Part shown: one piece after another, positions 1-64,000 of the stretch
Position numbering within the stretch: position 1 is the first letter of the stretch
How the letters are laid out: each line of letters opens with the position of its first letter
NCBI RefSeq assembly: GCF_003473545.1
Contig: NZ_QUCM01000011.1
Coordinates: 1-64,000, forward strand
DNA: 64,000 nucleotides
From: Clostridium sp. AM22-11AC
Lineage (GTDB): Bacteria; Bacillota; Clostridia; Lachnospirales; Lachnospiraceae
Direction of reading: 5' to 3'
Notes under the pieces: model-generated
Databases searched by the model: none
Told to the model about the DNA's origin: nothing
The model's input: only the letters and a program-made list of their open reading frames with translations
Position numbers and translations under genes: made by a program

Positions 1-40
1 TTCTTTCGAAACATTTGCTGCTCTCTCAAGCGCGAAGATT

Positions 41-69
41 ATAATAGCAAATCCCCAACCGTTTGTCAA
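41..69 (-). promoter_or_regulatory. Outward sigma-A promoter at left edge
   Basis: On the minus strand a TTGACA -35 (64-69) is followed after 17 bp by TATTAT (41-46). The promoter fires out of the left edge, so a gene outside the window probably starts there. A TATAAT at 38-43 overlaps it with longer spacing. Confidence 0.6.
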
Positions 70-121
70 CAACTTTTTTCAGGTTTTTACAATTTTATTT
101 TGCAGACATGATTTGTGTTTT

Positions 122-148
122 TTGTTTCCCTACAAATTATGTTATAAT
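122..148 (+). promoter_or_regulatory. Promoter of acyltransferase gene
   Basis: A perfect TATAAT lies at 143-148. The best -35 is TTGTTT at 122-127, with a short 15 bp spacer. It lies downstream of an in-frame ATG at 113, which argues that the gene really starts at 197. Confidence 0.45.
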
Positions 149-196
149 CAAATACGAAACTTTGCGCCTTCCTTTAACGGTAGAATGGAGATCTCC

Positions 197-1279
197 ATGA
201 AGATTACAAATGAAAAACAACAATACTATGGACTGGATCTTTTAAAGTTTATTATGGCAGTTCTGGTAGCTGCCAGACATGTGATCCAGATCTATTATCC
301 CGCTGAAAGCAAATGGCGTCTGGTGATCGGATGCTGGCTGTCCAATCTGGCGGTTCCCATTTTCTTTCTGATTGCAGGATTTCTTCTGTTTCAGAAGATA
401 CCCGCTCAACTGCCTAATGATACAAACACAACTGATACCGATATAAAAAACAGTTGGCCCATTGCCAGGCGTTATATATGCCGCATCCTGAAACTGTATA
501 TCCTCTGGTGTATGATCTGCTGGCCTATTGACATTTACAACTGGGTCCAGGGAAATGAGACCATTGCCCAAGCAGTCCTTTTTTATCTGCACTCTTTCTT
601 TATGTCAGCTACCATTACCCAGCTGTGGTACCTGCCAGCTCTGGCCATAGCCAGTTTTATCGTCTGGCTGTTTTACAGAGCGAAATCCAAAACCTGGATG
701 CTGCTCCTTTTTACAGGGATCCTTTTTATTTTGGGATGTATCTGTGACAACCGTGTTCTTTTAGAGCATACGCCTGAAACACTTCAGGCAATACTTCAAG
801 CTTTTGTCCGGTGGTACACGCCCCGGTTCATGACTATGCGAAACGGCGTTTTTTATGGAAGCTTTTATGTAGCTCTTGGTGCCTGGTCTGCAAAGAGGGA
901 ACGGCATCTGTCACCTGTACCGGCCGCTTTGGGAAGCCTTTTCTTTCTAAGTGTAATGTACATAGAAGTTTCCCTCTGCTCCAATGCCAATATGGTATTA
1001 TCAGCAGCACCTGCCGTCGTCTGCCTTACAGAACTGGCATTAAACCTTACCGGAACTGGTTCCAGATTTTTCCTTTTTTTACGGGAACAAAGTGAATGGA
1101 TCTATTTCTCCCATTACTATTTCATCCATTTGTTTACCTGGACCATTCATTATAATCCACTTCCTATGACTAAAACAAACATTATGCTTTCCGTTCTGGT
1201 CTCCATGTTCCTGTTTACATTGCTTATATCATTTCTGTCCCACAGGAAGCATGGCAAATGGCTGAGGGCACTCATTTAG
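197..1279 (+). CDS. Acyltransferase 3 family membrane protein
   Basis: This is an integral membrane protein of about 360 aa in the acyltransferase-3 family (OafA/YrhL-like), which moves acyl groups onto cell-surface sugars or envelope polymers. The N-terminus has the family pattern GLDLLKFIMAVLVAARH, a first helix ending in Arg-His. About ten hydrophobic segments follow and no soluble SGNH domain is present. I chose the ATG at 197 because TGGAG lies 6-7 bases upstream. Longer starts at 113 and 185 lack a good ribosome binding site, and 113 is upstream of the promoter's -10. The gene stands alone and faces the TRAP operon tail to tail, with a shared terminator. The substrate cannot be read from the sequence. 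Confidence 0.8.
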   Translation: MKITNEKQQYYGLDLLKFIMAVLVAARHVIQIYYPAESKWRLVIGCWLSNLAVPIFFLIAGFLLFQKIPAQLPNDTNTTDTDIKNSWPIARRYICRILKLYILWCMICWPIDIYNWVQGNETIAQAVLFYLHSFFMSATITQLWYLPALAIASFIVWLFYRAKSKTWMLLLFTGILFILGCICDNRVLLEHTPETLQAILQAFVRWYTPRFMTMRNGVFYGSFYVALGAWSAKRERHLSPVPAALGSLFFLSVMYIEVSLCSNANMVLSAAPAVVCLTELALNLTGTGSRFFLFLREQSEWIYFSHYYFIHLFTWTIHYNPLPMTKTNIMLSVLVSMFLFTLLISFLSHRKHGKWLRALI

Positions 1280-1327
1280 ATCAGCGGATGCGCCACTGGC
1301 GTCTCCTCGATATGCCTGGCAACAATT

Positions 1328-1370
1328 AAGGCTGATGCAAAAAAGATCCTATCTCTTCTGCATCAGCCTT
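1328..1370. terminator. Intrinsic terminator between convergent genes
   Basis: AAGGCTGATGCA (1328-1339) pairs perfectly with TGCATCAGCCTT (1359-1370) around a 19-base loop, followed by TTTT on the plus strand. It lies between the acyltransferase gene and the TRAP fusion gene and probably serves both. Confidence 0.7.
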
Positions 1371-1397
1371 TTCCTGACTTTATTTACTTAATTCTAC

Positions 1398-3383
1398 TTA
1401 CTTAAATGCTGCTACCAGCTCTTCTGCATCATCATATCCCTGTCTCTGCAGTTCGCCGATATACCATTCGGTTACAGGTTCTACGATTGCCTTAAAGGAG
1501 TCGATATCCAGTTCATCATTATCAACCACTTCTACGCCATTCTTGGACTGCCACCTGGATAAGATCTCGTCATCTCCGGCACGGTTGATCTCACGCTCAT
1601 ACTGAACAGCTAATTTTCCGCACTCATCTACTACTGCCTGCTGCTCAGGAGTTAAACTGTCATAGATATCCTGATTAATGCAGAAGAACAGACAGTCATA
1701 GTTTGCATTCCAGAGAGATACATATTTCTGTACTTCCTGTACACTGGCTGCATCGATTGCTGGAAGCGGGTTTTCCTGGCCATCTACGGTTCCCTGCTGA
1801 AGAGCGGTGTATGTCTCGGACCAGTTCATATTGGTGGCATCTGCGCCCCAAAGCTCATAGCACTTCATCAGAAGGTTAGAACCTGCTACTCGCAGCTTCA
1901 AATTCTTCATATCTTCTACAGAATGTACCGGACGGACACTGTTGGTCAGCTGGCGGAAGCCATTTTCTGCCATTCCCATACAATGTAAGCCATAGGAAGA
2001 TAAGATCTCATCCATTTTCTGTCCTGCTTCCCCGTCCAGTTTTGCGTCTGCATCTTCTACAGAGTCGAAAAGATATGGCAATGAAACTACGTTAAAACGT
2101 GGATCAAATGCAGAATAGATCAGGTTGCTGTGCATGGAGATCTGTACCGGGTCACCGTTCATCAGCGCCTGGATACCTTCGGACTGGTTACCGCCGGTCA
2201 GCTGGTCTGCTGCATATACTTCTACTTTTACTTTTCCGCCGGTTGCCTGATCCATTAACTCGCCGAATTTACGTCCGGCCTGGGCCCAGGTACTGGTTTC
2301 TGTGGTAGAGCAGGTGAAATTCCAGGTCATTTCCGGCCAGTTTAAGTCACTGTGGTCTTCTACCTGGTATGCAGATGTGCTTCCGGTGCTTTCTGCGCCT
2401 GCTGCTTTTGCTGCATTATCGGTGAAAATGTGTACCAGGTCTTCTGCATCTTCATATCCCTGGTTCTTTAACTCATTGATGAACCACTCGGTTACAGGCT
2501 CTGCTGCATTCTTAAAGGACTCTACATCCAGATCCTCGTATTTTACAACTTCTACGCCATTCTTTGACTGCCAGCGTTCTAAGATCTCCTCGTCACCGGC
2601 GCGGTTGATCTCACGCTCATAAGCAACTGCCTTGCGGCCTGCTTCGTCAACTACCTTCTGCTGCTCCTGGGTCAGACTGTCATAAATGCCCTGATTGATA
2701 CAGAAAAACAGGCAGTCATAATTTGCATTCCAGAGAGATACATACTTCTGTACTTCCTGTACGCTGGCTGCGTCGATCGCTGGAAGTGGGTTTTCCTGTC
2801 CGTCTACTGTCTTCTGCTGAAGAGCAGTGTAGGTCTCAGACCAGTTCATATTGGTGGCATCTGCGCCCCAAAGTTCATAACACTTCATTAAAAGGTTGGA
2901 GCCTGCTACACGCAGCTTCAGGTTTTTCATATCTTCTACAGAATGTACCGGGTGAACGCTGTTGGTCAGCTGGCGGAAACCATTTTCTGCCATTCCCATA
3001 CAATGCAGGTCATAGCTTTCCAGGATACTTACCAGTTCTTCTCCTGCAGGTCCGTCTAAAACAGCATCCGCTGCTTCTACAGAGTCAAACAGATATGGCA
3101 GTGAAACTACGTTAAAACGTGGGTCAAATGCTGAGTAGATCAGGTTGCTGTGCATGGAAATCTGTACCGGGTCGCCGTTCATCAGTGCCTGGATACCTTC
3201 GGACTGGTTGCCACCGGTCAGCTGGTCCGCTGCATATACTTCTACTTTGATCTTGCCGCCAGTTGCCTGTTCCATTAATTCACCAAACTTACGCCCGGCC
3301 TGGGCCCAGGTACTGGTCTCTGTGGTAGAGCAGGTAAAGTTCCATGTCATTTCCGGCCAATCCAGATCACTGTAATCTTCAAT
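1398..3383 (-). repeat. In-frame tandem duplication of the DctP domain
   Basis: Two copies of about 950-1000 bp lie exactly 1020 bp apart (for example the segments at 1431 and 2451, and at 2291 and 3311). They differ mostly at synonymous sites in the core and more in the C-terminal lobe. This is an internal duplication within one gene, not an assembly overlap, because the copies differ throughout. Confidence 0.92.
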
Positions 3384-4760
3384 GGTATTAAAATCGTCAT
3401 TATCAGTTGCTGTGGTACCGCTGTCACCGCCTGTGGTCGTTCCATTTTCAACCGCTGCCGCACTTCCTAATGCTGCTGGAAGGAAAGTGGAAATTCCCGG
3501 GATATAGGTGATCAGTAAAAGCACTGCGATACTTGCCACTACCATAGATACAACTGCACGGGAGATCTGCTGTAAAGTTACCTGTAAACCATTTTTCAGC
3601 TTTACGCCGATAGCAACAAACAGATTGACACCAACTGGCGGTGTTACCTGACCGATTGCCAGGTTGACGGTTGCCATAATACCAAAGGCGATCACATTGT
3701 AGCCCAACTGCTTGCATACAGGAAGCATGATCGGGATGAAAATGTACATGGCTGAGTTTGCGTCAATAAAGCAGCCTGCGATCAGGAAGATCACATTGCA
3801 GATCAGCAAGAAAGTGAACTGATTGCCTGCTACTTTTGCCAGCAGCTGGGAAGCTGCGGTAGAGATACCAAAACGGGTACATACAAAGGAGAACAGGGAC
3901 GCACATGCTACAATAAGCATGATGCCGCCGGTAGTCTTTGCAGAGTCAATAAGGATATCCCAAAGATCTTTTAATTTTACTTCTTTATAAATTACCATAC
4001 CTACAAAAAGGCCATATACAACAGAAACGGCTGCTGCCTCAGTAGGTGTGAAAATACCGCCGTAAATACCGCCAAGGATGATAACTGGCATTAAAAATCC
4101 CCAGAATGCGTCTTTAAATGCGTCCAGACGTTCTTTTGCAGATGCCTTCTGTACATTGGACGGAACGACATGGTTTTTACGCACTTCCAACATTACCACT
4201 ACGATCAGTGCAAGTCCCATGAGAATTCCAGGAACAATACCAGCCATGAACATGTCACCAATGGAAACGCCGGTAATGGAAGCATACACAACGAAGGCGA
4301 TACTTGGCGGGATGACAATGGCAATGGAGCTGGCAGTTGCCATTAATGCAGTAGAGAATGGAGCGGAGAAGCCGCCTCTTTCTACCATAGCCGGGATCAG
4401 AACTGCGCCTAAAGCTGCTACCGTTGCAGGACCGGAACCGGAGATCGCGCCGAAGAAGCAGGCAACGATGATACATACATTTGCAATGCCGCCTTTGCGG
4501 TGTCCAACACAGGTGTCAACGAAACGGATCAGTCTGGTGGAAATACCGGCCTTTGCCATAATGTTTCCGGATAATACGAAAAACGGGATAGCAAGAAGCA
4601 GGAATTTGCTGATACCGGAGTAAATGTTAGTTGCTACAATGGTTAAAGAAGTTCCTGAATACAGAATCGCTGCTGCGGATGAAAGTCCCAGGCAGATAGA
4701 GATCGGAACATTTAAAACCAGTAAAACGAAAAAGGTGATAAAAAGAACTGCACTTACCAT
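1398..4760 (-). CDS. TRAP transporter large permease fused to two DctP-type binding domains
   Basis: This 1120 aa protein joins three TRAP modules. Residues 1 to about 430 are a complete DctM large permease (TRAP-T family, sodium-coupled uptake of organic acids), with a dozen hydrophobic segments and the motifs FGAISGSGPATVAALG and GQVTPPVG. A Gly/Thr/Asp linker follows, then two copies of a DctP solute-binding domain starting near W468 and W808. Each copy has the LKLRVAGS segment with the family's substrate-binding arginine (about R617 and R957) and the DGQENPLPAI motif. The copies are exactly 340 codons apart, nearly identical in their cores and more divergent at their C-terminal ends. Neither has a signal peptide, so both must hang from the permease's last helix outside the cell. 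The gene abuts dctQ (TAAATG), and no free dctP is nearby. The architecture is clear; the substrate is unknown. Confidence 0.93.
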   Translation of the reverse strand: MVSAVLFITFFVLLVLNVPISICLGLSSAAAILYSGTSLTIVATNIYSGISKFLLLAIPFFVLSGNIMAKAGISTRLIRFVDTCVGHRKGGIANVCIIVACFFGAISGSGPATVAALGAVLIPAMVERGGFSAPFSTALMATASSIAIVIPPSIAFVVYASITGVSIGDMFMAGIVPGILMGLALIVVVMLEVRKNHVVPSNVQKASAKERLDAFKDAFWGFLMPVIILGGIYGGIFTPTEAAAVSVVYGLFVGMVIYKEVKLKDLWDILIDSAKTTGGIMLIVACASLFSFVCTRFGISTAASQLLAKVAGNQFTFLLICNVIFLIAGCFIDANSAMYIFIPIMLPVCKQLGYNVIAFGIMATVNLAIGQVTPPVGVNLFVAIGVKLKNGLQVTLQQISRAVVSMVVASIAVLLLITYIPGISTFLPAALGSAAAVENGTTTGGDSGTTATDNDDFNTIEDYSDLDWPEMTWNFTCSTTETSTWAQAGRKFGELMEQATGGKIKVEVYAADQLTGGNQSEGIQALMNGDPVQISMHSNLIYSAFDPRFNVVSLPYLFDSVEAADAVLDGPAGEELVSILESYDLHCMGMAENGFRQLTNSVHPVHSVEDMKNLKLRVAGSNLLMKCYELWGADATNMNWSETYTALQQKTVDGQENPLPAIDAASVQEVQKYVSLWNANYDCLFFCINQGIYDSLTQEQQKVVDEAGRKAVAYEREINRAGDEEILERWQSKNGVEVVKYEDLDVESFKNAAEPVTEWFINELKNQGYEDAEDLVHIFTDNAAKAAGAESTGSTSAYQVEDHSDLNWPEMTWNFTCSTTETSTWAQAGRKFGELMDQATGGKVKVEVYAADQLTGGNQSEGIQALMNGDPVQISMHSNLIYSAFDPRFNVVSLPYLFDSVEDADAKLDGEAGQKMDEILSSYGLHCMGMAENGFRQLTNSVRPVHSVEDMKNLKLRVAGSNLLMKCYELWGADATNMNWSETYTALQQGTVDGQENPLPAIDAASVQEVQKYVSLWNANYDCLFFCINQDIYDSLTPEQQAVVDECGKLAVQYEREINRAGDDEILSRWQSKNGVEVVDNDELDIDSFKAIVEPVTEWYIGELQRQGYDDAEELVAAFK

Positions 4761-5279
4761 TTATTTATCCTCCTTTTTCATATCATTCTTTTCTGCTGCG
4801 TTTGTTTTTGCACATTCATCCACACAATACTCAATAAAGTGCAGGACCATGCACACGGAACCAATAGGGACGAAGGACCAGAAGATCCATTCCGGCCAGT
4901 TTAATACGAAGGTTCGTTTCTGGTTGGCAAGCTGTGCCAATACCTTGTCCATACCGTAATAGAATAAAATTCCCATAAAAGCCACGGAAAAAAGTGTGAT
5001 GAGAATGATCACTGGCTTTTTACATGACTTTGGCAGGCGCTCTGTTACCAGGTTTAAACCTACCAGACCTCCCTCTCTTGCAGACAATGCTGCGCCTAAA
5101 AGGGTGATCAGAACAAAAATTGCAACCACCAGTTCCTCTGTAAAAGACCATGACTGGTGGATCACTTTACGTGAAAACACGTTTCCTACTGTCAGTACAA
5201 GGATCAGGATCATGGTAGCTGCCAGAACTGCTTTTTCAACCAGCGCTACAAAGTCCATAAGCTTTTTGTACCCTTTCAT
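4761..5279 (-). CDS. dctQ: TRAP transporter small permease (DctQ)
   Basis: This 172 aa protein is the small membrane subunit of a TRAP transporter, which pairs with the large permease. Four hydrophobic segments are visible. The stretch SWSFTEELVVAIFVLITLLGAALSAREG matches the DctQ signature around the second helix. The C-terminal tail is charged (KNDMKKEDK). Its stop codon abuts the start of the fused permease gene, so the two form an operon with all TRAP functions in two polypeptides. A structured leader with a terminator lies 100-310 bp upstream. Confidence 0.9.
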   Translation of the reverse strand: MKGYKKLMDFVALVEKAVLAATMILILVLTVGNVFSRKVIHQSWSFTEELVVAIFVLITLLGAALSAREGGLVGLNLVTERLPKSCKKPVIILITLFSVAFMGILFYYGMDKVLAQLANQKRTFVLNWPEWIFWSFVPIGSVCMVLHFIEYCVDECAKTNAAEKNDMKKEDK

Positions 5280-5380
5280 ACTGCTCTCCTCCTAAATATG
5301 TAATGCTTTTACCTGTGTAAGATCCTGTGTTATTTCCGCTTTTTCTATATCATTCTTTTGCATGATGCATCAGTGAATAT

Positions 5381-5591
5381 AAAAAATCCGCCCCTTAAGA
5401 TCTAAGGGACGGATGATTAACTGATCCTGTCAGAAGTTTTCACTTTTCACGGAAAGTAAAACACCTGTAGTATCGTATAAACATACGCTGCTGCCGCTTA
5501 TGCGGATCTTATGAAAATACAGGTCCTGTGGCTCTTGCTCTCAGTCAATCGAAGCCTGCCTTTATTTTCATAACAGGTTATTAATAATGTA
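5381..5591 (-). ncRNA. Structured leader RNA or small RNA upstream of the TRAP operon
   Basis: A promoter at 5598-5626 and a terminator at 5386-5414 bound a transcript of about 210 nt. It folds on paper into a four-way junction. A closing stem ACCTGT/ACAGGT (5573-5578 with 5463-5468) encloses three arms: an 11 bp stem (5563-5573 with 5509-5519; the two stems share position 5573) topped by further pairing, a CCGC/GCGG hairpin (5494-5505), and a CGTAT/ATACG hairpin (5474-5487). A bulged hairpin (5436-5462) comes next, then the terminator, then dctQ. This looks like a riboswitch or attenuator, or a free small RNA. I do not recognise a known class, and I found no T-box, SAM or purine core. Confidence 0.6.
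5386..5414 (-). terminator. Intrinsic terminator in the TRAP leader
   Basis: Arms 5386-5397 and 5403-5414 pair with one mismatch, and six T residues follow on the minus strand. It lies about 107 bp before the dctQ start, where read-through would be needed to express the transporter. Confidence 0.75.
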
Positions 5592-5597
5592 CGTATT

Positions 5598-5626
5598 ATT
5601 GTACACGTATTCTCAAAAAACGTCAA
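5598..5626 (-). promoter_or_regulatory. Promoter of the TRAP leader and operon
   Basis: TTGACG (5621-5626), a 17 bp spacer and TACAAT (5598-5603) on the minus strand. Two CGTAT direct repeats and a GTAC-N8-GTAC motif surround the -10, so a regulator could also bind here. Confidence 0.75.
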
Positions 5627-5707
5627 CCGCTTTTTATTTTTTAAAGATGGTCTGTAAGATCTTCCTGTATTGACAATGCAAACATTTAGATGTACCATCA
5701 ACCATAT

Positions 5708-5723
5708 AGATGTATATACATCT
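5708..5723. promoter_or_regulatory. Perfect 16 bp palindrome, candidate MarR operator
   Basis: AGATGTATATACATCT is fully self-complementary and lies 27 bp before the marR start at 5750. A further AGATGTA copy lies near 5688. Position and length fit autoregulation by a MarR protein. A similar site precedes the MATE gene at 11198-11213. Confidence 0.6.
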
Positions 5724-5749
5724 TCTTTTTAGAAAGGATCGTTAAATCT

Positions 5750-6337
5750 ATGGATGATACACAGCGTAAAATAACAAAAATAGCCAGAGAAGCTGCCAAA
5801 TTTACAGTCCAGACCATGAAAGCCGAGGGCATCGGCACAGCTGAATTTGACTTTATCCATCTGGTCCGCCACAAACCGGGAATCACCCAGGCAGAAATCC
5901 GTGAAACCTTAAAGATCGACAAAGGAGCCGCTGCCCGCCGGGCTGCAAGCCTGGAAGCAAAGGGCTATCTGGTACGAAAACCAAATCCTGAAGATAAACG
6001 CAGCCAGCTTCTTTTTGCCACAGAAAAAGCGGAAGAGCTGAAAAACTCCAAGGCAAACATTGAAGACGCTTTTTATGACTGGCTCATTGCTGATCTCTCA
6101 GAAGCAGACCGCAGGGAATTCTGCCGCATCCTGGATATCCTTTACTGGAAATCCAAAGAAGAACGGAGAGCAGACTTTACCCATGTATCGGCATGGACCA
6201 ATGAAAAACTTTCCCGGATCCCCAGCGAAGAAATGACCGATCAAAAAATACCAGATAAAGAAATACTAAATAAAGAACTGCCCCCAAAAAAGGCTCCGGA
6301 AAAAGAACCACAGGAAGGAGAACTCTCACATGAGTAA
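5750..6337 (+). CDS. MarR family transcriptional regulator
   Basis: This 195 aa winged-helix repressor belongs to the MarR family. The DNA-binding region has the pattern TQAEIRETLKIDKGAAARRAASLEAKGYLVR followed by a wing (KPNPEDKRSQ), typical of the family. The C-terminal 35 residues are a charged, proline-rich tail with repeated KE/PEK motifs, longer than usual. I chose the ATG at 5750 with GAAAGGA upstream rather than one at 5690, which lies before the candidate operator. It overlaps the first ABC exporter gene by 8 bp, so it is the first gene of that operon and probably represses it. Confidence 0.85.
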   Translation: MDDTQRKITKIAREAAKFTVQTMKAEGIGTAEFDFIHLVRHKPGITQAEIRETLKIDKGAAARRAASLEAKGYLVRKPNPEDKRSQLLFATEKAEELKNSKANIEDAFYDWLIADLSEADRREFCRILDILYWKSKEERRADFTHVSAWTNEKLSRIPSEEMTDQKIPDKEILNKELPPKKAPEKEPQEGELSHE

Positions 6338-8111
6338 ACAATCTGCACCCCCCATATGCAAACATCCAGACCATGTCACCAGTTATTTTTCCATGCAAAA
6401 GGGAATTTTAGCTGTTATCACAGTGTCCGGTCTTATTTACAATCTTGGACTTATGGCCCGTCCCTGGTTTGAAGGCCAGATGATACAGTGCCTGTTTTTT
6501 ATCCAGAAAGGCCAAAGCCATTTTTCAGATATGCTGAAACTGGCATCTGCTTATTTTATTGCCATTTTTACGGTTCAGATCTCCCGTTTCATCAAACGTC
6601 TGTATGTGCGCCGCTTCGCCAACAATATCAACCGCAGTATGAAACAGACGTATTATAACAACCTGGTCCATACGGATACCTGCGATCTGAAAAATGTCAA
6701 TACCGGAAATGCCATGACAAAAGCTTTATCCGACGTAGACGCATGTTCCGAAGGGATCCGTAAATTTACAACTGAGATCTTCGATACAGGTGTAGCACTG
6801 TTTTCCTATGTTTTCATGCTTTTCGCCTACGACTGGAAACTGGCTCTTTTGTGCCTTATCTTCCCTCCTGTTTCCTATGTGATCGCAGAAAGGATGAAAG
6901 TCGTTGTCCTGAAAACAGGTGCTGCCTGCAAAGAAAGCGCCGGACGTTTAAATGCCGCAACCTTAGACCGCATCCAAAACGCCATTACCTACCGTATTTA
7001 CGGCTGTGAGACCCAGAGAAATAAAGATTATGAAACCCACCTGGCTGATTACGAAAAAGCCTCTGTACGTGCAGACCTGCCGGTAGCGGCCCTGCCTCCT
7101 ATTTATAAACTTATTTCCATGACCGGCGTCCTTCTCATCTTTTATTTTGGAAGTAAAAATGTAATGGGAACCGGCTGGACTTCCTGGGATATTGCCGCTT
7201 TCAGCGCTTTCCTTTCCTGTTTTTCCAGGCTGTCTGTAAAATCTTCCCATGCAGCCAAGCTTTTTAATGCTATCCAGAAAGCCCAGGTTTCCTGGAAGCG
7301 TATCCTTCCTTTTATGAAAGCAGGAAAAGAAGACAAACCTCTGCCAGCTTCCAGCCTTGGACAGGTAAACGCAAGATTCCTTGGATTTTCCTATGAAAAC
7401 AGCGCTCCTCTTTTCAAAGATCTGACATTCCAGGCTTCTCCCGGTGAGATCATTGGTATTACCGGCCCGGTTGCCTGCGGAAAATCCACATTAGGACGGA
7501 TCTTCCTCTGCGAGCATCCTTACACCGGCTCCCTCACCTTTAACGGTAAGGAATTTTCTTCCCTTTCACCAGATGTGCGCAATTCTCTGGTGGGATACTT
7601 AGGACATGAACCGGATCTGTTAAGTGATACCATTAAAAATAATGTTTTACTTGGGGATCAAAAGGATCTGTGGAAATACTTAGAGGCTGTATGCCTGGAA
7701 GATGAGGTACGTCATATGCCTCAGGGTGAAGATACAGTAACCGGTGAAACGGGCCTCCGTCTTTCCGGCGGACAGCAGAAGCGACTGGCTCTGGCCCGTA
7801 CACTGGCCCATCCCCGCCCGATCCTGATCTTAGATGATCCATTTTCCGCCTTAGACAAGACAACAGAAGTAGAAGTGTTTGAACACCTGCGTCAAATGGT
7901 ACCGGACAGCATTATCTTTCTCATCTCCCACCGCCTGTATCTGTTCTCGGAAACAGACGGCGTGATCTGGATGGATAATGGAACAGCAGAATTTTCTTCC
8001 CATGAAAAACTGTTGGAAGAAAATAGTGCTTACAGAGAATTATATCAGCTTCAAACTGACCATTCCGTTGTAAAACCAACAGAAAGTGCGATTGAAAGGG
8101 GGATCTGCTGA
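6330..8111 (+). CDS. ABC exporter half-transporter, degenerate-site subunit
   Basis: This 593 aa type-IV ABC exporter has an N-terminal six-helix membrane domain and a C-terminal ATPase. Walker A is GPVACGKST from G379 and the signature is a canonical LSGGQQ from about residue 478. Walker B reads ILILDDP, with Asp503 where the catalytic glutamate normally sits. The next gene has the glutamate but a broken signature, so the two form a heterodimer with one dead and one live ATP site, as in the TM287/288 and LmrCD families. The likely role is export of drugs or lipids, under the upstream MarR gene. The substrate is not known. Confidence 0.87.
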   Translation: MSKQSAPPICKHPDHVTSYFSMQKGILAVITVSGLIYNLGLMARPWFEGQMIQCLFFIQKGQSHFSDMLKLASAYFIAIFTVQISRFIKRLYVRRFANNINRSMKQTYYNNLVHTDTCDLKNVNTGNAMTKALSDVDACSEGIRKFTTEIFDTGVALFSYVFMLFAYDWKLALLCLIFPPVSYVIAERMKVVVLKTGAACKESAGRLNAATLDRIQNAITYRIYGCETQRNKDYETHLADYEKASVRADLPVAALPPIYKLISMTGVLLIFYFGSKNVMGTGWTSWDIAAFSAFLSCFSRLSVKSSHAAKLFNAIQKAQVSWKRILPFMKAGKEDKPLPASSLGQVNARFLGFSYENSAPLFKDLTFQASPGEIIGITGPVACGKSTLGRIFLCEHPYTGSLTFNGKEFSSLSPDVRNSLVGYLGHEPDLLSDTIKNNVLLGDQKDLWKYLEAVCLEDEVRHMPQGEDTVTGETGLRLSGGQQKRLALARTLAHPRPILILDDPFSALDKTTEVEVFEHLRQMVPDSIIFLISHRLYLFSETDGVIWMDNGTAEFSSHEKLLEENSAYRELYQLQTDHSVVKPTESAIERGIC

Positions 8112-8113
8112 CT

Positions 8114-9757
8114 ATGAAAACAGAACATTCTGTCCTTAAGGTTATTTTACGCACTGTAAAACAGAATAAGGGAATGTGCGTAACTTTATTTGCTGCTGTG
8201 TTGGGATCTGCAGTCTTTGCTCTTCTCCCGCCACTGGTACTGGCAAAAGCCATTGACTATCTTACAGCCGGCCAGGCCTTTCCTTTTGCTCTGGCTCTGT
8301 CCTATTTTGGACTGCTTTTATTAACAAATGCTGCCACCTCTTTGCGTGAAAGCCTTTTGACGATCTTCGGGCAGCGCATTACGCATGGACTGCGCACTGT
8401 TTTATGCCAGAAGATCAGCCTTCTGCCTGCAGACTCTTTTGTTTCCCATGACTCAGGAGCCATTGCTTCCCGTTTTGTAGGTGATGTGGATACAGTAGAG
8501 GAACTTTTCACTTCCGGTATCATCAGCATGTTTGCAGACGCCTGCCAGCTTTGCGGTATTTTCTTTGTGATCTTTACGAAAAACCGCGGTCTGGCCATCC
8601 TGCTTCTGTTTGTGCTCCCCGTTGTATTTTTCTACACCCGTCATGTACAAAAACGTATGCTTGCATCCCAGTTAAGTAACCGTGCTGCCATTGCAAAAGC
8701 CTCTGGTCATGTACCGGAGACACTGCGCTGTATCCGCACCATTCACAATCTTCACAAAGAAATGTATATGGAAGAAAAATACAGTAAATTTCTGGAAGAC
8801 AGCTATAAGGCAATTGATAAAACAAATTTTTATGATGCTATTTATTCACCGGTCATCCTTATTTCCAATTCAATTACCATCGCCATTGTTATGATCTTAT
8901 CTGCTTTTGGAAATGGGGAAGTCCAGCTGTTTTTCGGAATGTCTGCCGGTACTGCTGCCGCTGTTATTTCCTATATTACCCAGGTATTTACACCTCTTGA
9001 AAGTATTGGTATGGAAATACAGACCATTCAGTCTGCTGCTGCCGGAGTACACAGGATCAATGAATTTTTGCAGCTTCCGGAACGTACCAAAGCTAGGGAA
9101 ACAAACACTTCCAGACCGGATCCGGCTGCATGCCCGGTAGAACTTCAGAATGTAACCTTCCGTTATGAGGAAAGTGACCCGGATATTCTACAGTCCCTCA
9201 GTTTTTCTGTAAAAGAAGGGGAACAGGTTACTTTGACCGGACGTACCGGTGCCGGAAAAAGTACTATTTTTAAACTGCTTTTAGGACTTTATACACCTCA
9301 GAAAGGAAACGTTCTTATTAACGGACAGCCTGCCGATGCACTCTCTGAAAACCAGAGACGAAAGATCATCAGCTGTGTAGAACAGAATTTTTCCATGGTT
9401 CCCGGAACGATCCTGGACCAGATCACCTTGTTTGACCCGGATATCACATTGGAACAGGCCCAGACTGCCGCAGGTCTTACAGGACTGGATGAAGTTATAC
9501 GCAGTTTCCCGGAAGGCTACAACACTCCCTGCAAACCAGGTCTTTTCTCCCAGGGACAATGGCAGCTGCTTTCCATTGCCAGGGCTGTTGCAACCAACCC
9601 CCGCATCCTTTTATTAGATGAGATCACGGCAAATCTTGACGCAGACACAGAACAGACCGTTCTTTCTGCTTTAAACCGAGCCGGAAACGGACGTACCGTG
9701 CTTTCCATCAGTCACCGGTTATATGAAAAAAATGGCGGACGGCAGATTGCGATCTGA
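8114..9757 (+). CDS. ABC exporter half-transporter, catalytic-site subunit
   Basis: This 547 aa ABC exporter partner starts 3 bp after the previous stop. It has a six-helix membrane domain and an ATPase with Walker A GRTGAGKST from G376 and Walker B ILLLDE with catalytic Glu503. The signature is degenerate (FSQGQ at 478-482 instead of LSGGQ). With the partner's normal signature and missing glutamate, this gives one hydrolysing and one non-hydrolysing site. The protein ends only about ten residues after the switch histidine (ISHRLYEKNGG), shorter than usual. A run of seven A residues lies just before the end, but the alternative frame shows no obvious family C-terminus, so I treat the end as real. 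Confidence 0.87.
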   Translation: MKTEHSVLKVILRTVKQNKGMCVTLFAAVLGSAVFALLPPLVLAKAIDYLTAGQAFPFALALSYFGLLLLTNAATSLRESLLTIFGQRITHGLRTVLCQKISLLPADSFVSHDSGAIASRFVGDVDTVEELFTSGIISMFADACQLCGIFFVIFTKNRGLAILLLFVLPVVFFYTRHVQKRMLASQLSNRAAIAKASGHVPETLRCIRTIHNLHKEMYMEEKYSKFLEDSYKAIDKTNFYDAIYSPVILISNSITIAIVMILSAFGNGEVQLFFGMSAGTAAAVISYITQVFTPLESIGMEIQTIQSAAAGVHRINEFLQLPERTKARETNTSRPDPAACPVELQNVTFRYEESDPDILQSLSFSVKEGEQVTLTGRTGAGKSTIFKLLLGLYTPQKGNVLINGQPADALSENQRRKIISCVEQNFSMVPGTILDQITLFDPDITLEQAQTAAGLTGLDEVIRSFPEGYNTPCKPGLFSQGQWQLLSIARAVATNPRILLLDEITANLDADTEQTVLSALNRAGNGRTVLSISHRLYEKNGGRQIAI

Positions 9758-9780
9758 CGCCCGCTGGGATTTCATTTTTC

Positions 9781-9829
9781 AGCTGTAGAATGATCCAGGT
9801 CACTCTGGCAAATCCTACAGCTTTTTTCT
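9781..9829 (+). terminator. Terminator after ABC exporter operon
   Basis: AGCTGTAG (9781-9788) pairs with CTACAGCT (9815-9822), followed by TTTTTCTT. The right arm overlaps the last codons of the convergent MATE gene. Confidence 0.7.
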
Positions 9830-11161
9830 TATATTTCTCCAAAATACCGTTGAAAGGACCACCGCGATATAGTCTGTAATTGCCTGACCGTATATCACGC
9901 CTTCTAATCCTGCGATCAGCTGCAGGATGTAAAGCAGCGGGATCAGGAGGACGCCCTGACGCATAACGGAAAGGATGGTTGCAGGCAATGCGTAATTTAC
10001 AGACTGCATACAGTTCATATTTACAAAAAGCATGCCGATCACAGGACCGGAAAGCATGTATGCAATCAGCATCTTTACCCCATAATAAACCACCTCATCA
10101 TCACTGATGAACATGCGGATAATAGGCTCTTTTCCCACAAAATACAGCAGTGTGGCCGCAACTCCGGCTATCAGGCAGCAGATCTTCGTAAAGCGTTCTA
10201 CTTCCCGGAAGCGGCTGATATTTCCAGCTCCATAGCTGTAACCCAACAATGGCTGTACTCCGTTTGCCAGTCCCATTTGCAGGAAAGTAATGAACATATT
10301 GGCTTTAAAAACAATACCGATGGCTGCCACCGGTGCATTTCCATATTTTACCAAAATCTGGTTGACTACAATGGTGGAAACGCTCATGAGAACAGAAAAG
10401 ATAGCAGTTGGGAAGCCGGTAGTGCAGACTCTCTGCGGGATATTTTCTCCTAAAGTAAAGTCTTTTGGAAGAATGGACAGCTGACCGGATCTCTTTAAGA
10501 AATACCATACAAAGTACAGACTTGCCAGGATATTTCCGATGGTAGTTGCAATAGCCGCACCGGCAGCTCCCATATGCAGACCAGAGATAAACAGGGGGTC
10601 TAATACAATATTTGCAATGGTTCCCACCATGCTTCCGATCATAGCTTCTTTACTGGCACCTTCTGCCCGGACTACAAAGCTGGCTGCCGCAGACCAGATG
10701 ATAAAGGGAGCGCCCCAGGCAATGTAATGGATGTAACCTTTAGCGTATTCATAGGTTTCTGTATTTGCGCCAAAAATATGTAAGATGGGGGACATAAATG
10801 CAAATAAAATAACTGCAATTATGATGCCTACTGCTAAACTGGCATAGGTGATAAATGCGGTAGTGTTCTTTACTTTTTTGGGTTTTCCCTCTCCCATTGC
10901 CATGGATGCCACGGCGCTTCCGCCCATTCCAAACATATTGGCAAAAGCCATAAGGAGAATGAAAATAGGGTTTGTCAGACTGACTGCCGCTACCTGAAGT
11001 GCATCTCCTGTCTGTCCTACGAAAAAGGTATCTGCCATGTTATAAACGACTGTAACCAGACTGCTGATCACACTTGGGATCGCCATGGCGGCTACTGCTT
11101 TTGACACCTTCATAGAACGCATCAGTTCCTGGTCTGTACCCGTTTCTTTTGAATGTTCCAT
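9815..11161 (-). CDS. MATE family efflux transporter
   Basis: This 448 aa membrane protein belongs to the MATE (NorM/DinF-like) family, which exports drugs or metabolites in exchange for protons or sodium. The opening AIPSVISSLVTVVYNMADTFFVGQTGD is the typical first-helix signature, and about twelve hydrophobic segments follow in two similar halves. It lies 79 bp downstream of a MarR gene on the same strand. The gap holds a palindrome like that before the other MarR-efflux operon, which suggests induction by a toxic compound. Its 3' end overlaps the right arm of the convergent operon's terminator. Confidence 0.9.
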   Translation of the reverse strand: MEHSKETGTDQELMRSMKVSKAVAAMAIPSVISSLVTVVYNMADTFFVGQTGDALQVAAVSLTNPIFILLMAFANMFGMGGSAVASMAMGEGKPKKVKNTTAFITYASLAVGIIIAVILFAFMSPILHIFGANTETYEYAKGYIHYIAWGAPFIIWSAAASFVVRAEGASKEAMIGSMVGTIANIVLDPLFISGLHMGAAGAAIATTIGNILASLYFVWYFLKRSGQLSILPKDFTLGENIPQRVCTTGFPTAIFSVLMSVSTIVVNQILVKYGNAPVAAIGIVFKANMFITFLQMGLANGVQPLLGYSYGAGNISRFREVERFTKICCLIAGVAATLLYFVGKEPIIRMFISDDEVVYYGVKMLIAYMLSGPVIGMLFVNMNCMQSVNYALPATILSVMRQGVLLIPLLYILQLIAGLEGVIYGQAITDYIAVVLSTVFWRNIRKKL

Positions 11162-11197
11162 TTTGATCTTCTTCCTTTCTGTATTTCCTTTTCCCCT

Positions 11198-11213
11198 CAG
11201 ATGTATATATCTG
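11198..11213. promoter_or_regulatory. Candidate MarR operator before the MATE gene
   Basis: CAGATGTATATATCTG has matching outer arms (CAGAT/ATCTG). It shares the 11-base core AGATGTATATA with the perfect palindrome at 5708-5723. It sits between marR and the MATE gene. Confidence 0.5.
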
Positions 11214-11240
11214 TCTGTTATCTACGGGGAACTTTCGTTA

Positions 11241-11666
11241 TTAATTTGCTTCATCCAGATTTTTAAGCATACGCTCTCCGATTTCAATAAAGATCTGTCT
11301 TTCCTCTTCTGTAATACCTTTTAATAAAATGCTTTCCGACTCGCCTATTTCAGCAGCGATCAGATGACGGATTTCTTCGGCCTTGGACGTAAATTCGATC
11401 CGTTTTAAACGGGCATCCTGCTTTTCACTGACACGGCAGATCAGTTCTTTCTTTTCCAGGGCCTTTAATACTTCTGTAGCCGTAGATGGACGGAGACCAA
11501 ATTCTTTTTCTATATCTTTCTGATAAATAGAATGTTTCTGTCCTTCCACTAAAATAAAATTTAAAATATTCCCCTGCGCCCCGCTCATTCCCAGTGTTTC
11601 CTGTAAAGCTGCAGATCTGCGGCGCAGACGGTTAGATATACGGTTAATGACTTTTCCTGTTTCCAT
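11241..11666 (-). CDS. MarR family transcriptional regulator
   Basis: This 141 aa protein has the normal MarR length. The helix-turn-helix region is YQKDIEKEFGLRPSTATEVLKALEKKELICR, followed by the wing EKQDARLKRIE. It is transcribed with, and just upstream of, the MATE pump, which is the usual place for a drug-responsive repressor. Its promoter (11711-11739) is embedded in the uvrA terminator. It does not closely resemble the MarR protein at 5750, although their candidate operators are similar. Confidence 0.87.
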   Translation of the reverse strand: METGKVINRISNRLRRRSAALQETLGMSGAQGNILNFILVEGQKHSIYQKDIEKEFGLRPSTATEVLKALEKKELICRVSEKQDARLKRIEFTSKAEEIRHLIAAEIGESESILLKGITEEERQIFIEIGERMLKNLDEAN

Positions 11667-11710
11667 ATGACTGTACTCCTGTGTTTTTGTAATTAGTTCG
11701 GTTCCTAAGT

Positions 11711-11739
11711 ATTTTAGATAAAAAAATTTCAGAAGTCAA
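11711..11739 (-). promoter_or_regulatory. Promoter of marR-MATE, inside the uvrA terminator
   Basis: TTGACT (11734-11739), a 17 bp spacer and TAAAAT (11711-11716) on the minus strand. The -35 is made from the 3' arm of the terminator hairpin and the T-run forms part of the spacer. A TTAG...CTAA near-palindrome lies just downstream. Confidence 0.65.
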
Positions 11740-11777
11740 GGATTATTTACTGCTGTTATATCTCTGACTTCTGAAAT
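11720..11777 (-). terminator. Terminator after uvrA
   Basis: ATTTCAGAAGTCA (11726-11738) and TGACTTCTGAAAT (11765-11777) pair perfectly over 13 bp around a 26-base loop. A run of T residues follows on the minus strand, 78 bp after the uvrA stop. Confidence 0.8.
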
Positions 11778-11854
11778 ATGTTGTCGTTTATTACTTATAA
11801 ATACCGCACATTTATGATCCTACGCCTGTGCTAACAGGCGGAATCTCCTATTAA

Positions 11855-14683
11855 TCACTGTTCCAGATATTTCTTCACATATTTTCCTGTATAGGAAACC
11901 GGGCTTTCTGCCACTTCTTCGGGAGTTCCTTTGGCAATGACAGTTCCTCCCTTGTCGCCGCCTTCAGGACCGATATCGATGATATAGTCTGCTGTTTTGA
12001 TCACATCCAGGTTGTGTTCAATGACAACAACGGTATTTCCACCGTCGGACAGGCGGCGAAGGATCTCGATCAGCTTGTGGACATCGGCAAAATGAAGGCC
12101 TGTAGTAGGTTCATCCAGGATATAAATGGTCTTTCCGGTACTGCGCTTGGAAAGTTCGGTAGCAAGTTTGATACGCTGGGCTTCACCACCGGAAAGTTCG
12201 GTAGATGGCTGTCCCAGACGGACATAACCAAGACCTACATCATATAAGGTCTGGATCTTTCTGGTAATGGAGGGCACATTTTCAAAGAATTTCAACGCAT
12301 CTTCTACTGTCATATCCAGGACATCATAGATGCTCTTTCCTTTGTATTTTACCTCCAGTGTCTCACGGTTATAGCGCTTTCCGCCGCAGACTTCACAGGG
12401 CACGTATACATCCGGAAGGAAGTGCATCTCGATCTTGATGATACCATCGCCGGAGCAGGCTTCACAGCGACCACCTTTTACATTGAAACTAAATCTGCCC
12501 TTGTTGTAGCCCTTTGCTTTTGCATCTGCTGTAGAGGCAAACAGGTCCCGGATCAGGTCAAATACACCGGTATAGGTAGCCGGATTGGAACGTGGGGTAC
12601 GTCCGATCGGGGACTGGTCAATAGCTATAATCTTATCTAACTGCTCTACTCCTTCAATGCATTTATGCTTTCCAGGAATGGTCCTTGCGCGGTTTAACTT
12701 CTTTGCGAGGGCTTTATATAAGATCTCGTTTACAAGAGAACTTTTACCGGAACCGGATACACCGGTCACACAGGTCATCACGCCTAACGGGAAGGAAACA
12801 TCGATCTTTTTCAGGTTATTCTCTTCTGCTCCCCGCACCGTGATCCAGCCCGTTGGAGTTCTGCGCTGATCAGGAACCGGAATCTGCAGACGGCCGCTGA
12901 GATAGGCACCGGTTATTGACTCCGGGTTTTTCATGATCTCTTCTGCAGTTCCCACTGCAACGATCTGTCCACCATGTTCCCCGGCTCCAGGTCCGATATC
13001 CACAATGCAGTCTGCTGCACGCATGGTATCTTCGTCATGTTCTACTACCAGAACGCTGTTTCCCAGGTCACGCAGATGCAATAAAGTTTTTAACAATTTA
13101 TCATTATCTCTCTGGTGAAGTCCTATACTTGGCTCATCCAGGATATAGGCTACTCCCACCAGACCGGATCCGATCTGGGTAGCCAGACGGATTCTCTGGG
13201 CTTCGCCGCCGGAAAGTGTGCCTGTAGCACGGGAAAGGGAAAGATAATCCAGTCCCACATCAATAAGGAAACTGATACGTGCTTTAATCTCCTTTAAAAT
13301 AGAGGCACCAATGGTCTGCTGCATAGGTGTCAGCGTCAGCCCATCCATAAATTCCTTAAATTTCACAATGGACATATTAGTAGCCTGGTAAATATTCAGA
13401 CCGCCTACTGTAACTGCCAGAGACTCCTTTTTCAGTCGCTGTCCCTTGCAGGCCGGACATGGGGTGATCCGCATATAGGTTTCATATTCTGCCTTGGAAG
13501 CTTCTGAAAAAGTCTCTTTATAGCGGCGGTTTACATTTTCGATCAGGCCCTCAAATGCTACATCGTAGATGCCTTCACCTCTCTGGCTCTTATAGCGGAC
13601 TTTTACTTCATGACCGCCGGTACCATAGATGATAATATCGTGGATCTCCTTTGGATAATCCTGAAATGGAGTATCCAGGCTGAAATGATATTCCTCTGCC
13701 AGTGCGTCTAAGATAGCCCTGGTAAAGCTTCCTTTGTCCGTACAGGACTGCCATCCCATAACCACAATGGCACCCTGGGAAATGGAAAGGGATTTATCCG
13801 GGATCATCAGATCCTCGTCAAATTCCATCTTATAGCCTAAACCGAAGCACTCCGGGCATGCTCCAAATGGGTTATTAAAGGAGAAGCTTCGGGGCTCTAC
13901 CTCGTCAATACTGATACCACAGTCCGGGCAGGAAAAACTCTGACTGAAATTCACCGGTTCCCCGCCGATCACATCTACAGTCATCAGGCCGTTGCTTAAG
14001 GACATAACCGTCTCAATAGAGTCAGTCAGACGATTTTCAATCCCCTCTTTTACAACCAGACGGTCTACAATAATATCAATATTGTGCTTAATATTTTTCT
14101 CTAATTTGATCTCTTCGGAAAGTTCGTACAGATTTCCGTCAATGCGCACACGCATATAGCCGCTTTTTCTGGCCTGCTCCAGCACTTTTACGTGTTCGCC
14201 CTTTCTTCCACGGACTACAGGTGCCAACAGCTGGATCTTGGTCCGCTCCGGCATAGCCATGATCTGGTCTACCATCTGATCAATGGTCTGTTTATGGATC
14301 TCCCTTCCACACTTTGGACAGTGGGGGATACCGATGCGGGCATAGAGAAGACGCATATAGTCATAGATCTCTGTCACGGTTCCCACTGTAGAACGTGGAT
14401 TTCGGTTGGTGGATTTCTGGTCAATGGAAATGGCTGGAGAAAGGCCTTCGATGCTTTCTACTTCCGGCTTTTCCATCTGTCCTAAGAACTGTCTTGCATA
14501 GGAAGACAGAGACTCCATATAGCGTCTCTGACCTTCTGCATAGATCGTATCAAACGCCAGAGATGACTTGCCGGAACCGGAAAGTCCGGTAAGAACCACC
14601 AGTTCATTCCTTGGGATATCTACGGATATATTTTTAAGATTATGTTCATTTGCGCCGCGTATTTTTATATACTGCTTTGGCAT
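11855..14683 (-). CDS. uvrA: Excinuclease ABC subunit A
   Basis: This 942 aa protein is UvrA, the damage-recognition ATPase of nucleotide excision repair, which loads UvrB on lesions. Full-length features are present: Walker [21 protein letters not shown], the first zinc module (CPKCG...CPDCG...CPECFG), a second ABC domain with [10 protein letters not shown], the C-terminal zinc finger (CEACSGDG...CEVCGGKRY), and two LSGGEAQRI signatures. No uvrB or uvrC lies in the window. A strong AAGGAG precedes the ATG. It lies downstream of the terminator of the peptidase operon, so it has its own promoter. Confidence 0.98.
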
Positions 14684-14762
14684 GGTGTAACTCCTTTTTC
14701 TGCTGTTTCCTGAAAATATTTACTCACTTCTATGCCTGGTTTTTCCAGGCAATATAATGCTG

Positions 14763-14796
14763 AAAAGCGCAGGGAAAATTTCTCCCTGCGCTTTTT
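14763..14796 (-). terminator. Terminator after the BMP transporter-peptidase operon
   Basis: A 13 bp perfect stem (14763-14775 with 14783-14795) with a 7-base loop and flanking A and T runs, between the M20 peptidase stop and uvrA. It could work in both directions. Confidence 0.82.
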
Positions 14797-14814
14797 AGTA
14801 TACCACATCCCTAT

Positions 14815-16560
14815 TTATTTATCAAACATTTGTTCGATAAAGTTTTTTAATACAGCCGGCGTTTTTTCATACAAACTGGCTTTATTTACACGTTCCCAAC
14901 GGGTATGGATATCTTTCCCCCATGGTCCAAAGAGCATGGAGGGGATCTTTAATTTCGCCATTGCTTCTATATCCATGGCATAGGCACTGCCCCATAATGG
15001 GGTCTGGGCTGCATAGGCAGCCAGTTCTTCTTTGTCCATTCCGCCACAGTAGCTTAAGTCGGAAATGCCGCAGAAATATTCATGGCATTTCAGGGAAACA
15101 TTCTCCTTCTCTGCTGCTTTTTTCATCTCTTTAAAAAGAATTTTTCCCTCTTTTCCACTGTCTACAGCCGGATAAAATGGAGGTGCAAAGCCAAGGATCA
15201 TGATCGGACCGGAGATTCCTGACTGGTTTAACAGCTGCTCCATAAAATCAAGGGTGGCTGATGGGAAGTTGGTCTCGCCTTTGTCCAGGTGGGCTTTCTG
15301 AGTCTTGTAGGCTTCTAAAAGCCAGGCAGTAAAGGCTTCTCCCTGTTCTTTGCGGCAGTATGCCAGCAACTCACTGACTGTAAGAACTTCTGCTTCTGCA
15401 ACGGCGGCTGCGCTGGGACATGCCAGGGGATTGCCTTCACTTGTCAGACCAGCTTTTTCTTCTGGAACCTCTGCTTTTTCCACAGCCTTCCACTGCGCTT
15501 CCATTCTCCGGGCATATTCTTCAAAACTTTCTTTTCCCAGTTCTTTCAATCGCTTTATCACTTCATCCGGCGTTTTTTCAAACCCAAGCATGCTCATGTA
15601 TCCACCAGCCCTGAAAGGCACGGACACATCGTAGCCTTCTTTCCGGTCACGAAGACAAAACCAGGTTGGCGGTGGGCAGATTTCCGTAGCACTTTTTTCT
15701 GCAAATTCCGGTGCCAGTTCTGTTTTCATGAAAAAGCTGCTTAAAACTCCTACAGAGCTGACACCCTGGAAACAGTTTAATACATGGGCCTTTACGCCCT
15801 GGACCAATACAGCAGGCATTGTTTTTCCAACAGAACCTGTATAAATGGTCTTTGCCCCATTTTCCATGGAAGCCGGTTCCAGATCGATCAGTGCTGTATA
15901 TTCCAGGTCAAAGCGTTCTTTTAAATCATTTAAAAATGGCACAGCATCGCGCATTCCGGCAGAGTAGCCTTCTTCATCCGGTACTGTTACGAACAGGAGA
16001 TTTCCAGATATTTCAGGCGTCTCTTCTGTTCCAGAAGCAGTTTTTGTCTCAAAGGCAGCCGTACCACACTCTTTCCGCTCTGCCTCAACCACCAGCTTCC
16101 CATACCAGTCCAGCAGCGCCAGTCCAACAGAAAGTCCGCCCTTCATATCTGCGGTCCCTCTGCCAAACATCCAGTCACCAGAAAGGAAATCTTTTTTCAC
16201 TTCCTCTGGCATACCAGGCAGAGCATTTCCAGATTTTACCAGATCTTCCCATTTTTCCACATCATAAGCAAGAGCACGCTCATTTCCATACTCTTCTGTG
16301 TCCACCACGTCATAATGGCCTGTAAGGATAATGGTCTTACGGGATCCGTTCCTTCCTTTTACCAGTCCCCATGGTACAGACCGGCCAAAGCTGTCTTCCG
16401 GCAGGAGATATTTTCCTGTCTGCTCCGGATACTCCTTAAAGTAAGGCTGCTTTGCCAGCTCCTCTGCAATATAGTCTGCGCAGCTTTTTTCTGTCTCTGT
16501 ATTGGAAGTGCTGGGGATTTTTACCAGTTCTCTTACATACCGTTCAATTAATTCTCTCAT
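14815..16560 (-). CDS. M20 family metallopeptidase, RocB-like
   Basis: This 581 aa zinc hydrolase of the M20 family is of the long RocB-like type, larger than ordinary M20 enzymes of about 400 aa. Metal and catalytic motifs are visible: TGHYDVVD, FGRGTADMKGG and the glutamate pair in PDEEGYSAG. RocB of Bacillus belongs to arginine use, but its exact reaction is not firmly known. The gene overlaps the end of the upstream ABC permease by 4 bp (ATGA) and is the last gene of the BMP-type importer operon, so it probably acts on the imported compound or a product. The start is fixed by this overlap. Confidence 0.8.
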   Translation of the reverse strand: MRELIERYVRELVKIPSTSNTETEKSCADYIAEELAKQPYFKEYPEQTGKYLLPEDSFGRSVPWGLVKGRNGSRKTIILTGHYDVVDTEEYGNERALAYDVEKWEDLVKSGNALPGMPEEVKKDFLSGDWMFGRGTADMKGGLSVGLALLDWYGKLVVEAERKECGTAAFETKTASGTEETPEISGNLLFVTVPDEEGYSAGMRDAVPFLNDLKERFDLEYTALIDLEPASMENGAKTIYTGSVGKTMPAVLVQGVKAHVLNCFQGVSSVGVLSSFFMKTELAPEFAEKSATEICPPPTWFCLRDRKEGYDVSVPFRAGGYMSMLGFEKTPDEVIKRLKELGKESFEEYARRMEAQWKAVEKAEVPEEKAGLTSEGNPLACPSAAAVAEAEVLTVSELLAYCRKEQGEAFTAWLLEAYKTQKAHLDKGETNFPSATLDFMEQLLNQSGISGPIMILGFAPPFYPAVDSGKEGKILFKEMKKAAEKENVSLKCHEYFCGISDLSYCGGMDKEELAAYAAQTPLWGSAYAMDIEAMAKLKIPSMLFGPWGKDIHTRWERVNKASLYEKTPAVLKNFIEQMFDK

Positions 16561-17537
16561 CGTTCCTCACGGAAATATGCCAGTCCCAGACTTGCCGGCG
16601 GCTGATATTCCCTCTTCTTTCTCAGACTGGTAAATACCAGTACAATAATGGTTACTACATAAGGCAGTGCCTTAAAGATCTCCTGTGCCCCGCGGTCCAG
16701 TCCCGGAATATAAAGATACAGGATATAAAGGCCGCCAAAAAGGATAGAACCCCAGATCGCATTTACAGGCTTCCAGAGAGCGAAGATAACAAGGGCAATT
16801 GCCAGCCAGCCTCTGTCACCAAAACCATTATTGGTCCAGGTTCCGCCGGAATACTCCATTACAAAGTACAGACCGCCAAGGCCGCTGATACCGCCTCCGA
16901 TGCAGGTTGCCAGATATTTGTATACAGTAACATTAATACCCGCCGCATCTGCTGTAGCCGGGCTTTCACCTACTGCCCGCAGGTTCAGGCCCTTTTTGGT
17001 CTTTGAAAGGAAAAATGCCAGCACCAGAGCCAGAATAATGGCCAGATAAGTTAAAAATCCATAGGAAAATAATAACTGTCCCACTGCACCAAGACCGGAA
17101 AGTACGGGGATCTGCTTCTTAAAAGCTGCACCGGTCACTGCAACGGAGATCTGTCCAACACCGCCTGCCAGCTTGGAAAGAGAACCGCCGAAGAAGTTTC
17201 CAAAACCAACACCAAAAGTCGTAAGAGCCAGACCGGTTACGTTCTGATTGGCACGTAAGGTAATTGTCAGAACACTGTAGATCAGACCGCCTAAAGCAGC
17301 ACATAAAAACGCGCACAGGAAGGAAATAAGAACTCCCACAGCCCCATTTGGCGCAGCGCTGCTGTTTTCATAAAGGAAGGCGCCGATCAGCCCGGCAATG
17401 CCGCCCATATACATCATCCCAGGAATACCCAGGTTCAGGTTTCCGGATTTTTCTGTTAAGATCTCGCCTAATGCGCCATAGAGGATACCAATTCCCTGTC
17501 CAATGGCTTTTTGCATAAAAATGATCAATAATCCCAT
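16557..17537 (-). CDS. BMP-type ABC transporter permease (second)
   Basis: This 326 aa membrane protein is the shorter of two permeases of a BMP/Nup-type ABC importer (NupQ/YufQ-like). It has about ten hydrophobic segments and the motif GEILTEKSGNLNLGIPGMMYMGG, characteristic of this permease branch. It follows the first permease by 11 bp and overlaps the M20 peptidase gene by 4 bp. These transporters usually bring in nucleosides or related compounds. Confidence 0.9.
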   Translation of the reverse strand: MGLLIIFMQKAIGQGIGILYGALGEILTEKSGNLNLGIPGMMYMGGIAGLIGAFLYENSSAAPNGAVGVLISFLCAFLCAALGGLIYSVLTITLRANQNVTGLALTTFGVGFGNFFGGSLSKLAGGVGQISVAVTGAAFKKQIPVLSGLGAVGQLLFSYGFLTYLAIILALVLAFFLSKTKKGLNLRAVGESPATADAAGINVTVYKYLATCIGGGISGLGGLYFVMEYSGGTWTNNGFGDRGWLAIALVIFALWKPVNAIWGSILFGGLYILYLYIPGLDRGAQEIFKALPYVVTIIVLVFTSLRKKREYQPPASLGLAYFREER

Positions 17538-17548
17538 ATGTTCACCTC

Positions 17549-18664
17549 CTATTTACCACTCTTTTTCCCGCTTCTAAATCCTACTTTGTAGTTGATAAAG
17601 AACTCACAACCAAGGATAAAGAACAGGATGATACCAGTAATGATATCCGATGCATTTTCATTTAAGTTAAACTGGGACGCGATCTGTCCTGCGCCCTTTT
17701 GCATGAACACCAGGAAGAAGGATACCAGGATCATTACAAAGGTGTTGAATTTACTCAGCCAGGAAACGATAATGGCTGTAAAGCCTCTGCCTCCTGCTGT
17801 ACTGGTAGAAATCGTATGGCTTGCGCCGCCTACAATGATAAAGCCTGCAATACCGCAGATAGCACCGGACAGAGCCATGGTGCGAAGGATAACACGTTTT
17901 ACATTGATGCCTGCATAGCGGGCTGTATTTTCACTTTCGCCAACAACAGCGATCTCATATCCCTGCTTGCTGTATTTTAAGTAAATGAACATGGCAACAG
18001 TCAGAGCCAGGACGATCACCAGGTTCCAGCCATAGTCCAGACCGAAAAGCTGCGGGATCCAACCGCCCTTTGTAGAGGAATTAATGGTTCCTACTGAGTT
18101 GGAGCCCTTTGGATTTTCCCAGAAAATAATACAATAGGTAATGACCTGGGTGGCAACATAGTTCATCATCAGGGTAAACAGTGTTTCATTGGTATTCCAG
18201 TAAGCCTTGAAAAAGGCCGGGATCACGCCCCAGATCATGGCTGCTGCTGCACTGCCAAGGAACATAAGAAGGAATAATACCACTGGAGGAAGGGAATTTC
18301 CCAGATAGATCATCATAGCTGCGGAAGTAACACCGCCGATCAGCACCTGGCCTTCTGCACCAATGTTCCAGAAACGCATTTTAAATGCCGGGGTAATACC
18401 AACTGCAATACATAACAGCACCAGTGTATCACGAATGGTCATCCATGCACGGCGCTTGGTACCAATGGCACCGTCAAAAATGCCCTTATACACTTCAATA
18501 GGATTTAAACCGGTCAGAGCTACGATCACGCCTGCACAGACCACCAGTGACAAAAGCACTGCGATTATGCGGATCAGCCAGCTTTTCCATGTTTCAATTC
18601 CGTCACGCTTGGAAATATGCATCAGAGGCTCTTTATTTGTAACTGTACTCATTTCCTTACTCAT
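17549..18664 (-). CDS. BMP-type ABC transporter permease (first)
   Basis: This 371 aa protein is the longer permease of the importer (NupP/YufP-like). It has a cytoplasmic N-terminus and about nine helices. The motif FWNIGAEGQVLIGGVTSAAMMIYL is diagnostic of the family. It overlaps the ATPase gene by 8 bp, which indicates translational coupling. Confidence 0.9.
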   Translation of the reverse strand: MSKEMSTVTNKEPLMHISKRDGIETWKSWLIRIIAVLLSLVVCAGVIVALTGLNPIEVYKGIFDGAIGTKRRAWMTIRDTLVLLCIAVGITPAFKMRFWNIGAEGQVLIGGVTSAAMMIYLGNSLPPVVLFLLMFLGSAAAAMIWGVIPAFFKAYWNTNETLFTLMMNYVATQVITYCIIFWENPKGSNSVGTINSSTKGGWIPQLFGLDYGWNLVIVLALTVAMFIYLKYSKQGYEIAVVGESENTARYAGINVKRVILRTMALSGAICGIAGFIIVGGASHTISTSTAGGRGFTAIIVSWLSKFNTFVMILVSFFLVFMQKGAGQIASQFNLNENASDIITGIILFFILGCEFFINYKVGFRSGKKSGK

Positions 18665-20189
18665 CCTGTTCGCCTCCTGTCTTTGTCATCATAAGTCCGA
18701 TCTCTTCTTTTGTAGCTGTTCTTCCATCTACAATACCGCTGACCTTGCCGCCGCAAAGCACCAGAATGCGGTCGCAAAGCTCCAGGAGCACATCCAGGTC
18801 TTCCCCTACGCAGATCACCGCTGCCCCCTGCTTTTTCTGCTCATTTAATAAGTGGTAAATGGTATAGGAAGAGTTAATATCCAGACCGCGCACCGGATAT
18901 GCTACCATAAGCACACGGGGATTGGATGAGATCTCACGTCCTACTAATACCTTCTGTACATTTCCGCCGGAAAGCCGTCCAACAGGTGTGGAAACACCGG
19001 GCGTTACGATCTCCAGCTCTTTGATCAGCTGCTCCGCCATAGCTTTTGGCGTTCTTCTGTCTGTAAAGAATGGGATGCCCTTTTTATAGCCCCGGAGCAT
19101 CATATTGTCAGTCATGCCCATGGCTGCCACCAGGCCCATTCCCAGACGGTCCTCAGGAACAAAGGAAAGCTTGATGCCCAGTTTGCGGATGGCCGCCGGG
19201 CTCATGCCGGATAAGGTCTCTTCTCCGCCTTCCGGAGGATAATACCGGATGGTTCCGCCTTCCATTGGCTGCAGTCCTGCAATGGTCTCTAACAGCTCTT
19301 TCTGGCCGCTTCCTGCAATACCTGCAATTCCCAGGATCTCGCCGCTGTAAGCTGTAAATCCTGCATCATCCAGTGTTTTTACACCTTCTTTATCTACGCA
19401 GGTCACATGTTCCATTACCAGACGTTTCTGTGGATTTACCGGTTCCGGACGCTCAATATTTAAGGCAACCTTCTTGCCTACCATCATCTCTGTAAGGGAC
19501 GCTTCTGTGGCATCTTTTGTCTGGACTGTACCAATATAAGCACCTTTTCGCAGAACAGATACCCGGTCAGAAAGGGATAATACTTCATGAAGCTTATGGG
19601 TGATAATGATAATGGAATGACCGGCTTCACGCATATTGCGGAGAACAGTAAACAGCTTTTCTGTCTCCTGTGGGGTCAGAACAGCTGTAGGCTCATCCAG
19701 GATCAAGATATCCACCCCTCTGTACAACAATTTCACGATCTCTACGGTCTGTTTCTGTGAAACGGACATAGTGTAGATCTTCTGGTTGGGGTCCAGATCA
19801 AAGCCATAACGGCTGGTCAGTTCATTGATCTTTGCCGCAACGCTTTTCATATCCAGAACTTCTTTTCCAGGAAGTCCCAAGATAATGTTTTCTGCTGCAG
19901 TCAGTACATCTACCAGTTTAAAATGCTGGTGGATCATACCGATGCCTAAGGCAAAGGAGTCTTTTGGAGAACGGATGGTCACCTCTTTTCCATTTACCAG
20001 GATCTGTCCTTCATCCGGATAGTAGATACCGGATATCATATTCATAAGAGTGGTCTTTCCACTTCCGTTTTCTCCCAGAATGGATAATATCTCTCCCTTC
20101 TTTACGGACAGACATACTTTGTCGTTGGCTGTTACTTTGCCAAACCGTTTTGTGATGTTTTTCAGCTCAATGGCATATGTTTCGCTCAC
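18657..20189 (-). CDS. BMP-type ABC transporter ATP-binding protein, two ABC domains
   Basis: This 510 aa protein holds both ATPase domains of the importer in one chain (NupO/YufO-like). The first domain has Walker A GENGSGKTTLMN and Walker B LILDEPTAVLTPQE. The second has GIAGSGQKELLE, the signature LSGGNVQKVLVGRE and the weak Walker B VLMVAYPVRGLD. The reduced second domain is usual for sugar and nucleoside importers of this kind. It lies 154 bp downstream of the binding protein, with a hairpin between them. Confidence 0.93.
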   Translation of the reverse strand: MSETYAIELKNITKRFGKVTANDKVCLSVKKGEILSILGENGSGKTTLMNMISGIYYPDEGQILVNGKEVTIRSPKDSFALGIGMIHQHFKLVDVLTAAENIILGLPGKEVLDMKSVAAKINELTSRYGFDLDPNQKIYTMSVSQKQTVEIVKLLYRGVDILILDEPTAVLTPQETEKLFTVLRNMREAGHSIIIITHKLHEVLSLSDRVSVLRKGAYIGTVQTKDATEASLTEMMVGKKVALNIERPEPVNPQKRLVMEHVTCVDKEGVKTLDDAGFTAYSGEILGIAGIAGSGQKELLETIAGLQPMEGGTIRYYPPEGGEETLSGMSPAAIRKLGIKLSFVPEDRLGMGLVAAMGMTDNMMLRGYKKGIPFFTDRRTPKAMAEQLIKELEIVTPGVSTPVGRLSGGNVQKVLVGREISSNPRVLMVAYPVRGLDINSSYTIYHLLNEQKKQGAAVICVGEDLDVLLELCDRILVLCGGKVSGIVDGRTATKEEIGLMMTKTGGEQDE

Positions 20190-20268
20190 CAGGCAAGACC
20201 TCCTTTTTCAGTGCTGTGTTTATATTTTTGTGTGGGTCTGTGCTGCTATTTCGCGGGTACATACTCAA

Positions 20269-20301
20269 GAAGCGGAGCCAGACAAAGGGTGACTCCGCTT
20301 C
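20269..20301 (-). terminator. Hairpin between binding-protein gene and the rest of the operon
   Basis: GAAGCGGAG (20269-20277) pairs with CTCCGCTTC (20293-20301). No T-run follows on the minus strand, so it is more likely an mRNA-stabilising or leaky stop that keeps the binding protein more abundant than the membrane parts. Confidence 0.55.
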
Positions 20302-20342
20302 CAAAACGTTACTCTAAAAGAGCAGCTTTATGATTTGACTTA

Positions 20343-21611
20343 TTAGTTGTCAATGGTTGTGATACCGTCGATGAGGATATCAAATGCTGGTGCAGAAGCA
20401 AATTCGGACTCATGGAAGTATCCGTCAGAAATGTATTCAATGTCGCTTCCGTCTTTCTTGTAGGTATCTAATGTCTCACCATTTACAGTCCATGTAGAAG
20501 TATCAAATACATGAAGTTCGCCGCTTGCTAACTTAGCTTCTACTTCTTCTACTTTTTCCTTGGTTCCAGGAGCAACTGCCTTGTCATTTAACTCCGTTAC
20601 AAGAACTGCGCCGTCAGAGAAGCCCTTGCACCAGTCAGCAGGAATTTCTGTTCCGTCCAGTACAGACTGTACAGCGTAGGTCATGTAAATGCCCCAGTTG
20701 TTGCTTGCAGAAGTAAGTGCCTGGTCAGGAGCAGTTGCGATCATGGAAATGTTGTAACCTACACAAGGAACTCCCGCTGCCTCGCAGGCTGTTGGAGCAC
20801 CGGTTGTATCTGCATGCTGGCTGATCAGTACGCAGCCGTCAGAGATCAGAGCATCTGCTGCTTCTTTTTCAAGATCGAAGCTTGCCCAGCTGTTGGTGTA
20901 TTTAACTTCCATGGTAGCGGATGGGCATACAGAACGTACACCTAAGAAGAAGGAGGTGTAACCACTGATAACCTCAGCATATGGATAAGCGCCTACATAA
21001 CCGATCTTGCAGGCATCTTCTTTTACAGTGCCATCTTCGATCATCTGATTTAACTTAAGGCCTGCAACTACACCAGATACGTAGCGTGCCTCAAAAATAG
21101 ATGTGAAGAAGTTGTGCATATTGGAAAGTCCGCTGCCTGCTGCCTGGAAACCGGTTGCGTGACAGAACTGAACTTCCGGATATTCTTTTGCTGCTTCTAT
21201 TACATAGGACTCATGACCAAAGCTGTTTGCAAATACGATCTGGCATCCCTGGTCAGCTAAGTCCATTGCTGCATCCTTTGCTGTCTCATCTTCCGGGATG
21301 TTCCATTTTACGATCAGCTGATCGTCATTTAATCCTAATGCTTCCTGCATTTCTTTTGCGCCCTTGTAATGAGCGGCTGTGTAACCTTCGTTTTCATCAC
21401 CGATGAAAATAAAGCCAACTTTTAAATCTTCTTTTGCTACGCCTTCACCGGTAGCTGCTTCTGAGCCTTCTGCTGCAGCAGTGGTCTCTTCTGCCTTGGA
21501 GTCAGCTGCCGGAGCTGCTGTTGTTTCCTGTGTAGAACCGCCTCCACATGCTGTTAATGAGAGCGCCATAACACCTGCTAATGCTGCACTGATGATCTTC
21601 TTTCCCTTCAT
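20343..21611 (-). CDS. BMP family basic membrane lipoprotein, ABC solute-binding protein
   Basis: This 422 aa lipoprotein is the solute receptor of the importer. The signal peptide ends in the lipobox LTAC at about residue 22, followed by an Ala/Glu/Thr-rich tether. The mature part has BMP/PnrA features (KVGFIFIGDENEGYTAAHYKGAKEMQEAL near the start, and NSFGHESYVIEAAKEYPEVQFCHATG). Known relatives bind purine nucleosides, but some bind other compounds, and the M20 peptidase in this operon leaves the ligand open. It has its own strong promoter. Confidence 0.92.
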   Translation of the reverse strand: MKGKKIISAALAGVMALSLTACGGGSTQETTAAPAADSKAEETTAAAEGSEAATGEGVAKEDLKVGFIFIGDENEGYTAAHYKGAKEMQEALGLNDDQLIVKWNIPEDETAKDAAMDLADQGCQIVFANSFGHESYVIEAAKEYPEVQFCHATGFQAAGSGLSNMHNFFTSIFEARYVSGVVAGLKLNQMIEDGTVKEDACKIGYVGAYPYAEVISGYTSFFLGVRSVCPSATMEVKYTNSWASFDLEKEAADALISDGCVLISQHADTTGAPTACEAAGVPCVGYNISMIATAPDQALTSASNNWGIYMTYAVQSVLDGTEIPADWCKGFSDGAVLVTELNDKAVAPGTKEKVEEVEAKLASGELHVFDTSTWTVNGETLDTYKKDGSDIEYISDGYFHESEFASAPAFDILIDGITTIDN

Positions 21612-21667
21612 AATACATCTCCTCCATTTGATGATATATGATCACTAAAGTCTCAAATACAGACTTT

Positions 21668-21695
21668 ATTATAGCATGCTCTCTTAAGTTGTCAA
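21668..21695 (-). promoter_or_regulatory. Promoter of the BMP transporter operon
   Basis: TTGACA (21690-21695), a 16 bp spacer and TATAAT (21668-21673) on the minus strand: a near-consensus sigma-A promoter. Just downstream, AAAGTCT/AGACTTT (21647-21667) forms a 7 bp inverted repeat at the transcript start, which could be an operator or a 5' stabilising hairpin. There is no room for a purine riboswitch. Confidence 0.8.
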
Positions 21696-21784
21696 TAATC
21701 TTTATATTTTTCTGACACTTTTTTTACAATTACACAATTTTCATTATAAAGTCACACTTATTAATATTTATAAGTGACCATTTA

Positions 21785-22069
21785 TTAATTAACTCCACAG
21801 GACCGTTCTTTAAAGACCTCACACATAATACCTGCTCCAATACGAAATCCATCACAGAAGGACTGGCGTTTTTCAAGATAGGTTAATTCCAGGTAGGTGT
21901 CTAATATGTTCTGAAATTCTTTCCGGTTTTCTTTGTCCAGCTTTTCTGTAAAATTTTCTATTTCTTTCAGGGATCTTCTGCAAAGTGTCTCATATTCTTC
22001 GTTTCCTTCTATTTTTAATTCTGCGGGAACAAGTTCCCCTGCATACAGCTGTTCTAATATGTTTTTCAT
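21785..22069 (-). CDS. Small conserved protein, DUF6809-like
   Basis: This 94 aa, mostly helical, charged protein has no signal peptide or membrane segment. The pattern ILEQLYAGELVPAE at the start and FCDGFRIGAGIMCEVF near the end resembles DUF6809 proteins of Lachnospiraceae; this is from memory. The function is unknown. I chose the ATG at 22069 with AGGAGG just upstream, not one 17 codons earlier. A promoter (TTGCAT, 17 bp, TATTCT at 22092-22120) lies directly upstream, so the gene is probably transcribed alone. Confidence 0.65.
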   Translation of the reverse strand: MKNILEQLYAGELVPAELKIEGNEEYETLCRRSLKEIENFTEKLDKENRKEFQNILDTYLELTYLEKRQSFCDGFRIGAGIMCEVFKERSCGVN

Positions 22070-22091
22070 GCCCCTGCCTCCTTTTGTTTTT

Positions 22092-22120
22092 AGAATAGCA
22101 CAGCCCTGTCGCAAATGCAA
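22092..22120 (-). promoter_or_regulatory. Promoter of the DUF6809-like gene
   Basis: TTGCAT (22115-22120), 17 bp, TATTCT (22092-22097) on the minus strand, about 23 bp before the start codon. Confidence 0.45.
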
Positions 22121-22203
22121 TCGAACAAAATCTTACGATTGCAGATGTGGCGAAGCTATATCATGATGTATTATTATATTGGGATTTAGTTCAATAGGGT
22201 CCA

Positions 22204-22390
22204 AAATGGCTCTTCCATGTATAAACGCATTCACGGCAATTTTGTCCATTTTGCTCCGCCGCCGATTAGGCAGGTCTTCGGCAAACTCGCTCACTGCGTT
22301 CGCTCAAACAGTGCCTCCAACCTGCCAGCTATGCTCACAAAATGGACAAAATTGCCTACCGAATGCTTATTATACATGGAAGAGCCATTT
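22204..22390. repeat. Giant hairpin element A (long inverted repeat)
   Basis: This gene-free stretch forms one long hairpin. Positions 22204-22224 pair perfectly with 22370-22390 (21 bp), GCATTC at 22227 pairs with GAATGC at 22361, and 22235-22253 pair perfectly with 22338-22356 (19 bp). GGCAGGT/ACCTGCC (22269, 22320) and CACTG/CAGTG (22292, 22309) close the tip. No coding frame looks real. No target-site duplication is obvious. It may be a MITE-like element or a double-stranded RNA source. Confidence 0.85.
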
Positions 22391-22500
22391 CTACTGTATT
22401 GGATATGTCACATAAAAAATGCCGTACTTATGTACAATCCCCCTCCCACATGAAAACTGCTTATTGGTTTGCTCCTACATTTTTTATTGTCAATAACGTA

Positions 22501-22701
22501 GAAAGCCGCCGGTGCACATTACAGAATAAGCATTTGTTTGAAAATCCGTGAGTGGGCGCGCATAGCGTCAGAACGGAGAACCACTGTTTGAGCACGCAAA
22601 GCGTGCGAGTTTGGTTCGCAGTTCTGACAATAGGCGACGCAAGCCCACGAACAAAGGATTTTCTCCCAAATGCGCATCTGTAATGCGTACCGACGGCTTT
22701 C
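22501..22701. repeat. Giant hairpin element B (imperfect inverted repeat)
   Basis: About 200 nt fold back on themselves. The outer arms 22501-22525 and 22677-22701 match at 22 of 25 positions. Further blocks are GCATTTG/CAAATGC (22530, 22667), GAAAATCC/GGATTTTC (22540, 22656), GTGGGC/GCCCAC (22552, 22643), GTCAGAAC/GTTCTGAC (22567, 22621) and GAACC/GGTTC (22578, 22613), with tip GCACGC AAA GCGTGC (22592-22606). It lies 40 bp downstream of the ftsH stop, in its 3' untranslated region. No protein is evident. It shares blocks with element C. Confidence 0.85.
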
Positions 22702-22741
22702 GGACCCTTCGGAAATCTTTCAGACCTTAGTCGATTAAATC

Positions 22742-24616
22742 CTAATTTACATCTGCGTCATTTTTTTCATAAATCTCCATAAATTCTTCTCCTGTGATGG
22801 TTTCCTTATCCAGAAGATACTTTGCAATCTCATGAAGTTTGCCTTCGTTTTCTTTCAGGATATTCAATGCTTTTTCATGCTGGGTACGGACGATCTTCAC
22901 TACCTGCTCGTCGATCATTCTGGCTGTTTCAGGGGAACAGGTTAAAGAGGTGTCACCGCCTAAATACTGGTTATTTACTGTTTCCATAGCCACCATATCG
23001 AATTCATCTGTCATGCCGTAACGGGTGACCATGGCTCTGGCGATCTTAGTAGCCTGTTCAATATCATTGGACGCGCCTGTGGTAATGGAATGGAAGATCA
23101 GCTCTTCGGCTGCACGACCGCCGGTAAAGGTTGCGATCTTATTTAATGCTTCTTCTTTGCTCATCAGGTATTTTTCACCAGCGTCTACCTGCATGGTATA
23201 GCCTAAAGCACCGGAGGTTCTTGGGATAATGGTGATCTTCTGTACCGGGGCGCTGTGGGTCTGGCAGGCAGCTACCAATGCATGTCCTACTTCGTGGTAA
23301 GCTACGATCTTTCGCTCGTCTGCAGGGATCACAGCATTTTTCTTCTGGTAACCTGCAATAACGGTTTCTACGCTTTCCTGAAGATCTTCCTGGGATACCA
23401 GGTTTCTGCCCTGACGGACGGCTCTTAAAGCTGCTTCGTTAATGATATTTGCAAGTTCAGCACCGCTGGCACCTGCTGTAGATCTGGCGATCACGTTGTA
23501 ATCAACAGACTCATCCATTTTTACCTTGCGGCCATGGACCTTTAAGATAGCTTCACGGCCCTGAAGATCCGGAAGTTCTACCGGCACACGGCGGTCAAAA
23601 CGTCCCGGGCGGAGAAGGGCCGGATCAAGGGACTCAGGACGGTTGGTAGCTGCTAAGATAACAACGCCTTTCTTTCCGTCGAAACCATCCATTTCTGTAA
23701 GCAGCTGGTTTAAGGTCTGTTCCCGCTCATCGTTTCCGCCCATTCCGCCGCCGTCACGCTTTTTACCAATGGTATCGATTTCATCGATGAAGACGATACA
23801 TGGTGCTTTTTCGTTGGCCTGCTTGAATAAGTCTCTTACTTTGGCTGCGCCCATTCCTACGAACATTTCTACGAATTCGGATCCGGAAATGGAGAAGAAT
23901 GGTACTTTGGCTTCGCCTGCTACTGCTTTTGCTAAAAGAGTTTTACCGGTTCCTGGAGGGCCTACAAGTAAGGCACCCTTTGGAAGGCTTGCACCGATCT
24001 GTGCGTATTTATCCGGGTTATGCAAGAAGTCTACGATCTCTTTTAAGGCGTCTTTGGCTTCTTCTTCCCCTGCTACATCATTAAAGGTTACACCTGTTTC
24101 TTTTTCTGCGTATATTTTTGCGTTGGATTTTCCAAAAGTCATTGCACTGCTTCCACCGCCCATACGCTTGGCCATCATACGGCCCATAAGCTGACCAATG
24201 ATCACAAACATAAGGATCGGGAATACCCAGGTGGTCAGGAAGTTAAGTAATGGGGATGCCTGAGTGGGGATCTCTCTGCTGTAATTCTGGACTCCTGCGC
24301 TTTCCAGACGGTTTACCAGGTCATCTGCAGTGGTCATGTTTCCTGTTTTATAGGTAACCGCAGACCACGGTTTGTTTTTATCCTCATTTAATGTATACAA
24401 AATTTCTGTATAGTCACTGTTGACGTAGACCTGTTCTACGTTTCCTGAACTTAACTGTGTGGTGAACTCATTGAACGGTACTTCTACGGAACGCTCCATG
24501 ACAGATGGAAATACTAATGCGTTTAATACCATTACAATGAGAAGGACGATACAGTAGTAGTATAAATAGGGTTTTCTGTTATTGTTATTGCTGCTGTTGT
24601 CGTTTTTTACGCCCAT
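22742..24616 (-). CDS. ftsH: ATP-dependent zinc metalloprotease FtsH
   Basis: This 624 aa membrane-anchored AAA+ protease degrades misfolded membrane and short-lived regulatory proteins. Two N-terminal helices flank an external domain of about 80 residues. The AAA domain has Walker A GPPGTGKT, Walker [12 protein letters not shown] and the SRH ([22 protein letters not shown]). The protease domain has the zinc motif HEVGH. Length is normal. The Asn/Ser-rich first 15 residues fit clostridial FtsH. The promoter is at 24696-24724. Confidence 0.98.
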
Positions 24617-24695
24617 TGTGTTTTCTCCTTCTATTTTGTTTTATTTTGATTTTGATCTTTTCGCGATTACCTGTGTTTTTCGCTTTCTTGATGAT

Positions 24696-24724
24696 AAAAT
24701 AAACCCGCTTCCAGGTTTTGTCAA
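24696..24724 (-). promoter_or_regulatory. Promoter of ftsH
   Basis: TTGACA (24719-24724), 17 bp, TATTTT (24696-24701) on the minus strand, about 80 bp before the start codon. Confidence 0.65.
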
Positions 24725-24761
24725 TAGAAAATAGTAAATTTTTATTTACTTTTAATAATTA

Positions 24762-24811
24762 TTGACATTTCATATTTGTTGTGGTACCGTTTGTTATATG
24801 GAACCATATAA
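24762..24811 (+). promoter_or_regulatory. Promoter region and perfect palindrome before marR
   Basis: TTGACA lies at 24762-24767; the expected -10 (TACCGT, 24785-24790) is weak. Directly after it, TTATATGG-AA-CCATATAA (24794-24811) is a perfect 8 bp inverted repeat over the likely transcription start, a good candidate autoregulatory operator. Confidence 0.55.
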
Positions 24812-24843
24812 AAAACACATCAGGACAGGAAGGAGACTTTTTT

Positions 24844-25305
24844 ATGGTTGATCAGCAGGAGCTTTCTTCTGCGGGCTTAAAGTTTATGGATTTTGCCATC
24901 CGTTTTTTTAATATGGCCAAATGCCAGTACCAGCAACAGAACCAGGTGAAAGCGAATAAAGCGGGATTTCAGGTCCTTTTTATTTTAAGTATGCCCGAAT
25001 ATACGCAGCCTACTATGAGTTTTCTGGCTGATGAAATGGGAATTACAAAGCAGCAGCTGACAAAGCTGGTGAATGATCTGGAAGCCATGGGGCTGGTGAA
25101 GAGGATCCATGATGAGAGGAACCGGCGGCAGGTTTATGTGACTTTGACGGATGATGGCAGGAATGAATTTGAGGAAATAAAGCAGGCGATGTTAGAGTGT
25201 ACGGTGGCTGGGCTTAAGGACTTTTCGGAGGATGAGCTGGAGCAGCTGGGGGATTGCCTTGAAAGGCTGATCCCGTTGTTGGAGAAATTCAGAGGAAACT
25301 GCTAA
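24844..25305 (+). CDS. MarR family transcriptional regulator
   Basis: This 153 aa MarR-type winged-helix protein has the recognition region SFLADEMGITKQQLTKLVNDLEAMGLVKR and the wing HDERNRRQVYVTLT. I chose the ATG at 24844 behind GGAAGGAG; an in-frame ATG at 24781 precedes the operator palindrome. It is divergent from ftsH and its 3' neighbour is convergent, so no target gene is adjacent. It may control itself and remote genes. Confidence 0.85.
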   Translation: MVDQQELSSAGLKFMDFAIRFFNMAKCQYQQQNQVKANKAGFQVLFILSMPEYTQPTMSFLADEMGITKQQLTKLVNDLEAMGLVKRIHDERNRRQVYVTLTDDGRNEFEEIKQAMLECTVAGLKDFSEDELEQLGDCLERLIPLLEKFRGNC

Positions 25306-25403
25306 TTTAAGCTGGGCTACAGATATATATAACCACCTCAAAATTGCAACCAATTTACCTTTTTGAGCATGTGATTTTATTTTTATAATGTGCCTTGCAC
25401 CCA

Positions 25404-25421
25404 CCGCGCCGCCAGGCGCGG
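25404..25421. other. GC-rich hairpin without T-run
   Basis: CCGCGCC-GCCA-GGCGCGG (25404-25421) is a perfect 7 bp stem-loop in the gap between marR and the amino-acid ABC operon. It may be part of the marR 3' end; no T-tract follows. Confidence 0.5.
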
Positions 25422-25440
25422 TTCAATCATACATAAAAAA

Positions 25441-25478
25441 AATGAGTGTCAACAAAGCTTCATCTGTTGACACTCATT
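25441..25478. terminator. Strong bidirectional terminator
   Basis: AATGAGTGTCAACA (25441-25454) pairs with TGTTGACACTCATT (25465-25478), 14 bp perfect, with A and T runs on the two sides. It ends the amino-acid ABC operon on the minus strand and probably marR on the plus strand. Confidence 0.88.
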
Positions 25479-25480
25479 TT

Positions 25481-26230
25481 TTACAGCACCTTACTTAAGA
25501 AAGACTTCAGGCGCTCATTTTTAGGATTTGAGAAGAACTCTTCCGGTGCGGCTTCTTCCATGAAGTAACCGCCGTCCATGAACATGACTCTGGTAGCAAC
25601 TTCTCTTGCGAAGCCCATTTCGTGGGTTACCACTACCATGGTCATTTTTTCAGCGGCCAGGTCACGCATTACGTTTAATACCTCGCCTACCATTTCCGGG
25701 TCGAGAGCGGAAGTCGGCTCATCGAAGAGCATTACGTCTGGCTTCATGCAGAGGGCTCTTACAATGGCGATACGCTGTTTCTGACCACCGGAAAGCTGGC
25801 TTGGATATGCATGGGCTCTGTCAGCAAGGCCGACACGCTCTAAAAGGCGCATAGCCTCTGCTTCTGCCTCCTGCTGGCTCTTGCCCTGAAGCTTCATAGG
25901 CGCCAGTGTCAGGTTTTTCATGATATCCATATGCGGGAACAGGTTGAACTGCTGGAATACCATTCCCATTTTCTGACGGTGTTTATCAATATCGGTTTTC
26001 GGATCTGTAATATCGGTACCTTCAAAATAGATATGGCCTTTTGTAGGCTCTTCCAGACGGTTTAAGCAGCGTAAGAAGGTACTTTTACCGGAACCGGATG
26101 GTCCTACTACAAATACTACATCACCTTTGTAGATATCCACTGTGATATCTTTTAATACTTCGATGTTTCCAAAGCTCTTTCCAAGGTTCTGCACCTGGAT
26201 CAGAGGCTCTCTTTTTTCATTACCGCTCAC
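25481..26230 (-). CDS. Polar amino-acid ABC transporter ATP-binding protein
   Basis: This 249 aa ATPase is GlnQ/HisP-like. It has Walker [22 protein letters not shown] (first residues of the family signature), signature [15 protein letters not shown] and Walker [17 protein letters not shown]. It overlaps the permease by 11 bp and powers uptake through it. The gene is the last of a binding protein-permease-ATPase operon. The ligand is an amino acid but cannot be named. Confidence 0.95.
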
Positions 26231-26921
26231 TCTGACGCAGCCTCCTTTCCAGAATCTGGATCAGTTTTGTGAAGATCATAACAATAACCAGATAAACCAG
26301 TGCAACTGCGATCAATGGCATAAACGCACTGTAGGTTCTGCTTCGGATGATATCGCCGCCTTTGGTAAGATCCTGGATTGCGATGTAACCGGAAACAGAG
26401 GTCTCTTTTAACAGAGAAATGAACTCGTTACACAGAGTTGGCAGTACGGTTTTGAATGCCTGAGGCATGATCACGTACCACATGGTCTGAGCGTAGTTAA
26501 AGCCAAGGCTTCGTCCTGCTTCCATCTGTCCCGGATCAATTGACATGATACCGCTTCGGAAAATTTCTGCCACATAAGCGCCGGAGTTGATGCCGAATGC
26601 CATGATCGCTACCGGTACTTTATCAATACGTGTGCTTCCAAATACAACAAAATAGATGATCAGCAGCTGAACAACTACAGGTGTACCGCGGATAACTGTC
26701 AGATAGATCTTGCACAGAATATTCAGCAGTTTTAAGTTTCCTGTTTTATCGTGGGTAGAACGGATCATACCTACGATAAATCCCAGAACAATGCCCATCA
26801 TGCAGGCAAAGAAGGTTATGATCAGTGTGGTCTTAAGACCATCTGCAATATAATGCCACCGATCATCTGAAATAAAATTCAGATAAAATGCATCTGTAAA
26901 ATTTTTCCACATGCCGATCAT
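26220..26921 (-). CDS. Polar amino-acid ABC transporter permease
   Basis: This 233 aa HisMQ/GlnP-type permease has the N-terminal [13 protein letters not shown] motif, a [13 protein letters not shown] stretch and the EAA loop ([30 protein letters not shown]). Four to five helices are visible. Single-permease systems of this type form homodimers. The start may be at the fourth codon (ATG) instead. Confidence 0.94.
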
Positions 26922-26959
26922 CCTTTTCTCTCTAAATACTTGTTTCTAATGACTATTGA

Positions 26960-27799
26960 TTACTCTGCCTTGATGTACTTAGCTACGATCTCGTCCAGAG
27001 TTCCGTTGTCCTTTAAGGTCTCTAATGCGCCGTTTACTTTGTCAAGCAGCTCGGTGTTGCCCTTCTTTACAGCAATTGCATACTCTTCTACAGTAAATGC
27101 TTCGTCTAAGATCTTTAAGCCTTCTGTTTCAGATACGAAAGTCTTTGCTGGCTCACCATCGATAACAACTGCATCGATCTTGCCCTGGCTTAATGCCTGA
27201 ACAGCTTCAAATCCCTTGTTGTAACGCTCTACAGTGGTTCCGTCTGCTTCCAGATCAGATACATAAATGTCACCGGTAGTTCCTAACTGAACACCAACGG
27301 TAACTCCCTTTAAGTCATCTGGACCAGCGATCTCGCTGTCTTCCTTAACGATGATCATCTGGGAAGCAGTTGCATAAGTATCAGAGAAATCTACAGATGC
27401 CTTACGGTCTTCAGTTACAGTCATACCAGCTAAAGCCATATCAGCCTTACCGGATACGATCTCTGGGATAATGGAGTCAAATGCGATATCTTCAATCTCT
27501 AATTCCATACCAAGCTCATCAGCAATAGCCTGTGCGATCTCAGCGTCGATACCTACGATCTTGTCTCCGTCATGGAACTCGTATGGTGGGAACTCAGCGT
27601 TGGTTGCCATAACCAGTTTGCCGCCTGCTGCTTCCTTTGACTCAGCTGCTGTACTCTCTGCTGCAGTGGATTCTTCTTTTGCTGCTGCAGTTGTATCTGC
27701 TGCTGCAGCTGCTGTTGTCTCTTTTGCGGAACCGCCGCATGCGGTTAAGGATGCTGCCATAAGAGCAGCCATTGTCAGTGCGATTACTCTTTTTTTCAT
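26960..27799 (-). CDS. Polar amino-acid ABC transporter solute-binding lipoprotein
   Basis: This 279 aa lipoprotein is a family-3 binding protein. The signal peptide ends at SLTAC, a 40-residue Ala/Thr/Glu linker follows, then the fold starts KLVMATNAEFPPYEF. The motif GKADMALAGMTVTEDRKASVDFSDTY is diagnostic of amino-acid receptors. I chose the ATG ten codons inside the longest frame because GAGGAG precedes it. It has its own promoter and is first in its operon. Confidence 0.93.
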   Translation of the reverse strand: MKKRVIALTMAALMAASLTACGGSAKETTAAAAADTTAAAKEESTAAESTAAESKEAAGGKLVMATNAEFPPYEFHDGDKIVGIDAEIAQAIADELGMELEIEDIAFDSIIPEIVSGKADMALAGMTVTEDRKASVDFSDTYATASQMIIVKEDSEIAGPDDLKGVTVGVQLGTTGDIYVSDLEADGTTVERYNKGFEAVQALSQGKIDAVVIDGEPAKTFVSETEGLKILDEAFTVEEYAIAVKKGNTELLDKVNGALETLKDNGTLDEIVAKYIKAE

Positions 27800-27814
27800 A
27801 ATGTTTTCTCCTCT

Positions 27815-27938
27815 TGCATGTTTATGCATATTATTATGTTTGCTCCCTCTATGGTGGGAAAGCTGTCTGTTCTATTATAATGCTTTTTTTCTTTTTAGCA
27901 AGAGTAAATTTATACATAGGGTTTATGGGGTTTATGCA
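27815..27938. promoter_or_regulatory. Promoter region with GTTTATG repeats before the amino-acid ABC operon
   Basis: On the minus strand TATAAT with a weak TTGCTA -35 lies near 27875-27905. GTTTATG occurs at 27820, 27921 and 27930 (the last two tandem, 9 bp apart). TGCAT-GTTT-ATGCA (27815-27828) is an inverted repeat in the 5' leader. These may be binding sites for an amino-acid-responsive regulator. Confidence 0.4.
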
Positions 27939-27953
27939 ACTCTATATATAATT

Positions 27954-28790
27954 TTACTTTCTGAGAGCCGCCTGTACCAGGTGTTTGGCAAGAACGGCAG
28001 TGGTAACTGCGCCTACGCCTCCCGGAACAGGTGTAAGTTTTCCAGATTTTTCCTCTAAAGTTTCAGCAGCTACATCACCGCAAAGTTTTCCATTTTCATC
28101 TACGTTAATGCCTACATCGATCACAGTAGTATTTTCACCTACATAGGAGGCATCTAACATTTTTGCCTTTCCTGCAGCTGCTACCAGGATCTCAGCCTGT
28201 TTGCAGGTGCCTGGAAGGTCTTTGGTGCGGGTGTGGCAGATGGTGACTGTGGCATTTTCTTTTAAAAGGAGCATGGACAGAGGACGGCCTACAACCATGC
28301 TGCGGCCTACGATCGCTGCTCTTTTTCCTTCCATAGAAATGTCATATGCCTTTAATACTTCGATCACTGCCTCTGCTGTACATGGTGCAAATCCGGTAGA
28401 GTCTCCGGAGAATACTTTTGCAATATTTACCGGTGAAATGCCATCCAGGTCCTTTTTCGGGTCGATCATGGCTTCAATGTCTTTTTCACAGATCTGCTTT
28501 GGAAGAGGACGAAGGAGAAGGATACCGCTTACATCCGGGTCTTCGTTGATAGCGGTAAATTCTTTTTTGAATGCTTCGTCTGTGATGTCAGCAGGAAATG
28601 TATAGCACTGGGAGCGGAGTCCGAATGCATCCATTTTCTTTACAGCTCCTCTTTCGTAGGACATATCATCTGGATTTTCTCCTACGCGGACGATAGCCAG
28701 CTTTGGTGCCGGTCCGTTTATTTTTTCAAGCATTGCCCCTACTTCTTCTTTGATCTTTGCGGAAACAGGTGCGCCTTTGATTAATTCCAT
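27954..28790 (-). CDS. folD: Methylenetetrahydrofolate dehydrogenase/cyclohydrolase
   Basis: This 278 aa bifunctional FolD interconverts methylene-, methenyl- and formyl-tetrahydrofolate. The motif IGRSMVVGRPLSMLL marks the nucleotide-binding site, and LLRPLPKQI and PVPGGVGAVTTAVLAKH are family signatures. In its N-terminal region the usual YxxxK tyrosine and lysine are seen in MSYERGAVKK. It lies 21 bp downstream of fchA, and the two act in the same folate pathway. Confidence 0.97.
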   Translation of the reverse strand: MELIKGAPVSAKIKEEVGAMLEKINGPAPKLAIVRVGENPDDMSYERGAVKKMDAFGLRSQCYTFPADITDEAFKKEFTAINEDPDVSGILLLRPLPKQICEKDIEAMIDPKKDLDGISPVNIAKVFSGDSTGFAPCTAEAVIEVLKAYDISMEGKRAAIVGRSMVVGRPLSMLLLKENATVTICHTRTKDLPGTCKQAEILVAAAGKAKMLDASYVGENTTVIDVGINVDENGKLCGDVAAETLEEKSGKLTPVPGGVGAVTTAVLAKHLVQAALRK

Positions 28791-28811
28791 ATTAATTTTC
28801 TCCTTTTATGA

Positions 28812-29438
28812 TCATATAAGCTGTGCCAGGACTTTTTCGTAGATCTCATCTGCCTGGGAAGTGCCGATCTTGATCATGCGTTTTGCCTTCTGGTTGATCT
28901 CTTCTGCTTTTTCACGATTTTTCATGGATTTCGTGTTTATATATACATTCATGACAGCTCCAAGAAGCGCTGTACGGGTAAACTGTACCGCTACGCCCAC
29001 ATCGCTGACTGCCATGCGGCTTCCTTTATCTGCCAGGACGTCTAAAATTTCTAAGAGTTCCAGTGATTTTTCCATGATCTCTACTGGAACCATGCTGGCA
29101 TCTAACAGCTTTTCTTCCATAACGGCATCTTTATGCTCTTTTTCTTCCGGGGTGGCGGATGGCAGGCGGTAACATTCTGCAAGAGGTGCAAATACTTCTG
29201 CGTCACGGTCGGAGAAGTGCAGGAATTCCTGCTGCATGTTCTTTAAATCAGTCAGGTATTTCTGCATTTCGTCTTCTACTTCTGCATATTTTTTCTTTCC
29301 TACAGTCAGATTTACCACCATCTGTCCCAGGGCATTTCCCAGTGCTCCTGCTAAAGCGGATGCTCCGCCGCCTCCCGGAACCGGCGCCTTAGATGAAAGG
29401 ACCTCCAGGTACTCACTTATCTTTTTCTCTTCTGTCAT
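28812..29438 (-). CDS. fchA: Cyclodeaminase/cyclohydrolase family protein (FchA-like)
   Basis: This 208 aa helical protein belongs to the formiminotetrahydrofolate cyclodeaminase/methenyl-THF cyclohydrolase family. The opening EYLEVLSSKAPVPGGGGASALAGALGNALG is diagnostic. It is next to folD, so a role as methenyl-THF cyclohydrolase in one-carbon metabolism is likely. True cyclodeaminase activity would need a formiminotransferase partner, which is not nearby. Confidence 0.93.
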   Translation of the reverse strand: MTEEKKISEYLEVLSSKAPVPGGGGASALAGALGNALGQMVVNLTVGKKKYAEVEDEMQKYLTDLKNMQQEFLHFSDRDAEVFAPLAECYRLPSATPEEKEHKDAVMEEKLLDASMVPVEIMEKSLELLEILDVLADKGSRMAVSDVGVAVQFTRTALLGAVMNVYINTKSMKNREKAEEINQKAKRMIKIGTSQADEIYEKVLAQLI

Positions 29439-29538
29439 TCTTTCTCCTCAATAATCTCTGTGTGCTGTCTGCACAGCAGACATGCTGAAACCACCTGTGA
29501 AAAACACGGGATGCGTATTTTGTTTCCTACGTTTTACC

Positions 29539-30315
29539 TTATTCCTCAGCCTTGACAATCACGTCTTTTGTCAGATCCTTGATCACTTCTCCTGCAATGA
29601 TCAGGCCTACCACGGACGGCACAAATGCAGTACTTCCCGGAATATCCCGGCGTTCAGTACATTTATGAGCTGCACCTGGCGGGCAGATGCAGTGGTTTCT
29701 GCAACTGATGGCCATATCGTTGATCGGTCTTGTAGGCTGCTCCTCGGAGTAAACCACCTTTAATTTCTTTACGCCTCTTTTTTTCAGCTCCCGGCGCATA
29801 ACTTTTGCCAACGGGCAGACTTTTGTTTTGTAAATGTCAGCTACACGGAACATGGTAGGATCTAATTTATTTCCGGCGCCCATGGAGCTGATGATGGGAA
29901 CTCCTTTTTCTTTTGCTTTCATTACCAGTTCCAGCTTGGCTGTAACGGTATCTACTGCGTCTACGATATAGTCGTAATCTTCAAATGGAAATTCGTCTGC
30001 GTTTTCCGGCAGGAAGAAGCATTTGTGGATCTCTACCTTTACGTCCGGGTTGATCTCCAGCATACGTTCTTTCATCACTTCTGCCTTGTATTTTCCTACA
30101 GTTTTGCGGGTTGCAATGATCTGGCGGTTTAAGTTGGTCAGGCATACTTTATCGTCATCGATCAGGTCGAATGCGCCTACTCCGCTTCGCACCAGTGCTT
30201 CACAGGTATAACCGCCTACTCCGCCGATGCCAAATACTGCTACACGGGAAGAAGCCAGCTTTTCCATTGCCGCTTTGCCAAATAATAATTCTGTTCTTGA
30301 AAACTGATTTAACAT
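29539..30315 (-). CDS. tcdA: tRNA threonylcarbamoyladenosine dehydratase (TcdA-like)
   Basis: This 258 aa E1-like enzyme of the ThiF/MoeB fold should convert t6A37 of tRNA into its cyclic form. The nucleotide-binding motif GIGGVGGYTCEALVRSG and DDDKVCLTNLNRQ are visible. The active-site region SSMGAGNKLDPT is typical of TcdA. A cysteine cluster (CRNHCICPPG) occurs near the C-terminus. I chose the ATG at 30315 with GAGGAA upstream. It lies 100 bp before fchA and may be read into it. Confidence 0.88.
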   Translation of the reverse strand: MLNQFSRTELLFGKAAMEKLASSRVAVFGIGGVGGYTCEALVRSGVGAFDLIDDDKVCLTNLNRQIIATRKTVGKYKAEVMKERMLEINPDVKVEIHKCFFLPENADEFPFEDYDYIVDAVDTVTAKLELVMKAKEKGVPIISSMGAGNKLDPTMFRVADIYKTKVCPLAKVMRRELKKRGVKKLKVVYSEEQPTRPINDMAISCRNHCICPPGAAHKCTERRDIPGSTAFVPSVVGLIIAGEVIKDLTKDVIVKAEE

Positions 30316-30425
30316 GCATTTTTCCTCTTTATCTGTCACTCACTTGTCAGTAGTATCATGCTGTTGGTCATATAGTGCACAGACCATAACTATTACTTAA
30401 AAAATGATACTTCATACCCGCTGTC

Positions 30426-30454
30426 TTGTCAATTGGCAAACCTTTGGGTATAAT
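30426..30454 (+). promoter_or_regulatory. Promoter of the 77-residue protein gene
   Basis: TTGTCA (30426-30431), 17 bp, TATAAT (30449-30454). The TSS falls near 30461, so the start codon at 30501 is the correct one. Confidence 0.8.
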
Positions 30455-30500
30455 AGTCATAACTAACTGCAGATCAAATCCAAAAGAGGTGTATACAAAC

Positions 30501-30734
30501 ATGAATCCAATGAATTTTCTTGCTTTAAAACCATCCTGGGAAAAATTTCGGACCAATCACCCGAAAATGATCTCCTTTGTGAAAACAGCTTCCAGGGAAA
30601 GCTTTTTAGATGAAGGCAGTCTGATCGAGATCAAGGTCACCAACAGCAGCGGAAAAACCATGGCTGCCAATATCCGTGTGAAAAAAGATGATATTGAGTT
30701 TTTAGGAGGCTTAAAAAATGCGCTGGAGAAGTAA
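30501..30734 (+). CDS. Small conserved protein of unknown function (77 aa)
   Basis: This is a soluble, basic 77 aa protein with no recognised domain. The pattern LKPSWEKFRTNHPKMISFVKTASRESFLDEGSLIEIKVT suggests an N-terminal helix and a C-terminal beta segment. I recall similar short proteins in Lachnospiraceae genomes but cannot name a family. It has its own near-consensus promoter, an AGAGGTG site and a terminator overlapping its stop codon, so it is a single-gene unit and a real gene. Confidence 0.72.
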   Translation: MNPMNFLALKPSWEKFRTNHPKMISFVKTASRESFLDEGSLIEIKVTNSSGKTMAANIRVKKDDIEFLGGLKNALEK

Positions 30735-30752
30735 TTTCCCCGGCGTATTTTT
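30719..30752 (+). terminator. Terminator overlapping the 77-residue gene stop
   Basis: Arms 30719-30730 and 30736-30747 pair with two wobbles and one mismatch, followed by a T-run. The stop codon lies in the loop. Confidence 0.65.
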
Positions 30753-30893
30753 TAATATTTTTTCTTACATTTTTTTACATTTTAATGAAATGTATATATT
30801 CTTTGATTTTTATATGGTAAAATTCAGATACAAAATATTATTTTACTTGAAGCTGCCAGTTGGATATCACGGCAGTGTCAGAAAGGAGTTCCT

Positions 30894-32459
30894 ATGTTAG
30901 AACTGATCCTCTATTTTGGTCCTGTTATCCTGGTTGTCCTTCTGGTGCTTCTTATTATAACCCAGGGATACGTAAAAGCTCCACCGGATCACGCCTATAT
31001 TATCTCCGGTCTCAGAAAAGAGCCCCGGGTGCTGGTAGGCCGCGCCGGTCTGAAACTGCCTTTCTTTGAGCAGCTTGATAAGCTTTATCTTGGCCAGATC
31101 ACCGTTGACATTAAAACAGATGAGTACATTCCTACTAATGATTTTATCAATGTTATGGTGGACGCTGTTGCAAAGGTACGCGTGGCAGATGACCCGGCCA
31201 TGTTAAAACTGGCTATGCGAAATTTCTTAAATAAGAATTCTGCCAAGATCGCCGCTGATCTGCAGGACTCTCTTCAGGGTAATATGCGAGAGATCATCGG
31301 TACGTTGACTCTGCGTGCGATCAATACAGACCGTGACTCTTTCTCAGATCAGGTTATGGCAAAGGCTTCTAAGGATATGGAGAAGCTGGGAATTGAGATC
31401 CTTTCCTGCAATATCCAGAATGTAACAGATGAACATGGCCTGATCCAGGATCTTGGTATGGATAATACTTCTAAGATCCGCAAGGACGCTTCCATTGCAA
31501 AGGCGGAGGCAGAACGTGATATTGCCATTGCCCAGGCTGCTGCAGATAAGGCTTCCAATGAGGCAAGAGTTCTTGCAGAAACAGAGATCGCCCAGAAAAA
31601 TAATGAACTGGCTATTAAAAAGGCTGAATTGCAGAAAGCTTCTGACACGAAAAAGGCTGAAGCAGATGCTGCTTACGAGATCCAGAAACAGGAACAGCAA
31701 AAGACCATCCAGGCAGCTACTGTAAATGCCCAGATTGCCAAAGCTGAACGTGAAGCTGAACTGCGCAAACAGGAAGTTGCTGTACAGCAGCAGGCATTGG
31801 AAGCTGAGATCAATAAGAAAGCGGATGCTGACCGTTATGCCATTGAGCAGGCTGCTGCCGCTGACCTGACCCGCCGCCAGAGAGAAGCAGAAGCAAAGAA
31901 ATACGAACAGGAAAAGGAAGCAGAAGCACGAAAGGCCCAGGCGGAAGCACAGAAATACGCTATGCTCCAGGAAGCAGAAGGTATCCGGGCGAGAGGTGAA
32001 GCAGAAGCTGCCGCTATCCAGGCAAAGGCTTTAGCAGAAGCAGAAGGTATGGAAAAGAAAGCCCAGGCTTACCAGAAGTACAACCACGCTGCTATGGCAG
32101 AAATGATGATGAAAGTCCTTCCTGAAATTGCCGGAAAGATCGCAGAACCATTATCCCAGATCGACAAGATCACCATTATCGGCGGTGGAAATGGGTCTGA
32201 TGACGGTGTTGGCAACGTTGCAGGCAATGTGCCTGTGGTTATGGCAAAGCTGTTTGAGTCCATGAAAGAGGCTACAGGCGTTGACCTGGCTGAGATCATG
32301 AAAGCAGATACATATGATGCCAAGGTGACCAGGAATATTAACCTGAACGGGGCAGAGGATGCCTTGAAGCAGGTGATCGCTGCTGATACAGCTCCCGCTG
32401 ACAAACCTGTTGCTGAAACAGATCCTGAGATTGCTAAGACTTCTGAGATTACTGAATAA
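30894..32459 (+). CDS. Flotillin family (SPFH/band 7) membrane protein
   Basis: This 521 aa protein resembles flotillin (YuaG/FloT). One N-terminal hydrophobic segment (about residues 5-22) anchors it, the SPFH domain follows to about 180, and a long Ala/Glu/Lys/Gln coiled coil with EA-rich repeats covers about 190-400. Such proteins form oligomeric platforms in the membrane and affect fluidity and signalling. The usual NfeD-type partner is not next to it. The gene stands alone, with a terminator after it. Confidence 0.9.
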   Translation: MLELILYFGPVILVVLLVLLIITQGYVKAPPDHAYIISGLRKEPRVLVGRAGLKLPFFEQLDKLYLGQITVDIKTDEYIPTNDFINVMVDAVAKVRVADDPAMLKLAMRNFLNKNSAKIAADLQDSLQGNMREIIGTLTLRAINTDRDSFSDQVMAKASKDMEKLGIEILSCNIQNVTDEHGLIQDLGMDNTSKIRKDASIAKAEAERDIAIAQAAADKASNEARVLAETEIAQKNNELAIKKAELQKASDTKKAEADAAYEIQKQEQQKTIQAATVNAQIAKAEREAELRKQEVAVQQQALEAEINKKADADRYAIEQAAAADLTRRQREAEAKKYEQEKEAEARKAQAEAQKYAMLQEAEGIRARGEAEAAAIQAKALAEAEGMEKKAQAYQKYNHAAMAEMMMKVLPEIAGKIAEPLSQIDKITIIGGGNGSDDGVGNVAGNVPVVMAKLFESMKEATGVDLAEIMKADTYDAKVTRNINLNGAEDALKQVIAADTAPADKPVAETDPEIAKTSEITE

Positions 32460-32466
32460 AATATAC

Positions 32467-32503
32467 GGGCGGCTGCACTTTATAATGCGGCCGCCCATTT
32501 TTT
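32467..32503 (+). terminator. Terminator after flotillin gene
   Basis: GGGCGGCTGCA (32467-32477) pairs with TGCGGCCGCCC (32486-32496) with one mismatch, followed by ATTTTTT. Confidence 0.8.
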
Positions 32504-32520
32504 ATGCCTGCTTTTATAAA

Positions 32521-35142
32521 TTATTTTTCCTCATATTCTTCGGAGTCCTCAGGATCATGTTCTTCTGAGCTGACCGGTTCCGGCTCTTTTCGAAATTCTT
32601 CGTCTGACTCTTCCTGAATATTTTCTTTAAAAGCTTCATCTTCCTGATCTGATCTTAACTTCCATCGAAGGATCACCCTGAACAGGTCTCCTTCTACCTC
32701 TATCTTCATGGTGCCGCCCTGGACTTCGGTAAAGCTTCTTGCAATGGCAAGACCAAGACCGGAGCCTTCTGTATTTCTGGACGCATCCCCTCTTACAAAA
32801 CGTTCTGTCAGCTCTTCCGGTGAAATCTTCAGTTCTTCTGCGGAGATGTTTCGCAATGTTACCTGTACATATTCTCCGTCTTTTTCTGCCTTAATATAGG
32901 CTCTGGTGCCTTTCATGCCGTACTCGGTAATGTTCACCAGAAGGTTTTCAAAGATACGGCAGGTCTTCTGGCCGTCTAAGGATGCCGCCAGACGCTCATT
33001 TGGCAGGTCAAAGTGGAACTGGATGCCGCTGGCTTCTATTTTATCGGAAAGTTCAAAGCGTACCTGCTTTAACAGGCTGACTACATCTACTTCTTCCGGG
33101 TGAAGGACCACGGTACCGTTTGCCGCCTTGCTTACCTCAAACAGGTCCTCGATCAGCTCTTTTAAGCGCATGGATTTCTGGTCTAAGATCTGGATGTAGG
33201 AGTTTCGTTCTTCTTCGGTAATATTTTCCTGCTTTAACAGGTTTACATAAGTAATAATGGCAGTCAATGGTGTTTTTAAGTCGTGGGAAACATTGGTGAT
33301 CAGCTCTGTTTTGGTCCGCTCACTTTTCACCTCTTTTTCCACTGCCTTTTTGAAGCCGTCCTGTACCTTAAACAGCTGGTTTTTAAATGGCTCAAAAATC
33401 CCTAAATCTTCCTCTTCTTTTACATCCAGGTTGCCCTCTGCCATTTCCTGAATACAGTTAAGGAGCTTGTGGTATTTTTCCTGTACTTTTCCCCAATATT
33501 TCTTTAAAAGGAAGAACAGTACCAGAGAATACAGTACTAATGCACCGATACCCCAGAACCACAGCAGTGAAATGCACGCAAGGATCACAAAGTTTGCAAG
33601 CACTGCCTTTCCTATGATCTTGCTGGAATTGCTTTCCCAGTCTGTCTGTGAAAACAGGTCCAGGCCAGTGCATACCCAGTGTTTGCAGAAACGTAAGAAT
33701 TTTCCAAGCCAGGTGCGCTCTTTAAAGTAACACCATGGTCCCAAACTGAAGAAGGAACGGAAACTGGTGACTCCCCAGTAAAACATTCCGTAAATGACCA
33801 CCCAGAACAGGAAATTGGCTGCAACGGCCAGGGCATTGGCCATAACCGGTAAAAAGCCTGCTTTTGCCAGCTCTGCCTGGAGAGTTCCCGCCATAAAGCT
33901 GCGTACTATATCTAACGGGATCTCCATATTTAAGAAAAGCAGCAGCCAGCCCACTCCGATAACGCAAAGAGGCTCAAGTGACCAGCTGAATATTTTCATT
34001 TTGACCACTTCCATTCCCGGGATAAAAGGGATAAGAAGTGCTGCCACCAGGACTGCCATGCTTACATATGCAACAACGGTGATAAATCCATGACCGCTTT
34101 GATAATCATAATTATCATAAGCATATGCATTCCGTGGCTTTTCCTCATTCCAGCTTCCAAGCTGAGTCGGCTGACACCGGAATTTAATGGTCATATTTTT
34201 CGGACCACTGAATTCCAGACCAGATCTGCGGTAGCTGTTATTAAGTCTTGCAGCCAGGGGATCATAAAACTCAAAACGGCCAATGGAACGGATCAGGCCT
34301 GAACAGTTGCTTTCAAGACCTGTTACACCTGACACAGTCAGTCTGCCATTTTCATCAAAATGTACGGTAAACTGAAGTTCATTGTCTGCTACTGTCCGGG
34401 AAAATATTTCCTCAGGAGCACTTACATTGCTGCGCAGGTAGCCGCCCTGTGGGTCCATGACCGCATAGGAGATACGTTCATTGTACTGGTTATAAAGATT
34501 ATTCCAGCTGGTTCCCAGTTCATCGATCAGATCTGTTATTTCTTTTCTGAGAGCCGGAATGTCTTCTTCTGTTTCTGTAACATCTGCACCATAAACTTCT
34601 TCGTCTGTAACTTCTGCGTTCTCACTTTCATCTGTCTGCTGTTCTGAAAGGGATGGATCGGCTGCAGCCCCATCGGTCACTGCATCTGTATTTTCTGTGG
34701 CATCTGCACCGGCTGCTGTATGGTCCGTGTCCGGTGTTTCCGGCACATTCTGCGCATCTGTCGTATCCAGAATAGCCCCGGCCCCATCTCCTGTGAGAAA
34801 TGTCTGGGAATAAGTAAGGATACCACCATTTTCTTCCTGTTTCTGCTGATGCCAGAGAACGTAGCTGAAATTCATCACCTGGGTGGTCAGATTTCCGAAC
34901 CCGCCTGCTGCTTCTGTTTCCTGCCTGCGGTTCCTGCTGTTGAATTCTGCAGCTTTCTCTTCCATATAGGGATATAGCCCCACCGTAGCACCTGCCGCAA
35001 TAAAAACCGTCAGTATCATGGCTATAATTCCCAGAATTTTCCAATTATGATTTTTCTTTACAACATTTCCGTTTGTAACATTTTCATTTCCAGCATTTTT
35101 CATTTCCAGATCATCATTGTTTTTCAAGTTTGTATCCAACAC
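32521..35142 (-). CDS. Membrane sensor histidine kinase
   Basis: This protein of about 873 aa senses an external or membrane signal and phosphorylates the response regulator encoded just upstream. A first helix (about residues 35-55) leads into an external domain of about 300 residues with an acidic low-complexity part, then a block of about six helices. The HisKA box NVSHDLKTPLTAI has His620, followed by an N-box (FENLLVNITEYG) and the G-box GSGLGLAIARS. The C-terminal 40 residues are strongly acidic. The longest frame starts with GTG at 35142, inside the regulator gene. An ATG at 35103, 10 nt after that stop, is an equally good start. Confidence 0.9.
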   Translation of the reverse strand: MLDTNLKNNDDLEMKNAGNENVTNGNVVKKNHNWKILGIIAMILTVFIAAGATVGLYPYMEEKAAEFNSRNRRQETEAAGGFGNLTTQVMNFSYVLWHQQKQEENGGILTYSQTFLTGDGAGAILDTTDAQNVPETPDTDHTAAGADATENTDAVTDGAAADPSLSEQQTDESENAEVTDEEVYGADVTETEEDIPALRKEITDLIDELGTSWNNLYNQYNERISYAVMDPQGGYLRSNVSAPEEIFSRTVADNELQFTVHFDENGRLTVSGVTGLESNCSGLIRSIGRFEFYDPLAARLNNSYRRSGLEFSGPKNMTIKFRCQPTQLGSWNEEKPRNAYAYDNYDYQSGHGFITVVAYVSMAVLVAALLIPFIPGMEVVKMKIFSWSLEPLCVIGVGWLLLFLNMEIPLDIVRSFMAGTLQAELAKAGFLPVMANALAVAANFLFWVVIYGMFYWGVTSFRSFFSLGPWCYFKERTWLGKFLRFCKHWVCTGLDLFSQTDWESNSSKIIGKAVLANFVILACISLLWFWGIGALVLYSLVLFFLLKKYWGKVQEKYHKLLNCIQEMAEGNLDVKEEEDLGIFEPFKNQLFKVQDGFKKAVEKEVKSERTKTELITNVSHDLKTPLTAIITYVNLLKQENITEEERNSYIQILDQKSMRLKELIEDLFEVSKAANGTVVLHPEEVDVVSLLKQVRFELSDKIEASGIQFHFDLPNERLAASLDGQKTCRIFENLLVNITEYGMKGTRAYIKAEKDGEYVQVTLRNISAEELKISPEELTERFVRGDASRNTEGSGLGLAIARSFTEVQGGTMKIEVEGDLFRVILRWKLRSDQEDEAFKENIQEESDEEFRKEPEPVSSEEHDPEDSEEYEEK

Positions 35143-35821
35143 CCCACACCACCTTTATGTATTTCGGATCTTTTGGATCCACTTCGATTTTTTCACGGAG
35201 GTTGCGTATATGGACCATGACAGTATCTGTGTTGATGGCACGTTCGTTCCATACTCTTTCGTAGATCTCTTCTGCCGGGAAAACTCTTCCCGGATTGCGG
35301 ATGAGAAGGAGAAGGATCTTGAATTCAATGGGAGTCACTTTTACATTTTTACCGTCTGCATTGACTTCCACTGTTTCCTCATTGACTTCCAGTCCGCCCA
35401 CCTGGTGGATCTTTGGATTTTCCTTCTGCCCGGAATTTAACCGGTCTAAGAAACGGTGATATCTGCGCAGCTGGGAGTTGACTCTTGCCATCAGTTCCAT
35501 GGGGGTAAATGGCTTTGTCACATAGTCATCTGCTCCTATGTTGAGTCCCAGGATCTTATCTACCTCTTCTGTCTTTGCCGAAAGGAAGATCACCGGAAAG
35601 TCATATTTTTCCCGCAGTTTCGCAGTCATGGTGATACCGTCCATTACCGGCATCATCACATCTACGATTGCCAGGTCGATAGGCCTTTCTTCCAGGATCT
35701 TTAAGCCTTCAAGGCCGTTTTCTGCCTGAAATACCTGGTATCCCTGGCTGCGCAGGAAAATTTCCACTCCCTGGCGTATTTCTTTGTCATCCTCTACTAA
35801 AAGGATACTGTCTCCGTTCAT
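35114..35821 (-). CDS. OmpR family response regulator
   Basis: This 235 aa protein has an N-terminal receiver domain with the acidic pair E10/D11/D12, phosphoacceptor D54 (IVDVMMPVMDG) and the lysine in YVTKPF. The C-terminal winged helix ends VVWGVGYKLEKQ, typical of OmpR/PhoB. It overlaps or abuts the kinase gene, forming a two-component system. An extended -10 (TGTGATATAAT near 35905-35914) may be its promoter. No obvious target gene lies nearby. Confidence 0.95.
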   Translation of the reverse strand: MNGDSILLVEDDKEIRQGVEIFLRSQGYQVFQAENGLEGLKILEERPIDLAIVDVMMPVMDGITMTAKLREKYDFPVIFLSAKTEEVDKILGLNIGADDYVTKPFTPMELMARVNSQLRRYHRFLDRLNSGQKENPKIHQVGGLEVNEETVEVNADGKNVKVTPIEFKILLLLIRNPGRVFPAEEIYERVWNERAINTDTVMVHIRNLREKIEVDPKDPKYIKVVWGVGYKLEKQ

Positions 35822-35922
35822 ATACTCATTTCCTCCTTACGGTTTATATAGTAGCAATGAATTTGAAAGAGGCGCTTCATAAAAAATGAAAGTTTTTCTA
35901 AAGAATTATATCACAGTAGGGC

Positions 35923-35947
35923 TTCTCCCGCCAGTAGGCGGGGAGAA
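35923..35947. other. GC-rich hairpin upstream of the two-component promoter
   Basis: TTCTCCCGCC (35923-35932) pairs with 35937-35947 with one bulged G around the loop AGTA. It lies between the M42 terminator and the regulator's promoter; no T-run follows. Confidence 0.5.
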
Positions 35948-35950
35948 TGC

Positions 35951-36005
35951 AAAAAAAGGACCACCCGGCGCGGCCCGCAGGCCACACCAGAGCAGTCCCT
36001 TTTTC
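35951..36005 (-). terminator. Terminator of the peptide-use island
   Basis: A run of A and T residues flanks a GGAC/GTCC base stem (35958, 35995) with an inner GGCC/GGCC hairpin (35972, 35980). On the minus strand the stem is followed by seven T residues, about 45 bp after the M42 stop. Confidence 0.65.
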
Positions 36006-36047
36006 ACATTTTCCCAGATTTTTCCAAAATCCTGTTTTTAGAAACTC

Positions 36048-37145
36048 TTACAGGATATCCTGATGCATCAGATGCTTAATTCTCTCCTCATTCAGTCCCT
36101 TGATAACCTCAACTGCCATGCGGACGGTGCTTTCTACATCTTCGATAGCACAGAAATTATAGTGGCTGTGTACATAACGGCTTGGAATGCCAAGTACCAG
36201 GGTTGGTACGGCTTTTCCTGCAAGGCTGATCTTGCCTGCGTTGGTGCTGCCGCCTCTTCTTACTGCGTCCTGGTAGGTGATACCCATGGTATCGCCCAGT
36301 TCATGTGCATACTCTAAGAATGCAGGATTGGTAATATAACTCTTATCCATGCAGCGGATCTGTACGCCTTTATGCATGCCGCCCTGGGATTTTTCAGGGC
36401 TGTAGTAGAAGTCGTCTGCAGGAGAGCCCTCAAATACGATAGCCAGATCCGGCTGTACCTGTGCAGAGGTAACGGTCGCGCCTCTCATACCAACCTCTTC
36501 CTGGGAAGCGAATGCACCTACTACTTCTACTGCCAGGTCATCTTTTACTGCCTGTAATGCTCTTAATGTGTGGATGATGCAGGCACAGCCCATACGGTTG
36601 TCAAAGGCCTTGCCAAAGCATAATCCATGCTCTTCATCATACTCGAATGCAACTTCCGGAGCAGCCGGATCACCGATATTGATACCGAAGCTTTCCATTG
36701 CCTCTTTTTTGCTGCATGCGCCTACATCTAAGAACATTTCACGGATGTCAAGCGGTGCGCTCTTTTCTTTATCCGTCATAAAATGCACCGGACGGGAGGT
36801 GGTGATGCCCTTTACCAGCTTTCCGGCTCTGGTGCGTACCAGTAAGGTATGTGCCGGGATACTTGGCAAGTCCATTCCACCTAACATGATCAGGCTTAAC
36901 AGACCATTTTCCATGATCCCCTGTACCATAAATCCGCACTCATCTGTATGGGCATCCAGCATCAGCACCGGCTTTTTTCCATTTGCATTTCCGCCGATTC
37001 TTGCGTATACATTATTCATGGCATCGTTGGTCAGGCTCATGCCTGTGCAGTGGTCCCTTACCGCCCTTACTACATCTTCCTCAAATCCGCTTGGGCCAAA
37101 GGCATTGGTCAGGTCCTTTAATACATTGATATCAATCATGTTCAT
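36048..37145 (-). CDS. M42 family metallopeptidase (aminopeptidase)
   Basis: This 365 aa enzyme belongs to the M42 family of two-metal aminopeptidases that form large tetrahedral assemblies and trim short peptides. Metal and catalytic residues are seen in DAHTDE, GKAFDNRMG, SQEEVG, FEGSPADD and RYVHSHYNF. It overlaps iadA by 14 bp and is the last gene of the peptide-import island, where it would finish the breakdown of imported peptides. The start could be the third codon (ATG). Confidence 0.92.
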   Translation of the reverse strand: MNMIDINVLKDLTNAFGPSGFEEDVVRAVRDHCTGMSLTNDAMNNVYARIGGNANGKKPVLMLDAHTDECGFMVQGIMENGLLSLIMLGGMDLPSIPAHTLLVRTRAGKLVKGITTSRPVHFMTDKEKSAPLDIREMFLDVGACSKKEAMESFGINIGDPAAPEVAFEYDEEHGLCFGKAFDNRMGCACIIHTLRALQAVKDDLAVEVVGAFASQEEVGMRGATVTSAQVQPDLAIVFEGSPADDFYYSPEKSQGGMHKGVQIRCMDKSYITNPAFLEYAHELGDTMGITYQDAVRRGGSTNAGKISLAGKAVPTLVLGIPSRYVHSHYNFCAIEDVESTVRMAVEVIKGLNEERIKHLMHQDIL

Positions 37146-38298
37146 ATGTTCCTCTTACAAGAAGAGTTCCTCCTTCCATCATCTTACGGCCGCCTGCAAT
37201 GACGGTATCTAAGGTTAAGTCATCTTTGATCAGCAGGATGTCTGCGTCAGCACCTGCCACGATATGCCCCTTTTTCTTCTCGATCTCCAGCGCTTTGGCA
37301 ACATTGGATGTAAAATAGGTCAGTGCCTCAGCAAAGTCAAAGCCGCCTCTGGTAACTAAAGAACACATCTGTGCATACATATTTCCCACATCCGTAACAC
37401 CGATCTCTTTTAACATGCCTGCTTCATCGTAGCTGGACCAGCTTCCCTGACCGTCAGAGCTGAAGGTAATGTGATCCATAGGAACATCTGCTGCCTTTGC
37501 CTCTTCAAGAAGTGCAGGCATTGGATCATGTCCGATGACCGGCTCGCCATTTACAAAGTCTTCACAGGTAATGTCAATATAACCGCCCATTTTTGCCAGC
37601 TTCAGTCCATCCAGATACAGTTCATGGTTGCGGCTCATATGAGTAGGCTGGAAGGTCTTTACAGGGATATCAGTTTCAGCCAGCGCCTCAAATACAGGCC
37701 CTAATTTTTTCTTTCCGCTTCCCATATGTAAAACGATAAATCCAGGCTTTCCGCCGATCATGCCTGCAGTACGCACATCACTTCCTAAACGGATCAGCTC
37801 ATCTACTGAAATATTTGGCGCCCTGTGGTCAGAAAGCGCCAGCTTTAAGCCCATGATCTCGTCTACAAAGGCAATATCCTTCTTTACGCTTCCTGTTAAG
37901 GTCACCGGCGGATAGCCATAGGCACCGCAGAGAGCATAGGCAGTAATGCCTTCTTCCTTTAATGCCTTTACCTTTGCTAACAAATCCTCTACACTGCGGG
38001 ACATATCATCGGTTCCAAGCAGTCCTAACACAGTGGTGATACCTGCCTTTAAAATAGAAGAAAGTTCGATCTGAGGTGTTCTTGTGTGGAAGCTTCCTTC
38101 TCCGCCGCCTCCTGTTACATGTACATGGCGGTCAATAAGACCAGGTGTTAAGCGCATTCCCTTTGCGTCGATGACCTGACAGCCGGTACCTCCTTCCAGG
38201 TTATCTCCTACTGCCTCGATCTTTCCTCCGCACACTAAAACATCCTTGATCCCAAGGTGTTCCGGTGCGTATACATCAGCCTGTTTCAATAATATCAT
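37132..38298 (-). CDS. iadA: Isoaspartyl dipeptidase (M38)
   Basis: This 388 aa protein matches the length and motifs of IadA, which hydrolyses beta-aspartyl dipeptides. Metal ligands of the amidohydrolase fold are visible: DRHVHV (HxH), a lysine in GLKLALSDHRA, histidines in LHMGSG and PTHMSRN, and an aspartate in FSSDGQGS. I start it at the ATG at 38298, ten bases after GGAGAA. A frame extending to 38604 runs through a hairpin-rich gap and has no family similarity. The gene overlaps M42 and fits a role in using isomerised or beta-linked peptides. Confidence 0.93.
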   Translation of the reverse strand: MILLKQADVYAPEHLGIKDVLVCGGKIEAVGDNLEGGTGCQVIDAKGMRLTPGLIDRHVHVTGGGGEGSFHTRTPQIELSSILKAGITTVLGLLGTDDMSRSVEDLLAKVKALKEEGITAYALCGAYGYPPVTLTGSVKKDIAFVDEIMGLKLALSDHRAPNISVDELIRLGSDVRTAGMIGGKPGFIVLHMGSGKKKLGPVFEALAETDIPVKTFQPTHMSRNHELYLDGLKLAKMGGYIDITCEDFVNGEPVIGHDPMPALLEEAKAADVPMDHITFSSDGQGSWSSYDEAGMLKEIGVTDVGNMYAQMCSLVTRGGFDFAEALTYFTSNVAKALEIEKKKGHIVAGADADILLIKDDLTLDTVIAGGRKMMEGGTLLVRGTYEHD

Positions 38299-38383
38299 GG
38301 TTATATTTTCTCCTAAATATATTATATGTTCTCTCGGAATCTTTCTGTACCTGATTTTGTGAGAAGATTTTTTGTCAGTTGTA

Positions 38384-38514
38384 CCCAAATTTCTGAGGCG
38401 TACGCGGTGCGTACGTTGATGAAATTCGGGTGCGACTGGCGGAAAATCGGCCACAAAGGCAGGTGCAGGAAAGACTCCGAGAGGACATCCAAATTTTCCA
38501 GACGCAGCTGCGTC
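38384..38514. repeat. Hairpin-rich intergenic element D
   Basis: The gap between the M20D gene and iadA holds three stem-loops. CCCAAATTTC/GAAATTCGGG (38384, 38421) has a perfect inner CGTACGC-GGT-GCGTACG. AAAAT/ATTTT with CTGG/CCAG forms arms near 38437-38501. GACGCAGCTGCGTC is a 14 bp palindrome at 38501-38514. It resembles elements A to C in general form and may process or attenuate the operon mRNA. Confidence 0.6.
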
Positions 38515-38533
38515 CGGACCGGATATCCATCTT

Positions 38534-39763
38534 TTACTTTTCTTTGTAGAAGTCCGGTACGACTTTTTCATGGTACTCTGCTGCCGCCTGACGAAGGCTT
38601 TCATCTAACAGCAGGTCAAGACCGGTCATTGCCAGTCCCTGTGCCCCCTTGATGCAGATCTCATCTGCAGCCGGTTCTGCTGCTGCTTTGGCATATTCTT
38701 TGGAATGTGCCGGGATTTCTTCATCTGTAATAGACAGATAATCATGGATCGCCGGGATCTTAATGGACACATTTCCAATGTCAGAAGAACCAAACAGCAG
38801 TTTCGGATCCGGCAGACACATGCCAACGCCTACGCGGGCCATATTTTCCTTAAAGTCTTCACAGATCGGCAGACATGGATAACGCTCTGCATAAATGGGT
38901 TCTGACTCGATCCGGACCTTTGCCCCTGTAAGGCTTTCTGCACGTTTTGCACAGCCGATGATCATGTTCTGAAGCTCATCAATACGCTTCATGGTAGCCG
39001 CACGGATACAGAACTCCGATTTGGAAAATCCCGGAATTACGTTAGAAGCAGTTCCGCCCTCTAAAATAACACCGTTTACATTGTCCTCTGTTTCAAATAA
39101 CGGACGCAGCATATCGATCTGGTTAAACACGCTGATAGCCGCTGTCAGGGCATTGATGCCAGTTGCCGGTGCAGAGGAATGGGCAGACTGTCCTGTAAAG
39201 GAAATGGTAAGACTTCCGGAAGCTCTTCCGTTCCGGTTAATATAGTTCCTGCTTTCACCGCCACAGGTGGGATGGATCATCAGTGCAAAATCCACTCCAT
39301 CAAAGCCGCCCCGTTCCAGCATAATAGCCTTTCCGGCACCTCCTTCTTCTGCAGGAGTTCCAATGATCCTTACTTCTCCTGCAATTCCCATTTCCACAAA
39401 TATTTTTGCCAGAGAAGCAAATGCACCGGAAGCACAGGTGGCGATCACATTGTGGCCGCAGCCATGTCCTACGCCTCTTAAAGCATCATATTCTGCCAAA
39501 AACGCCACTACCGGGCCTTTTCCTGTTCCTTTTTTCACTGCCTTAAAGGATGTTGGAAGGTCACAATAATCTCTTTCTGTTTCAAATCCCTGTTTTTCCA
39601 GAAAATCACATATTTTAGCAGATGATTTAAACTCCTGAAAACCGATCTCCGGTTCATCATGGATGCTATGGGAAAGTTCGATCAGCTGCGGTCTTAACCG
39701 TTCTGCTTCCTCACAGATCTTTTTCTTCCATTCATCCACAGAAATCCCTTTTATTTCTGTCAT
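38534..39763 (-). CDS. M20D family amidohydrolase (AbgB-like)
   Basis: This protein of about 409 aa belongs to the M20D group, zinc hydrolases that cleave N-acyl or aminoacyl amides (AbgB, hippurate and IAA-amino acid hydrolases). Motifs are SIHDEPEIGFQE, YDALRGVGHGCGHN, GTPAEEGGAGK and, in the lid domain, FTGQSAHSSAPATG. I start it at the ATG at 39763, behind GGAGGTG; an ATG five codons earlier overlaps that site. It directly follows oppF, so it probably processes an imported peptide-like substrate. Confidence 0.9.
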   Translation of the reverse strand: MTEIKGISVDEWKKKICEEAERLRPQLIELSHSIHDEPEIGFQEFKSSAKICDFLEKQGFETERDYCDLPTSFKAVKKGTGKGPVVAFLAEYDALRGVGHGCGHNVIATCASGAFASLAKIFVEMGIAGEVRIIGTPAEEGGAGKAIMLERGGFDGVDFALMIHPTCGGESRNYINRNGRASGSLTISFTGQSAHSSAPATGINALTAAISVFNQIDMLRPLFETEDNVNGVILEGGTASNVIPGFSKSEFCIRAATMKRIDELQNMIIGCAKRAESLTGAKVRIESEPIYAERYPCLPICEDFKENMARVGVGMCLPDPKLLFGSSDIGNVSIKIPAIHDYLSITDEEIPAHSKEYAKAAAEPAADEICIKGAQGLAMTGLDLLLDESLRQAAAEYHEKVVPDFYKEK

Positions 39764-39848
39764 GATCCACACCTCCAAAAAATAAAATGTGTATACAAAA
39801 AGCTGCAGACGTATCCAAATGGCGCCTGCAGCCTTACTTAATTACAGC

Positions 39849-40853
39849 TTAAAGCAGATGACAAGCAGCCATATGTCCTGGTTCTACTTCACGCAGCACC
39901 GGCTTTTCCTGACGGCAGCGGTCGGTAGCATATGGGCATCGGTCGCTGAAATAACAGCCCTTTGGAAGGTTTACAGGGCTTGGGATCTCTCCCTTTGCAT
40001 CAATTCCCTGAACCAGCGGCTTTTCGCCTACAGTAGGAACTGCTGCAAACAGCACCTTGGTATACGGATGTACCGGATTGGTGAAAAGGGTGTGTTTATC
40101 TCCCATTTCCACAATACTTCCCAGATACATAACGCCCAGTCTGTCACTGATGTGGCGTACAACTGATAAGTCATGTGCAATAAACAGATAAGAGAAATTA
40201 AATTCATCTTTCAGATCCATTAACAGGTTTAAGATCTGGGCCTGAATGGATACGTCCAGAGCGGATACCGGCTCATCGGCAATGATGAACTCCGGATTTA
40301 CAGCTAAGGCTCTTGCAATACCAATACGCTGTCTCTGTCCGCCGGAGAACTGATGAGGATATCTTCCAGCCTGCTCCGGTCTTAAACCAACACGGGCTAA
40401 AATACTCATGCAGCGTTCTCTTGCTTCTTCTTTGGTCTTTGCAATGCCATGGAACAGAAGAGGTTCCATAATGATGTCAGCAACTCTCTGTCTCGGATTT
40501 AAGGATGCATAAGGATCCTGGAAGATCATCTGCATGCTCTTGCGGTAAGGAAGAAGCTCATTTGGTCCTAAGTGGCTGATATCTTTTCCTTTATAGAGTA
40601 CCTGTCCGGAGGTTGGCTCCAGGAGGCGAATAACGGTTCTTGCTGTAGTAGATTTACCGCAGCCGCTTTCTCCTACCAGACTGAAAACTTCCCCTTTTTT
40701 AATCTCAAAGCTTACATCATTTACAGCGTGAACTACTTTATCTTCTTTTACAAGCTTTCCCTTTTCAAAACGAAGGGACTGCAGGAGGCCTTTTGTAAGG
40801 TGGAACTCCTGACATACATTTTTTACTTCAATGAGAGTCTTGGATGTTTCCAT
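39849..40853 (-). CDS. oppF: Oligopeptide/dipeptide ABC transporter ATPase (OppF/DppF)
   Basis: This 334 aa ATPase has Walker A GESGCGKSTTARTVIRLLEPT (start of motif), signature FSGGQRQRIGIARAL and Walker B FIIADEPVSALDVSIQ. The C-terminal oligo_HPY region has cysteines (CYFSDRCPYATDRC...MAACHLL) that in this family can bind an iron-sulfur cluster. It works with OppD and abuts it without spacing. Last of the five transporter genes. Confidence 0.95.
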   Translation of the reverse strand: METSKTLIEVKNVCQEFHLTKGLLQSLRFEKGKLVKEDKVVHAVNDVSFEIKKGEVFSLVGESGCGKSTTARTVIRLLEPTSGQVLYKGKDISHLGPNELLPYRKSMQMIFQDPYASLNPRQRVADIIMEPLLFHGIAKTKEEARERCMSILARVGLRPEQAGRYPHQFSGGQRQRIGIARALAVNPEFIIADEPVSALDVSIQAQILNLLMDLKDEFNFSYLFIAHDLSVVRHISDRLGVMYLGSIVEMGDKHTLFTNPVHPYTKVLFAAVPTVGEKPLVQGIDAKGEIPSPVNLPKGCYFSDRCPYATDRCRQEKPVLREVEPGHMAACHLL

Positions 40854-41852
40854 TTATGCTTCCTCCTGTTCTTTTTTCTTTAACAGTGGGAAGTGACATG
40901 CAGCCATATGGCCCGGTCCCACTTCCTGCATCTGCGGCTTTTCATGGCGGCAGATCTCCTGGCAGTATTTACATCTTGGTGCAAAATAACAGCCTTCCGG
41001 CAGCTCAAACATATTTGGAACCATACCAGGAATATAGTCCAGACGGTCTCTGTCCTCATACAGCTTTGGAATAGAATTTAAAAGTCCCTCAGTGTATGGA
41101 TGTGCATTATGATAAATAATATCCTCTGTTTTTCCGGTCTCTACCAGTTTTCCACAGTACATAACATTGATCTTGTCAACCATCTGGGATACAACTGCCA
41201 GGTCATGAGTGATCAGCATCAGAGAGGTATTATGCTCCTTCACCAGCTTTTTCATAAGCTTTAATATCTGTTCCTGAATGGTAACATCCAGGGCAGTAGT
41301 AGGCTCATCTGCGATCAGCAGCTTCGGATTAGTAGCCAGTGCAATGGCAATGATAACACGCTGGCGCATACCACCGGAAAACTGGTTTGGATATTCTTTT
41401 AAGCGTTCTTCCGGATTTGGGATGCCTACTGCATGGAGCAGCTCAATACAGCGCTCTCTTCTCTGCGCCTTGTTCATCTGTGGCTCATGAAGGATCAGCA
41501 CTTCTTCCATCTGTCTCTGGATGGTATAAAGAGGATTTAAAGATGTCATAGGATCCTGGAATACCATGGAAATGTCTTTTCCACGGATCTTTGACATATC
41601 TCTTTCACTGATCTTTGCCAGGTCTTTTCCATCAAACATGATATGGTCTGCATCTACCACACCTGGATCTTCTACCAGCTTTAAGATAGAGAAACTGGTA
41701 ACAGACTTTCCGCTTCCGGACTCACCTACGATACCTAAGATCTCACCTTCTTTTAAGCTGAAGCTTACATTATCTACTGCTTTTACCACGCCCTTGAAGG
41801 TGTGGAAATATGTTTTTAATCCCTGTACGTCTAATAATACTTTATCTTCCAT
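40854..41852 (-). CDS. oppD: Oligopeptide/dipeptide ABC transporter ATPase (OppD/DppD)
   Basis: This 332 aa ATPase has Walker [16 protein letters not shown], signature [15 protein letters not shown] and Walker [17 protein letters not shown]. Its C-terminal cysteines ([14 protein letters not shown]...MAACHF) match the oligo_HPY extension. It lies between oppC and oppF, 10 bp after oppC. Confidence 0.95.
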
Positions 41853-41862
41853 ACCGCACCTC

Positions 41863-42771
41863 CTATTTCAGATTCGGGTTCAGCTCATCTCTTAAGAAGT
41901 CACCTAAAAGATTGATACCGAATACGATCAGCATGATATACAGACCTGGGAACACAGATGCCCACCACAGGCCTGAGAACAATACATCAAAACCAGTTTT
42001 TACAAGCAGTCCCAAAGAAGGCTGTGTGATCGGCACACCAACACCTAAAAAGCTTAAGGTTGCCTCTGTCAGGATAAAGCTTCCGATCTGGATAGTTGCT
42101 AAAACGATAATGGAATTGATAACGTTTGGAAGTACATGTTTTATAATGATAATGCGGTTTGGAAGGCCGATGGTACGTGCTGCTTCCACATATTCCATTT
42201 TTTTAACGGAAAGTGTTTCACCGCGGACTGTTCTTGCATAAGTTACCCAGCCTACCATAGTCAGGGCGATGAGCAGTTTTCCCACGCCCCGTCCAAATAC
42301 GGACATGATGAATAATGCGATCAGCATTGATGGGAAAGACAGCTGTACATCTGCAATACGCATGATAACAGCATCTACTTTGCCGCCAAAATATCCTGCT
42401 AACAGTCCCAGTGTGGTACCTATGGCACAGGAGCAGATCATGCCTACCAGACCGATCATAATGGAACTTGCACTACCATAGATAATGGCACTTAAAATAT
42501 CACGGCCCTGTTCATCACTTCCCAGAAAAAATCCGGCTTTTCCGCCGTCTAACCATACAGGTGGAAGATAAGAATCTGCCAGACTGATGGCAGTCAGGTC
42601 GTATGGGTTCTGCGGAGCCAGGAAACGTCCAAATACTGCAACCAGGATTGCAACTACCACCAGGATACTTCCGATGATGGCTGGAATATTGTGTTTATAG
42701 TGATAGAAAAACTCAGACTTTAAAAAGTTTTTCCACCATCCTGTTTTTTCAATGGTTACTTTCTCTTCCAT
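41863..42771 (-). CDS. oppC: Oligopeptide/dipeptide ABC transporter permease (OppC/DppC)
   Basis: This protein of about 302 aa has six helices, an N-terminal cytoplasmic tail and the OppC motifs LGSDEQGRDILSAIIYG and EYVEAARTIGLPNRIIIIKHVLPNV (EAA loop). I start it at the ATG at 42771, eight bases after GAGG. The frame remains open to 42780, overlapping the oppB stop. It forms the channel with OppB. Confidence 0.94.
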   Translation of the reverse strand: MEEKVTIEKTGWWKNFLKSEFFYHYKHNIPAIIGSILVVVAILVAVFGRFLAPQNPYDLTAISLADSYLPPVWLDGGKAGFFLGSDEQGRDILSAIIYGSASSIMIGLVGMICSCAIGTTLGLLAGYFGGKVDAVIMRIADVQLSFPSMLIALFIMSVFGRGVGKLLIALTMVGWVTYARTVRGETLSVKKMEYVEAARTIGLPNRIIIIKHVLPNVINSIIVLATIQIGSFILTEATLSFLGVGVPITQPSLGLLVKTGFDVLFSGLWWASVFPGLYIMLIVFGINLLGDFLRDELNPNLK

Positions 42772-42776
42772 GTTCA

Positions 42777-43742
42777 TCACCTCAATTCAATTCTAGGATC
42801 AATGAGTGTATATAAAATATCAACAATAAAGTTCAGCACCACAAACATGCAGGCTGCTGCCATCAGATAAGCCACGATAATAGGTCTGTCTGATTTATTA
42901 ATAGCATCAATAAGCAGCTTGCCCATGCCAGGCCATGCAAAAATGGTCTCTGTAATGGTGGTGAACGCGATCATATTTCCCAGATCCATACCAAAAATAG
43001 TAACAACCGGGATCAGCGCATTCTTTAAAGCATGTCCAAAAAGAATGGACTTGGCAGGAACACCTTTTGCTCTTGCAAACTTAATATAATCCTGACGCAT
43101 ATTTTCCAGGATACCGGAACGGGTCAGTCGAAGCATGGTAGCCACATTGGTCAGAGCCAGTGTTATTGCCGGAAGAATGACATAACGGATACCACCGGGA
43201 GCAAAAATGCTTAAAGCTACATTTCCCACCATTACCGTATTTCCACGGCCAGAAGCCGGAAGCAGTCTTAAAACAACTGCAAAAATGTAGATCATCATCA
43301 TGCCAACCCAGAAGGAAGGAAGAGAAATACCTAAAATAGAACCTGACATAATGAGCTTGCTGCTGGCTCTCTTAGGATAAGCACCTGCATATACACCTAA
43401 AGGAATGGCAATACACAGTACAAGACAGGCTGCAACAGCAACTAATTCAAGAGTCGCTGGCATACGTTCAAAGATCAGATCCATGGCAGGTTTTCCATAT
43501 ATATAAGATTTACCAAAATTGCCGTGAAGCACATCTCTGATAAAAATACCATACTGAACGGGAAGGGGCTTATCAAGTCCCAATCTGGCTCTTGCAGATT
43601 CGATCTGTTCAAGGGTTGCATTTTCCGGTACCAGCATATCAACTGGGTCACCGATAAAGTTGGTCAGCAGAAATACGAGAAGAGATACTATAAAAAGTAC
43701 CACGATCATCTGCGCAAACCGTTTTACAACATACTTTATCAT
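42777..43742 (-). CDS. oppB: Oligopeptide/dipeptide ABC transporter permease (OppB/DppB)
   Basis: This 321 aa permease has the typical first helix (KRFAQMIVVLFIVSLLVFLL), the GLDKPLPVQYGIF region and the EAA loop (DYIKFARAKGVPAKSILFGHALKNALIPV). It lies 207 bp after oppA, with a leaky terminator between them. Confidence 0.95.
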   Translation of the reverse strand: MIKYVVKRFAQMIVVLFIVSLLVFLLTNFIGDPVDMLVPENATLEQIESARARLGLDKPLPVQYGIFIRDVLHGNFGKSYIYGKPAMDLIFERMPATLELVAVAACLVLCIAIPLGVYAGAYPKRASSKLIMSGSILGISLPSFWVGMMMIYIFAVVLRLLPASGRGNTVMVGNVALSIFAPGGIRYVILPAITLALTNVATMLRLTRSGILENMRQDYIKFARAKGVPAKSILFGHALKNALIPVVTIFGMDLGNMIAFTTITETIFAWPGMGKLLIDAINKSDRPIIVAYLMAAACMFVVLNFIVDILYTLIDPRIELR

Positions 43743-43900
43743 AAAATCTTACCTCCTGTTATCATCAGAGTATCTAATATTCCTTTTATCCTCATCTTCA
43801 CCTGCCTTTGCGGCTGGTTTGGATCATCACCGTCAGCTGCACACGCAGGTACAGAGAGGATGTTTGGGCTCCGGCGGATCCCGGGAGCATATTTTAATGA

Positions 43901-43935
43901 AAAGGAGCCGTTAAATTTTACACGGCCCCTTTACT
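43901..43935 (-). terminator. Leaky terminator between oppA and oppB
   Basis: AAAGGAGCCGT (43901-43911) pairs with ACGGCCCCTTT (43922-43932); on the minus-strand RNA the odd pair is a G-U wobble, and TTTT follows. It probably lowers permease and ATPase expression relative to oppA. Confidence 0.65.
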
Positions 43936-43949
43936 TTGTTACCTAACTT

Positions 43950-45584
43950 TTATTTGTAAGAGAACTCCCATGCATATACATATTTGTTCATTCTTGGGGT
44001 GTAATTTAAAGTATCCTTGATCGCATATGTATCCTGCTCAAAGTGAAGCGGGATGTATGCATAATCTTCTCTTGCGATCTTGTCAGCCTCTGCTACCAGT
44101 TCACCTCTCTTGGTATCATCCATCTCAGTGAATGCCTGATCGATCAGGGCATCTACCTGTGCATTGGAGTAATGTCCTCTGTTGACACCGCCATTACCTG
44201 CCTCACGGTCATAGGTGTAAAGCATATCGTGCATAAGAGAAAGTCCATCACCAGAAGCATCAGACCATCCGGTCATTAAGAACATGGATTTATTCTCAAG
44301 TGGTTTAATGTAGCTGAAGAAGTTAGCCTTTGGCATCAGGTTTAAATTAACCTTGATACCTACTTTTTCAAGATAACCTGCTACTGCCTGGGCGATCTGC
44401 TCATCGTTCATGTAACGGTCATTTGGAGCATCTAAAGTTACTTCAAAACCATCTGGATATCCAGCTTCTGCTAACAGCTCTTTTGCCTTTTCAGGATCAT
44501 ATGCTTCACGGGTAACTTCGGTGTAGCCTACATAATCTTCCGGAACAACAGAGTTCATTTCAAATGCGCATCCATTCATGATGTTCTTGATAATGGTTCC
44601 TTCATCAATTGCCAGATACATAGCCTGTCTTACTTTGACATCAGACATTGGATTTTTCTGTCCAGGGAACAGAGGAGAATCCTCACGGCTGTCCAGGTTC
44701 AGGTAGATCTCACGAAGACCCTTCTGCTTGATCACGCTGATACCCTCAGTTGCGTCCAGACGGTCAATATCTCTTGCAGATACGTCAATAGTAAAATCAA
44801 CATCGCCAGTCAGCATGGTAGCGGTTCTGGTTGCTTCATTTGTAATAGGACGGAAACGTACATTCTTAATAGCCGGAACTTCGCCCCAGTAATCTTCGTT
44901 TGCTGCCAGGTCGATATGGTCTTCCTTAACCTGCTCTACGAATTTGTAACGGCCGGTACCGATTACATTGTCAGCAACCTGCTCTTCTGTGCCAACTTCT
45001 GCAATTTCCTGTTTTAATACATACAGCTGGGCAACGTCAAACAGCATTAAAGGGTTTGGTCTTTCAGTCTTAATAACAACGGTATTTGCATCAGGCGCTT
45101 CCACAGACTCAAAGCTGGATGTGTAGCTGCTGTATGCAGATGGGGAATCAGGATTGGAAGCCAGTTTGATGGATGCAACAACGTCGCCGGAATCCATTAC
45201 ATCACCATCATGGAACTTAACGCCTTCTCTTAAATGGAAGGTCCAGGTTAAACCATCCTCAGAGGTCTCCCAGCTTTCTGCCAGACAAGGATCAAAGGAC
45301 ATATCTGCATTCTGGGCAACCATTGCCTCATAGATATGAAGCATGATCTGGTTTGTAGGTCCCTCATCATATCTGTATGGGTCCATAGACAGTACATCAG
45401 ATGATGTAACAATAACCAGGCTGTCCTTTCCAGAAGCGTCTGCTGCAGTCTCTCCTGCTGCTTCACTGCCTTCCGCTGCGCTGCCAGCTGCTGCTGTAGT
45501 GCTGGATGCAGAAGATCCGCCGCAGCCTGCAAGGCTTGCTGCCATTGCTGCTGCAAGTGCTACTAATAAAGCTCTTTTCTTCAT
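43950..45584 (-). CDS. oppA: Oligopeptide/dipeptide ABC transporter solute-binding lipoprotein
   Basis: This 544 aa lipoprotein is a family-5 binding protein. The signal peptide ends in SLAGC, followed by a Ser/Ala/Glu-rich tether. The fold shows DPYRYDEGPTNQIMLHIYEAMV, the motif LAESWETSEDGLTWTFHLREGVKFHDG and a C-terminal AREDYAYIPLHFEQD. It captures short peptides or similar molecules for the OppBCDF complex. It is first in a long operon with an M20D hydrolase, iadA and M42, which suggests modified peptides as ligands. Confidence 0.94.
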   Translation of the reverse strand: MKKRALLVALAAAMAASLAGCGGSSASSTTAAAGSAAEGSEAAGETAADASGKDSLVIVTSSDVLSMDPYRYDEGPTNQIMLHIYEAMVAQNADMSFDPCLAESWETSEDGLTWTFHLREGVKFHDGDVMDSGDVVASIKLASNPDSPSAYSSYTSSFESVEAPDANTVVIKTERPNPLMLFDVAQLYVLKQEIAEVGTEEQVADNVIGTGRYKFVEQVKEDHIDLAANEDYWGEVPAIKNVRFRPITNEATRTATMLTGDVDFTIDVSARDIDRLDATEGISVIKQKGLREIYLNLDSREDSPLFPGQKNPMSDVKVRQAMYLAIDEGTIIKNIMNGCAFEMNSVVPEDYVGYTEVTREAYDPEKAKELLAEAGYPDGFEVTLDAPNDRYMNDEQIAQAVAGYLEKVGIKVNLNLMPKANFFSYIKPLENKSMFLMTGWSDASGDGLSLMHDMLYTYDREAGNGGVNRGHYSNAQVDALIDQAFTEMDDTKRGELVAEADKIAREDYAYIPLHFEQDTYAIKDTLNYTPRMNKYVYAWEFSYK

Positions 45585-45721
45585 TTTTCATATCCTCCTC
45601 TATCTTACTTACTTTTTCCGCCAGCCTTCCTCACTGAAAGACTATATAGAAAAAGCAGGGCACACTTCTCGCATGCACAGTTCCCTGACTGTTTTCAAAG
45701 CGCCCTTGCTTTAGTGACCAT

Positions 45722-45749
45722 TTTATACGATTCTTTATATCGCTGTCAA
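45722..45749 (-). promoter_or_regulatory. Promoter of the opp-peptidase operon
   Basis: TTGACA (45744-45749), 16 bp, TATAAA (45722-45727) on the minus strand. This is a sigma-A type promoter. I saw no -24/-12 GG/GC element of sigma-54. Confidence 0.7.
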
Positions 45750-45809
45750 ATGTCCGTACAGAAAATACAACACTTTTTTTACTAAAATTAATTTTTTATT
45801 GTATTTAGG

Positions 45810-45838
45810 TTGTTTTATTTGTTTTATTGATATATAAT
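45810..45838 (+). promoter_or_regulatory. Promoter of the sigma-54-activator-like regulator gene
   Basis: TTGTTT (45810-45815), 17 bp, TATAAT (45833-45838). AAGGAGG follows at 45848 and the ATG at 45864. Confidence 0.7.
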
Positions 45839-45863
45839 CAACCTAATAAGGAGGATTACTTAC

Positions 45864-47837
45864 ATGAAGCACAAACTATTGATCCTTACCCGGAATCCGG
45901 TGGCAAAAGTAGGGATCGCCTCTTACCTTTCTTCCCTTTTTGGACAATACCTCACCATTGTGTCTACCAGAATTGCTGACCTGACGCCAGAAGATATGGA
46001 AGATGCAGGCTGTATCCTGTATACAGCAGGTGAATTAAAAGAGCAGATGCCTTTTTCCATTCCGGATTCTGTAAAACAGCTTGTATGTATGCGTACATTT
46101 AATCACACTTATCTCCAGCGCATCCTTCAGATTCCGCCGGGATCTTTTGTATACCTTGTCAATGATACAGTGGACACCACCTATGAGATCATGGACCAGT
46201 TAAAAGAATATGGCTTTTCCCAGTATCATTTTCTTCCCTATCTTCCGGGGATTGAAGAGGTGCGGAAAGATATCCAGTATTGCGTAACTCCCGGAGAGGT
46301 ACACTTAGTCCCTTCTTTTATCCGCCAGGTAGTAGATATCGGCAACCGTATTGTAGACATTTCCACCATCAATGAACTGATCGCCGTATTTAAACTTCCC
46401 GCCAGTCTGGCTGATGAGGTTACAAAAAATTACTTAAACCATATTATCCAGATACAGAAACTTTCCAACCAGCAGTTAAGCCAGGCTCTGGATATGAAAG
46501 AGATCACCCGGGGAATTTTGGAGAATGCCTCAGAAGGCCTGTGCCTGCTAAACCAGTCCGGCAAAATAGAGCTGTGTAATTCCCTTTTTCTGCAAATGAC
46601 CGGGATCAAAGAACGGGATATTCAGGAAAAAGATTTTTCAAGATTGTTAAAAGAGGCTGGGATTATTTACGATTATCCCAGCCAGAATGACGGAATTGCA
46701 GTACACAATGGAGAGGAAGCTTTCCGCATGTGGTTTCAGGACTTCAGCATTGCAGACAGCCGTCAGGTGCGCCTGATCCATACAAACCCGCTCCAGGATG
46801 ATCAGTTTCCTACCCGTATTACGAAATTATGCGATTTCAGTTACTTTTCTACTGTAAACCCGCTGCAGCTGCATATGTTAGACACAGCACGAAGAGTATC
46901 TGTCAATGATTTTCCTATTATTATAGAAGGGGAAAGCGGCACAGAAAAGGAACTTTTGGCCCAGGCCATCCATTTAAATTCCCGCCGTCACGACGGACCA
47001 TTTATTTCCTTAAATATTTCTTCCCTGAAGTCAGAGTCCGCTGAAGCAGCCCTCATTGGCAGCTGTGAACAGCAGGAAAATGGTGTCCGTAAAAAAATCG
47101 GTGTACTGGAAGCTGCAAAAGGCGGTACACTGCTGATCAATAATCTTCAGTATGCAGATTCAGAACTGCAGCGCCTTCTTTTAAGTATCTTAAAAAATGG
47201 CTTTTTTATCCCGCTGGGGAATAATTGCTCCCCCCAGCCCCTGGACCTGCGTCTGATCGTTACCTCTGTCAGTGATCTGTACTCCCGTGTACTGGAAGGG
47301 AAATTCCTGGATGAACTGTTTTTCCTTTTAAGTACCGTATCTTTATATACCATTCCTTTAAGGCAGAGGCGAAATGATATCCCCCTGCTGTTGGAAACCT
47401 TCCTGAAACGCTCTTTCCATGAACCGGGGCTTTCTTCCCGTGAACTGCTGACAGAACCGGTATTAACCTTCTTAAACCAGTATGACTGGCCGGGAAATGT
47501 GCTGGAGCTTAAAAATGTTTGTACCTACTTTTCCTGTATCTATCACAGAGAACCTTTGTCATTAAGCGACCTGCCGGGATACATTTTAAACCAGATCCGA
47601 AAGCATGAACAGCAGTTAGATATAACGGAACACCGGATCCTGTCCCTTATTGCTGCCAATCCCCGCAGCGGACGTTCTTTCCTGTGCAGCAGGCTGAAAG
47701 AAGAAGGGATCCAGCTTTCTGAAGCCAATATCCGCACCAGCCTGCAGCGACTGGCCAGTGCCGGATATATCAAAGTTCACAGGACCCGTGGCGGCTGTGA
47801 GATCACAGAACTGGGGGGGCTGGTGAACACGCAGTAA
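45864..47837 (+). CDS. Degenerate sigma-54-activator-like regulator with winged-helix C-terminus
   Basis: This 657 aa protein has the layout of a sigma-54 activator but not its working parts. An N-terminal sensory region (1 to about 210) is followed by a PAS domain (about 220-320) and an AAA+ domain. Walker A is GESGTEKE from G356, with Glu for the invariant Gly. Where ELFGHEKGAFTGA is expected it has ALIGSCEQQENG, so the sigma-54-contacting loop is gone. Walker B reads GGTLLINNL (Asn426-Asn427 for Asp-Glu). LRQRRNDIPLLLETF and QYDWPGNVLELKNV are retained. The C-terminus is a winged helix (EHRILSLIAANPRSG...LQRLASAGYIKVHR), not a Fis-type helix. It is divergent from opp and probably controls it through sigma-A. 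Confidence 0.85.
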   Translation: MKHKLLILTRNPVAKVGIASYLSSLFGQYLTIVSTRIADLTPEDMEDAGCILYTAGELKEQMPFSIPDSVKQLVCMRTFNHTYLQRILQIPPGSFVYLVNDTVDTTYEIMDQLKEYGFSQYHFLPYLPGIEEVRKDIQYCVTPGEVHLVPSFIRQVVDIGNRIVDISTINELIAVFKLPASLADEVTKNYLNHIIQIQKLSNQQLSQALDMKEITRGILENASEGLCLLNQSGKIELCNSLFLQMTGIKERDIQEKDFSRLLKEAGIIYDYPSQNDGIAVHNGEEAFRMWFQDFSIADSRQVRLIHTNPLQDDQFPTRITKLCDFSYFSTVNPLQLHMLDTARRVSVNDFPIIIEGESGTEKELLAQAIHLNSRRHDGPFISLNISSLKSESAEAALIGSCEQQENGVRKKIGVLEAAKGGTLLINNLQYADSELQRLLLSILKNGFFIPLGNNCSPQPLDLRLIVTSVSDLYSRVLEGKFLDELFFLLSTVSLYTIPLRQRRNDIPLLLETFLKRSFHEPGLSSRELLTEPVLTFLNQYDWPGNVLELKNVCTYFSCIYHREPLSLSDLPGYILNQIRKHEQQLDITEHRILSLIAANPRSGRSFLCSRLKEEGIQLSEANIRTSLQRLASAGYIKVHRTRGGCEITELGGLVNTQ

Positions 47838-47844
47838 ATCAAAC

Positions 47845-49872
47845 TTATATTTCGGAGCCGTCCGTTTTGGACGACTCTGTATCTTGCGGAACAGATCCAT
47901 CTGTGTCTGATGTTCCAGGATCCATGACTGGTTCCGGATGAGCCTCACACCAGATGTCATACCAGAAAAGACAGGCATCGGTCCAGGCAGACTGGGCATT
48001 TTCGTATTGCTCTGTGAAAGCAGAAAGTTCCTCTTCTGCCTGTTTTTCCTGCTTTTCACCACAAGCCGCATCCTCGTTCTTATCAGCAATTTCATTTAAC
48101 CACTGATCCCAGTGCTCCAGCTCCCATTCTTCTCTTTTTCCATTTTTTTCCAAAATCTGCTGCCAGATCTCTTCCGTCTGCTCTGCAGCATTCTCTATCG
48201 CCTCTGCTGCCAGCCGCAGTCTCCACTGGTCGTAGGCCTCTTCCTCCGGGATCTCCCGCAGCCTGTGACGCTCTGCCCTTGGCACTGCTTTTAAGCCTTC
48301 GATCAGCGCCTGCTCTTCTGCCTTTATCCTGGCTGCCAATGGCTCTCCGGAAGCTTCTTTTTCTTTCCGTTCCAGATAATGTTCATATCCAAAGGGATAA
48401 TAAAAAGCAGCATTATTTTCAAAAATAAGCACAGACTTTGCCACCTGACGGATAAAATACCGGTCATGGGATACAAAAAGGATGGTGCCTTCATAAGCCT
48501 GAAAGGCGGACTCTAAGGTCTCTTTCGCCTGGATATCCATATGGTTGGTAGGCTCATCTAAGATCAGGAAGTTTGGCCGGCTTTGCAGCAGTTCTGCCAG
48601 CACCAGCCTTGCTTTTTCACCTCCGGACAGATCATCCACCCGTTTTGCCCCGTCCTTTCCTTTAAAAAGATAGGCCCCTAAAATCGTCCGCACTTCCTTG
48701 TCCGTCAGGGACGGAAACAAATCTGAAAAATGTTCTACTACTGTTTTTTCTGACTGGATCGCAGCGGAATACTGGTCAAAATAGCCGATAGTAATATTAT
48801 TTCCCAATGCACAGTCCCCGGCTACAGCAGGTAAAAATCCGGCTACTGTCTTTAAAAAAGTAGTCTTGCCGGAACCATTTACACCTAAAATACCAATCTT
48901 CTGTCCTTTCCGGATACGCAGGCTCAGTTCCAGTAATGGATGTTTGTCATAGCCGATCTTTAAATGTTCTGCCTCAAAGACCCATTTGCTTCCTGGGATC
49001 AGCGGGGTAATAGTCCCTGTAAAAATATGGGCCATATCCTCCCTTGGCTTTTCCACCGGATGCATCCGTTCTAATATTTTCTTTCTGGAACGGGCAAATG
49101 CAGCCTTGGAAGGCTTATTTTTAAACCGTTTGATCAGTTCTTCCTGACGCTCGATCTCCTCCTGCTGGCGCAGATAGGATTTCATCTGGATCTCATAGTT
49201 TTTTCGCTTCTGTTCCCGGTAATTCGTATAATTTCCCGGATAACGGGTCAATTTTCCCTGTTCCAGTTCATATACGATATCTGCAGTCCGGTCCATAAAG
49301 AAACGGTCGTGGCTGACCATGACCACAGCCCCCGGATACTGCCTTAAATAACCTTCCAACCAGCTGGCTGTTTCCATATCCAGATGATTAGTGGGCTCAT
49401 CAAGAAGCAGCAGATCCGGCTTTTTAAGAAGAAGCTGGATCAGGGCGATCTTGGTCTTCTGACCTCCGGAAAAAGCTGCTACAGAACGTTTTTTATCTTC
49501 TTTCTGAAATCCCAGGCCTGTAAAAAGGGTGTCATATTCCCGCTCATATTCAAAACGTTCCCTGTCAAAAGGTCCCTTTGCAGGGCAGTTTAACATCACC
49601 AGCTCTTCTACGGTCCTTTCTTCCCCTGCCAGTGCCTGCTGTCCTAACATTTCCACTGTCAGCTGCCTGGAAGCTGTGATCCCCGGTCCCTGGCGCCTGT
49701 CATCCCGGTCCAGACTCAGCTCCCCTGCGATCAGACGCAGTAATGTAGTCTTTCCCGCGCCATTTCTTCCCACTACTGCAATTTTCTGGTTTCCCTGTAT
49801 CTCAAAATCGATATGGGATAATATGGTTTCACCGCCTAAGGTAACGGTGCCGTCCTTTATCTGATATTTCAT
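47845..49872 (-). CDS. ABC-F family ATPase with long acidic C-terminal extension
   Basis: This 675 aa protein is a soluble ABC-F ATPase, a family that acts on ribosomes. Its two ABC domains have Walker A GRNGAGKTTLLR and GVNGSGKTTFLK, signatures FSGGQKTKIAL and LSGGEKARLVL, and LLDEPTNHLDMETA and LILDEPTNHMDIQA. The inter-domain linker is charged and helical (KNYEIQMKSYLRQQEEIERQEELIKRF). After about residue 530 comes an unusual Glu/Trp/Ala-rich coiled extension, then an Asp/Ser/Thr tail. Whether it is a translation factor or antibiotic-protection protein cannot be told. A large hairpin element lies about 50-240 bp upstream. Confidence 0.92.
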   Translation of the reverse strand: MKYQIKDGTVTLGGETILSHIDFEIQGNQKIAVVGRNGAGKTTLLRLIAGELSLDRDDRRQGPGITASRQLTVEMLGQQALAGEERTVEELVMLNCPAKGPFDRERFEYEREYDTLFTGLGFQKEDKKRSVAAFSGGQKTKIALIQLLLKKPDLLLLDEPTNHLDMETASWLEGYLRQYPGAVVMVSHDRFFMDRTADIVYELEQGKLTRYPGNYTNYREQKRKNYEIQMKSYLRQQEEIERQEELIKRFKNKPSKAAFARSRKKILERMHPVEKPREDMAHIFTGTITPLIPGSKWVFEAEHLKIGYDKHPLLELSLRIRKGQKIGILGVNGSGKTTFLKTVAGFLPAVAGDCALGNNITIGYFDQYSAAIQSEKTVVEHFSDLFPSLTDKEVRTILGAYLFKGKDGAKRVDDLSGGEKARLVLAELLQSRPNFLILDEPTNHMDIQAKETLESAFQAYEGTILFVSHDRYFIRQVAKSVLIFENNAAFYYPFGYEHYLERKEKEASGEPLAARIKAEEQALIEGLKAVPRAERHRLREIPEEEAYDQWRLRLAAEAIENAAEQTEEIWQQILEKNGKREEWELEHWDQWLNEIADKNEDAACGEKQEKQAEEELSAFTEQYENAQSAWTDACLFWYDIWCEAHPEPVMDPGTSDTDGSVPQDTESSKTDGSEI

Positions 49873-49924
49873 GGTAGTAACCTCATACGTTTGTAAATAA
49901 TCACATAATTTGATACCAGGGTCA

Positions 49925-50111
49925 GGTCAAAAGGTCGGAAATCCGACGCAAGCTTGCTTGCAGAAGGATTTTTGAACTTGGGACCCGCAAAAAACATGAG
50001 TAAGTAGCCATTTTTTGAAGAAAAATGAGCGAATTACGAATGTTTTTAGAATTGCGAGAGTGCAAAGCACGTAGCAATTCGGTATCAGAGGGGGCAAAAT
50101 ACCTTTTGACC
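49925..50111. repeat. Branched hairpin element C
   Basis: GGTCAAAAGGT (49925-49935) pairs perfectly with ACCTTTTGACC (50101-50111). Inside are several hairpins: TCGG/CCGA (49935-49946), a long imperfect stem with CATTTTT/AAAAATG (49994-50042), and GAATTGC/GCAATTC with inner GTGC-AAA-GCAC (50049-50080). No coding frame is convincing. It lies in the gap between the ABC-F gene and the sugar operon. It shares the ordered blocks CGACGCAAGC and AGGATTTT with element B. Confidence 0.75.
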
Positions 50112-50206
50112 CCAACATCATAATTTACAGCTAGTATAGCCGAACAACCGCCCTGATGCAAGTGTGACACCGGTATCACAAATGTACTGCAAAGTTTCCT
50201 GCAACG

Positions 50207-50250
50207 CAAAAAATCCCCTCTCTGTAACAGAACCGCCACAGAAAGGGGAT
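50207..50250 (-). terminator. Terminator of the sugar operon
   Basis: ATCCCCTCTCTGT (50213-50225) pairs with ACAGAAAGGGGAT (50238-50250) with one mismatch; six T residues follow on the minus strand. It is 17 bp after the isomerase-like gene. Confidence 0.8.
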
Positions 50251-50266
50251 AAATTTTTATGTGAAA

Positions 50267-51754
50267 TTATGCAAATGGATTTTCTGTCTTGTACAGCATT
50301 CCAGCCGGCTGATTAAAGCCGATCTCCTCTACATCTACACCGATGTACTTAAATACCTCATACAGGCTCTTTCCAAAGTGACCGAAAGCAACAGCTCCGT
50401 GATGTGGAAAGCCCTTTTCGATCAGCACATGACGGTAGAAGCGGCCCATCTGAGGAATTGCAAAGATACCGATGGAACCAAAGGACCGGGTTGCCACTGG
50501 CAGTACCTCGCCCTGTGCTACATAAGCGCGCAGAATGTTGTCAGCTGTACTCTGTAAACGATAAAACGTAATATCACCCGGCATGATATCGCCTTCCAGA
50601 GTTCCCTGTGTAACTTCTTCCGGCAGAGAACGTGCCATGATGAACTGATACTTCATTTCACAGAATGCCAGCTTCTTGGAGTTGGTATTTCCGCAGTGGA
50701 AGCCCATGAAGGTTTCCTTTAAGTCATAGTTAAACTTGTCCTTAATGTCCTCATTGTACAGATCTTCCGGTACAGAGTTGTTGATATCCAGAAGGGTTAC
50801 TGCATCCTGGCTGATGCAGGTTCCGATAAATTCACTTAATGCACCGTAAATATCTACTTCACAGGATACCGGGATGCCACGGCCAGTCAGACGGCTGTTT
50901 ACATAGCATGGAACAAAGCCAAACTGGGTCTGGAATGCAGGCCAGCATTTTCCTGCGATCGCAACATACTTGCGGTAGCCTCTGTGGTCACGGATCCAGT
51001 CTAACAGAGTAATCTCATACTGAGCCAGCTTTGCAAGGATCTCCGGCTTCTTATTGCCTGCTCCTAACTCTGCTTCCATGTCTGCTGCTACTTCTGCAAT
51101 TCTTGGATCACCTGCATGCTTATTAAATGCCTCAAACAGGTCCAACTCAGAGTTTTCTTCAATCTCTACACCCAGGTTGTACAGCTGCTTGATAGGAGCG
51201 TTGCATGCTAAGAAGTTTAATGGTCTTGGGCCAAAGCTGATGATCTTCAGATCAGACAAACCGATCACAGTTCTTGCGATTGGCAGGAAATCATGGATCA
51301 TATCTGCACACTCTGCAGCGGTTCCTACCGGATATTCCGGGATATAAGCCTTGATATTTCTCAGCTGTAAGTTATAGCTTGCATTTAACATACCGCAGTA
51401 TGCATCGCCTCTGCCGGATACCAGGTTGTTTCCGGTCTCTTCAGCTGCTGCAACAAACATTTTCGGTCCGTCAAAGTGCTTTGCAAGAAGGGTCTCAGAA
51501 ATTTCAGGTCCGAAGTTTCCAAGGTAAACAACTAAAGCGTTGCATCCCTCTTTCTTAATATCTTCTAAGGCCTGTACCATGTGGATCTCGCTCTCTACGA
51601 TACAGACTGGGCACTCATAAATATCCTCTGGATCATATTTTGCCTTGTAAGCGTCTACCAGGGCTTTTCTGCGGTTTACAGATAAAGACTCCGGGAAACA
51701 GTCACGGCTGACTGCAACGATACCAACTTTTACTTTCGGGATATTCTCAAACAT
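50267..51754 (-). CDS. L-fucose/L-arabinose isomerase family protein
   Basis: This protein of about 495 aa has the fold of L-fucose/L-arabinose isomerases: a Rossmann-like start (VKVGIVAVSRDCFPESLSVNRRKAL), ALVVYLGNFGPEIS in the second domain, and a C-terminal cap with GFPHHGAVAFGHFG. In an operon with a xylulokinase-like kinase it should supply a ketose for phosphorylation, but the aldose is unknown. I start it at the ATG at 51754, behind GGAGG; five codons of longer frame include that site. It is the last gene of the operon. Confidence 0.8.
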   Translation of the reverse strand: MFENIPKVKVGIVAVSRDCFPESLSVNRRKALVDAYKAKYDPEDIYECPVCIVESEIHMVQALEDIKKEGCNALVVYLGNFGPEISETLLAKHFDGPKMFVAAAEETGNNLVSGRGDAYCGMLNASYNLQLRNIKAYIPEYPVGTAAECADMIHDFLPIARTVIGLSDLKIISFGPRPLNFLACNAPIKQLYNLGVEIEENSELDLFEAFNKHAGDPRIAEVAADMEAELGAGNKKPEILAKLAQYEITLLDWIRDHRGYRKYVAIAGKCWPAFQTQFGFVPCYVNSRLTGRGIPVSCEVDIYGALSEFIGTCISQDAVTLLDINNSVPEDLYNEDIKDKFNYDLKETFMGFHCGNTNSKKLAFCEMKYQFIMARSLPEEVTQGTLEGDIMPGDITFYRLQSTADNILRAYVAQGEVLPVATRSFGSIGIFAIPQMGRFYRHVLIEKGFPHHGAVAFGHFGKSLYEVFKYIGVDVEEIGFNQPAGMLYKTENPFA

Positions 51755-51817
51755 GTTTTTTTCCTCCATATTTACAGGGCTGTTCCACCACAGCCCTTAT
51801 TTATACTTTTTTATGCT

Positions 51818-52441
51818 CTAAACTTCTGTATTTTCACCTTTCAGTCCGATAAAGCTGCCTTCCGGAAGTCCGCCTTCTGCATGACCGATGAGCCACTTAT
51901 TGACAGCTGCCAAAAGTTTCTCTTCGCCGCTCTTATTTTCCGGCTTGTGGCTTAACTCCCCGTTAGTTCCCTCTGGAAGGACAACTACACAGCGGAAACC
52001 TTTATCAGAGGTCTGGCATGGCGCATAGTGAAGAGTCGTTGCATACACTTCGATCATGGTGCCTGCAGGAACGAAAAATGCTTTTACCTTAGAGGTATCT
52101 AATGTATAGTCATCCTCTACTTCCTCTTCTTTTGCTAAAAGCAGTACCATATCGCTGACTGCAATATTGATCTCAGAGTCTCTGTGATACTCTAACGCAT
52201 TTAATTTACGGTTGTGTCCGTTGCAGTAACCGATCTGGATCGGCATCTGTCCGTAAACACCGTCTGCCAGTTCTTCTGCGATCTTTAAATCTTCCAGTTC
52301 CTTTACAGAAGCCACATATACTACATCATCCGGGCATGGAGTTTCTTCCATTTTCTGTAAAATTTCTTTCAGGTCATAACCTCCGATGACCTTGCCGTAC
52401 TTTTTAAATTCCGGCTCCATTACACTTATCTGTTTGATCAT
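51818..52441 (-). CDS. DUF4867 family protein
   Basis: This 207 aa soluble protein matches DUF4867, a cupin-like family often found in sugar-use operons; the assignment is from memory. Possible metal-binding histidines are in LEYHRDSEI and LHYAPC, and the region KVKAFFVPAGTMIEVYATTLHYAPC has cupin spacing. It overlaps xylB by 4 bp (ATGA), which indicates translational coupling. It might be a sugar isomerase or mutarotase-like partner of the kinase. Confidence 0.75.
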   Translation of the reverse strand: MIKQISVMEPEFKKYGKVIGGYDLKEILQKMEETPCPDDVVYVASVKELEDLKIAEELADGVYGQMPIQIGYCNGHNRKLNALEYHRDSEINIAVSDMVLLLAKEEEVEDDYTLDTSKVKAFFVPAGTMIEVYATTLHYAPCQTSDKGFRCVVVLPEGTNGELSHKPENKSGEEKLLAAVNKWLIGHAEGGLPEGSFIGLKGENTEV

Positions 52442-53964
52442 GATAATTCTGCCAGCTCCTTATAATCATTTTTCAGGCTTGTATACAATTTCTGATACAG
52501 TCTGTGATATTTTTCATAAACAGCCACATCTTCTGCCTTTGGCTCTGTGCTGTCCCTGCGTGTGATCAACTGGTCACATGCTTTTTCCACACTTTCATAA
52601 AGACCGCAGGCAACTCCTGCTAAAATGGCAACGCCAAGTGCCGGACCTTCATCCTGTACCACACGCTCTACGGAGCAGTTGTACAGATCCGCTAACATCT
52701 GGCGCCATACAGGGCTCTTTCCGCCGCCTCCGCAGGCTTTCATACAGTCAACCTTAACGCCCATTTCCTGAAGGATCTCATTGCAGTCGCAGAGAGAATA
52801 AGCAACGCCTTCCATTACAGCCCGCAGCAGATGCTTTCTTGTGTGGATCGCAGACAGACCGAAAAATACGCCTCTGCAGTCCGGATCCAGATGCGGGGTC
52901 CTTTCTCCCATTAAATAAGGAAGATACAGCAGACGGTCACTTCCAGGTGCTACAGACGCAACATCCTGATTGATCTGGTCATATACATCTACTCCCTTGG
53001 CCTCTGCCTCTTTTACATAATCCTGGCAGAACTGGTCTTTAAACCATTTTAAGGAAAGTCCTGCAGCCTGGGTCACACCCATCATATGCCATGCACCCGG
53101 TACTGCGCAGCAGCAGGTATGGATCCTTCCCTTCGGATCAATGGCAGGCTTGCTGGTATGTGCAAATACAACACCGGAAGTACCAATGGTAGTAAAGGCA
53201 GTTCCGTCTTTTACAACACCGGTTCCCACTGCAGCTGCAGCATTATCACCGGCACCGCCGGCTACGATACATTTTTCAGAAAGGCCTAATTCCTTTGCTA
53301 CATCCGGAAGCAGTGTTCCTGTTGCTTCGCAGGACTCATGTACCTTTCCTAAAAGGTTCTTGTCAATATTTAATGCTTTCAGCACTTCATCAGACCAGCA
53401 GCGGCCCGGAACGTCTAAAAGCTGCATACCGCTTGCATCAGAAACTTCAGTTGCAAATACACCGGTAAGTATGTAGCGGATGTAATCCTTCGGCAGTAAG
53501 ATATGACGGCAGCGGTTATAATTTTCCGGCTCATTTTTCCGTACCCAGAGGATCTTTGCTGCAGTCCAGCCTGTCAGTGGCGGGTTAGCTGTGATACGGA
53601 TCCATTCTTCCCTTGGCATGATCTTTAACATGTCCTCTACTTCTGCGCCTGTTCTCTGGTCGCACCAGATAATAGAAGGACGGATCACCTCTCCGGCCTC
53701 ATCTAACATGACCAGGCCATGCATCTGTCCGGAAATACCAATTCCCTTTACTGCGTCTTTGTCTACACCTGACTGTGAAACAACTTCCTTTATGGTCTTA
53801 AGAACTGCATCTCTCCAGTCCTCGGGCTTCTGCTCTGCCCAGCCATTTTCCGGCTGATACATTGGATATTCCTGTGAAGCAGAAGCGATCACGGTTCCCT
53901 TTTCATCAAACAGGACCGTCTTTGTTGCGGAAGTTCCCACATCTATTCCCAAGAGATAATTCAT
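52438..53964 (-). CDS. xylB: Xylulokinase (FGGY family)
   Basis: This protein of about 508 aa phosphorylates a ketose with ATP, probably D-xylulose. FGGY motifs are visible: GIDVGTSATKTVLFDEKG, GISGQMHGLVMLD, WCDQRTGAEV, GGAGDNAAAAVGTG and ACGGGGKSPVWRQMLADLY. MHG, with the catalytic Asp in WCDQR, is typical of XylB. I start it at the ATG at 53964, with GGAGAAGGGAG upstream. No xylose isomerase (xylA) lies nearby; the fucose-isomerase-like protein may take that place. Confidence 0.88.
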   Translation of the reverse strand: MNYLLGIDVGTSATKTVLFDEKGTVIASASQEYPMYQPENGWAEQKPEDWRDAVLKTIKEVVSQSGVDKDAVKGIGISGQMHGLVMLDEAGEVIRPSIIWCDQRTGAEVEDMLKIMPREEWIRITANPPLTGWTAAKILWVRKNEPENYNRCRHILLPKDYIRYILTGVFATEVSDASGMQLLDVPGRCWSDEVLKALNIDKNLLGKVHESCEATGTLLPDVAKELGLSEKCIVAGGAGDNAAAAVGTGVVKDGTAFTTIGTSGVVFAHTSKPAIDPKGRIHTCCCAVPGAWHMMGVTQAAGLSLKWFKDQFCQDYVKEAEAKGVDVYDQINQDVASVAPGSDRLLYLPYLMGERTPHLDPDCRGVFFGLSAIHTRKHLLRAVMEGVAYSLCDCNEILQEMGVKVDCMKACGGGGKSPVWRQMLADLYNCSVERVVQDEGPALGVAILAGVACGLYESVEKACDQLITRRDSTEPKAEDVAVYEKYHRLYQKLYTSLKNDYKELAELS

Positions 53965-54027
53965 GATATTCTCCCTTCTCCTCTTATGACAGCCATTCCT
54001 GCCAAACATATTCTAAAATGATTATAA

Positions 54028-54104
54028 CTTATCCTAAACCGTCATTCCAGAGCAGTTCTTATCTTTATAATAGCACTTTCTTATCCTTTTACATCATTCT
54101 TATC
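54028..54104. promoter_or_regulatory. Four CTTATC direct repeats between xylB and araC
   Basis: CTTATC occurs at 54028, 54058, 54080 and 54099 (three as TTCTTATC), spaced 30, 22 and 19 bp. Near-helical direct repeats in a divergent promoter region are what AraC-type activators bind. TATAAT on the minus strand near 54020 and TATACT at 54111 are possible -10 boxes for xylB and araC. Confidence 0.5.
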
Positions 54105-54196
54105 ATATGGTATACTTTATTGCAGGATCTGCGTGTTCTGACCGGCTTTTTAAGCCTTATGTACACCTGGAATTTTTACGGAAAGGAAGCTACAGG

Positions 54197-55036
54197 ATGG
54201 ATTTTAAATATGAAATGGTCGTTCCAAACGAAGACCTGCCCTGTAAATTTTTCATTTTTGAAGGAAAAAACGGCAATTACCGCCGCGCCAACCACTGGCA
54301 CCAGTCTGTGGAGATCTTCCTGGTGCTGGAAGGGGAACTGAAATTTTACATTAACAACCAGTCCCAGCCCTTAAGTGCCGGGGAACTGATCATTGTCAAT
54401 TCCAATGAGATCCACTCCATTGAAGCGCCAAAACCCAATCTGACCCTGGTGCTCCAGATCCCGGTTTCTTATTTTACCCCTTATATGGGAAAAGAGGACT
54501 ATGCCATATTTGTAAGCCAGTCCCAGGAGAAAAACCGCGCGCTGGCTGTTCTTATTGAAAAAATGTATCATGTATATACAAAAAAAGAAAAGGCCTATCT
54601 TTTAAAAATGCAAAGCCTCTTCTATGAACTTTTATACCAAATGGCAACGGAATTTATGAAAACAGAGGCAGATGAGGGAAATCTGCGGCAAAAACGGCAC
54701 TTAGACCGTCTCTCCCAGATTACTTCTTATATGAAGAAACACTATGATCAGCCGATCACTTTGGAAAGTGTAGCTGAAACATTCGGCTTCTCACCCAACT
54801 ATTTATCCCGCATGTTCCGCCTCTATGCAGGGATCAGTTACAAAACCTATCTTTTAAACCTGCGCACCGAATATGCATTCCGTGAAATGCTACACACAGA
54901 CCGCAGTTTAAATGACATTGCCATTAATAATGGTTTTCCCAACAGCCGTGCCTTTGCAAAATCCTTTTTAAAGCGCTACGACTGTCTTCCCGGGGAATAC
55001 AGAAAAAAAATACAGCTTACTGCTTCTGAGACTTAA
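54197..55036 (+). CDS. AraC family transcriptional regulator
   Basis: This 279 aa protein has an N-terminal cupin ligand domain (ANHWHQSVEIFLVLEGELKFYINNQ, PLSAGELIIVNSNEIHSI) and two C-terminal helix-turn-helix motifs (ITLESVAETFGFSPNYLSRMFRLYAG and SLNDIAINNGFPNSRAFAKSFLKRYDCLPGEYRK). I chose the ATG at 54197, behind AAAGGAAG and after the likely -10. It is divergent from xylB and probably activates that operon in response to its sugar. Confidence 0.9.
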   Translation: MDFKYEMVVPNEDLPCKFFIFEGKNGNYRRANHWHQSVEIFLVLEGELKFYINNQSQPLSAGELIIVNSNEIHSIEAPKPNLTLVLQIPVSYFTPYMGKEDYAIFVSQSQEKNRALAVLIEKMYHVYTKKEKAYLLKMQSLFYELLYQMATEFMKTEADEGNLRQKRHLDRLSQITSYMKKHYDQPITLESVAETFGFSPNYLSRMFRLYAGISYKTYLLNLRTEYAFREMLHTDRSLNDIAINNGFPNSRAFAKSFLKRYDCLPGEYRKKIQLTASET

Positions 55037-55724
55037 GGATCATCAGAGACAGATAGGGAACCGGCTCCTCTTTTAAGGTCTGATACTCCCGGATCAGACG
55101 CTGCTCTTTGGTTCCCGCCTTTTCTACCAGTACAAAAGAATTTTCCCTTCCACTTGCCTGAATAGCAGAAACCAGGGCTTCACTGTCTGTGGAAGGCTTC
55201 ATAAGCACTACATTCTCATGTTCTGTAAGAAGCTTCTCCAGATCCGCTGCATTATTTTTCCGGACCGGTGCGATCACCAGATCTTCATCCCAGGCAGTAA
55301 GAGGGATTTTTGAAATAGCCGCTGCTGCACAGAAGGACGGAATTCCCGGAACTACCTCTGTCTCTGTGCCAAAAGCTTCTATATAAGGAAGGGTATACAT
55401 AAAGGTACTGTATACAGAGGGATCGCCTAAAGTGATAAAAGCTCCTGTTTTATCTCCTTTTAAATATTCAGAGATCAGGCGTCCGTTTTCTTCCCACATT
55501 TTTTTCAGCTCGTCCCCTTTATAATGCATAGGATACTCCAGATTTACGATCTGGGCTTTACTGTCTTTTATATGTTCCTTTATAATATCAAAGGCAAAAC
55601 CACCTGCTCCTTTTTTCTTTTCCGGACAGAAGATCACATCTGCCTGGTTAAGGATCTTATATGCTTTTAATGTAAGCAGTTCCGGATCTCCCGGTCCTAC
55701 TCCAATTCCGTATAATTTTCCCAT
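55017..55724 (-). CDS. cbiL: Precorrin-2/cobalt-factor-2 C20-methyltransferase
   Basis: This 235 aa SAM-dependent tetrapyrrole methyltransferase matches CobI/CbiL, which methylates C20 of the corrin precursor in B12 synthesis. The N-terminal GIGVGPGDPELLTLKA and the central GDPSVYSTFMYTLPYIE loop are diagnostic. No other cobalamin gene lies in the window and no cobalamin riboswitch was seen. Its 3' end overlaps the convergent araC gene by 20 bp. A promoter (TTGCTG, 17 bp, TAAAAT) is visible near 55745-55785. Confidence 0.92.
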   Translation of the reverse strand: MGKLYGIGVGPGDPELLTLKAYKILNQADVIFCPEKKKGAGGFAFDIIKEHIKDSKAQIVNLEYPMHYKGDELKKMWEENGRLISEYLKGDKTGAFITLGDPSVYSTFMYTLPYIEAFGTETEVVPGIPSFCAAAAISKIPLTAWDEDLVIAPVRKNNAADLEKLLTEHENVVLMKPSTDSEALVSAIQASGRENSFVLVEKAGTKEQRLIREYQTLKEEPVPYLSLMILKSQKQ

Positions 55725-55849
55725 AATTTACCTTTCTTCTATCTATTTTTCTCAACAAATCCATTTTAACAGCACTTAACCACCACAGCAAGGAATTTTT
55801 ATGGTAAGATAAGTCTATTACTATATTATTTAGGAAGGAATAATTTATT

Positions 55850-56953
55850 ATGAAAAAAACAATGAAATTGCTGGCGGCTGCTCTTGCAGGCACTTTAGTG
55901 TTAGGCGGCTGTGCAGGAAATAAGGAAAATACTGCTGCTTCTGCTGAAAGCGAGACTGTAAAAGAAACAGAAGCACAGAGCACAGAGGCTGAAAGCTCAC
56001 AGGCAGAATCTGAAACTGAAAAGGAAGAAACTGAGACTTCTGACGCAGCCGGTTCAGGTACTGCGATCCGCATTGGCTCTTTAAAAGGACCTACCTCTAT
56101 GGGACTGGCTGAACTGATGGATCGCGCTGAAAAAGGCGAGACAGAAAATGACTATACCTTTACCATGGCAGGAAAAGCAGATGAACTGGTAGGTTCCATT
56201 GCAAGTGGAGATCTGGATATTGTTTTAGTCCCTGCCAATGTTGCAAGTATCCTGTATACAAAGACCCAGGGTAATGTAAATGTGATCGACATCAATACCT
56301 TGGGCGTTCTCTATGTAGTTGCCTCTGATGATTCCATTTCTTCTATGGAAGACCTGAAAGGAAAGACCGTTTACATGACCGGAAAAGGAACTACCCCGGA
56401 ATATGTAATGAATTATCTCCTTTCTGAAAATGGCCTTGCTGACGGGGATGTTACTCTGGAATTTAAGTCTGAGGCCACAGAGGTTGCTTCCGTATTAAAA
56501 GAAGATTCTTCTGCAGTAGGCGTTCTTCCTCAGCCTTTTGCAACTGCTGCCTGCATCCAGAACGAAGCTTTAAAGCCGGTTCTTGACCTGACCGAACAGT
56601 GGAACCTTTTAAATAAGGAAAATGGAAGCCAGTTAGTTACAGGTGTTACCATTGTGCGCAGCGACTTCTTAAAGGAAAATGAAGAGGCAGTGAAACTGTT
56701 CATCGAAGATCACAAGGCATCTGCTGCCTATACAAGCGAACATCTGGATGAAGCTGCTGAAATGGTAGCTGCACTGGGCATCGTTGAAAAGGCACCCATT
56801 GCGAAAAAAGCTATGCCTGCCTGCAACATTGTATGCATCACAGGTGAGGAAATGAAGTCTGCTCTCTCAGGCTATTTATCTGTTCTGGAAGCTGCTGATG
56901 CAAAATCTGTAGGCGGACAGTTACCGGCTGATGACTTCTACTATCTTCCATAA
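55850..56953 (+). CDS. NitT/TauT-type ABC transporter solute-binding lipoprotein
   Basis: This 367 aa lipoprotein has a signal peptide ending LVLGGC and an unusually long Glu/Ser/Thr/Ala linker to about residue 68. A SsuA/THI5-like binding fold follows (IRIGSLKGPTSMGLAELMDRAEKG, GDLDIVLVPANVASILY, VASDDSISSMEDLKGKTVY). Family members bind taurine, sulfonates, nitrate or thiamine precursors; the ligand here is unknown. It is first of a three-gene operon divergent from cbiL. Confidence 0.88.
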   Translation: MKKTMKLLAAALAGTLVLGGCAGNKENTAASAESETVKETEAQSTEAESSQAESETEKEETETSDAAGSGTAIRIGSLKGPTSMGLAELMDRAEKGETENDYTFTMAGKADELVGSIASGDLDIVLVPANVASILYTKTQGNVNVIDINTLGVLYVVASDDSISSMEDLKGKTVYMTGKGTTPEYVMNYLLSENGLADGDVTLEFKSEATEVASVLKEDSSAVGVLPQPFATAACIQNEALKPVLDLTEQWNLLNKENGSQLVTGVTIVRSDFLKENEEAVKLFIEDHKASAAYTSEHLDEAAEMVAALGIVEKAPIAKKAMPACNIVCITGEEMKSALSGYLSVLEAADAKSVGGQLPADDFYYLP

Positions 56954-56985
56954 ATCACTTACAGGATCCTTTTCTTATTGCTTCA

Positions 56986-57729
56986 ATGAAAAATCTGATG
57001 AAAAAATATGGAAAAAACTGGGTCTGCTGGCTGATCTGGATCGGGATCTGGCAGCTGGCGGACCTTTTCATCCACAACAATATTATTTTTGCCGGGCCTT
57101 TTGACATGGCACTGACGCTGGTAGGACTGTTAAAAGACGGGGATTTCTGGCTGAGCCTGTTTCACTCTTCCCTTCGCATCTGCCTGGGATTTTTAAGTGC
57201 TTTTTGCCTTGGGATCCTTCTTGGAAGCCTTGGTTGGGCCTTTCCCCTGGTGAAAGAATTTTTAAAACCGCCTATGTTGATGATCCGATCTGTACCGGTG
57301 GCTTCCTTTGTCATTCTGGCACTGATCTGGATCGGGTCAGAAAATCTGTCTGTTTTTATCTCTTTTCTGGTGGTAGTTCCCATGATCTATGGCGCTACGC
57401 TGGCAGGACTTGAAAATATGGATCAAAAGCTTTTGGAAATGTCCCAGGTCTTTTCCATGCCATTCTTAAAAAAAGTGCGCTACCTCTTCATCCCGGCTGT
57501 CCACCCTTATCTGGTAAGCAGCTGCAGGACTGCCCTGGGAATGAGCTGGAAATCAGGAGTTGCTGCAGAAGTGATCGGTATCCCGAAAACTTCTATTGGC
57601 GAGCAACTATATTACACAAAACTGTATCTGGATACTTCCGGGCTTTTTGCCTGGACCTTTTCCATTATCCTTATAAGCGCAGTTTTTGAGTTTGTTTTTC
57701 TTACATTATTAAAGAAGGTACGTCACTGA
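56986..57729 (+). CDS. NitT/TauT-type ABC transporter permease
   Basis: This 247 aa permease is SsuC/TauC-like, with about six helices and the EAA loop (QKLLEMSQVFSMPFLKKVRYLFIPAVHPYL) followed by ALGMSWKSGVAAEVIG. It lies 32 bp after the binding-protein gene and 1 bp before the ATPase gene. Confidence 0.92.
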   Translation: MKNLMKKYGKNWVCWLIWIGIWQLADLFIHNNIIFAGPFDMALTLVGLLKDGDFWLSLFHSSLRICLGFLSAFCLGILLGSLGWAFPLVKEFLKPPMLMIRSVPVASFVILALIWIGSENLSVFISFLVVVPMIYGATLAGLENMDQKLLEMSQVFSMPFLKKVRYLFIPAVHPYLVSSCRTALGMSWKSGVAAEVIGIPKTSIGEQLYYTKLYLDTSGLFAWTFSIILISAVFEFVFLTLLKKVRH

Positions 57730-57730
57730 T

Positions 57731-58366
57731 ATGGAACAGATCATAATTAAAAACCTGTCAAAATCTTATGGTACACTGACCGTCTTAAAAAATGTGGATC
57801 TGACTTTAGACCGGTATAAGACCTACTGCCTGATGAGTCCTTCCGGAACAGGAAAAACCACTTTATTCCGTATTCTTATGGGACTGGAAAAGGCAGATGA
57901 AGGGGATATTATCTGGAATGTGGGGTCCGGAGCCGGGACTGAAACTGATACAGATGCTTCCCGTTCTCTGCGCATTTCCGCTGTTTTCCAGGAAGACCGG
58001 CTCTGTCCTTCTTTTTCCCCTTTGGAAAATGTGATGATGGTGCAGAAAAAACATACTTCTGAAATTTCCGGGATTTCCAGGGATGAGATCCTCACAGCTA
58101 TGTGCCGTCTTCTGCCGGAAGAATGTTTAAACCGGCCGGTATCTACCTTAAGCGGCGGTATGAAACGGCGGACTGCCATCCTGCGGGCTCTTCTTACCAG
58201 GTCGGATCTGCTTTTAATGGATGAACCCTTTACAGGTCTGGATGAGGGAACAAAAGATGAGGTCATAAAATTTTTAAAGGAATACAGACAGGATCGTTTC
58301 CTTCTGATCTCCACCCATCAGAAGGAAGATGTGGAGAAACTTGGTGGAATATTGCTTACTCTGTAA
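57731..58366 (+). CDS. NitT/TauT-type ABC transporter ATPase
   Basis: This 211 aa ATPase is short for the family (usually about 250). Walker A is SPSGTGKTTLFRILMGLE, the signature LSGGMKRRTAILRALL, Walker B LLLMDEPFTGLDEGTK and the H-loop STHQKEDVEKLGG. It ends soon after the H-loop. It drives the upstream permease; a terminator follows. Confidence 0.92.
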   Translation: MEQIIIKNLSKSYGTLTVLKNVDLTLDRYKTYCLMSPSGTGKTTLFRILMGLEKADEGDIIWNVGSGAGTETDTDASRSLRISAVFQEDRLCPSFSPLENVMMVQKKHTSEISGISRDEILTAMCRLLPEECLNRPVSTLSGGMKRRTAILRALLTRSDLLLMDEPFTGLDEGTKDEVIKFLKEYRQDRFLLISTHQKEDVEKLGGILLTL

Positions 58367-58380
58367 TATTTTTCTGTTTA

Positions 58381-58405
58381 AAAGCCCGGTTTTGCCGGGC
58401 TTTTT
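58381..58405 (+). terminator. Terminator after NitT/TauT-type ABC operon
   Basis: AAAGCCCGG (58381-58389) pairs with CCGGGCTTT (58395-58403) around a 5-base loop, followed by further T residues. Confidence 0.88.
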
Positions 58406-58445
58406 ATATACCGTTGGATTTTACTGCGGGATTTTTGTGATCCCC

Positions 58446-59069
58446 TTAATTTCTCGGCTGGATCACACTTTTTCCATTGTCAAAAGACGGATTAAACGCA
58501 TAGAAATTCTTGCTGTCTAACTTCTCCTGGGTGATGCGCAGGGCTTCACCGAATCTCTGATAATGAACGATCTCCCGCTCTCTTAAATATTTGATAGGCT
58601 CACATACGTCATAATCTGTGACTACACGGAGTATATTGTCGTATGTGGAGCGGGCTTTCTGTTCCGCAGCCATATCTTCATGAAGATCGGTGATAATATC
58701 TCCCTTGCTCTGGAATTCACAGGCATTAAACGGTACACCGCCTGCAGCCTGAGGCCAGATCCCGGTAGTATGGTCAATATAATAAGGACCAAAGCCCTGT
58801 TCTACCAGCTGTTCGGCTGTTAAATTCCGGGTAAGCTGGTGGACGATGGCCGCCACGATCTCCAAGTGGGCCAACTCTTCCGTGCCAATGTCTGTAAGGA
58901 CTGCCTTGCACTCCTTGTATGGCATGGAATAGCGCTGGGAAAGATAACGCATGGAAGCACCCATTTCCCCGTCGGGACCTCCATACTGACTCATGATAAA
59001 CATGGCCATCTTCGCATTTGGTTCTTTAATATTTACAGGAAATTCCAGTCTCTTTTCATAGATCCACAT
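58446..59069 (-). CDS. cotJC: Spore coat protein CotJC (manganese catalase family)
   Basis: This 207 aa protein is CotJC, a ferritin-like di-manganese catalase-type protein of the spore coat. Metal ligands are in GGPDGEMGASMRYLSQRY, DIGTEELAHLEIVAAIVH and LREREIVHYQRFGEAL. I start it at the ATG at 59069, which overlaps the cotJB stop (TAATG), not nine codons earlier. Last gene of the cotJABC operon. Confidence 0.96.
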   Translation of the reverse strand: MWIYEKRLEFPVNIKEPNAKMAMFIMSQYGGPDGEMGASMRYLSQRYSMPYKECKAVLTDIGTEELAHLEIVAAIVHQLTRNLTAEQLVEQGFGPYYIDHTTGIWPQAAGGVPFNACEFQSKGDIITDLHEDMAAEQKARSTYDNILRVVTDYDVCEPIKYLREREIVHYQRFGEALRITQEKLDSKNFYAFNPSFDNGKSVIQPRN

Positions 59070-59374
59070 TAATAACCGCCTCCTTCCCATGGCCACGGGT
59101 CGTCTGTCCAGGACCAGTAGACTGTATCTCTGGCATTTTCAGCACGAAGGGGACCATACTGGGCTTCGTAAGCATTTCTTGCATCTGCATATGCCTGGGA
59201 CATCTGTTTCAGATAAGCAATCGCCTGAGAGTCGCAGGGATGTGTATCCAGATAAAGATTTGCCTCTGTTACCGCAAAACCTGCCTGATTGACAGCCATG
59301 AGCAGGGCATCTTTTGAAGTACCACCCATTCTGTTCATGCTGCCGTTCATACTGTTATTCATGTTTCCCATCAT
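59069..59374 (-). CDS. cotJB: Spore coat protein CotJB
   Basis: This 101 aa protein matches CotJB (DALLMAVNQAGFAVTEANLYLDTHPCDSQAIAYL, YEAQYGPL...WSWTDDPWPWEGG). The first 17 residues are Met/Asn/Ser-rich and specific to this protein. AGGGAGG precedes the start, which lies directly after the cotJA stop. It is part of the inner coat complex. Confidence 0.94.
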   Translation of the reverse strand: MMGNMNNSMNGSMNRMGGTSKDALLMAVNQAGFAVTEANLYLDTHPCDSQAIAYLKQMSQAYADARNAYEAQYGPLRAENARDTVYWSWTDDPWPWEGGGY

Positions 59375-59797
59375 CTAGCTGCACCTCCCTTTATCAAAGG
59401 CCAGGTCCAGCTCTGAAAAGATGGTTCCTTGGGCTAAGCCACGCTCTGGTCCATAAGGCGTCTGCCACTGCTGCCATGGTACATAGGCCATTGCCAAAGG
59501 ATAATCTTTTTCTAACATCCCCGGCATACTTCCCGGACAGAAGGCATTGCCCTCCAGCCCCGGCATGCGGTTCCAGCCGAAATTTCCGTTATTTTCCCAA
59601 TTATTTCCAGTTTCCGGTATCATCTGGGGCATCCCGTCATTCATCTGGTTCCCCATCTGTGGATACCTGACTCCGCTTCCTGCCTGCATCGCCGGATCCA
59701 GACAGCTTCGTACAGACTGGTTCCGGTTACCGGATACCTTGCGGCACCGGCCACTGCAGCCGCAGTCACTATATTTCATATCTGTATATGACTCCAT
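59375..59797 (-). CDS. cotJA: CotJA-type spore coat protein with Met/Asn/Gly-rich N-terminus
   Basis: This protein of about 140 aa has the CotJA domain only in its last 45 residues (YPLAMAYVPWQQWQTPYG, RGLAQGTIFSELD). The first two thirds are low-complexity, rich in Met, Asn, Gly and Pro, with a Cys cluster (CGCSGRC) near the start. Classical CotJA is about 80 aa, so this is an extended form. I chose the ATG at 59797 with AAGGAG 12 bases upstream. Confidence 0.85.
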   Translation of the reverse strand: MESYTDMKYSDCGCSGRCRKVSGNRNQSVRSCLDPAMQAGSGVRYPQMGNQMNDGMPQMIPETGNNWENNGNFGWNRMPGLEGNAFCPGSMPGMLEKDYPLAMAYVPWQQWQTPYGPERGLAQGTIFSELDLAFDKGRCS

Positions 59798-59828
59798 ATA
59801 AATCAATAGCTCCTTTTCTTTTCCCTAT

Positions 59829-59857
59829 TAATTTATGTAGCCCGGTTAATAGCTGTT
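59829..59857 (-). promoter_or_regulatory. Candidate sigma-K/sigma-E promoter of cotJ
   Basis: On the minus strand AACA (59854-59857), 16 bp and CATAAATTA (59829-59837) fit the mACm-N16-CATAnnnTA form of late mother-cell promoters. The leader before cotJA would be short. Confidence 0.5.
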
Positions 59858-59946
59858 ACAACGGCTGCTGTCCTTTCTTACGTTCCCTTATTCTTTCCCG
59901 CACTCCATTTTCCCTTCCCGTATCTGCACACATTGTCCCTCTGTCC

Positions 59947-59955
59947 CATATCTTA
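59947..59955 (+). promoter_or_regulatory. Candidate sporulation -10 box before the Gly/Cys-rich gene
   Basis: CATATCTTA matches CATAnnnTA of sigma-K/sigma-E promoters. An AC-containing -35 (near 59929-59933) has a slightly short spacer of 14-15 bp. It lies about 95 bp before the start codon and is divergent from cotJ. Confidence 0.4.
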
Positions 59956-60049
59956 TAGTACAAACGTATCAAAGACAGCACTTACCGGTGCTTCTTTCCT
60001 TCGTTTAGCAAATGGTCAACAACTCAACAACGAAAAGGAGCGTAGATCT

Positions 60050-60367
60050 ATGTGTTGGTTTGGATGTAATAATCGTTGGAATAATGGATGCAATGGCTGG
60101 AACAACGGCTGTGGCGGTGGATGCGGACGTTGTAATAACAACGGATGCGGTGGAAGAAATTCCTTCCGTGAAGGCTTCCGCCAGGGATACTGGCAGGGCT
60201 ACAATGATGCACTGTGGAACCGCGGCGGCTGCGGCGGTGGATGCGGTGGTAGTCGTGATGGCGGCGGTTGCGGCGGTCCTGGCGGCGGTTGCGGCGGCAG
60301 TGGTTGTGGCGGTGGTCGCGATGGTGGCTGTGGCGGTCCTGATGGCGGATGCGGTGGATGCAATTAG
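60050..60367 (+). CDS. Glycine- and cysteine-rich repeat protein
   Basis: This 105 aa protein starts MCWFGCNNRWNNGCNGW. A short amphipathic segment FREGFRQGYWQGYNDALW interrupts two Gly/Cys-rich regions made of GGCGG-type units with occasional RDGG and PDGG. There is no signal peptide or membrane helix. AAAGGAG at 60033 fixes the start; an upstream ATG at 59933 precedes the candidate promoter. Its place beside cotJ suggests a spore-coat structural protein cross-linked through cysteines. A ribosomal-peptide precursor is a weaker possibility, since no modification enzyme is nearby. Confidence 0.7.
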   Translation: MCWFGCNNRWNNGCNGWNNGCGGGCGRCNNNGCGGRNSFREGFRQGYWQGYNDALWNRGGCGGGCGGSRDGGGCGGPGGGCGGSGCGGGRDGGCGGPDGGCGGCN

Positions 60368-60457
60368 CCCATATACTCTCATGCCTCTCCCGGTATGACC
60401 GAGCACTTTCCAGTACAGATCTGCATAGACAGGTATAAATAAGAATGTGCCTTTTTG

Positions 60458-60492
60458 TGTACTAGGGAGTTCCAACGGAATTTCCTAGTACA
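60458..60492. other. 35 bp imperfect palindrome
   Basis: TGTACTAGG (60458-60466) pairs with CCTAGTACA (60484-60492), with inner GTTCC against GGAAT around AAC. No T-run follows. It may be the 3' end hairpin of the Gly/Cys-rich gene. Confidence 0.6.
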
Positions 60493-60495
60493 TGA

Positions 60496-60523
60496 AAAAT
60501 GGCGGCTGAGAAATTCAGCCGCC
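60496..60523 (-). terminator. Terminator of the patatin operon
   Basis: GGCGGCTGA (60501-60509) pairs with TCAGCCGCC (60515-60523); five T residues follow on the minus strand, 44 bp after the gene stop. Confidence 0.8.
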
Positions 60524-60566
60524 CTGCTTAAAAGCCCAGATCATTTAAGTCCAAACATTATTCCAA

Positions 60567-61421
60567 TTATTCAATTCCTAAAAAAACCTTCATATCTTCG
60601 ATCTGTCTCCTGGCATCATCACGCCCCAGCTCATAAACTTCTTTAATCTTCTTCGGGTCTGCCTCCATCCGTCCGATGGTTAAAGGAACGCTTGGCCGGA
60701 TCACAAAGATTTTTCCTTCTTCTTCCCATTTTTCGATTTCATCCAGTGTATGATTATACACACTTGGACGTCTGTATACAGCTTTTACAAATTCCGGATA
60801 TTTTCTGTATACAAGTTTTGTCAGACCAGTACCTTCTATTTCTTTCCGGTAGCCTTTATGACGGGTCAGAACTACAACATCCTTTGTATATCCCATTTTC
60901 GCAAAAGCCTTAACCGGGATACTGTCTGTACAGCCGCCATCCAACAGCTTCAATCCTGCTGTCTTTACGATCTTAGACACAAGGGGTAAGGAAGCGGAAG
61001 CTCTCATCCGGTCGATCTGCTCCTTCATATCTGTAATAGGAAGATACTCTGCCTTTCCAGTCTCCACATTGCTGCAGCCTACATAAAATTTTGTAGGGCT
61101 TTTCTTAAATGCCTCATAATCATATGGATCCAGCTTTTCAGGCAGTGTGTGATAGCAGAATTTCTCTCCTGCAATGTTACCAGTTAAAAGAAGGCTGCGA
61201 AAGCTCATAAACTGCCAGTTGCGGCAATACTTCATGTAATACCGGATACTTCTGCCTTTCTGTCCGGATACAAAGGAACATCCATGGATCGCACCTGCGG
61301 ATACACCGATCACACCATCAAAGGTAATGCCGTTTTCCATAAACACATCCAGAACTCCTGCTGTATAAATACCTCTCATGCCGCCGCCTTCAAGCACCAG
61401 CCCTGTCTTTTTTTCTCTCAT
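60567..61421 (-). CDS. Patatin-like phospholipase
   Basis: This 284 aa protein belongs to the patatin/RssA family of serine lipid hydrolases. The oxyanion loop is EGGGMRGIYTAGVLD, the nucleophile Ser lies in GVSAGAIHG (GXSXG), and the catalytic Asp in DGGCTDSIPVKAF. It is cytoplasmic, with no signal peptide. It starts 3 bp after the zinc-ribbon gene and shares its promoter. The lipid substrate is unknown. Confidence 0.92.
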   Translation of the reverse strand: MREKKTGLVLEGGGMRGIYTAGVLDVFMENGITFDGVIGVSAGAIHGCSFVSGQKGRSIRYYMKYCRNWQFMSFRSLLLTGNIAGEKFCYHTLPEKLDPYDYEAFKKSPTKFYVGCSNVETGKAEYLPITDMKEQIDRMRASASLPLVSKIVKTAGLKLLDGGCTDSIPVKAFAKMGYTKDVVVLTRHKGYRKEIEGTGLTKLVYRKYPEFVKAVYRRPSVYNHTLDEIEKWEEEGKIFVIRPSVPLTIGRMEADPKKIKEVYELGRDDARRQIEDMKVFLGIE

Positions 61422-61424
61422 GCT

Positions 61425-61970
61425 TCATTCTTCCGGCTCTGAAACCGGCTCCTCTTCCTGCTTTGTCTCTTCTTCTGTCGTATTTTCAGTCATTTCACCT
61501 GACTCTTCCACCAAGTCTTCTTTCTGGTCTTTTACCGGCTCTTCTGCAGCCTCTTCCGGGACAAAATCATCCTCAGTTACAACATCTGCATTATCTTTCT
61601 CTGCTGTCTCCTCTTCCTGATGAAGAGCTGCTCCACATTTGCTGCAGAAAGCGTCCCCTTTTCTTACCAGTGCATTACAGCAGGGGCATTTTTCTGTATT
61701 ATCCAGCTGTTTTAACTTTTCTTCCAGTTCTGCAATGTGCTCCATTGCGTTTTCGATCTCAGGGAAGAACATTTTGTACTCATCCTCAGACTCGTCTCTG
61801 TGATTTTTAAAATACACAGCACCAATAGCTGCATACAGCTCATTGATCTTCTGTTTTTCTCCGCGGATCTCAGCTTTTAACTGAAAGATCTCAGCTGTAT
61901 CTTTCGCCTTTTTTGCAGCTTCTTTTCCGTAACCTGCAAGATTTTTACTGATCTGATCTAAAAATGCCAT
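61425..61970 (-). CDS. Zinc-ribbon protein with acidic tail
   Basis: This protein of about 181 aa has an N-terminal helical, coiled-coil-like region (about 1-100), a zinc ribbon (CPCCNALV...CSKCGAAL, about 108-130) and a C-terminal tail of about 50 residues rich in Glu. No function is known for this arrangement. I start it at the ATG at 61970, with AGGAGG nine bases upstream. It forms an operon with the patatin gene. Confidence 0.8.
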   Translation of the reverse strand: MAFLDQISKNLAGYGKEAAKKAKDTAEIFQLKAEIRGEKQKINELYAAIGAVYFKNHRDESEDEYKMFFPEIENAMEHIAELEEKLKQLDNTEKCPCCNALVRKGDAFCSKCGAALHQEEETAEKDNADVVTEDDFVPEEAAEEPVKDQKEDLVEESGEMTENTTEEETKQEEEPVSEPEE

Positions 61971-62012
61971 ATGGATCATCCTCCTTATGTTTGATGCACT
62001 TACCAGTGTCCT

Positions 62013-62067
62013 GTACATATCATGTACTTATCCTCATATTATAGGCTTTTTCTTATAAAAATGTCAA
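62013..62067 (-). promoter_or_regulatory. Promoter and palindrome of the zinc-ribbon operon
   Basis: TTGACA (62062-62067), 18 bp, TATAAT (62038-62043) on the minus strand. GTACAT-ATC-ATGTAC (62013-62027), a perfect 6 bp inverted repeat, lies just after the likely start of transcription and may be an operator. Confidence 0.65.
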
Positions 62068-62081
62068 CGTCCAGACCATGC

Positions 62082-62110
62082 TTGTGAACCCATTGCTGCT
62101 ATGGTAAAAT
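62082..62110 (+). promoter_or_regulatory. Promoter of glpK
   Basis: TTGTGA (62082-62087), 17 bp, TAAAAT (62105-62110). The -35 lies about 15 bp from the divergent zinc-ribbon promoter. Confidence 0.6.
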
Positions 62111-62123
62111 GATATTAAAATAA

Positions 62124-63659
<1,536 letters not shown>

Positions 63660-63687
63660 CACAAAATCTTAACAGACACATGACAAC

Positions 63688-63734
63688 AAAAAATGGCAGA
63701 TATGAGAGTTCAAATCCCATATCCGCCATTTTTT
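63688..63734. terminator. Bidirectional terminator between glpK and the last gene
   Basis: Arms 63688-63704 and 63718-63734 pair over 17 bp with one mismatch and carry A6 and T6 ends. It lies between convergent genes. Confidence 0.9.
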
Positions 63735-63777
63735 ATTTCATATCTTAATCCAAAACCCTTTTTATTCCTGAACCAGC

Positions 63778-64000
63778 TTATGCAAGCTTACCTTCCTTGC
63801 TGTGCTTTACTTCAGCTTTCTTATTAAACAGTTCCTTACCAGATGTGTATACAATGATCACACCAAGGACCATTAACAGGATGGCAATGATCAGCTGCAG
63901 TCCCTCTACCATAAATACAGCAGTTCCTGCGCCAAATGCATTTACCAGGGCAATGGTTCTTTCAACCAGTGCAGTAAAGGTTACGCAGAGCATGATGATC
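63778..64000 (-). CDS. C-terminal part of a membrane protein, possibly CstA-like
   Basis: The reading frame stays open to the right edge (Ile-Ile-Met before the first internal Met), so this is the 3' end of a longer gene. About 73 residues are visible, with two hydrophobic segments (LCVTFTALVERTIALV and LIIAILLMVLGVIIVYTSG) and a basic tail. The pattern reminds me of the C-terminus of carbon-starvation (CstA) peptide transporters, but this is weak without the rest of the gene. Confidence 0.5.
   Translation of the reverse strand, partial: IIMLCVTFTALVERTIALVNAFGAGTAVFMVEGLQLIIAILLMVLGVIIVYTSGKELFNKKAEVKHSKEGKLA

Follow-up and report, generated by a model that had tools for sequence, protein, structure and literature searches.

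A DctM permease fused to tandem DctP receptors: an apparent chained, multi-receptor TRAP importer found mainly in Lachnospiraceae

In the DNA of Clostridium sp. AM22-11AC analysed here (contig NZ_QUCM01000011.1, positions 1 to 64,000; this whole 64,000-nucleotide stretch is the window), the large permease subunit of a TRAP transporter, DctM, and two tandem copies of the solute-binding receptor, DctP, are encoded in one open reading frame, with dctQ directly upstream. We file DctM with repeated, fused DctP as a new form of TRAP transporter. The explanation that we prefer, and regard as probable if far from assured, is a chained multi-receptor TRAP importer (DctQ plus DctM-DctP-DctP) in which the receptor domains would bind the same carboxylate ligand, likely isoleucine or a 2-oxo acid, and would form a recombining array. 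Comparison of the sequences shows the architecture, the copy series, the exchange of anchors, the invariant residues common to the copies, the homogenised silent sites and the presence of a T-box in relatives. The features of the locus are as follows.

5598..5626, minus strand: promoter-like hexamers of the operon, TTGACG-17-TACAAT (weak: 6 promoter-like matches against 8.0 expected)
5386..5414, minus strand: terminator-like hairpin CCGTCCC...GGGGCGG with a T run, some 105 nt upstream of dctQ (from a scan)
4761..5279, minus strand: dctQ, 172 aa, the small membrane subunit of the TRAP transporter (Pfam DctQ, PF04290, 1.1e-30)
1398..4760, minus strand: fused gene DctM-DctP-DctP, 1120 aa (open reading frame and profile matches)
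3471..4760, minus strand: DctM permease, residues 1-430
3354..3470, minus strand: acidic linker from DctM to DctP, residues 431-469, without K or R and without signal peptide or lipobox
2424..3353, minus strand: DctP domain 1, residues 470-779
2910..2912, minus strand: Arg617 of copy 1, presumed TRAP selectivity arginine (invariant; TRAP equivalence placed by inference)
2334..2423, minus strand: linker from DctP to DctP, residues 780-809
1404..2333, minus strand: DctP domain 2, residues 810-1119 (second DctP profile stretch and PDB sequence matches)
1890..1892, minus strand: Arg957, copy 2 counterpart of Arg617 (invariant; opposite R in all five PDB alignments printed)
1328..1370, no strand assigned: inverted repeat with 20-nt arms, 90% complementary, between convergent gene ends, a possible terminator

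The fused frame runs from 4760 to 1398 as a single open reading frame of 1120 codons on the minus strand, and plus-strand frame 1 of the same interval contains many stops; a sequence-only reading of this DNA had claimed a single DctM-DctP-DctP frame here, which is confirmed, with the correction that the minus strand had been missed. The stop codon of dctQ abuts the ATG of the fused gene. The Pfam DctM profile covers residues 7-423 of the protein and the DctP profile matches twice; the same protein scores 406 bits against TIGR00786 (DctM large permease; cut-off 268) and 394 bits, in two stretches, against TIGR00787 (DctP receptor; cut-off 175). In departure from the usual, although non-defining, free or lipid-anchored receptor of TRAP transporters, the receptor in the window is fused and has no signal peptide. 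The two DctP copies lie 340 codons apart, as had been noticed from the letters, the DNA repeat being in exact register with 1020 nt from start to start.

A chance frame or an assembly fusion is rejected, given three near-identical proteins on other contigs (P0071, P0073 and P0103, all with two copies and 99-100% identical to the window protein) and 56 fused loci; a Clostridium fessum isolate (L001) likewise encodes DctM-DctP-DctP. Moreover, DNA identity between the two copies in the window is 81% when the full domain is counted and 86% in its better-matching parts, so the second copy is hardly likely to be an invention of short-read assembly.

The fused TRAP importer is a member of a clade that occurs mainly in Lachnospiraceae. 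A search of protein databases had been proposed to map the range of the DctM-DctP-DctP architecture; protein and genome searches found it to recur. The protein search yielded 2988 relatives, the best 120 of which were listed, and with a second search the set of top-ranked proteins came to 143; among these, 139 have three DctP domains, three have two and one has four, proportions that are meaningless because score-ranked lists favour long proteins. A genome scan was analysed for the best 79 of 173 loci, with architectures assigned by profile. Of these 79 loci, 23 encode the binding protein separately (in two of the 23, M is cut by a contig end) and 56 have it fused to DctM; among the fused loci, 27 have one copy (26 M-P and one M-P cut by a contig end), 22 have two (21 M-P-P and one M-P-P with a frame break, L019), six have three (M-P-P-P) and one has four (M-P-P-P-P, L003). 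Short-read assemblies may underestimate the number of copies, and several of the loci, among them those of Treponema, come from metagenome bins. Single-copy fusions being as common as two-copy ones (27 against 22 of 79 loci), repetition is not required for function.

Among 397 Lachnospiraceae genomes drawn, in which architecture was judged from frame length, 19 have a close relative of P, in frames of 1108-1140 aa (eight, the window genome among them), 790-840 aa (seven) or 357-388 aa (four). In 391 genomes of the class, with up to five candidates per genome scored, there are 18 with a match at 1e-40, and a long frame is present in the window genome only. Two Treponema bins, L024 and L057, carry M-P-P and M-P, respectively, and a 794-aa frame from a spirochaete sample (L100, among the matches listed) is M-P. 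The C. fessum genome has five other DctP matches, all in frames of 362-426 aa, so its fusion is specific to the present transporter and does not extend to all its DctP proteins.

Where P is a separate gene, it follows M. By our own pattern, 16 of the 23 separate P proteins have a lipobox and the other seven start without one; none of the 57 fused proteins has a lipobox in its M-P linker, which is acidic and 36-58 residues long (the P-P linkers have 17-46 residues). These counts bear out the claim that the receptors are tethered without signal peptides. On the DctM tree, the state of fusion changed at least three times, with 77 rows and with 87 rows alike. Lysine and arginine are denser before the last DctM helix than after it in 57 of 57 fused proteins, and the DctM part of the structure model aligns over its full length with a solved M subunit in a fold comparison whose rows shown cover M and the first P but not the second. 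Together, these two observations favour an outward-facing DctM C-terminus, the topology on which the sequence-only reading had made its case depend, and the DctM C-terminal end is predicted to face outside; the excerpted text of PMC11801797 likewise has the C-terminus of SiaQM as periplasmic by inference, with no direct observation. Placement of the domains in the model of the fused protein is unreliable (pTM 0.42), so no docking is seen in it, a point against our preferred explanation. Since the DctM end is predicted to be outside, its last helix may have replaced the lipid anchor: it would export the receptor domains and keep them attached at the outer face, in place of the lipoprotein anchor that a separate ancestral DctP presumably had.

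The window copies differ by about 13% in protein, unevenly. Residues 461-700 show mostly 90-100% amino-acid identity and residues 701-780 show 55-85%; an additional divergent patch, at 561-580 (60% identity), had not been noticed before. The earlier description, a nearly identical core with a divergent C-terminal lobe, therefore stands for the core but not for the lobe as a whole, in which it is the C-terminal segment, from the long helix onward, that diverges. Recent duplication as the sole cause of the identical core is rejected by the dS of 0.83 between the two copies, for which dN is 0.10. The first copy in the window compared with that in L001 gives a dN of 0.05 and a dS of 1.54; by these values, positional partners are closer in protein, and copies in the same genome are closer at silent sites. 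Identical residues of the copies are encoded by the same codon at a frequency of 0.69, compared with 0.485 expected from codon usage (mean, 29 proteins).

The same opposition was seen in 12 pairs of loci that we chose as near relatives. Amino-acid patterns in these pairs are positional in 148 cases, genome-specific in 48 and crossed in nine, and silent third positions show the reverse, with 113 positional, 401 genome-specific and 79 crossed patterns. When the synonymous codons of each sequence were shuffled among themselves, the observed genome-specific count was reached in at most 5 of 200 shuffles for 10 of the 12 pairs; for L017/L023 and L005/L036 it was reached in 158 and 200 of 200, respectively. 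Silent homogenisation is thus absent in two of the 12 pairs, which counts against our preferred explanation; these two have the closest DctM among ten pairs compared. Codon usage as the whole cause of the shared silent sites is not supported by the shuffles, with these two close pairs standing without an excess. Positional residues outnumber genome-specific ones in 8 of 12 pairs, and the four pairs with no positional excess (window/L002, L001/L002, L009/L016 and L010/L018) also count against the explanation. We read the combined pattern as ongoing gene conversion, apparently accompanied by selection that would keep some copy-specific residues. Both of the outcomes that had been suggested for the repeat, namely, duplication followed by specialisation or by gene conversion, have left signs here, the former as retained differences between copies and the latter as homogenised silent sites.

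The retained differences raise the possibility that the copies are specialised in role rather than in ligand, e.g., one docking to its own DctM and the other capturing ligand or docking to the neighbour transporter in a dimer. Such a division is conceivable, although we would not expect it. It would account for the concentration of the differences between first and last copies at residues 556-585 and 691-780 (35 proteins), for six residues fixed by position in the window, L001 and L002 (P571/E911, L576/M916, E581/S921, A707/C1047, K710/L1050 and E724/D1064) and for the opposite ratios at amino acids and silent sites; moreover, HiSiaQM is described as monomer or dimer in the excerpt of PMC10942642. 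However, four of the 12 pairs lack the positional excess, the last copy is trivially different because it has no linker behind it, and a single copy suffices in the 26 complete single-copy fused loci.

The evidence on the ligand comes mainly from the leaders of related operons. If the promoter-like site is used, the leader in the window is about 300 nt long, and 226 nt of it fold better than shuffled sequences (z -3.4); no leader peptide was found in it by eye. With six terminator-like matches in the scan against 4.1 expected, the match to the leader hairpin is weak by itself. A strict pattern for the hairpin has a single match in the window; of 100 loci, 22 carry it, each at one place only, before dctQ, so a general terminator repeat is rejected as the source of the hairpin. 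In the relatives, the conserved hairpin is a T-box terminator. Before dctQ, a T-box (RF00230) scores above gathering in 18 of 28 loci scanned, these having been picked mostly for carrying the motif; four loci fall below gathering despite the motif (L010, L012, L016 and L059), and L001, L002, L014, L029, L033 and L040 likewise gave no RF00230 match above it. The specifier triplet ATC and the antiterminator TGGT are present in 19 of 19 aligned leaders. By pattern, a GGGTGG core lies within 650 nt of dctQ in 31 loci, of which 25 have a specifier-like match, ATC in 24; with L015, an Rfam match, added, the loci number 25 and include 22 of the 29 multi-copy loci. The triplet after GAA-N we take to be the T-box specifier; AUC is an isoleucine codon, and the ends of tRNA-Ile presumably suit the TGGT of the antiterminator.

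Given the isoleucine T-box motif before dctQ in 22 of 29 multi-copy relatives, the ligand is likely isoleucine or a 2-oxo acid that feeds its synthesis. The excerpted text of PMC1839085 suggests that TakP, a TRAP receptor for 2-oxo acids, supplies intermediates of valine and isoleucine. In the window leader itself (Rfam, positions 5250-5720, up to E = 1) no T-box was found, and L001 and L002 have none above gathering before dctQ; hence the link of the window to isoleucine is by kinship. The window and L001, and partly L002, share another leader sequence, as judged by eye. In favour of the isoleucine reading, the operon of L017 is divergent to ilvBN, which has a separate T-box; that ilvBN is found in only this one of 79 loci counts against it. 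A LysE-family exporter flanks the operon in 28 of 79 loci (two checked by Pfam), most flanking genes are uninformative, and no neighbour in the window points to the ligand. We consider it unlikely that the ligand is unrelated to isoleucine and is instead a dicarboxylate or sugar acid, to which the general annotation of DctP would point. Such a ligand would fit the PDB matches of DctP, which include the sugar-acid binder DctPAm, and the lack of a recognisable T-box in the window; the T-boxes in 18 of 28 scanned loci and the LysE-type exporters near the operon argue against it.

The number of receptor copies is highly changeable. On the DctM tree, it changed at least 18 times over 77 rows (the loci and the window) and 24 times over 87 rows (10 hand-picked proteins added to 76 loci and the window), the latter being a quick tree in which 33 of 81 inner branches are starred. 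Three copies in P0004 correspond to two in L005, with DctM identical at 430 of 430 residues; the same is seen for P0054 and L038 (427 of 430) and for P0001 and the window (429 of 430). In P0001 and P0002, the added copy is of the first type and has the first linker, the outcome expected of unequal crossing-over between units of the first type.

These changes, the variation between near-identical proteins and the commonness of single-copy fusions would also follow if the repeat were neutral, with copies gained and lost by recombination and selection purging only broken ones. We consider this rather improbable: the low dN relative to dS between the window copies (gene conversion lowers both values) suggests selection on both, and, by frame length, 8 of the 15 fused carriers in the 397 genomes, the window genome included, have two copies.

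The residues of the receptors point to a common ligand. In 22 two-copy proteins, many of the invariant residues found in copy 1 are present again 340 positions further on, in copy 2. Arg617 and Arg957 are invariant, and each of the five PDB receptors for which alignments were printed has R opposite; SiaP itself is not in those alignments. A selectivity arginine of TRAP receptors is discussed in the excerpt of PMC4646407, and Arg617 and Arg957 are presumed to be this arginine, equivalent to Arg147 of SiaP. When residues 511-690 are taken in bins of 15, first and last copies differ by 0.00-0.05 per residue, except at 556-585 and 601-615. Because invariant receptor residues, the presumed selectivity arginine included, are present in both copies, different ligands for the two appear unlikely, and the widened specificity that had been offered as one use of tandem receptors finds no support. 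That the copies bind different ligands, after the precedent of the ABC importer GlnPQ (PMC8025302, excerpt), is by far the least probable of the alternatives, the protein divergence of the window copies notwithstanding, as invariant residues are common to both copies and most bins of residues 511-690 hardly differ between first and last copies.

To return to the chained importer, all DctP domains would bind one carboxylate ligand and alternate in its delivery to the sole DctQM pore, so that, in a cell that lacks a periplasm, more copies would provide each pore with more receptors. Recombination between the copies would expand and contract the array and homogenise its DNA, while a small number of residues specific to the first or the last copy would be retained. 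We infer the outside location, the turn-taking, a benefit of extra copies at low ligand and the class of ligand. Local capture is the most economical reading of the repeats; the excerpted text of PMC11574862 argues that membrane tethering of a lipid-anchored TAXI (TRAP) receptor raises local concentration. More tentatively, and as something that we deem a serious possibility without quite expecting it, the TRAP importers of gut Lachnospiraceae might carry a tethered array tuned by recombination, in which the number of receptors per pore would vary among strains, conversion would keep the ligand sites alike, selection would keep first and last copies distinct for docking, and most multi-copy species would be under isoleucine-tRNA control.

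Fusion of TRAP subunits is not without precedent: Q-M fusions (PMC5812351) and, more rarely, Q-P fusions (PMC8276074) appear in reviews. In the DctP-type systems SiaPQM and IseQM, however, P is separate, whereas in the window it is fused and repeated. Within the literature searched, seen partly as excerpts, no TRAP transporter was found to have P joined to M or present in repeats, and an earlier mention is possible. The nearest analogue is GlnPQ, a Gram-positive importer that, according to the excerpted PMC8025302, has two receptor domains in tandem on its membrane domain. GlnPQ is an ATP-driven ABC importer whose domains have different ligand specificities, whereas the TRAP permease here carries between one and four near-identical copies, and the membrane part in the window is DctM in place of ABC membrane and ATPase parts. 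By analogy, the window system would work like a tandem-receptor ABC importer without being a member of that group. Another parallel is TAXI-GltS, also in Lachnospiraceae, in which a binding protein is fused to a secondary transporter, a fusion explained as tethering where there is no conventional periplasm (PMC12344293, 2025, excerpt); there, the receptor is of the TAXI type, the permease is GltS, and the binding protein is N-terminal in the fusions described. TakP resembles the present receptor in the suggested supply of branched-chain intermediates but is a separate dimeric protein. Among the matches listed, no paper treats a T-box together with a TRAP transporter; the closest likeness is trpXYZ of S. 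suis, a receptor-dependent importer under a T-box the specifier of which names the substrate (PMC9382623, excerpt), although that is a permease/ATPase system for tryptophan.

The benefit of several receptors is hard to test where natural variants otherwise differ in much else. Here, the receptor is free or fused once, twice, three or four times on one type of transporter, a natural series for the effects of tethering and receptor number, and, since copy number varies with an identical permease (430 of 430 DctM residues, two versus three copies), the series is ready-made for effects on uptake. The fusion would also provide a single-chain pair of permease and receptor for the elevator-type TRAP family, helping to catch the docked state. 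Finally, the isoleucine T-box is a transcriptional clue to the ligand of a group of gut transporters that bears only a general name.

An isoleucine-specifier T-box leader precedes the TRAP operon in 25 of the 79 loci that were the best of 173 (for example, L003, L005, L015 and L026), with the T-box hairpin located approximately 70-300 nt 5' of dctQ in these 25 loci, and the leader exceeded the Rfam cut-off in 18 of the 28 scanned loci. Among the same 79 best loci of 173, 28 have a LysE-family exporter gene next to the TRAP operon or in its vicinity. Examples of neighbouring genes are:

L003, 6784-7371: LysE-family exporter
L050, 7814-8410: LysE-family exporter
L017, 5293-7868, minus strand: acetolactate synthase genes ilvBN, in divergent orientation to the fused TRAP operon

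The ilvBN genes of L017 possess a T-box of their own.

In the window's own lineage, a T-box leader with an isoleucine specifier was not detected. The corresponding region and a separate RNA in the window are:

5280-5597, minus strand: structured leader, folding z -3.4
49911-50087: Clostridiales-1 RNA (RF01699), 128.9 bits

No T-box was found in this leader, and a T-box-type terminator is present. By eye, the motif CTGACTGAGAGCA, or a close variant of it, is common to this leader and those of Clostridium fessum (L001) and, in part, L002. Another copy of the Clostridiales-1 RNA (RF01699) is found in L021, at 8336-8448, just past the T-box.

In L019 (Blautia massiliensis GD8), the second DctP copy shows an apparent frame break around 11877-11904, either real or a sequencing error. 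The first DctP of L063 is interrupted by the contig end, that is, the contig stops within the repeat; in short-read assemblies, contigs tend to end within repeats, and the DctP copy counts for genomes like L063 may be too low.

In the spirochaete sample, among the matches listed, seven genomes (G991, G1010, G811, G987, G989, G837 and G1005) contain DctM frames of 541-546 aa, which exceed the usual length by roughly 110 residues.
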